Source: a virus. From it: a DNA stretch of 20,204 nt. The notes beneath the pieces are model-generated. The model searched no databases. It was given only the letters and a program-made list of their open reading frames with translations, and was not told where the DNA came from. Made by a program: the position numbers and the translations under genes. The stretch covers positions 1 through 20,204 of IMG/VR virus record IMGVR_UViG_3300025098_000367, one strand, 5' to 3'. Of the stretch, positions 1 through 20,204 are shown in pieces. Each line of letters starts with the position of its first letter. Positions within the stretch are counted from its first letter, which is position 1.

Positions 1-68
1 ATTTGCTCAACGTCCCACAGCAAGCAGGCTTTCCAAACACCATCAACTGGCCCACTAAACCAGAGTAA
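1..68 (+). CDS. 3' end of an upstream virion-module gene (partial)
   Basis: Frame 3 is open from the window edge and ends at TAA 66-68; the other two forward frames also stop early. The readable tail is LLNVPQQAGFPNTINWP followed by TKPE. The stop lies 5 bases before the next start, as expected for a tightly packed structural operon. The visible part is too short to assign a function; a tail or adaptor protein is likely only from position. Confidence 0.6.
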   Translation, partial: LLNVPQQAGFPNTINWPTKPE

Positions 69-73
69 CGCGC

Positions 74-1573
74 ATGGCTCTCATACCGCTTAAAATCCCC
101 GCAGGCTTCTACCGCACAGGTACGGAGTTGGACGCTTCTGGTCGCTGGCGTGATGGCTCACTTGTTCGCTGGCGTGACGGGTCACTGCGCCCTATCGGCG
201 GTTGGCGTGTAAACGAAAACATTGCGAGCATTACGGCAAATGCGCCGCGCTCTATGCACACTTGGGAAAGCAACAACGGCACACGTTATGTTGCAGCGGG
301 ATCATACAATGAGCTATTCGCAGTTGTTTCTGGTGGTACGGCATACGACATTGCGCCCACAGACCTAACAGCAGGGTCAGAGGATGCTGCGGTCAATATT
401 GGTTATGGGTACGGCTTTTATGGTGCAGGCGCATACGGCACACCGCGTCCTGACACTGGCAACCTTGTTGCTGCAACTACATGGTCGCTAGATAACTGGG
501 GCGAGTACCTTGTCGCGTGTTCCACAGCAGATGGGCGCATACTTGAATGGCAGCTTGGTACTACGTCTGACGCGGCGGTCATTGCAGGCGCACCAACAAA
601 TAACAGCGGCATAATCGTCACAGAGGAACGCTTTATCTTTGCACTAGGTGCAGGCGCAAATCCACGCAAGGTGCAGTGGTGTGACCGTGAGGACAATACA
701 ACATGGACACCCGCAGCAACCAACGAGGCTGGCGACATAGAATTGCAAACCTCTGGGCAAATCCAGACTGCTATTCGTACACGCGGTCAGACGTTAATCA
801 TTACAGACATTGACGCACACACAGCGCGTTACATCGGCCCACCCTATGTGTATGGGTTTGAGCGTGTTGGCACATCTTGCGGCATCATTTCACGTCAGGC
901 GGCGGCAGACGTTGACATGGGCGTGTTCTGGATGGGCAACGGTGGTTTCTATCGCTTTGATGGTAACTTGGTTTCTGAAATACCGTGCGATGTTCACGAT
1001 TATGTGTTCGGAGACATCAATACCTCTCAGAAAAGTAAAACGTGGGCGTTTACCAACGGTCAGTTTGGCGAAATTTGGTGGTTCTATGCATCTTCTAATA
1101 GCACGGAGATTGATCGCTATGTGGCGTTTGATTACAAGGAAAGCCACTGGCTGATTGGCAATCTATCCCGCACCTCTGGCGCGTCACGCGGCGTGTTTGA
1201 GTATCCAATGTTGATGGATGCAAATGGCGCGATGTATGACCATGAGGTAGGCTTATCCTACGCGGTCAGTGGCGCAGAGCAAGCTGTATTCGCAGAAAGT
1301 GGCCCGATCAGCATTGGCAACGGCGATAACATCATGCAGGTTACAGACCTAATTCCTGACGAAAAGACGCAGGGCGATGTAGATGTAATCTTCAAAAGCA
1401 GATACTACCCCAACGACACAGAATATACGCATGGGCCGTATACACCGTCTAGCCCGACAGCGGTGCGCTTCTCAGGTCGCCAGATCAGAATGCGCGTAGA
1501 GGGCGATGCACCATATGCAGCGTGGCGTGTTGGCACAATGCGGGTAGACGCAAAAGCGGGTGGGCGTAGGTAA
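74..1573 (+). CDS. Putative tail/DNA-stabilisation-type virion protein, 499 aa
   Basis: This is a large soluble protein with no signal peptide or membrane segment. It opens with a doubled motif (RWRDGSL VRWRDGSL RPIGGWR, about residues 24-45) that I recognise from uncharacterised tail-region proteins of marine podoviruses. The middle is rich in short beta-type segments with regularly placed Trp, Gly and Tyr (for example VQWCDREDNTTW near residue 200 and FWMGNGGFYRFDG near 285), compatible with a beta-propeller or beta-rich tail nozzle/hub protein. It starts at ATG 74 after a tight gap, and its TAA is fused to the next ATG (TAATG at 1573). Virion role is inferred from context; the exact tail part is not known. 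A P22 gp10-like role is possible but not demonstrated. Confidence 0.65.
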   Translation: MALIPLKIPAGFYRTGTELDASGRWRDGSLVRWRDGSLRPIGGWRVNENIASITANAPRSMHTWESNNGTRYVAAGSYNELFAVVSGGTAYDIAPTDLTAGSEDAAVNIGYGYGFYGAGAYGTPRPDTGNLVAATTWSLDNWGEYLVACSTADGRILEWQLGTTSDAAVIAGAPTNNSGIIVTEERFIFALGAGANPRKVQWCDREDNTTWTPAATNEAGDIELQTSGQIQTAIRTRGQTLIITDIDAHTARYIGPPYVYGFERVGTSCGIISRQAAADVDMGVFWMGNGGFYRFDGNLVSEIPCDVHDYVFGDINTSQKSKTWAFTNGQFGEIWWFYASSNSTEIDRYVAFDYKESHWLIGNLSRTSGASRGVFEYPMLMDANGAMYDHEVGLSYAVSGAEQAVFAESGPISIGNGDNIMQVTDLIPDEKTQGDVDVIFKSRYYPNDTEYTHGPYTPSSPTAVRFSGRQIRMRVEGDAPYAAWRVGTMRVDAKAGGRR

Positions 1574-2232
1574 TGGCAGCACCCGTACTCCCACCGATTG
1601 GCGACAACGTAAAGGCTTGGGGTAATAACCTTACTGCGTATCTGCGCAGGCAGCTTCCGCGCTTGTACTTTAAGACAGCAGACGACAACCCATCAGAGAA
1701 CGGCGTTATCTTGTGGGACGATGAGGCGGGTTATCCTGTCGTGTCCAAGAACGGCGCGTTTGTGCAGATCATCTTGGAAGATGGTCACGCCTCGCTTTAC
1801 CGCACAACTGACGTTACGGCGGCTGCGGCGAATACGGCGTACGCAATAACGTACGATGCGCCTACGGGGAATGTCGGCATAGATCGGGATGGAGCTGATC
1901 CAAGCAAAATCGTGTTTAGTGAAGCTGGTGAGTACCTTTTGATGTTTTCTGCGCAAATTTCGTCAACATCAGGCAGCACAGTAAAGTTCTACTTCTGGCC
2001 AAGGCTAAACGGCACAGATGCGCCCAACAATACTATGGTTAACACGCTGCACCAAAACAACGCCACGCTTGTTGCTTCACGCAGTGCAAAGTTTGATGTT
2101 AGTGCTGGCGATGAATTGCAAGTTATGTGGGCGGTGGATAGCACGAATGGCTTTTTGGATGCGACTGCGGCGACTGCGTTTAGCCCAGCGGCACCAGCGA
2201 CTACGCTTCACATTACGAGGATGCATGGATGA
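1573..2232 (+). CDS. C1q/TNF-like jelly-roll virion protein, 219 aa
   Basis: The N-terminal part (about residues 1-75) resembles the attachment segment seen on phage fibres (VLPPIGDNVKAWGNNLTAYL). The C-terminal part (about 80-219) has the pattern of a C1q-like domain: an opening strand TAYAITYDAPTGNVG, FSEAGEYLLMFSAQIS, VKFYFWPRLNG, then FDVSAGDELQVMWAV and the closing LHITRM strand. C1q-like domains are usually trimeric and occur at the tips of phage fibres and decoration proteins, so host-surface binding or virion decoration is likely. Translation is coupled to both neighbours: start in TAATG at 1573 and a 4-base ATGA overlap at 2229-2232. Confident on the fold pattern, less on the role. 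Confidence 0.65.
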   Translation: MAAPVLPPIGDNVKAWGNNLTAYLRRQLPRLYFKTADDNPSENGVILWDDEAGYPVVSKNGAFVQIILEDGHASLYRTTDVTAAAANTAYAITYDAPTGNVGIDRDGADPSKIVFSEAGEYLLMFSAQISSTSGSTVKFYFWPRLNGTDAPNNTMVNTLHQNNATLVASRSAKFDVSAGDELQVMWAVDSTNGFLDATAATAFSPAAPATTLHITRMHG

Positions 2233-2603
2233 ATGCGCACGCAGACATAAATCCGCTAGAGCGCTGCAAGCCTTGGATTGAGGCTGCATTGGAGCGCTCA
2301 GGTGGTCACAATACGTGGGACGAAGTATGCTCAGGTATACGCTCAGGCAAGATGCAATTATGGCCCGCAGAGCGTGGGTGCATAATTACAGAAATCGTGG
2401 TATATCCTAGTACAAAAGCCTTGCATGTGTTTCTTGCAGGTGGTGAATTGGATGAAATTTTACAAATGACTGAAAATGTGAAAGAATGGGCAAAATTGCA
2501 AGGCTGTTCATTTGCTTCATTTGATGGTCGTTTTGGATGGCAGAAACCTTTGGAGAAATTGGGCTGGAAGCCTCACTCCATAACAATGCATTTGGAGTTT
2601 TAG
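2229..2603 (+). CDS. T7 gp13-like small virion/assembly protein, 124 aa
   Basis: The protein opens with ERCKPWIEAALERSGG and has the central signature MQLWPAERGCIITEIVVYP followed by LHVFLAGGELDEI and a C-terminal FGWQKPLEKLGWK. This matches a family found in many marine podoviruses beside internal core genes and often annotated as internal virion protein A (T7 gp13-like) or as a degenerate GNAT-fold protein. T7 gp13 is needed for correct assembly of internal core proteins, which fits the position just upstream of the candidate ejected proteins. It starts inside an ATGA overlap with the C1q-like gene. Role inferred from family resemblance and context; no acetyltransferase activity is implied. 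Confidence 0.6.
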   Translation: MNAHADINPLERCKPWIEAALERSGGHNTWDEVCSGIRSGKMQLWPAERGCIITEIVVYPSTKALHVFLAGGELDEILQMTENVKEWAKLQGCSFASFDGRFGWQKPLEKLGWKPHSITMHLEF

Positions 2604-2604
2604 C

Positions 2605-3267
2605 ATGGGTAGCAAGTCTACACAATCAACTCAAATCCCAGAGTACGTTGAGGAAGCTGGTAAGCTGGCTCTGCAGCGCGCTCAGGAAATCCAAGCGATG
2701 GGATATGTTCCCTACACGGGGCCAGAGGTTGCAGCCATTAATCCTTACGAACAGGCTTCTGCTGCAAACGTTGGCGGCATGGCGGCAGCGCTTGGCATGC
2801 AAGCACCTGTAGGGGTGGACATGGGCGGCATGCCAACAGTCACTCAGGGCGGCATGACAGGGTATAGCTCTTACCCAGCTTACATGGCGTCACTTGAAAG
2901 ATTGCGTGAAACGCGCCCAGAGATGTATCAATACTTCTCAGGCATGACGCGGTTTGACCCGATCACTGGTGCGCTAAACCCTGAATACGATGCGCGTATG
3001 CAGGCAGCAATTGCTCCACAAGTAGCAGCGCCAGTTTCAGGTGGTGGCGGCAGTAATAACGATGGGCTAAGTCATGCTGAAATCATGGAAATGCATTATG
3101 GTAACCCTGCTGGCTCAAATGCGAACCTTGGCCCGCGTGACAGCAGCCCGCGCCCAGTTTTACGTAGTCAATCTACTGGTGGAAGCGGTAATTTGTTTAG
3201 CGGCCTGCGTGATGCTAGGGAAGAGGTTAGTAACAGAATTTATACTGCATTAGGAGGTCGCGGATAA
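2605..3267 (+). CDS. Uncharacterised virion-module protein, 220 aa
   Basis: I do not recognise a domain. The N-terminus (TQIPEYVEEAGKLALQRAQEIQAMGYVPYTGPEVAAINPYEQA) is a motif often found at the start of internal or tail proteins in metagenomic phages. The rest is Gly/Met/Ala-rich and low complexity (GGMPTVTQGGMTGYSSYPAYM; a GGGGS linker near residue 148). There is no membrane segment. The ATG at 2605 has GGAG 7 bases upstream, and the stop is joined to the next start (TAATG at 3267). Position between the gp13-like gene and the Gln/Ala-rich gene suggests a minor internal virion or assembly protein. Confidence 0.55.
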   Translation: MGSKSTQSTQIPEYVEEAGKLALQRAQEIQAMGYVPYTGPEVAAINPYEQASAANVGGMAAALGMQAPVGVDMGGMPTVTQGGMTGYSSYPAYMASLERLRETRPEMYQYFSGMTRFDPITGALNPEYDARMQAAIAPQVAAPVSGGGGSNNDGLSHAEIMEMHYGNPAGSNANLGPRDSSPRPVLRSQSTGGSGNLFSGLRDAREEVSNRIYTALGGRG

Positions 3268-4208
3268 TGGGACGTTCAAGCTCACAGCCTACGCAGGCAC
3301 CAACAACCGCGCCAAACTTAGGCCCAATCATAAATACAGGTCCAAAATTTGGCGCAACTCCATACAACCCTCCAGCGCCAACGCCAGAACCTGCTCCAGC
3401 GCCAACGCCAACGCCAGAACCTGCTCCTGCGCCAACCCCAATGGTGCAACCAACTGGCCCTAATGTATTTCAGCAATCTGCTGACTACATGAAGCAAGCG
3501 GGCGAAACATACGGTGGCTTGGCGGGCTTCCAAGCTCCAGCAGCACAAGCTGCGCAGATTGGCCCAGTTGGATCACTAGCTGCGGCAAATATGCAACAGT
3601 ATATGTCACCATACACTCAGCAAGTTATTGAGCGTGGTGAAGCAGACATTGCACGCCAGCGCGAGCAAGCCATGAACCAGCTAGGTGCGCAGGCCACTGC
3701 GGCGGGCGCTTTCGGTGGATCACGCCAAGGCGTGGCTGAAGGTGTAACAATGGGCGAATATGGTCGTATGGCTGGCGACTTTGCGGCGCAGCAGCGCGAG
3801 AAAGCATATCAGCAAGCCCTTGGCGCTGCTCAGTACGACATTGGGCAATCGCAACAGCGCGCACTCCAGCAGGCAAGTTTGCAGCAGCAAGCGGCGCTTG
3901 CAAACCAGCAGGCGGCTCTATCTGGCGCAGGCGTGCAGCAGGCAGGCGCAGCGGGTCTTGGCGGTCTTGCGGGCCAAGCGTTTGGCATGGGCCAGCAGGC
4001 GCAGCAGGCGATTGGGCAGCAGGCTGCTTTACAGCGTAGCCTGCAACAACAAATGATTGATGCTCAGCGCCGACAGTTCGCAGGCGCAACTGGCGCACCT
4101 CTGGCTGGGCTTGGTGCGTTGTCGCAGGTCTTAGGGACAACGCCTACGCCAACAACAACTACAACCAACCAAGGCTTTAACCCCGCATCTCTACTAATGT
4201 TATTGTGA
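3267..4208 (+). CDS. Gln/Ala/Gly-rich internal virion (ejection) protein candidate, 313 aa
   Basis: The N-terminal 70 residues are a Pro/Ala/Thr linker with a tandem PTPEPAPAPT repeat. Residues about 110-290 are Gln/Ala-rich and predicted helical (RQREQAMNQLGAQATAAGAFGGSRQG, then many QQA runs). The segment GAFGGSRQGVAE followed by a long Gln/Ala helix is a pattern I associate with abundant uncharacterised marine-phage proteins next to the internal core genes. Composition resembles P22 gp7/gp16/gp20 and T7 gp14-type ejected proteins, but no homology can be shown by eye. A strong AGGAGG lies upstream of ATG 3267. The C-terminus ends in a Thr run and a short hydrophobic LLMLL tail. Confidence 0.55.
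   Translation: MGRSSSQPTQAPTTAPNLGPIINTGPKFGATPYNPPAPTPEPAPAPTPTPEPAPAPTPMVQPTGPNVFQQSADYMKQAGETYGGLAGFQAPAAQAAQIGPVGSLAAANMQQYMSPYTQQVIERGEADIARQREQAMNQLGAQATAAGAFGGSRQGVAEGVTMGEYGRMAGDFAAQQREKAYQQALGAAQYDIGQSQQRALQQASLQQQAALANQQAALSGAGVQQAGAAGLGGLAGQAFGMGQQAQQAIGQQAALQRSLQQQMIDAQRRQFAGATGAPLAGLGALSQVLGTTPTPTTTTTNQGFNPASLLMLL
3377..3436 (+). repeat. 30-bp tandem duplication in the Pro/Ala linker
   Basis: Two adjacent 30-base units (3377-3406 and 3407-3436) differ at one base (CTCCAGC versus CTCCTGC). Each encodes PTPEPAPAPT, and flanking sequence continues the same style of Pro/Ala/Thr codons. It is probably slippage-generated linker variation in a virion protein. Confidence 0.75.
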
Positions 4209-4214
4209 TCTGAT

Positions 4215-5690
4215 ATGGCGCTAAATGACAGAGAATTATTAGCAAAGACGCTGCAAGCTGAAGCTGGCAATCAAGGCATTGGCGGCATGCTTGCTGTTGG
4301 CTCTGTCATAAGAAACCGCATGGCACAAGGTGGAAGTCTGAGTGACGTTATTCTTGCCCCTGCGCAGTTTTCTGCTTGGAACAAGGTAACTGGCGCGGTT
4401 GGCGGAGAGCAGGGGCAGGACATGGCTGCGCTAAAGCCAAGCGAAGATGCCTACTCTGCTGCAGATGCAATACTCTCTGGGAATGCCCCAGATTTAACTG
4501 GCGGCGCTACGCACTACTACAACCCGTCTATCTCAAACCCCGCTTGGGGCAAGGAGAAAGCTGGCGGTGATTGGACCAAGATTGGCGCGCATATTTTTGG
4601 CAAAGCTGGTGATTTCAAAACAGGAGCCGCAAAGATGAACGGTGAACAGACACAAAAACCTCAAGGCTTGCTGGGTGGCTTGCTTGGCGGGCAGGGCATA
4701 GGTGAGCGCTTAGGGCTAAGCCCAGAGTTTAGCGATAAACTCGCAATGGCTGTCATGGCTGGGACAGGTGATGCGCGATTGCAGCCTTTGATTGCGCAGC
4801 GTGCGGCAGGCATGAAAGAGCGTAGAGGTGAGGCTAAGGAACAACGCCAGCGTAATAAGAGTATTGAATTTTTGCAAAGCCGTGCTGATGCGGGTGATGC
4901 AACCGCGAAAGAAATTCTTGGGGCGGTTTCAACTGGCGTCCTGCCTGTAGGGATAGGCGTATCTACTTATTTGACGCAATCTCTGACTGCGCCGAAGGAC
5001 GAGAGAACGGCCTTGATGAAGGAATATGATCTGTCCAAAACAGACCCAGAATTTGCCAAGCTTTTGGGCTTGAGGAACGCGCCAGAAGCCCCCGCGGGGT
5101 TAAAAGCGCTAGATACTGAATTTGCCAAAACTCTTGGCGAAGGTGGCGGCGCGCAAAACGTAGCAGCGGCTATGCAGGATTTAGCGTCGGTTCAGACAGT
5201 CCTAAATAAACTTGAGGCTGGCGAGGAGCTAACTGGCCCATTTATTGGATCGCTACCTGAGAGCGTTAGAGCATTCATAGCCCCTGAAGGATTGCAGGCG
5301 CAGCAGCTTGTTGAAAGCGTTGTCCAAAAGAACCTTAGAGCAATTCTTGGTGGACAGTTTGCGCAAAAAGAAGGCGAGCAACTTGTTAGACGCGCATACA
5401 ATCCGTCACTTACCCCCGCGCAAAATGCGGCAAGGCTAAGAGCCTTAATACCGACACTGCAGGCTGCTGCTGAAAATAAACTGGCGATGACTGAGTACTT
5501 CCTTGATCCAAATAACAATTATTCGCTTAAAGGGTTTTCTGGACTTGTTGGTGTTCCAAGTGTTTCAGTGTTTATGAATGCTCTTGATGAAGGTGAAAGT
5601 AACTTATCTTCATCGGGGAAGGGCGCTCAACCCGCACCAGCGGCAAAACCAGTAGTAATAAATGGCTACACAATCGAAGAGATTGAATAA
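4215..5690 (+). CDS. Virion protein with N-terminal SleB-type cell-wall hydrolase domain, 491 aa
   Basis: Residues about 3-130 match the Hydrolase_2/SleB family: LLAKTLQAEAGNQGIGGM with the likely catalytic Glu16, then AVGSVIRNRM, the QFSAW motif (51-55), DLTGGATHYYNP (93-104) and IGAHIFGK (123-130). SleB enzymes are lytic transglycosylases. Fused to a long helical virion protein, it would open peptidoglycan locally during DNA entry, as T7 gp16 does. The remaining 360 residues are helical and unassigned. No clear Shine-Dalgarno is visible before ATG 4215, so translation may depend on the gene just upstream. The stop is in TAATG with the next gene. A second, unrelated wall enzyme (GH19) sits in the lysis cassette, which supports an entry role here. 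Confidence 0.75.
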   Translation: MALNDRELLAKTLQAEAGNQGIGGMLAVGSVIRNRMAQGGSLSDVILAPAQFSAWNKVTGAVGGEQGQDMAALKPSEDAYSAADAILSGNAPDLTGGATHYYNPSISNPAWGKEKAGGDWTKIGAHIFGKAGDFKTGAAKMNGEQTQKPQGLLGGLLGGQGIGERLGLSPEFSDKLAMAVMAGTGDARLQPLIAQRAAGMKERRGEAKEQRQRNKSIEFLQSRADAGDATAKEILGAVSTGVLPVGIGVSTYLTQSLTAPKDERTALMKEYDLSKTDPEFAKLLGLRNAPEAPAGLKALDTEFAKTLGEGGGAQNVAAAMQDLASVQTVLNKLEAGEELTGPFIGSLPESVRAFIAPEGLQAQQLVESVVQKNLRAILGGQFAQKEGEQLVRRAYNPSLTPAQNAARLRALIPTLQAAAENKLAMTEYFLDPNNNYSLKGFSGLVGVPSVSVFMNALDEGESNLSSSGKGAQPAPAAKPVVINGYTIEEIE

Positions 5691-7147
5691 TGGCAACATT
5701 TCAAATCACAGCGCCTGATGGGAAAAAATACAGAGTTACTGGCGAAAATGCTCAGGGCGCTCATGCTGCTTTAATGGAGATGCTTGGTGGGCAAACTGCT
5801 GAACCTGCCCCAGAAGTTTCGCGCGGTGAAGATGTAAAGATGGCACTGAAAAGCGGCTTGCGTGAGGGCGCTATTGCTGTTCCAGAAACGCTTGAGATGT
5901 TGGGTCGCCTTGGTGTGCGCGGTTTCCAAGAGGCTAAGGATTTACTTGGCTATGAGGTCGGGGACAAGGTTCCAGTGCTGGACACCTTCTCAGGCGACAT
6001 TCTACGTGAAGCGTTCCCCGCAGAAGAGTACGAGCCTCAAACAACTGCTGGGGAATACGCCCAAACTATAGCAGAGTTTTTGCCTTCTGCAGCAATTGGT
6101 GGCCCTGCTGGCCTCGCACGCCGTGGTGTAACAATGGCAACGGCGGGCGCTGGCAGCGAGGCTGCGGGTCAGGCGGCAGAAAAGTACGCGCCGTCTATGG
6201 AGTTGCCAGCGCGCCTAATTGGAGCGCTTGCTGCACCATCTGCAGGCAAAAAGGCGCTTAATAAAACATTTCAGCGCTCAATAGACCGCCCAACTCTGGA
6301 AAGCCTGCAAACAGCAAAGAATGCGGCATACAGCGCAGTGGACAAGGCTGGTGTGAAATTCAAACCAAACGAAATGAACCAGATTGTTGCGAAATCTAAC
6401 GCAGCAGTCGCTAAATTCAATTATGTTCCTGAAGTTGACCTGCAGACAAAAGCTGCGCTCAAAACAATCCAATCTCAAATGGACAACACAATGACTGTTG
6501 GGCAGTTAGATAAGTTGCGCCAAGGCTTGTATAAGCGCTACAGCGCAGCGCGCAACGAGCAGGGTATAAGAGAAATCATTGATGTTATTGATGAGGCGAT
6601 AGAAGCAAAAGCTCCAGCAAACCGCCTTATGACAACCGCGCGCCAAGCCAACAAGCGCTACAAAAAGCTAGAGATGCTTGAGGATGCGTTTAGGAAAGCT
6701 GAACTAGATACGGCGGTAAGTGGTTCTGGTGGAAATTTGGTTAATAACTATCGTCGTGCCGTTAAGAACATTCTGGCAAGTAAAAACAAAACAAAGTTTT
6801 TTGACGATACAGAGTTAAAGGTTATGGAGCAGTTTGTTCGTGGCAGCATGAGTGAAAATACACTGCGCCTAATTGGTAAGATGTCACCGTCTGGGGGTGG
6901 TCTTATGCAGGCGCTTAATGTCGGTGCAATAGCTTACAATCCTGCAATGGCTGGCGTCAGCGTTGCTGGAATGGCTGCAAAGGGAATATCTGAAGCAAAG
7001 GCCATAAAATCCGCAGAGCAAATAAAGAACATGCTTGCTACTGGGGTTGCACCTAATAAGTCAATTAGCTTGAAAGAGATACGAACTTTGATGGGCTTGG
7101 AAGCAGGCAATGAAACTGGCTTGATGCCGCAACCACAAGGACAATAA
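5690..7147 (+). CDS. Large internal/ejection virion protein candidate, 485 aa
   Basis: The first 35 residues (FQITAPDGKKYRVTGENAQG then AHAALMEMLGG) form a small beta-type N-terminal motif seen at the start of many phage internal proteins. It is followed by a mainly helical body. Two Gly/Ala-rich weakly hydrophobic segments, about residues 130-165 and 405-440, could insert into membranes. The middle (about 205-350) is charged and helical, rich in Lys and Ala. Position between the SleB-domain protein and the portal, and coupling by TAATG at 5690, fit a DNA-ejection protein stored near the portal. The function is inferred from composition and context. Confidence 0.55.
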   Translation: MATFQITAPDGKKYRVTGENAQGAHAALMEMLGGQTAEPAPEVSRGEDVKMALKSGLREGAIAVPETLEMLGRLGVRGFQEAKDLLGYEVGDKVPVLDTFSGDILREAFPAEEYEPQTTAGEYAQTIAEFLPSAAIGGPAGLARRGVTMATAGAGSEAAGQAAEKYAPSMELPARLIGALAAPSAGKKALNKTFQRSIDRPTLESLQTAKNAAYSAVDKAGVKFKPNEMNQIVAKSNAAVAKFNYVPEVDLQTKAALKTIQSQMDNTMTVGQLDKLRQGLYKRYSAARNEQGIREIIDVIDEAIEAKAPANRLMTTARQANKRYKKLEMLEDAFRKAELDTAVSGSGGNLVNNYRRAVKNILASKNKTKFFDDTELKVMEQFVRGSMSENTLRLIGKMSPSGGGLMQALNVGAIAYNPAMAGVSVAGMAAKGISEAKAIKSAEQIKNMLATGVAPNKSISLKEIRTLMGLEAGNETGLMPQPQGQ

Positions 7148-7148
7148 C

Positions 7149-9200
7149 ATGCAGCCACAAGCAAAAGACAGACGCGAGATTGAAGCTATCGTGCAAGACG
7201 CTATGGCACAGGCTGTAGACTTTGTTGAGAGTGAAATCACAGATGAACGCATCAAGGCTCAGCGCTACTTTGACGGTCAAGTTGACATTGGTTACGAAGA
7301 TGGGCGCAGCAGAGTTGTAGCGACTAAGGTGCGAGACACCATTCGCTCAGTCAAGCCAAGCATCATGCGTGTATTTATGTCCACAGCGAAGCCTGTTGAG
7401 TTCTTACCAAAAGGCCCAGAGGATGTTGCTGCAGCAGAACAAGCCACGCAGTACATCCACTATGCATTCACCAAGAACGACGGGTATCGCGTGCTAAACG
7501 ATGCGATCCATGACGCGCTGATTAAGAAAACAGGTATCGTCAAAGCGTACTACGAGGATAGCTATAAAGCTGAGATATTCACGTATGACAACCTGACAGA
7601 TCAAGAGTACATGCTGCTTGTCTCTGATGACGATGTAGACGTGATTGAGCATGGCGTAGAAATGACTATGAGCATGGATGAGTTTGGCGCAGAGGTAGAG
7701 GCACCAGTTCATTCTCTAAAAATCAGCAGACAAATCCCTAACGGTCAGCTACGCCTAGAGAGCGTACCGCCAGAAGAGTTTTTCATTAACTCACAGGCGC
7801 GTAACATAGATGACGCATATATCGTAGCGCACCGCACAGAGATGCGCGTGGGCGAGCTTGTAGAGATGGGCTATGACTTTGAGGACGTATATAAGCTAGA
7901 TGGCTTGTATGGCGCATCAGACATCTCTGAGGCAGAAACTATAGAGCGTCAAGGCTACTCACAGGATGACTATGAGGATCAAGAGGGCGATCCTGCAATG
8001 CGCTCTGTTGCAGTCACGGAAGCCTACATGAAGATCGACGCGGATGGCACGGGCGTACCAGTTCTGCATCGCTTTATCTGCGGTGGCACAAGCTACCAGC
8101 TATTGGACTTTGAGCCTTGGGATGAGGTGCCGTTTGCTGTGTTCGAGATTGACCCAGAGCCTCACACATTCTACGGACGTTCTCTTGCAGAAATCATCAT
8201 TGATGACCAAGACGCAGCAACAGCAATCCTGCGCGGCGTGTTAGATAACGTAGCCATGACGAATAACCCTCGCATTGGTATTGTTGATGGTGCGGTTAAT
8301 ATTGACGATGTGCTGAACAATGAGATCGGCGCAATCGTACGCATGCGTCAAGCTGGATCAGTTCAGGAGCTTACAGTTCCATTTACCGCAGGCCAGACGC
8401 TAGGTGCGCTAACCTACATGGATCAGGTCGTAGAGAACAAAACTGGCGTGTCTCGCGCAAGCATGGGGCTAGACCCAGACGCAATGCAATCCACTACAAA
8501 GGCTGCGGTTCAAGCTACAATCCAATCACAGGCTGGTCAGATTGAGGTAATGGTGCGCAACCTTGCAGACGGTATGAAGCGCCTATTCGGCATCATGCTA
8601 CGCGCAGCAATCAAGAACACAGACGAAGAGCAGCTTGTGAAGATGGGCGGGCAGTTCGTGCAGGTTGATCCTCGTGTTTGGCGCTCTGACATGGACATCG
8701 GTATCAACGTAGGTCTAGGCACAGGCCGCGAAGAAGAGAAGATGATGGCGCTGCAGCAAGCGTTCCAAATCCAGCAGCAAATTTATACGCAGTATGGGCC
8801 ATTTAACGGCATGGTGAGCTTGACGAACATACGCAATACGTTGTCTGATATGTTAGCTGCTGCTGGCATTCGCAACTCTGACAGATATTTTGCTCCAATC
8901 ACGCCAGAGGTCGAGCAGCAGCTACTTCAAATGCAGCAGCAAGCGCAGGCTCAGCAGGCTCAGGGTACTGATCCTAACCAAGCCTACTTACAGGCAGAGC
9001 AGATGAAAGCGCAAGCCAATATGCAGTCAGACATGGCTAAACTGCAGCTAGAACAGCAAAAACTTGCTATGGAAGATGATCGCAAGCGTGACCAGATGGA
9101 TCAAGACTTGCTGGTTGATGCTGCGAAGGTGTTGGGCCAGTATGGCACTCAGGTTGACGTAGCTGCGATCAGAGCAGCGCAACAAGCGGCGAGAGGATAA
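7149..9200 (+). CDS. Portal protein (P22-type), 683 aa
   Basis: The N-terminal 140 residues (FVESEITDERIKAQRYFDGQ, VATKVRDTIRSVKPSIMRVF, then KNDGYRVLNDAIHDALIKKTGI) are typical of P22-like podovirus portals, which form the dodecameric DNA channel at the head vertex. Further support comes from VPPEEFFINSQARNIDDAYI, PFAVFEIDPEPHTFYGRSLA and the DAMQSTTKAAVQATIQSQAG helix near residue 450. The C-terminal 100 residues are Gln-rich and coiled (QLLQMQQQAQAQQAQ and following), as in the P22 portal barrel. The 683-residue length agrees with that family. It is followed by a small helical protein, scaffold and capsid genes. TAATG coupling at 9200. Confidence 0.9.
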   Translation: MQPQAKDRREIEAIVQDAMAQAVDFVESEITDERIKAQRYFDGQVDIGYEDGRSRVVATKVRDTIRSVKPSIMRVFMSTAKPVEFLPKGPEDVAAAEQATQYIHYAFTKNDGYRVLNDAIHDALIKKTGIVKAYYEDSYKAEIFTYDNLTDQEYMLLVSDDDVDVIEHGVEMTMSMDEFGAEVEAPVHSLKISRQIPNGQLRLESVPPEEFFINSQARNIDDAYIVAHRTEMRVGELVEMGYDFEDVYKLDGLYGASDISEAETIERQGYSQDDYEDQEGDPAMRSVAVTEAYMKIDADGTGVPVLHRFICGGTSYQLLDFEPWDEVPFAVFEIDPEPHTFYGRSLAEIIIDDQDAATAILRGVLDNVAMTNNPRIGIVDGAVNIDDVLNNEIGAIVRMRQAGSVQELTVPFTAGQTLGALTYMDQVVENKTGVSRASMGLDPDAMQSTTKAAVQATIQSQAGQIEVMVRNLADGMKRLFGIMLRAAIKNTDEEQLVKMGGQFVQVDPRVWRSDMDIGINVGLGTGREEEKMMALQQAFQIQQQIYTQYGPFNGMVSLTNIRNTLSDMLAAAGIRNSDRYFAPITPEVEQQLLQMQQQAQAQQAQGTDPNQAYLQAEQMKAQANMQSDMAKLQLEQQKLAMEDDRKRDQMDQDLLVDAAKVLGQYGTQVDVAAIRAAQQAARG

Positions 9201-9430
9201 TGCAGAGCATTCGCATACAGGCAGACGAAGCTAAGCGTTTAAAGAACGACACTGCTTTCCAGCAGTTTGTCCAAGATGTTCGTGATGTGCAGATCAGCAT
9301 ATTCACAAACACAACTGCTCAGGAGATTGAGCAGCGTGAAGAGGCGCACGCAATCATGCGCGCGTTAAACCAGATCGAAATGCAGCTTGACGCAGCGATT
9401 GCTGCAGAGCGCATGTTAGATCGCAAATAA
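9200..9430 (+). CDS. Small helical protein between portal and scaffold, 76 aa
   Basis: This is an all-helical, charged protein with the pattern DTAFQQFVQDVRDVQISIF and EQREEAHAIMRALNQIEMQL. Short proteins of this kind commonly sit between portal and scaffold genes in podoviruses with this capsid type; their job is not established. The start overlaps the portal stop (TAATG). The next gene begins 11 bases after its stop. No signal peptide or membrane segment is present. Confidence 0.7.
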   Translation: MQSIRIQADEAKRLKNDTAFQQFVQDVRDVQISIFTNTTAQEIEQREEAHAIMRALNQIEMQLDAAIAAERMLDRK

Positions 9431-9441
9431 GGAGTAGCACC

Positions 9442-10422
9442 GTGGAAGCGACTACTATTGAGAGTGCAGTGGAGAGCCTTTTGGCACCACAGGATAATTC
9501 CGAAGAAACAGTTGAAGCTACAGAAGAGCCAACTCAAGACGTTGAGAGCGATTTTGAAGAAGAGGCTGTGGAAGAGGAAGTCATCGAAGCATCTGACGAT
9601 GATGGTGAAGCCGAATACGAAGATGATGCAACTGAATATACTGACGAAGTAGAAGCCGTTGAGGATGACAGTGAAACTCTGTACGACATCACTATTGATG
9701 GTAAGCCAGAGCGCTGGACCCTTTCCCAACTAAAGCAGTCTGCTGCGGGTCAGGGCTATATTCAGCAAAAAATGCGTGAAAACGCTGAGCAATCTAAGCA
9801 GATTGATGCAGCAAAAGCGCACTTAGCTCAGCAGTTAAACATGCTGAACAATTTAACCCAGCAAGCGCAGAGTGGCGAACTTGCTCCACCCACGCCGCCA
9901 TCAAAGGAACTTCTTGAGAGTGACCCGATTGGGTACATGCAAGAGAAGGAAGCCTACGAAGCGGCAATGGGTGAGTACAACGTCAAGATGCAACAAGTGC
10001 AGCAACTGCAAGCACAGCAGGCGCAACAGTCGGAGCAGCAAAAACAGCAGCACCGTCAGGAGCAAATGCAGTTATTGCAGCAACGTGTGCCTGATTTCGC
10101 TGACCCTCAGAAATACGAGAAGGCGGCTCAGGATATGCTACGCGGTGGGCAGGAGTATTACGGGGTTCCACAGGAAGCTCTAATGCAACTCACTGACGCT
10201 GTAGAGATTGAAATCCTGTATGACGCGATACGCTATCGCAGACTGCAGGCCAATCGCAAAAACGTAGACCAGAAAGCTAAGAAAGCTAAGCCTATGGTCA
10301 AAGCTGGCGCTAAAAAGGTTCAGGATAGTGCGGCTGCAACTCGCAGAAAACAGCAAGCCAAAGCTATGAAGTCTGGGAATATCGCAGACATGGCAGACTT
10401 GCTACTAGACCCTAAACTTTAG
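9442..10422 (+). CDS. Capsid scaffolding protein, 326 aa (GTG start)
   Basis: The charge layout is typical of scaffolds: a very acidic N-terminus (about residues 20-80, nearly all Glu/Asp/Val), then YDITIDGKPERWTLSQLKQSAAG, a Gln-rich coiled coil (about 115-215), and a basic, Lys-rich C-terminus (about 265-318) that could bind the coat protein. It lies directly upstream of the major capsid gene. GTG 9442 is chosen because AAGGAG is 7 bases upstream. Scaffold proteins guide procapsid assembly and then leave the shell. Sequence similarity among scaffolds is low, so the call rests on composition and position. Confidence 0.8.
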   Translation: MEATTIESAVESLLAPQDNSEETVEATEEPTQDVESDFEEEAVEEEVIEASDDDGEAEYEDDATEYTDEVEAVEDDSETLYDITIDGKPERWTLSQLKQSAAGQGYIQQKMRENAEQSKQIDAAKAHLAQQLNMLNNLTQQAQSGELAPPTPPSKELLESDPIGYMQEKEAYEAAMGEYNVKMQQVQQLQAQQAQQSEQQKQQHRQEQMQLLQQRVPDFADPQKYEKAAQDMLRGGQEYYGVPQEALMQLTDAVEIEILYDAIRYRRLQANRKNVDQKAKKAKPMVKAGAKKVQDSAAATRRKQQAKAMKSGNIADMADLLLDPKL

Positions 10423-10438
10423 TAAAGGAAAGTGAACT

Positions 10439-11395
10439 ATGGCACAGCCAAGCAACACATTCGACAGCTATGATGCAGTCGGCATTCGTGAAGATTTGAG
10501 TGATGTAATCACCAACATCTCACCAGAAGAAACACCATTCCACACGAAGTCTGCAAAGACCCGTGCGCGCAATACATTGCATGAATGGCAAACAGACAGC
10601 CTACGCGCGTCTACAGCAAATGCTCACATTGAAGGTGACGCAACAACTGCGGAAGCACGTTCAGCGACAACTCGCTTGGGCAACTACACACAAATCTTTA
10701 AGAACGCAGTTGTCGTACCTGACACTGACGAAGGTTTGGATAAAGCAGGCCGTGCGCGTGAAATTGCGTACCAAACGCTAAAAATTGCCAAAGAGCAAAA
10801 ATTGGACATCGAAAAAGCACTTTTCGACAACAATGCTCGTGCAGCGGGTAACTCCACAACTGCGCGTGAGCTTGCTGGTGCGCCTGCATGGTTGACATCA
10901 AACACAGACTTTGGTGCTAACGAAGGTGCAGACGCAACGGGTGACGGTACAGACGCACGTACAGATGAGACAACAACTCTTATCGCGTTTGACCAAGACC
11001 GCTTTGATGGCGTAATGCAGTCAATCTGGGAAAACGGTGGAAACCCAGACACTGTATATCTATCAGCGTTCCAAATGAACAAGGCGTTGGCTTTCACAGG
11101 CAACAACAACCAGCGTTCAGCGGTACAAGCTGGTGACGAGCGTGTCATCAAATCACTTGCAGTATACGTTACACCTTGGGGAACTATTGAGTTCATGCCA
11201 AGCCGTGAGAACCGTTCTCGTGACGTATTCATCATGCAGGATGATATGTGGGAAGTCGCAACATTGCGTCCAACCAAAAACGTTGCACTTGCAAAAACTG
11301 GCGACAACACAACTCGCCAAGTTGTTACAGAACTTACATTGGTCTGTAAGAACGAAGCTGCAAACGGCGGCGTTTTCGACAACACAACGTCATAA
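10439..11395 (+). CDS. Major capsid protein, SU10/DUF5309 family, 318 aa
   Basis: The N-terminus TFDSYDAVGIREDLSDVI followed by TNISPEETPF and the NTLHEWQTDSLRA motif (about residues 46-58) are hallmarks of the SU10-type (DUF5309) HK97-fold capsid family. Further matches are GNYTQIFKNAVVVPDTDEGL, KEQKLDIEKALFDN, and the C-terminal VYVTPWGTIEFMPSRENR and VFIMQDDMWEVATLRPT. The protein builds the icosahedral shell. AAAGGAAAG precedes the ATG, as expected for a highly translated gene, and a strong terminator follows 15 bases after the stop. A 233-residue open frame on the opposite strand (10684-11385) is a codon-bias shadow. Confidence 0.93.
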   Translation: MAQPSNTFDSYDAVGIREDLSDVITNISPEETPFHTKSAKTRARNTLHEWQTDSLRASTANAHIEGDATTAEARSATTRLGNYTQIFKNAVVVPDTDEGLDKAGRAREIAYQTLKIAKEQKLDIEKALFDNNARAAGNSTTARELAGAPAWLTSNTDFGANEGADATGDGTDARTDETTTLIAFDQDRFDGVMQSIWENGGNPDTVYLSAFQMNKALAFTGNNNQRSAVQAGDERVIKSLAVYVTPWGTIEFMPSRENRSRDVFIMQDDMWEVATLRPTKNVALAKTGDNTTRQVVTELTLVCKNEAANGGVFDNTTS

Positions 11396-11410
11396 CGTCA
11401 TAACGTTACT

Positions 11411-11439
11411 GAAGGGGCGGCAACGCCCCTTCTCTTTAT
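11411..11439 (+). terminator. Intrinsic terminator after the capsid gene
   Basis: A perfect 9-bp stem GAAGGGGCG / CGCCCCTTC (11411-11419 with 11424-11432) is capped by GCAA, a GNRA tetraloop, and followed by TCTTTAT. A terminator just after the capsid gene would keep capsid mRNA abundant, as the terminator after gene 10 does in T7. The T-tract is imperfect, so read-through into the downstream genes is likely. Confidence 0.8.
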
Positions 11440-11451
11440 CAGGAGGCAGTA

Positions 11452-11760
11452 ATGAGAGTTTTAGTTAAGTATCGCAGCATGTCCACAAGTGTAGGGCGCG
11501 TGCGCAACGGCGATATAATTGATATTCCAGAAGCAGAATATAAAAAGATTTGCACAACGAAACCGATGGCGTTAGAGGCTTTGCCTGAGCTTCCGCTTGA
11601 AGAGCCTAAAAAGGTACAAAAAGTTGTACAGAAACCTGTACAAAAGAAAGCACCTGCGAAGCGCAAGCGGGCGCGCAAGGCTGACGGTACGCTGAAAGCT
11701 GATGATCCATCCACACCAGACGTAAATGAGGCTTGGGAAGATGGCAAACACCTCAACTAA
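11452..11760 (+). CDS. Small basic protein downstream of capsid gene, 102 aa
   Basis: The N-terminal half (VKYRSMSTSVGRVRNGDIID then IPEAEYKKI) looks like a small beta domain. The C-terminal half is a Lys/Pro/Val repeat region (KKVQKVVQKPVQKKAPAKRK at about 58-77) ending in an acidic DVNEAWEDG tail. Proteins of this build directly after the capsid gene are often minor head or head-completion proteins, but I do not recognise a named family. AGGAGG lies 6 bases before ATG 11452, giving a strong independent start after the terminator. It overlaps the next gene by 20 bases. Confidence 0.6.
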   Translation: MRVLVKYRSMSTSVGRVRNGDIIDIPEAEYKKICTTKPMALEALPELPLEEPKKVQKVVQKPVQKKAPAKRKRARKADGTLKADDPSTPDVNEAWEDGKHLN

Positions 11761-12043
11761 AATCAAAGAAACTATTAAGTTTGAAGATGATAAGCTCATC
11801 ATCAAAAAGACGCATGACGCATCTGTAGCGCTGAAAGATGCGCAGCAAGCGCGTGAGCTATCCCCTAACGCATTCGCATCAGACTACAAGCATGTCGGCA
11901 ATGTGGACATGGCTATGCTAAATAATTGGCTAAAAGAGGCTGGAGTAGCATGGACAGATACACAAGCAGTAAAAGATGTGATAAAAAGGAAGTTAATGAG
12001 TAACGAATTTTCTGGACTGCGGGTTTGGGAAGGTAAGTGGTAA
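11741..12043 (+). CDS. Uncharacterised small head-region protein, 100 aa
   Basis: The start is placed at ATG 11741 (MANTSTKIKETI), because GAGG lies about 9 bases upstream; an in-frame ATG at 11726 would add five residues with no better ribosome site. The protein has two parts: FEDDKLIIKKTHDASVALKD, and a C-terminal NWLKEAGVAWTDTQAVKDVI followed by KRKLMSNEFSGLRVWEGKW. The same two-part layout occurs in hypothetical proteins encoded between capsid and lysis genes in related phages. No membrane segment. Function unknown. Confidence 0.6.
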   Translation: MANTSTKIKETIKFEDDKLIIKKTHDASVALKDAQQARELSPNAFASDYKHVGNVDMAMLNNWLKEAGVAWTDTQAVKDVIKRKLMSNEFSGLRVWEGKW

Positions 12044-12044
12044 G

Positions 12045-12281
12045 ATGGAAGTGAACTTTGAGATGATTGATGCGATCATGCAGTGGGTTGTCCTGCCTGT
12101 AGCGGGTGTTGTTATTTACATGTTCAACCGCCAAGGTCAGCACCATACTGACATTGCAGTTCTTAAAGCTCAGCACGAAGCCACCAGAACCTCACATGAT
12201 CGTGAGATGAAGGAAATGAAAACCACTATCGCCGCGATTTTCACAAAGCTCGACAATATAGAGCAAGCGTTAAGAAAATGA
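12045..12281 (+). CDS. Small membrane protein with coiled coil (holin/spanin-like), 78 aa
   Basis: One membrane segment covers about residues 10-27 (AIMQWVVLPVAGVVIYMF). It is followed by a charged helical region (about 34-78, with EATRTSHDREMKEMKTTIAA and heptad-like spacing). An N-terminal anchor plus a coiled coil is the layout of XhlA-type lysis accessory proteins and of inner-membrane spanins, and the neighbourhood is the start of the lysis region. No lipobox or catalytic motif is visible. The start follows the preceding stop by one base, so translation is likely coupled. Function inferred only from topology. Confidence 0.6.
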   Translation: MEVNFEMIDAIMQWVVLPVAGVVIYMFNRQGQHHTDIAVLKAQHEATRTSHDREMKEMKTTIAAIFTKLDNIEQALRK

Positions 12282-12282
12282 C

Positions 12283-12750
12283 ATGGCTATCCTTGAGAGC
12301 ATTGCAGCAGCAAACGCAGCGTATAACGTCATAAAGACCGCGCTGGGCAACGGCAAAGAAACTGCTGGTGTCATTAGCTCTATAGGTAAATTCCTTGCAG
12401 CAGAAGATGATATTAAGCAGGCAGTTCAAAAGAAAAAGAACAGCCCGCTTACAGCCATAACTGGTGGAGATGAGGGTGATTGGGAAGAGTTCCAAGCCCT
12501 TGAAAACATTAAACAAAAACGCGCTGAGCTAGAAAGCTACTGCAGACTGTACGCCCCTGCAGGCACTTGGGATCGCTGGATCGCTTGGCAGAATGAGGCG
12601 CGTAAGCAACGCCAAGCCGCACGCAAGGCTGCACAGTTAGCACATGAGAAAAAGATGGAGCAAATCCAGATTGCGGCAGGTGTCATGCTTGCAGTCACTG
12701 GGGTTGTTTTGGCAATCTATTATCTTGGCGTTTATATGGAAAAGTGGTGA
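12283..12750 (+). CDS. Uncharacterised protein with C-terminal membrane anchor, 155 aa
   Basis: The first 50 residues are helical and Ala-rich (ESIAAANAAYNVIKTALGNG). The middle holds a Trp-rich segment CRLYAPAGTWDRWIAWQNEA (about 87-106), then a basic helix, then one membrane span (about 128-150, IQIAAGVMLAVTGVVLAIYY). Such C-terminally anchored proteins upstream of phage holins may be virion or lysis accessory factors. The stop overlaps the next tiny gene by one base (TGATG). I do not recognise a named family. Confidence 0.6.
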   Translation: MAILESIAAANAAYNVIKTALGNGKETAGVISSIGKFLAAEDDIKQAVQKKKNSPLTAITGGDEGDWEEFQALENIKQKRAELESYCRLYAPAGTWDRWIAWQNEARKQRQAARKAAQLAHEKKMEQIQIAAGVMLAVTGVVLAIYYLGVYMEKW

Positions 12751-12914
12751 TGTGGATATTAGTGTGGCTTAGCTTCATAGATAATCGCTTTGAGTATTAT
12801 CAGCTAGGTACGTTTGGCACAGAGGCACACTGCAACAAAGCAAAGGCTAAGGCAGAGGTAATGGTTAAGAATGTCGGGCAAGCAGTCACCTGTTTTGCGA
12901 TTGATCGAAATTAA
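12750..12914 (+). CDS. Tiny gene, 54 aa, probable exported or membrane peptide
   Basis: ATG 12750 shares its A with the previous stop (TGATG), and the frame stays open for 54 codons to TAA 12912-12914. The product starts with a short hydrophobic stretch (MWILVWLSFI) and has two cysteines spaced 20 residues apart (HCNKAKAKAEVMVKNVGQ, then AVTCF). Small secreted Cys-pair proteins of this form are frequent in phage lysis regions. The coupling and fit in the gap make it a likely real gene. Function unknown. Confidence 0.6.
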   Translation: MWILVWLSFIDNRFEYYQLGTFGTEAHCNKAKAKAEVMVKNVGQAVTCFAIDRN

Positions 12915-12991
12915 GCCAAATGTCTGGTGTGTATACAAAAACGGAAAAGTCCTTATAATCACCACGCATAAACGAATAGCGGAGCGTATTT

Positions 12992-13243
12992 ATGGCACAC
13001 ACAGTAGTAGATGATTGGAAAATCGTGCCGCGCCTAATGATGATCGCGGTTACAGTTCTAACCTATAAAGCAGTCTTGTGGTTTATGACATTGCCTGACC
13101 CAACAGTAGCCCAAAGCGGGCTTGTAAGTGTCTGCATGGGCGCTCTTACAGGCTGTTTCGGCATCTGGATGGGCAAGGAAGCAAAGACAACCGTAACGCA
13201 GACCCAGACAAGCTCTAAGGTAGAGTATGATGTGGACAAATGA
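12992..13243 (+). CDS. Two-span membrane protein, holin-like, 83 aa
   Basis: The opening DDWKIVPRLMMIAV is a pattern I recognise from small membrane proteins of marine phages. Two membrane segments are predicted, about residues 14-32 and 43-60, separated by LPDPTVAQSG, with a polar C-terminal tail. Size and topology match class II holins, but a 3TM holin lies two genes downstream, so it may be an antiholin or another accessory. GGAG lies 7 bases upstream of the ATG. Its end overlaps a 32-codon gene. Confidence 0.65.
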   Translation: MAHTVVDDWKIVPRLMMIAVTVLTYKAVLWFMTLPDPTVAQSGLVSVCMGALTGCFGIWMGKEAKTTVTQTQTSSKVEYDVDK

Positions 13244-13328
13244 GGAACTAGTTACGCATGTAATTGTTAAGCTCTTGGAGCTTATCTTGGGCGTTGAGAT
13301 GACGCTGTATCAGGGAGTAATGGTATAA
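13230..13328 (+). CDS. Tiny overlapping gene, 32 aa
   Basis: ATG 13230 lies inside the end of the preceding gene in another frame, and TAA 13326-13328 is fused to the holin start (TAATG). It exactly bridges an 84-base gap that would otherwise have no function. The product has a hydrophobic helix (VIVKLLELILGVEMTLYQGV). It could be a leader peptide that couples holin translation or a small membrane peptide. Supported only by frame, fit and coupling. Confidence 0.45.
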   Translation: MWTNEELVTHVIVKLLELILGVEMTLYQGVMV

Positions 13329-13732
13329 TGCTTGATTTACTTGGAAAGCTGGTAGACCCAGTAAGCAATATCCTCGACAAAGTTATTGAGGACAAGGATC
13401 AGAAAGCCAAACTTGCGCACGAAATCGCAACAATGGCAGAGCGCCACGCACAGGAGCTTGCTAAGGGTCAAATCGACATCAACAAAGAGGAAGCGAAGTC
13501 ACGCAATATCTTTATTGCAGGCTGGCGTCCGTTTGTCGGTTGGACTTGCGGTTTAGCTCTTTTCTGGCACTTCTTGGGTCTACCTGTCACGCTGTTCATC
13601 ACTGGATGGTTTAACCTGCAGCACCCGCCATTGCCAGAGTTTGACATGAATAGCCTAATGACTGTTTTGCTTGGTATGCTGGGGCTTGGTGGTATGCGCA
13701 GCTTTGAGAAGTTTAAGGGACTTACGAAATAA
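13328..13732 (+). CDS. Holin of the GTA 3TM type, 134 aa
   Basis: After a charged N-terminal coiled region (about 1-60), the protein has the family signature GWRPFVGWTCGLALFW (65-80). Membrane segments lie at about 66-82, 84-97 and 108-122, ending in LLGMLGLGGMRSFEKF. This matches the 3TM holin family (GTA_holin_3TM), found in gene transfer agents and phages of alphaproteobacteria. It would permeabilise the inner membrane at the end of infection and release the endolysin encoded next. The start is fused to the preceding 32-codon frame (TAATG), and the stop is fused to the next tiny gene (TAATG at 13732). Confidence 0.85.
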   Translation: MLDLLGKLVDPVSNILDKVIEDKDQKAKLAHEIATMAERHAQELAKGQIDINKEEAKSRNIFIAGWRPFVGWTCGLALFWHFLGLPVTLFITGWFNLQHPPLPEFDMNSLMTVLLGMLGLGGMRSFEKFKGLTK

Positions 13733-13830
13733 TGGAAATGTGGCAGTGGATAATGCTGTTTTCAGCGGTAAGCCTTAACACGCTGGTTAATTGCTGGCGA
13801 CTTTACTTGGAGATGAAAAGACATGGCTAA
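13732..13830 (+). CDS. Tiny single-span membrane peptide between holin and endolysin, 32 aa
   Basis: ATG 13732 is fused to the holin stop, and TAA 13828-13830 overlaps the endolysin start at 13823 by 8 bases. The product has one hydrophobic helix (WIMLFSAVSLNTLVNCW) and a basic C-terminus (MKRHG). It fills exactly the 90-base holin-endolysin gap in a frame linked to both genes. An antiholin-like, spanin-like or translational-coupling role is possible. No annotation threshold for gene length would normally keep it. Confidence 0.55.
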   Translation: MEMWQWIMLFSAVSLNTLVNCWRLYLEMKRHG

Positions 13831-14449
13831 GGGCGACGCACTAAAGATGCTGCAAAAGAAATGCGGCGTAACTCCCGATGGCGCGTTTGGGCCAAACACC
13901 GCCTGCGCTATCGCAAACCATTACAAGATGAATGCAGTGCGTGGTGCGCACTTGCTAGGCCAAGCTGCACATGAAAGCATGAACTTCTTGGTGTCTGAAG
14001 AAAACTTAAACTACCGTGCAGCAACTATGTGCCGCGTGTGGCCCTCGCGGTTTGCATCTGAGGCAGAAGCTGCACCATACGCTATGAACCCAGAGAAACT
14101 GGCAAACAAAGTGTATTCAGGGCGCATGGGGAATGGCTCAGAAAGCTCTGGTGATGGCTGGAAGTACGCAGGCAAGGGCTTTATCCAGCTTACAGGTAAG
14201 GACAACACACGCGAGTTTGCAGAGCATATAGGCCGCGATGGTTTGGTTGATGATCCTTCACCGATTGCGGATGAGTTAGCTATGGACAGCGCAATATTCT
14301 TCTTTGAGAAAAACGGGCTGTTCAAACTTGCGGATCAGGGTGTCAACGATGACATAATCAAGCAAATCACAAGGCGCGTCAATGGCGGCTATCATGGGCT
14401 TGATGATCGCATGAAGAAAACCAAAGACATTTACCGCTGGCTAAGCTAG
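13823..14449 (+). CDS. Endolysin, glycoside hydrolase family 19, 208 aa
   Basis: The first about 34 residues resemble a short peptidoglycan-binding repeat (LQKKCGVTPDGAFGPNTACAI). The rest is a GH19 chitinase-type lysozyme domain: LLGQAAHESMNFLVSEENLN, with likely catalytic Glu51 and Glu60, then YAGKGFIQLTGKDN (115-128) and RRVNGG (184-189). It cleaves the peptidoglycan glycan backbone after the holin opens the inner membrane. There is no signal sequence, so release depends on the holin. It is the last rightward gene of the block and its stop shares CTAG with the stop of the convergent gene. Confidence 0.9.
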   Translation: MAKGDALKMLQKKCGVTPDGAFGPNTACAIANHYKMNAVRGAHLLGQAAHESMNFLVSEENLNYRAATMCRVWPSRFASEAEAAPYAMNPEKLANKVYSGRMGNGSESSGDGWKYAGKGFIQLTGKDNTREFAEHIGRDGLVDDPSPIADELAMDSAIFFFEKNGLFKLADQGVNDDIIKQITRRVNGGYHGLDDRMKKTKDIYRWLS

Positions 14450-14634
14450 TGCAGCGTTTCTGCGTCACCTGTCTCACCTGAGATAAGCGCCAGTACAACA
14501 ACGATTGCAGCCATAACCTCTTCAGGCTGCACTCCCTGCTCTACACGTTCATCCATGTAGTCTAGGAGCGCATCCACCTCTTCACTTGTGCTTTCTATAT
14601 CGTCATCCATGTCGATCTTCAGGAAAGTTTGCAT
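14446..14634 (-). CDS. Small acidic protein, last gene of the leftward operon, 62 aa
   Basis: The start is ATG 14634 with AAGGAG 7 bases upstream. The first two thirds are very acidic (IDMDDDIESTSEEVDALLDY), followed by a hydrophobic stretch EVMAAIVVVLALISG (about 39-53). It could be a weak membrane segment or a buried helix. The stop codon lies within CTAG, shared with the endolysin stop on the other strand. Very acidic small phage proteins can mimic DNA or inhibit host factors, but nothing specific can be claimed. No recognised family. Confidence 0.55.
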   Translation of the reverse strand: MQTFLKIDMDDDIESTSEEVDALLDYMDERVEQGVQPEEVMAAIVVVLALISGETGDAETLH

Positions 14635-14684
14635 AACTGCACTCCTTGTGTTGGCTGAGGTCAGTCTACAAGGTTTTGCAGGGA

Positions 14685-14885
14685 TTAGCTAATGTCCATC
14701 GCATCTGATCCGCGCTGTATCATATCTGCATGCATTGTTTCACATGTGCGCAGCAACGCGATATAAGCACGAACAAGGGCTTCCATTTCGTGATCGCCGC
14801 GCATCCACCTGTCTTGCGGTAAGCCGCGCTCTGCACGCTCTATAATCTTTGCTGCGATGGCAAAGTAGTCTGGTATATCATTCAT
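14685..14885 (-). CDS. Small uncharacterised protein, 66 aa
   Basis: A soluble, helical protein (DYFAIAAKIIERAERGLPQD then EMEALVRAYIALLRTCETMH). It starts at ATG 14885, 8 bases inside the HNH gene, and is probably translationally coupled to it. It is followed by a 50-base gap before the next gene. Family not recognised. Helical host-takeover proteins of this size are common in phage early regions. Confidence 0.55.
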   Translation of the reverse strand: MNDIPDYFAIAAKIIERAERGLPQDRWMRGDHEMEALVRAYIALLRTCETMHADMIQRGSDAMDIS

Positions 14886-15231
14886 CCTTTTCTCCCTCTA
14901 ATTCCATCCAGTGATAAATCCTGTGACAATTACAGCACAGTGGGATGCATTTCTCAACTTCCTCCCACATTCGCTTAAACTGACCTTGCTGCAACAACTT
15001 ACTTACCTTTGGGTCGTTGTTCTGGTCGGGGTGGTGAAAATCTATTGCAGCAGGATGAGAAAAGCCACAAAAAAAGCAGGACAAGCCTGCTTTGTAGTCT
15101 CGAAACTTCTGTCTTTGCTCTTTCTTTCGCTTTCGCGTTCGTTCAAGCGTGCGTTCTCTGTTGCGCTGATACCAATCAGCACCGTACTTCTTGTTATACT
15201 CCCTGCGCTTCCCCTTGTCTTTGTACGGCAA
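14878..15231 (-). CDS. HNH-type nuclease-like protein, 117 aa (TTG start)
   Basis: The N-terminus (MPYKDKGKRREYNKKYGADW, then a highly basic helix) is characteristic of a family of small phage HNH proteins. The nuclease core follows: CFFC (52-55), IDFHHPDQNN (63-72), and CCNCHRIYH (99-107) with its zinc cysteines and HNH-type histidines. It could nick or cut DNA. Candidate roles are packaging, recombination or homing. An in-frame stop lies 6 bases upstream and there is no ATG before residue 88, so TTG 15231 is the likely start, consistent with the family's usual N-terminus. Only a weak AGAAG ribosome site is visible. Confidence 0.75.
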   Translation of the reverse strand: MPYKDKGKRREYNKKYGADWYQRNRERTLERTRKRKKEQRQKFRDYKAGLSCFFCGFSHPAAIDFHHPDQNNDPKVSKLLQQGQFKRMWEEVEKCIPLCCNCHRIYHWMELEGEKDE

Positions 15232-15276
15232 AGGTCAATCTTCTTATGTTGGCTACACGCCTGAAATATAACATAT

Positions 15277-15492
15277 TTATTCAGGACGTAAAACAGGGGC
15301 AATGGACTTTGATAACTTGTCAGTCTTAATGCACCACATATTAACGTCACCGTCTGCAAACATATACTCTGCCATGTCCTCGTTGTCGCGGATCATAACC
15401 TGACACGCCTCATAGCTGGGCAACAGTATATACGACTGTATATCCATGCCTCTCACTGCGTATTCAATGTAAAACGCGGTAAAAAATTCCAT
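15277..15492 (-). CDS. Small uncharacterised protein, 71 aa
   Basis: The start is set at ATG 15492 because GGGAG lies 8 bases upstream. An in-frame ATG at 15567 would run the frame back through the long hairpin and lacks such a site. The product (FFTAFYIEYAVRGMDIQSYI, then LLPSYEACQVMIRDNEDMAE) resembles small phage proteins with an aromatic N-terminus and a central Cys. It has no membrane span. A 6-bp inverted repeat CCTGAA/TTCAGG overlaps its stop codon (15260-15285). Function unknown. Confidence 0.55.
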   Translation of the reverse strand: MEFFTAFYIEYAVRGMDIQSYILLPSYEACQVMIRDNEDMAEYMFADGDVNMWCIKTDKLSKSIAPVLRPE

Positions 15493-15525
15493 TGCGCTGG
15501 CTCCCTGTTTTGTTAGATTGTCGCG

Positions 15526-15610
15526 GTGGGGCGAAAGTGACTGTGCGATTACTGTGTTATTGCGCAATCAGGCTTGTTGATCGGCAAAATCTCGCACAAG
15601 TCCGCCCCAC
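15526..15610 (-). ncRNA. Candidate structured RNA: 85-nt long imperfect hairpin
   Basis: The gap between the transporter gene and the 71-residue gene folds on itself along its whole length. On the minus strand the arms are GTGGGGCG (15610-15603) with CGCCCCAC (15533-15526), GAC with GTC, TGTGCGA with TCGCACA, TTGC with GCAA, and CGATCA with TGATTG around a 7-base loop. That is about 28 pairs with small bulges and one larger internal loop. The innermost stem needs a G-U pair on the minus strand but would be an A-C mismatch on the plus strand, which favours an RNA read leftward with the operon. No T-run follows, so it is not a simple terminator. Possible roles: riboswitch, processing site, stable sRNA, or a DNA cruciform. 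Confidence 0.5.
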
Positions 15611-15615
15611 ACGAT

Positions 15616-16128
15616 TTACTTTTTAATTGCGTATTTTATTGCGGCGGCTGCGATTAAGCTAATCACTAGCTTTCCGAATATTTGACCCTCGACATACGCG
15701 AGAGAACCAAAGGCTATATATAGGAAAACTATGCTGTCCATGACTGCCCCAGCTAGGCCAGATGCAGCAACAGCCAAAGCCCTGCCATATTTGCGCACAT
15801 ATGTGTAAGCGCCAAAGTCCACCAATTCTGACGCGCCAAATGCCAAGATGCTTGCAAGCGCAATAAATGGATCGGCAAGCAGGTATGACAAGATTGCGCC
15901 CACTATTATACCACCCAACGCCCATTTCACACCTAGATGCTCTTGGACTTGATCGCGCAAAACCAAAGCCGCGCCTACCATCAAAACACCACTAGGCGCT
16001 GTCATGCCAAATCCAACTGGGATCATGCACGGCCCATCTGTTATGCAGAACGTGCCAACATTACCAATCATCCAGTTTGCTGCGGGTATTGTTGCTATAT
16101 ACCCTGCTAAATATCCCCACTTTTTCAT
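15616..16128 (-). CDS. yhhQ: VUT/YhhQ-family queuosine-precursor transporter, 170 aa
   Basis: This is a polytopic membrane protein with about five or six spans. It carries the VUT-family core: SELVDFGAYTYVRKYGRALA (100-119), with the acidic Glu101 and Asp104 and Arg112, followed by SGLAGAVMDSIVFL (123-136) with Asp131, and the end motif GQIFGKLVISLIAA. YhhQ proteins import preQ0/preQ1, precursors of 7-deazaguanine bases. At 170 residues it is shorter than the about 220 residues of bacterial members, with the loss at the N-terminus. GAGG precedes the ATG by 8 bases. It lies 14 bases downstream of the DpdA/TGT-like gene, which suggests the pair supplies and inserts a modified base. Substrate is inferred from the family. 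Confidence 0.8.
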   Translation of the reverse strand: MKKWGYLAGYIATIPAANWMIGNVGTFCITDGPCMIPVGFGMTAPSGVLMVGAALVLRDQVQEHLGVKWALGGIIVGAILSYLLADPFIALASILAFGASELVDFGAYTYVRKYGRALAVAASGLAGAVMDSIVFLYIAFGSLAYVEGQIFGKLVISLIAAAAIKYAIKK

Positions 16129-16142
16129 GTCAATATCCTCTC

Positions 16143-16745
16143 TTATATCATGTTGAGCATGGGTTGCTCGTTAAGCCAGCGAAGCCACTTATCTAGCTTT
16201 GCTCTATTCTCGTCTGGCGCAAATGCAAGCATAGTTCCGTCCACGCTGTCACACCCTATTGCAGCCGCAAGACGCATTCTTTGGTAGCTATTCACTCTAC
16301 CCATATGCACCCACTTATCTCGGCGTTTGGCTTCTGCCACAAGATCAGCGGCAGCTTGGCTCAGTTTCCACTCTGTGCTGCCACCAATAAATATTGCATC
16401 TAACTTTGACCACTCAACTGTGTTGGGCAGCTCACCATCTTGGCAGACATAGGCAGCCTTAAAGCCTAACTTTTGGATGCGTGGCAGCATTGGGTAGGCT
16501 CGATCTTTTGTTGCTGCTGCGTCACCAACCACATCAGGTGCTGCGGCAAACAAGCAAGCGTCACGATCTAACTTATCAAGCCAAGCAAGAAAGCCATCGT
16601 TGCTGTACTTGCCTGCCTGAACAAAACATCCATTGTCAGCGGCGAACAAGCTGTGACCATGAATTGACTGCTTGCCAGCGTTGAAACTAAGCATAACACC
16701 AAGCTGGTCGGTGCATTCTACTTTTTTGCCGCTTAGATAGATCAT
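16143..16745 (-). CDS. dpdA: DpdA/TGT-like 7-deazaguanine transglycosylase, 200 aa
   Basis: The protein keeps the TGT-type barrel motifs in order: FAADNG (34-39, substrate-binding Asp37), APDVVGD (69-75), VCQDG (100-104, equivalent to the Gln/Gly loop of TGT), FIGGSTEWK (119-127, equivalent to GGLAVGE), and HMGRVNSYQRM (147-157) followed by GCDSVDGT (164-171), where Asp169 or Asp166 would be the nucleophile. TGT exchanges guanine for a 7-deazaguanine in tRNA; DpdA enzymes do so in DNA. The C-terminal Cys/His zinc site of tRNA-type TGT is absent and the protein ends soon after the catalytic motif, both favouring a DpdA-like DNA enzyme. The ATG overlaps the HTH gene stop by 4 bases (ATGA). Family confident, DNA substrate inferred. 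Confidence 0.78.
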   Translation of the reverse strand: MIYLSGKKVECTDQLGVMLSFNAGKQSIHGHSLFAADNGCFVQAGKYSNDGFLAWLDKLDRDACLFAAAPDVVGDAAATKDRAYPMLPRIQKLGFKAAYVCQDGELPNTVEWSKLDAIFIGGSTEWKLSQAAADLVAEAKRRDKWVHMGRVNSYQRMRLAAAIGCDSVDGTMLAFAPDENRAKLDKWLRWLNEQPMLNMI

Positions 16746-17008
16746 TTCATAAAATACTTAGCTTTCCAGTAACGCACGCTGCTTTCAGATATGCCTAGCT
16801 CATTGGCGATATCTACCGTGCGGAAACCTTCCTCTACCAGTTCCTTAATTAACGCCAAGCGCTCTGGGTTATATGTTCCATGCGGTCTTCCCTTCTGCGT
16901 TGGCTTCGGCTGTTCGCGTTTTTGTTGTTGCAGTCCTGTACCCCATTTCTTGCGGTACGCAGCATTTTCCTGCTTGGCTAGTGCGGCCCATGCTGTTGCT
17001 ATTGTCAT
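16742..17008 (-). CDS. Small HTH DNA-binding protein, 88 aa
   Basis: A helix-turn-helix fills about residues 61-83 (GFRTVDIANELGISESSVRY). It is preceded by a basic linker with a KGRPHG motif (39-44), similar to an AT-hook, and by an N-terminal helix. This resembles resolvase-type HTH domains used by transcription factors and small terminase-like proteins. It is coupled by ATGA overlaps to the genes on both sides, so it is made with the DpdA-like protein. It may be the operon's regulator or may help deliver the modifying enzyme to DNA. A terminase small subunit is possible but no large subunit is in the window. Confidence 0.7.
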   Translation of the reverse strand: MTIATAWAALAKQENAAYRKKWGTGLQQQKREQPKPTQKGRPHGTYNPERLALIKELVEEGFRTVDIANELGISESSVRYWKAKYFMK

Positions 17009-17178
17009 ACTGGTGTTCCTGTTACATCTTCACGCTCTTCTTTGAGCTTATCTAAAACGTGCTTCATCCTAGAGTGTATCGCATCAATATGCACTAATGC
17101 TGATGTAGGGTTTGCTCGTGCCGCTATGCAGTCTTTTATCGTGTGTTCCAGATACTTCGCGATCTGATTGTCAGTCAT
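17005..17178 (-). CDS. Small helical protein, 57 aa
   Basis: Three closely spaced ATGs (17190, 17181, 17178) are in frame. ATG 17178 (MTDNQIAKYLEHTI) is preferred because GAGG lies 6 bases upstream; starting at 17190 would add MRKM. It overlaps the end of the zinc-ribbon gene. The product is helical and charged (IDAIHSRMKHVLDKLKEERE) with no known motif. Its stop overlaps the HTH gene start by 4 bases (ATGA). Function unknown. Confidence 0.55.
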   Translation of the reverse strand: MTDNQIAKYLEHTIKDCIAARANPTSALVHIDAIHSRMKHVLDKLKEEREDVTGTPV

Positions 17179-17350
17179 CATCTTCCTCATGTTTATTTGT
17201 TTCTATCTCACCATCACCTTGGCATAACTCGCACACCTCATCGTATGCAACTAAATCTGGCGGGGTGTCTCTGTCGATCCAAGGCGCAACGCGCTCACGC
17301 TCTATATAGCCTGTGCCATTACACTCTGGACATGCGATGTAACCTATCAA
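17171..17350 (-). CDS. DnaJ-like zinc-ribbon protein, 59 aa (TTG start)
   Basis: Two CxxCxGxG repeats, CPECNGTGYI and CELCQGDGEI, lie about 30 residues apart and would bind one zinc as in the DnaJ cysteine-rich domain. The C-terminus is acidic (HEEDDD). There is no in-frame ATG. AAGGAG sits 10 bases before TTG 17350, but only one base before an in-frame TTG at 17359, so the former is chosen. Single-domain proteins of this kind are common in phage early operons and probably contact protein or nucleic acid. It overlaps the next gene by 8 bases. Confidence 0.6.
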   Translation of the reverse strand: MIGYIACPECNGTGYIERERVAPWIDRDTPPDLVAYDEVCELCQGDGEIETNKHEEDDD

Positions 17351-17419
17351 AACGGGCAATCTCCTTGATCTCGCTTGGGATGCCAGATGACCGACACCCC
17401 ATGCATTTGCTCTATGAAC

Positions 17420-17593
17420 TCAACGAGTATGCTGGACCACATTGCGGTTAGCATCCATTAAGTCGATTGATTGGCAAATCTCCTCTATCCATGACAGCGG
17501 CACAGTTTCGCCTTGCGCAATTGTACTACGCACAGCTTCTGCTCTGCTATATGCCTGATAGTAGGCTTGCACATATTTATTGTGTTTTTCCAT
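17420..17593 (-). CDS. First gene of the leftward operon, 57 aa
   Basis: The frame runs from ATG 17593 to TGA 17420-17422. A very strong ribosome site (AAGGAAGG) precedes the start by 5 to 6 bases, and the candidate leftward promoter is about 50 bases upstream. The product is helical and aromatic at the N-terminus (YVQAYYQAYSRAEAVRSTIA), with a mid-protein Trp and Cys (LSWIEEICQSIDLMD). No known motif. It is promoter-proximal with excellent translation signals, so it is probably abundant early in infection. Confidence 0.65.
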   Translation of the reverse strand: MEKHNKYVQAYYQAYSRAEAVRSTIAQGETVPLSWIEEICQSIDLMDANRNVVQHTR

Positions 17594-17629
17594 TGCTTCC
17601 TTCCTTGTAAATATTTAGTCAATCCCTAG

Positions 17630-17659
17630 TTGACATCTAATTAATATCAGTGTTAAGAA
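17630..17659 (+). promoter_or_regulatory. Candidate rightward early promoter
   Basis: A perfect -35 box TTGACA (17630-17635) is followed 18 bases later by TAAGAA (17654-17659) with an extended TG just upstream. Start of transcription near 17666 would give a leader of about 27 bases to the RHH-like gene at 17693. The -10 is weak, so the call relies on the -35 and position. Confidence 0.45.
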
Positions 17660-17670
17660 ACGAATGTCAA
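17641..17670 (-). promoter_or_regulatory. Candidate leftward early promoter
   Basis: On the minus strand a perfect TTGACA (17670-17665) is followed 18 bases later by TATTAA (17646-17641), matching four of six positions. It faces and overlaps the rightward candidate. It would start transcripts near 17634, about 40 bases before the 57-residue gene. Confidence 0.5.
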
Positions 17671-17692
17671 CAATTTTTTTTGTGAGGTAAAA

Positions 17693-17884
17693 ATGAATAG
17701 CGACACAAAGCCATGCATGCTGCACCTAAGTAAGACTGCAGACGAAGTAATAGAGCGACTGCGATTTGATGATGTGTACAAACCACAGGGCCGCAGAAAG
17801 CACAGCCGCAGCGACTTTGTAGAAGACGCAATCCTGTTTTACGCGAAACACTTGGAAGCGCAGCTAGATGGTCAACGGGCGTAA
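17693..17884 (+). CDS. Ribbon-helix-helix-like small DNA-binding protein, 63 aa
   Basis: The layout fits an Arc/MetJ-type ribbon-helix-helix: a short strand (KPCMLHLSK), a helix (TADEVIERLRFDDVY), a basic loop (KPQGRRKHSRSD), and a second helix (DFVEDAILFYAKHLEAQLDG). RHH proteins are dimers that read DNA with the strand pair, often as autorepressors. It is the first gene right of the divergent control region, with GAGG six bases before the ATG. Autoregulation of the 17629-17671 inverted repeat is inferred, not shown. It overlaps the resolvase-like gene by 17 bases. Confidence 0.6.
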   Translation: MNSDTKPCMLHLSKTADEVIERLRFDDVYKPQGRRKHSRSDFVEDAILFYAKHLEAQLDGQRA

Positions 17885-18266
17885 TAAGGGCGCATCGTTT
17901 GAGCGCAGCATAGCAAACATGCTATTTGCTGATCTGGGGCTAAACGCAAAGCGCGATATTGAGCAGTACCGTGCAGCGGATCATGGGGACATCGTAACAG
18001 ACGATGAGAGCTGGCCCTATGTCATCGAATGCAAACGCTATGGGGGCAAACACTTCACGTTTCGCCCAGAGTGGTGGGTGCAAGTCGAGAAAGCTGCCAA
18101 TGCTGCAGGAAAAGAACCTGTGCTTGTCTATAAGTATGACCGCCAGCCAATCACGGTTGTCATGCGCCTAGAATACTTAATGGGTGACGGAGTACATCAC
18201 GAAGAAAAAGTACGCATGGATTGGGATGCGTTTATCTACATCGCAAGGGAGAATTGGGATGGTTAA
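17868..18266 (+). CDS. Hjc-like PD-(D/E)XK resolvase/endonuclease, 132 aa
   Basis: The N-terminus NKGASFERSIANML matches the archaeal Hjc-type resolvase opening with Glu12. The nuclease core is HGDIVTDDESWPYVIECKRY, with Asp41 and the E-x-K pair Glu54/Lys56, followed by Gln72 in the WVQVEKAA helix. It would cut branched DNA during recombination or before packaging. Its start lies inside the end of the RHH-like gene, and its end overlaps the next gene by 8 bases, so all are co-translated. Broad family confident; Holliday-junction specificity inferred. Confidence 0.75.
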   Translation: MVNGRNKGASFERSIANMLFADLGLNAKRDIEQYRAADHGDIVTDDESWPYVIECKRYGGKHFTFRPEWWVQVEKAANAAGKEPVLVYKYDRQPITVVMRLEYLMGDGVHHEEKVRMDWDAFIYIARENWDG

Positions 18267-18543
18267 ATTTGAGCTTATAGAGCCAGAGAATAAAAATCAT
18301 ATTTGGTCACTACAGCGTGTCGTGCCAACTGACATAGGAACATGGACCGCGAGTGAGGAGCCTTTTCTTATCTTCCATCTAAACAGTGTCGAGAGTGCAG
18401 GTTCCACGGAAGCGCACCGCCTTGGCTATGAGGTTTTTCAAATAAACTTCAAAAGCGGCAAAACTATTTGGGTAGAGGTTCCAAAAGAAAAGAAAAAAAC
18501 GCTTCTGGAAGAACTTATTTGGTGCATAGGGAAAACAAAATGA
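18259..18543 (+). CDS. Uncharacterised early protein, 94 aa
   Basis: ATG 18259 (MVKFELIEPENK) is preferred over an in-frame ATG at 18184 deep inside the resolvase-like gene, because it gives the usual short overlap and has GGGA just upstream. The product is beta-rich with aromatic residues (HRLGYEVFQINFKSGKTIWV) and ends in a charged helix. No recognised family. Its stop overlaps the exonuclease start by 4 bases (ATGA), suggesting it works with or is co-regulated with the recombination genes. Confidence 0.6.
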   Translation: MVKFELIEPENKNHIWSLQRVVPTDIGTWTASEEPFLIFHLNSVESAGSTEAHRLGYEVFQINFKSGKTIWVEVPKEKKKTLLEELIWCIGKTK

Positions 18544-19364
18544 CACAAATTGAATACAACCTGCCAGACTATGAGTATCACGATAAAGCGATACATCCGC
18601 ATATCTCAAGCAGTGACGTAAAGACCGTCCTAAGCAAATCCTTGCTACACTGGGCAGGTCAAGAGCGTAAAGAGAGTATTGCCTTTGACATAGGCAAAGC
18701 TGTGCATGCGTTAATCCTAGAGCCTGAAAAGGATTTAGTTGTGCGCGGTCCAGAGGATAGGCGCGGCAGCAAATGGAAGGATGCCAAAGCAAAGGCTGAA
18801 AAAGCTGGCAAAGTGTTGCTGACGGAAAAAGACTACGACACTTGCATGGCTATGGCGACAAACGCATTCATGCACTGCGACTTCCTCAAGGAAACTGTGT
18901 ACTCTGATGCATTCGTCGCAGAGGCCAGCATCTTCACAACCTGCAGCAAAACTGGTGTGGACATAAAGGTACGCCCAGATGGGCTAATCATGCCGCAAAA
19001 GAAAACGGATGAGCCTTACATAATTGACATCAAAACCACGCAGGACGCATCGCCAGAGGCATTTCATAAAGAAATTCGGCGGTATAACTATGATGTGCAG
19101 ATTGCTTTCTACCTGCACACTATGTGGGAAGCGGGTTTGCCCTGCAAAACCATGTATCTCATTGCAGTTGAGAAAAATGCACCATATGTCACGACTGTGC
19201 ATGAACTAAGTGAACTACACCTAGCGCACGCACACAAACGCATGCTTGCCACATTGGAAAAGATCGGCAATGCTATGCGAACAGGGGAATTTACGACAGA
19301 TTGGCCTGACGTAAATCAAGTCTTTCTTCCTGCATGGATGGAAGATGGAATAGAAGCATTTTGA
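18540..19364 (+). CDS. RecE/DUF3799-like exonuclease (PD-(D/E)XK), 274 aa
   Basis: The start at ATG 18540 gives an ATGA overlap with the preceding gene; an upstream in-frame ATG at 18468 lies within that gene and is less likely. Motifs fit the RecE-type/DUF3799 exonuclease family: IGKAVHALILEPE (51-63, with the G-x-x-x-H signature), Glu129, KVRPDG with Asp147, IIDIKTT with Asp163 and Lys165, and YDVQIAFY (184-191, with Gln187 and Tyr191). It would digest one strand of duplex DNA for recombination, with the single-strand binding protein encoded next. No annealase is visible in the window. Confidence 0.82.
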   Translation: MTQIEYNLPDYEYHDKAIHPHISSSDVKTVLSKSLLHWAGQERKESIAFDIGKAVHALILEPEKDLVVRGPEDRRGSKWKDAKAKAEKAGKVLLTEKDYDTCMAMATNAFMHCDFLKETVYSDAFVAEASIFTTCSKTGVDIKVRPDGLIMPQKKTDEPYIIDIKTTQDASPEAFHKEIRRYNYDVQIAFYLHTMWEAGLPCKTMYLIAVEKNAPYVTTVHELSELHLAHAHKRMLATLEKIGNAMRTGEFTTDWPDVNQVFLPAWMEDGIEAF

Positions 19365-19381
19365 GAGAAGGAGACAAGACC

Positions 19382-20023
19382 ATGAAAATGCTAACACCAA
19401 ACCAAGTTCTATTCGAGAACGTAACCGCGCAATACCCGCGCATCAACCAAACCTATCGCTTTGACAACATGGAAAACAAAACTGTGCCATGCAAGCCAGA
19501 GGAAGATGGGGCCGCATATGAGGTTTCATTCTTGATGAGCAATGAAGATGCCACGGAATTTCTGAAGAAATGCGATGAGATTTACGCGGAGACTGCGGGT
19601 GCGGACACAAAGCGCAAGTGGAAGCCCAAGCCTATGTATTACCCATATAAGGAGCTAGATGACGGGCAACCGCAAGGCAAAGCCAAGCTCAAAGGTGCTT
19701 ACAATGGCGAAGCAACAAAGCCACCTCTGCAAAAAGACGCAAACCGCAACTCTTTGCCACCTGATTTTCGCCTAACCTCTGGCAGCAAAGTCAACGTATG
19801 GGGGCAGCTATTCGCGTATAATACGGGGGCTGTGTCTGGTGTTGGGCTTCGGTTGCGCGGCGTGCAGGTCTTGGAACTGCAAGAGGAAGCGTCAAACGAT
19901 CCTTTCAGCGCGACTGATGGATTTACTGCAGCAAAGCAAGAGGATGATCCCTTTGGCTTGCCGCCAGTGACCAAGGCACCACCCGCGCCAAGCGCAGAGT
20001 TTAGCGACGAAATCCCATTCTAA
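19382..20023 (+). CDS. Single-strand DNA-binding protein, 213 aa
   Basis: The start is ATG 19382, with AAGGAG 8 bases upstream. The fold region holds beta-type segments (QTYRFDNM, YEVSFLMSNEDATEF, KVNVWGQLFAYNTG, VGLRLRGVQVLEL). The C-terminal 45 residues are acidic, Pro-rich and disordered, ending in SDEIPF, the classic tail by which single-strand binding proteins recruit partners. The sequence resembles DUF2815/gp2.5-like phage SSBs. It coats single-stranded DNA during replication and protects the exonuclease product. A hairpin follows immediately after the stop. Confidence 0.8.
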   Translation: MKMLTPNQVLFENVTAQYPRINQTYRFDNMENKTVPCKPEEDGAAYEVSFLMSNEDATEFLKKCDEIYAETAGADTKRKWKPKPMYYPYKELDDGQPQGKAKLKGAYNGEATKPPLQKDANRNSLPPDFRLTSGSKVNVWGQLFAYNTGAVSGVGLRLRGVQVLELQEEASNDPFSATDGFTAAKQEDDPFGLPPVTKAPPAPSAEFSDEIPF

Positions 20024-20025
20024 GC

Positions 20026-20059
20026 AAAAAAATGCCCCGCGTGGGATAAGCGCGGGGCA
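20026..20059 (-). terminator. Leftward-facing intrinsic terminator
   Basis: A perfect 9-bp stem TGCCCCGCG / CGCGGGGCA (20033-20041 with 20051-20059) has a 9-base loop. Seven A (20026-20032) lie on its left, so a T-run follows the hairpin only on the minus strand. On the plus strand the hairpin is followed by GTTCATC, so rightward termination would be poor. It would stop leftward transcription from entering the early genes antisense. Confidence 0.65.
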
Positions 20060-20114
20060 GTTCATCATCGAGACAAGAAAACAAATAACCGTGTGAGGAG
20101 CATTTGTTAGCACA

Positions 20115-20204
20115 ATGATAGGGCAAGATGTAGGCAAGATCAAGTACCCAGAACCAACATATAGCGTATACGCGCCGCAAATCATAAGCGCGCTACAGCT
20201 TAAA
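20115..20204 (+). CDS. Start of a further early gene (runs off the window)
   Basis: ATG 20115 opens a frame that stays open to the window edge (MIGQDVGKIKYPEPTYSVYA, then PQIISALQLK). GAGGAG lies 14 bases upstream, a longer spacing than usual. Thirty codons are not enough to assign a family. Given the genes upstream, a replication or recombination protein is likely. Confidence 0.45.
   Translation, partial: MIGQDVGKIKYPEPTYSVYAPQIISALQLK

Follow-up and report, generated by a model that had tools for sequence, protein, structure and literature searches.

The window, which is the whole 20,204-nt stretch of DNA analysed here, is a piece of an uncultured podovirus encoding a portal protein (phrog_1216) and a RecE-like exonuclease; among cultured viruses, the closest portal protein belongs to Octadecabacter Antarctic DB virus 2 (48% identity). 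A leftward operon of small genes runs from 17593 to 14446 and meets the rightward virion genes, while a divergent promoter region at 17593-17693, with a TTGACA box on either strand, splits it from the rightward replication genes. The operon contains a single long gap of 123 nt, from the stop codon of a transporter gene (15616) to the next start codon (15492), exactly as an earlier note made from the sequence had described it. The upstream gene (15616..16128, minus strand) encodes a queuosine-precursor-transporter-like protein (YhhQ/Vut_1; Pfam PF02592 above the cut-off, NCBIfam TIGR00697 below it), and its stop lies 1 nt away from a conserved TCGT. The downstream gene (15277..15492, minus strand) encodes a small unknown protein of 71 aa of the 'MEFF' family, the usual downstream gene in this operon, which we named after its first residues and whose AlphaFold2 model is of low confidence (pLDDT 63). 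Just past MEFF lies an HNH endonuclease gene (phrog_3106) at 14878-15231. In close relatives, the gene directly upstream of the element is usually that of a small HTH protein, found in the window at 16742..17008 on the minus strand. The transporter gene and the preceding 200-aa gene (phrog_15826, without a match in Pfam, NCBIfam or PDB) form an insert at 15616-16745 between the HTH gene and the element, absent from the relatives L009, L011, L012, and L020. Another IMG/VR contig, 3300025083_000103, carries the same element together with a transporter gene 100% identical to that of the window.

The core of the gap, at 15526..15610, is assigned as a structured RNA from its folds, the covariation of its terminal stem P1, its homologous position, and its family. 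On the minus strand, with the RNA 5' end at 15610, it forms a rod of 28 pairs, in agreement with the roughly 28 pairs over 85 nt of the earlier note, and for the whole 123-nt gap the minus strand reaches -41.6 kcal/mol (z -4.2), which no shuffle equals. On the plus strand, it forms a Y-shaped three-way junction in which P1 (15526-15533/15603-15610) closes two hairpins, Pa (15538-15570) and Pb (15571-15602); the plus-strand fold has an energy of -38.4 kcal/mol (z -2.15; equalled by 4 of 200 shuffles). P1 is directly followed on the plus strand by ACGA (15611..15614; TCGT before P1 on the minus strand), which is invariant in 63 of 63 distinct flanks, many of them retrieved with patterns containing TCGTG.

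The note had also held that the structure resembles neither a tRNA nor a simple terminator, and our searches support this: ARAGORN detected no tRNA or tmRNA at the element, and a terminator scan found none in the region, there being no GC-rich hairpin directly 5' of a T run; on the plus strand, no more than a weak T bias sets in about 8 nt past P1. For want of a T run, an intrinsic terminator was rejected. In the Rfam scan that the note had proposed, covariance models of Rfam 15 gave no family at or above its gathering cut-off, and permissive searches yielded chance-level matches only.

A family with a covarying stem and exchanged apices

Relatives were gathered in searches that used the stem sequence, loop motifs, or the HTH and MEFF proteins encoded nearby. 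About 100 IMG/VR contigs (58 distinct sequences) from uncultured, mostly marine phages carry an element of 58-105 nt at the same place. It starts 0-3 nt past the stop codon wherever the upstream ORF is readable, the next start codon usually lies 24-41 nt beyond the stem, and, read on the minus strand, the element is always in sense orientation to the operon genes. Every one of the 25 contigs searched whole contains exactly one copy. The flanking genes fall into 13 upstream and 14 downstream clusters, indicating that the element is tied to neither neighbour. MEFF was matched in 68 of 77 loci, and in most loci it stands directly after the element or behind inserted ORFs. A MEFF-specific leader was rejected, as many loci have a different ORF after the element and two lack the gene: L116, where the downstream MEFF is cut to a 21-codon remnant, and L135, which has no downstream gene on that strand. 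Both keep the element.

Scanning 84,980 species genomes with one pattern produced a single match, without a closing stem, which we judged to be chance, and blastn found no element in cultured phages. It is absent from the Octadecabacter virus with the nearest portal protein and from the examined parts of Roseobacter phages CRP-738 and CRP-902. We rate the structured RNA as a new family outside Rfam and of a known kind, namely phage small or antisense RNA.

P1 carries the compensatory changes that the earlier note had sought in related phages, in forms such as GGGGCG/CGCCCC, GGGCGG/CCGCCC, GGGCCG/CGGCCC, and GGGCAG/CTGCCC, among more. Among the 16 distinct pairs of arms, 97% of cells form a pair, a count biased by the extraction of elements via exact 7-bp arms, and both sides change in 4 of 9 pairs. 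None of 500 shuffles equalled P1 in paired cells and covariation score, and sliding the partners lowers pairing to 37-55%. The arm is also present in all 38 distinct sequences that were found by loop motifs alone. Models built from one subgroup find other subgroups, as seen for covariance model R1, which was built from type B and recovers the window at an E value of 2.6e-6.

Inside P1, the apex takes at least seven forms (A to G). Type A is that of the window. Type B has UCGGG and GCUGCUGG..GACGCC, and type C, read on the minus strand, has UCGGGAUA..ACCAACAAAA; the others are D (L148, L057), E (L062), F (L072), and G (L135). Near-identical HTH and MEFF genes flank types A, B, and C, indicating that the apex has been swapped. 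Types A and F have their inner part in common (0 of 500 shuffles), and a 10-base piece of type A recurs in L060 (p 0.06). Type A as an inverted copy of another type was not significant (p 0.16). In C-type elements (e.g., L080:1988-2060), UGUUGG and CCGACA on the plus strand could pair loop to loop, either inside one RNA or between two; as the two motifs hardly vary, covariation lends this pairing no support.

The adjoining promoter-like sequence and the functional strand

Between the element and the next gene, a leader reading GACAAnnTAnCAAAACA...CAA on the minus strand is kept across differing downstream genes. On the plus strand, it reads as TTGnnn, 16 bp, and TG-n-TAnnTT, ending 7 nt ahead of the first base of P1. 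In the window, the -35-like hexamer of the proposed small-RNA promoter is TTGCGC (15492..15497, plus strand), followed after the 16-bp spacer by the extended -10-like element TGtTAGATT (15511..15519, plus strand), the last base of which lies 7 nt before P1 and would place +1 at 15526. The proposed promoter overlaps the start region of MEFF. Its TTG, TA, and last T are kept in nearly all relatives and TG in most, and the hexamers vary (TAGATT, TAAATT, TATCTT, and TATATT; TTGCAC, TTGTCC, and TTGATT). The CAA, equivalent to TTG, stays at a constant distance from P1 even where the start codon shifts.

Scored with sigma-70 hexamer frequencies written from general knowledge, 59 distinct flanks have a mean of 9.7 versus 0.55 for shuffles, a comparison that overstates significance because the flanks are related sequences. 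The 95th percentile of the shuffles is exceeded by 54 of the 59 (92%), compared with 7% on the other side of the element. As a control, 680 regions were scored in the same geometry at the starts of other genes in these phages; they have a mean of -1.2 and reach 9 in 0.7% of cases. The site in the window scores 9.75, a value reached by 0.24% of all window positions. A simple consensus promoter scan of the window did not list it, its hexamers matching at 3/6 and 4/6; the site emerges from conservation across relatives. L135, L079, L116, L148, and L072 have a weak promoter or none.

From this neighbouring promoter we infer that the plus strand is probably the functional one. The structural tests of strand, which comprised G-U asymmetry, fold z-scores, and paired covariance models, gave mixed results. 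In L011 and L012, two of the three nearest type-A relatives, the minus-strand rod loses 2-3 of its 28 pairs with none rescued, whereas the plus-strand Y keeps 30 of 31 pairs, with two (L011) and three (L012) changes kept as G-U; across all three relatives, 30-31 of the 31 pairs of the Y persist, and G-U pairs accommodate between one and three changes. P1 extends further on the plus strand in 25 elements and on the minus strand in 8. The z-score is lower on the plus strand in 43 of 58 elements, while energies are slightly lower on the minus strand on average. The minus-strand model R1 outscores the plus-strand model R3 by 1-5 bits in most relatives, and by inspection some changes in stem P3 (L038, L066, and L079) are G-U only on the minus strand. 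In countertranscript systems such as plasmid CopA/CopT, both strands fold. If the element works in a similar manner, both of its strands must fold, and mixed strand signals would be expected. These results qualify two points of the earlier note. The almost end-to-end hairpin is real and beyond chance, but the nearest relatives do not preserve the outer part of the rod; the better pairing of one stem on the minus strand holds for the minimum-energy fold of the window sequence, but the promoter points to the plus strand.

Candidate functions

Given these observations, the explanation to which we give moderate preference is a phage small-RNA gene on the plus strand, antisense to the mRNA of the leftward early operon and producing a Y-shaped RNA of about 85 nt. 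A sigma-70-type extended -10 promoter would direct host RNA polymerase to start at about 15526, and the transcript would fold with its ends paired in P1 and two hairpins as arms. Since the operon mRNA carries the exact complement of this RNA folded in mirror image, the RNA would act as a countertranscript, most likely through loop-loop pairing with that segment followed by duplex formation. The duplex could then be cut by RNase III, or the downstream genes could be uncoupled from the upstream ones, and the pairing specificity would lie in the swapped apical domains, as it does in other antisense-RNA systems. Besides the promoter and the type-A folds, the single copy per contig and the persistence of the element in L116 and L135 speak for this reading. 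Several points stand against a small-RNA gene: the structural strand tests are mixed, some loci have a weak promoter or none, promoter-like leaders also occur apart from a hairpin (L067 and L062), most loci have no terminator after the plus-strand RNA, and the predicted RNA, with its 5' end 34 nt from the next start codon, leaves the ribosome-binding site of the next gene uncovered.

The same structure could instead function in the minus-strand mRNA, as an intercistronic hairpin for processing, stability, or insulation of translation between the upstream stop and the next ribosome-binding site, with an apex of little importance. This reading, which we consider rather unlikely, draws on the invariable sense orientation and the regular spacing from the stop and start codons, and on the slight advantage of the minus strand in average energy, in model score, and in some G-U pairs. 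It leaves the TTG-N16-TGnTAnnTT pattern on the opposite strand unexplained, however, and it would not predict an element that persists where the downstream gene is lost (L116 and L135). Moreover, the type B stem of just 9-10 bp is short for RNase III, and the long type A rod does not stay intact in its nearest relatives. An element acting as DNA, such as a cruciform, a protein-binding palindrome, or a replication or recombination site where cargo genes come and go, appears improbable to us. The lack of any G-U at P1 pairs 1-8 in the 58 elements would suit it, but this lack is partly due to how the elements were extracted, and the window type does have G-U changes, kept on the plus strand. The single copy per genome and the exchange of both flanks for unrelated genes are also in its favour, while the conserved loops (UCGGG and ACCAACAAAA) and the conserved adjoining promoter suggest a transcript.

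The earlier note had linked the structure to the 7-deazaguanine transporter gene and had named four options, a new riboswitch and a stable phage small RNA among them. A structured RNA outside Rfam is borne out and the small RNA is retained, but a ligand-binding riboswitch controlling the neighbouring genes, for instance one for a 7-deazaguanine, seems to us very improbable. Its appeal lies in the transporter gene adjoining the element in the window and in L002. Most relatives lack the transporter and have other genes upstream; the link is accidental, given that the transporter pair is an insert and that unrelated genes flank the element in relatives. The apex, which is where an aptamer would sit, swaps between unrelated forms beside near-identical neighbours while the stem stays, and no riboswitch in Rfam matches. 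We thus found neither a conserved aptamer core across types A-G, for preQ1 or another ligand, nor a constant link to genes of one pathway among the upstream and downstream clusters. An integron attC site was also rejected: such sites occur in many copies with RYYYAAC and GTTRRRY core ends, whereas the element has one copy per contig and, by inspection, ends in TCGTG and CAC.

Comparison with known phage RNAs

The small-RNA reading was compared with known phage systems. The packaging RNA (pRNA) of phi29, likewise a podovirus, is a three-way junction with paired ends and its own promoter (here predicted), and it belongs to a packaging motor without a classical large terminase. A pRNA of this type was rejected, as the terminase large subunit (PF03237) was found in 7 of 12 contigs; the element is also shorter and has no Rfam match. 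The RNase III processing hairpins of T7 lie between phage genes as well, in many copies, in contrast to the single-copy element with its conserved loops and the short stem of types B and C. The closest in kind are the phage antisense RNAs lambda OOP (77 nt) and P22 sar (68/69 nt), which pair with cII or ant mRNA (PMC12197685). The element resembles them as a short phage RNA of similar size with its own promoter, as judged from sequence, opposite an early or regulatory operon. It differs in the predicted start of its RNA, which lies upstream of the next gene's ribosome-binding site and leaves both that site and the coding sequence of a target gene uncovered, in having no evident terminator, in its swapped apical domains, and in the phages that carry it. 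The c4 antisense RNA of phages (RF01695, listed in PMC2864571) is also a small structured phage RNA; it is a known family named as antisense, whereas the element has no Rfam match.

For a structured RNA, it is unusual that the apex is swapped among phages with shared neighbouring genes, and this suggests pairing specificity or an arms race. We tentatively propose that the element may represent a new class of phage small RNA, made early in infection from a promoter of its own, that combines a constant end stem, which covaries, with exchangeable recognition arms; swapped between close relatives, these arms would determine specificity or immunity against sister phages or host factors. The element adds a testable RNA gene, with about 100 contigs, one copy per genome, strong stem evidence, and a likely promoter of its own, to a poorly studied phage group.

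The region after the element also appears to be an insertion hot spot. By sequence, GIY-YIG-like, cytosine-methyltransferase-like, XRE-like, and other ORFs follow the element in L050, L066, L083, L088, and L141, and in most of these five loci they lie between the element and MEFF. In L062 (2478-3213) and L067 (2600-3213), a truncated MEFF is followed by a promoter-like leader and then by a second, complete MEFF downstream. The leader in L067 is without a detected hairpin, and in L062 a leader is also found away from the hairpin. This arrangement suggests that a cassette entered MEFF by recombination at an ACAA site.

Follow-up and report, generated by a model that had tools for sequence, protein, structure and literature searches.

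The described systems closest to the locus studied here are those of the phages CAjan (Seuratvirus) and 9g, whose DpdA, a TGT-type barrel of about 300 aa (phrog_887), is encoded together with preQ0/G+ synthesis genes. The CAjan DpdA inserts the base into DNA, and inactivation of CAjan dpdA abolished both the modification and the resistance (PMC6884629). PF02592 proteins, the family of E. coli YhhQ/QPTR (COG1738), are found in the 7-deazaguanine loci of phages EC151, Vid5, and the Seuratviruses, where these preQ0 transporters sit in a full synthesis cluster (PMC8310023, PMC6266253), and YhhQ is also present in about 9% of the bacterial dpd islands (PMC11888242). Phage YhhQ and DpdA are known already; for YhhQ, the reports either place it in complete synthesis clusters or note no pattern. 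Hutinet et al. 2019 found YhhQ not to be correlated with any phage group, and left open the base source of DpdA phages without synthesis genes, for which uptake was suggested as one option. Mycobacterium phage Orion, with DpdA alone, showed no modification (PMC6884629), as expected of a phage without a base supply.

We analyzed a 20,204-nucleotide stretch of viral DNA (the window), in which a small DpdA/TGT-like base-exchange enzyme (16143-16745, minus strand; ATG start, 200 aa) and a YhhQ/QPTR-like transporter (15616-16128, minus strand; ATG start, 170 aa) are encoded. As the original prediction had claimed, with the same coordinates, the two genes are adjacent on one strand and separated by a 14-nt gap (16129-16142). 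The enzyme start overlaps by 4 nt with a gene for an 88-aa protein with helix-turn-helix (HTH) matches in Pfam (16742-17008, minus strand), and the HTH, enzyme, and transporter genes thus probably form a three-gene transcription unit, with the HTH gene first. Promoter predictions from a promoter/terminator scan were no better than those from shuffled sequences, and Rfam searches of the window and of 13 related loci were negative for preQ1 riboswitches. The window is contained in a record of 36,542 bp (G001; window base 74 corresponds to G001 base 5076), the genome of a tailed phage, whose genes include those for the portal, the capsid, a primase-helicase, and the terminase. Since its portal protein, compared with those of annotated phages, is closest to that of an Octadecabacter virus (48%), an alphaproteobacterium is a reasonable guess for the host. 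Downstream of the pair, 14878-15231 (minus strand) encodes a small protein with paired Cys/His motifs (CFFCGF, DFHHPD, CCNCH), which resembles an HNH-type endonuclease and has no match in Pfam. On the plus strand, two PD-(D/E)XK nuclease-like genes of the PDDEXK_15 and DUF3799 families (17868-18266 and 18540-19364) are followed by a gene for an Enc34-type ssDNA-binding protein.

The enzyme belongs to phrog_15826 in PHROGs (E 5.5e-59), where the family is annotated as "unknown function". Searches of Pfam and NCBIfam returned nothing convincing, PF01702 being unmatched even at E 1, a PDB sequence search found no relatives of the enzyme or the transporter, and PADLOC matched neither protein. An AlphaFold2 model of the enzyme, built on a 78-sequence alignment, is a TIM barrel with a mean pLDDT of 92.6. 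When the model was compared with solved structures by Foldseek, archaeosine TGT (1j2b) ranked second and bacterial DpdA (7ui4) third, with many Zymomonas TGTs also among the top matches, and VIA-align placed TGT first (Z 14.8, 191-192 residues, 2.9-3.0 Å). The TGT barrel that had been proposed from the sequence is therefore present in the model; since ribulose-phosphate 3-epimerase ties with TGT in VIA-align (Z 14.7), however, TGT specificity is not proven by the fold alone. Viral models near the top of the matches include "queuine tRNA-ribosyltransferases" of mycobacteriophages and of Sonali. In BFVD, A0A0F7L9Z1 from an uncultured marine virus (499 aa) combines an enzyme-like barrel (TM 0.76, 27% identity) with some 300 additional residues and may be a fusion.

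We then compared sequence profiles. The enzyme family matched short phrog_887 proteins of about 226 aa, labeled "queuine tRNA-ribosyltransferase" (probability 91%, E 1.1e-6, 147 columns), and these in turn matched the Seuratvirus/Sonali-type DpdA (probability 98%, E 3.4e-14), while the direct match of the enzyme family to canonical DpdA (E 1.3e-4) covered the N-terminal half only. In contrast, hhalign detected no profile similarity between the enzyme family and seven host tRNA-TGTs (E 0.72), so that the assignment of the enzyme as a tRNA-TGT was dropped. The match to DpdA is thus strong only by way of phrog_887, and the sequence profiles point towards phage DpdA rather than TGT. SEA-PHAGES annotators already label some members of the enzyme family "DpdA-like". 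Phage phiLM21 p025 did not match the enzyme family in a single-sequence comparison, and is assigned by PHROGs to a different TGT-like family.

The conserved residues were compared as well. Asp37, Pro70-Asp71, Gln102, Gly121-122, His147, and Asp169 are invariant in all 78 enzyme relatives, in an order that appears to match D102, D156, Q203, G230, and D280 of Zymomonas TGT. The profile alignment with phrog_887 pairs the motifs ADNGCF with LDNGAFS, APDVV with IPDVI, WVHM with WVHM, and SVDGT with SVDST, so that the Asp and His motif positions are shared with phage DpdA. A candidate nucleophile had been predicted in GCDSVDGT; the motif is indeed present, and since its second Asp, Asp169 (codon 16239-16241, minus strand), is invariant and matches the Asp of the phrog_887-type SVDST, whereas its first, Asp166, occurs in only 63 of the 78 relatives, the putative nucleophile is most likely Asp169. 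Asp37, in AADNGCF (codon 16635-16637, minus strand), aligns with LDNGAFS/LDSGAFS of DpdA proteins, and is the putative counterpart of the general-base Asp in the DSGGF motif of TGT. Asp37 and Asp169 would thus form a conserved catalytic Asp pair as in DpdA. The CxCxxC motif of the TGT zinc site, whose absence had also been noticed at the outset, is found in none of the 78 relatives. Taken together, the window enzyme shares with phage DpdA the barrel, the motif positions, an indirect profile link via the short phrog_887 proteins, and the expected role in 7-deazaguanine insertion, but is shorter and constitutes a separate family.

The transporter passes the Pfam Vut_1 model (PF02592; 36.5 bits against a cut-off of 27.2, E 7.6e-9) and is assigned to phrog_4899 (E 6.7e-35). 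Its closest NCBI model is the queuosine precursor transporter TIGR00697, on which it scores below the equivalog cut-off (34.2 against 50.95 bits, E 2.1e-8). These matches place the protein in the VUT/queuosine-precursor transporter superfamily, as had been proposed, and it is a divergent PF02592 member rather than the TIGR00697 equivalog; with the score under that cut-off, its substrate is not fixed. The AlphaFold2 model (pLDDT 93.6) contains six long helices, as in E. coli YhhQ, although the window protein is shorter, and shows weak structural matches to the S components of ECF vitamin transporters. The substrates of PF02592 proteins vary, from preQ0/preQ1 in E. coli to queuine in Chlamydia (PMC11130926), and the exact base is thus not predictable from the transporter sequence. 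An apparent 601-aa transporter fusion (L083) was rejected, since it appears to be an extended reading frame in GC-rich DNA.

The genetic linkage of the two proteins was examined next. The transporter adjoins the enzyme on the same strand in 60 of 86 distinct enzyme relatives, while transporter relatives are recognizable in only 81 of 50,697 public phage records, which confirms that the adjacency is far beyond chance. Within the pairs, the transporter lies either upstream or downstream, and the genes mostly overlap or are within tens of bases of each other. The remaining 26 relatives have no adjacent transporter, and Que genes were likewise missing from most of the ones tested. The short phrog_887 proteins have an adjacent transporter at 48 of 67 distinct loci, and phrog_1279 proteins at 3 of 35. 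Furthermore, the cultured-phage transporters closest to that of the window, from RHph_N3_2, RHph_X2_30, Pam5, and phiLM21, are located beside or near TGT-like proteins of phrog_887 or phrog_1279. In a tree of 124 YhhQ transporters (a quick tree, with some weak branches), at least four changes of the partner family fall on branches with good support, and parsimony gives 11. That one transporter family has been joined repeatedly to two TGT-like families is difficult to account for unless the proteins function together.

Several neighborhoods were set aside or noted separately. The YhhQ homologue of Aminobacter phage Erebus was rejected as a further case, because its neighbor is an SSB-like protein and not an enzyme of the DpdA/TGT-like kind. 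Rhodococcus phage ReqiPine5 (L041:5209-6126, L110) and the locus L116 have a PAPS-reductase-like PP-loop ATPase gene next to the enzyme-transporter pair. A divergent phrog_15826 branch from Caballeronia, Paraburkholderia, and Pseudomonas contigs (L182-L215), whose members are mostly 270-296 aa long and share 31-38% identity, has DndC/PAPS-reductase-like ATPase and SbcC/SbcD-like genes nearby (PADLOC DndC E 1e-44, L191); YhhQ was not detected there, and the branch represents another genetic setting for phrog_15826.

We also investigated how the base might be supplied. No queC, queD, or queE had been seen in the window, and none was found in the whole 36.5-kb record either, so that the locus differs from those of CAjan and 9g in pairing the enzyme with a transporter instead of synthesis genes, and from those of EC151, Vid5, and the Seuratviruses in having its PF02592 gene outside any synthesis cluster. 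Whole-record searches of the relatives in records of at least 15 kb, many of them fragments, detected QueC or QueD in 0 of 33 transporter-positive and 5 of 13 transporter-negative records (Fisher p 0.0009, ignoring relatedness and leaving out Escherichia phage SHIN8), and transport and synthesis thus look like alternative sources of the base. QueE was found in six records, all without the transporter. In L091, L105, L115, L120, L121, and L197, the last being an Acidobacteria contig, a QueE or QueC gene adjoins that of the enzyme or is at most a few kb away. An apparent 455-aa QueC-enzyme fusion in L121 was discarded, as the overlapping genes sit in different frames. The YhhQ-positive L018 gave a weak QueC match (23 bits), and SHIN8 (L046) encodes YhhQ, QueC, a full DpdA, and a 109-aa fragment of the small enzyme. 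Whether made or imported, the base of the enzyme points to one chemical class. Arthrobacter phage Sonali (L042) likewise carries a full-length DpdA plus the small enzyme, and from these two phages, the full-length and small proteins may have different jobs.

From these data, we consider it probable that the enzyme and the transporter constitute a salvage and insertion module for 7-deazaguanines in phage DNA, operating without synthesis genes. The YhhQ-like protein, as judged from its family, would reside in the host inner membrane and bring in more of a free 7-deazaguanine base (preQ0, preQ1, or a related one) from the surroundings. The 200-aa enzyme, a stripped-down DpdA-type TGT barrel, would then exchange guanine in the phage DNA for this base through a covalent intermediate on Asp169. 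The modified guanine would shield the genome against the restriction enzymes of the host as in CAjan and 9g, a role suggested by the loss of both modification and resistance on inactivation of CAjan dpdA. Relatives would obtain the base either through the transporter or from QueC/D/E, the window phage having a record free of synthesis genes. We infer that DNA rather than RNA is the substrate, and likewise the identity of the base and the protection from host nucleases or restriction. The import-and-insert reading of the original prediction holds up well: the fold, the invariant Asp, and the transporter family all agree with it, so that each of its refuting conditions that could be computed came out in its favor, and the repeated pairing, the re-pairing, and the replacement of the transporter by QueC/D/E in some relatives provide further support. 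DpdA-type insertion would also be shared with the bacterial dpd islands of the S. Montevideo type, consistent with the rank of 7ui4 among the structural matches; unlike in those islands, DpdB, DpdC, or restriction genes were not seen beside the pair, which more likely serves the phage against restriction than for self/non-self marking.

Since the enzyme has the same fold as tRNA-TGT, and bacterial YhhQ-family transporters feed tRNA queuosine (PMC5372724), we also considered whether the pair acts on RNA, with imported preQ0, preQ1, or queuine placed into tRNA by the barrel itself or by a host TGT, thereby tuning translation. Alphaproteobacterial hosts, e.g. Rhizobium and Novosphingobium, do possess TGT. 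However, the enzyme lacks the zinc motif throughout its relatives and any match to PF01702, its chain of sequence similarity leads to phage DpdA instead of TGT, and the hosts often offer no such pathway: among 15 bacterial genomes in which a prophage-like region contains the pair, 12 lack a TGT that scores above the Pfam cut-off, and TGT is absent from most of the pair-bearing actinomycete hosts that were sampled. The pair is also found in a group of phages that infect M. smegmatis, and queuosine genes are all absent from mycobacteria (PMC6884629). In hosts without TGT or queuosine genes, import alone would not help translation, and this RNA-directed role is therefore rather unlikely in our judgment. 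For mycobacterial-type hosts, in which neither a host supply of the base nor its use in tRNA is expected, the data favor uptake from the environment to serve the phage itself.

The tie with ribulose-phosphate epimerase on fold, the naming of PF02592 as "putative vitamin uptake transporter", and the weak resemblance of the transporter to ECF vitamin S components would instead fit a barrel that removes or hydrolyzes bases (a nucleoside hydrolase or deazapurine-recycling enzyme), or a metabolic TIM barrel such as an epimerase, accompanied by a carrier of another purine or a vitamin. We regard this as quite improbable, because the partners of the enzyme other than YhhQ include QueC, QueE, and QueD, the other partners of the transporter are TGT-like proteins, and the enzyme motifs align with those of DpdA. 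Phage genomes being mosaic, and 26 of the 86 enzyme relatives having no transporter neighbor, the adjacency might even reflect historical hitch-hiking of unrelated small auxiliary genes in one variable slot. Yet the pair occurs in both gene orders, with overlapping genes and in very diverse backgrounds, the transporter has re-paired with other TGT-like families, and the next commonest neighbor families of the enzyme, at 11 and 9 loci (setting aside ORFs that overlap the enzyme), come nowhere near the frequency of the transporter. Pairing at a mere auxiliary-gene frequency is thus very unlikely, and we give hardly any credence to hitch-hiking as the explanation.

The import and insertion of a 7-deazaguanine into phage DNA therefore remains our preferred reading, and the synthesis-free enzyme-transporter pair, as a widespread module, adds a further variant to the known systems. 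In the literature searched, with partial coverage, neither this pair as a recurrent module nor its alternation with synthesis genes was found, and an earlier description may exist. Most relatives of a minimal DpdA-like family to which PHROGs assigns no function are linked to YhhQ, and some of the others to QueC/D/E; this linkage indicates the likely substrate of the family and offers a functional label for phrog_15826 and phrog_4899. The source of the base can be examined directly in cultured phages that carry the pair, among them Mycobacterium phage StevieRay and Rhodococcus phage ReqiPine5, and the 200-aa enzyme could provide a simple system in which to study DNA base exchange. It is an evenly balanced proposition that synthesis-free DNA hypermodification is a common phage strategy across very different hosts, including actinomycetes and mycobacteria unable to make or use queuosine, each phage bringing its own importer and a minimal insertase and relying for genome protection on a micronutrient scavenged from the environment, with importer and synthesis genes as interchangeable supplies for the same minimal DpdA. 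If the import-and-insert reading is true, the restriction resistance of a phage can hinge on a nutrient available around it.
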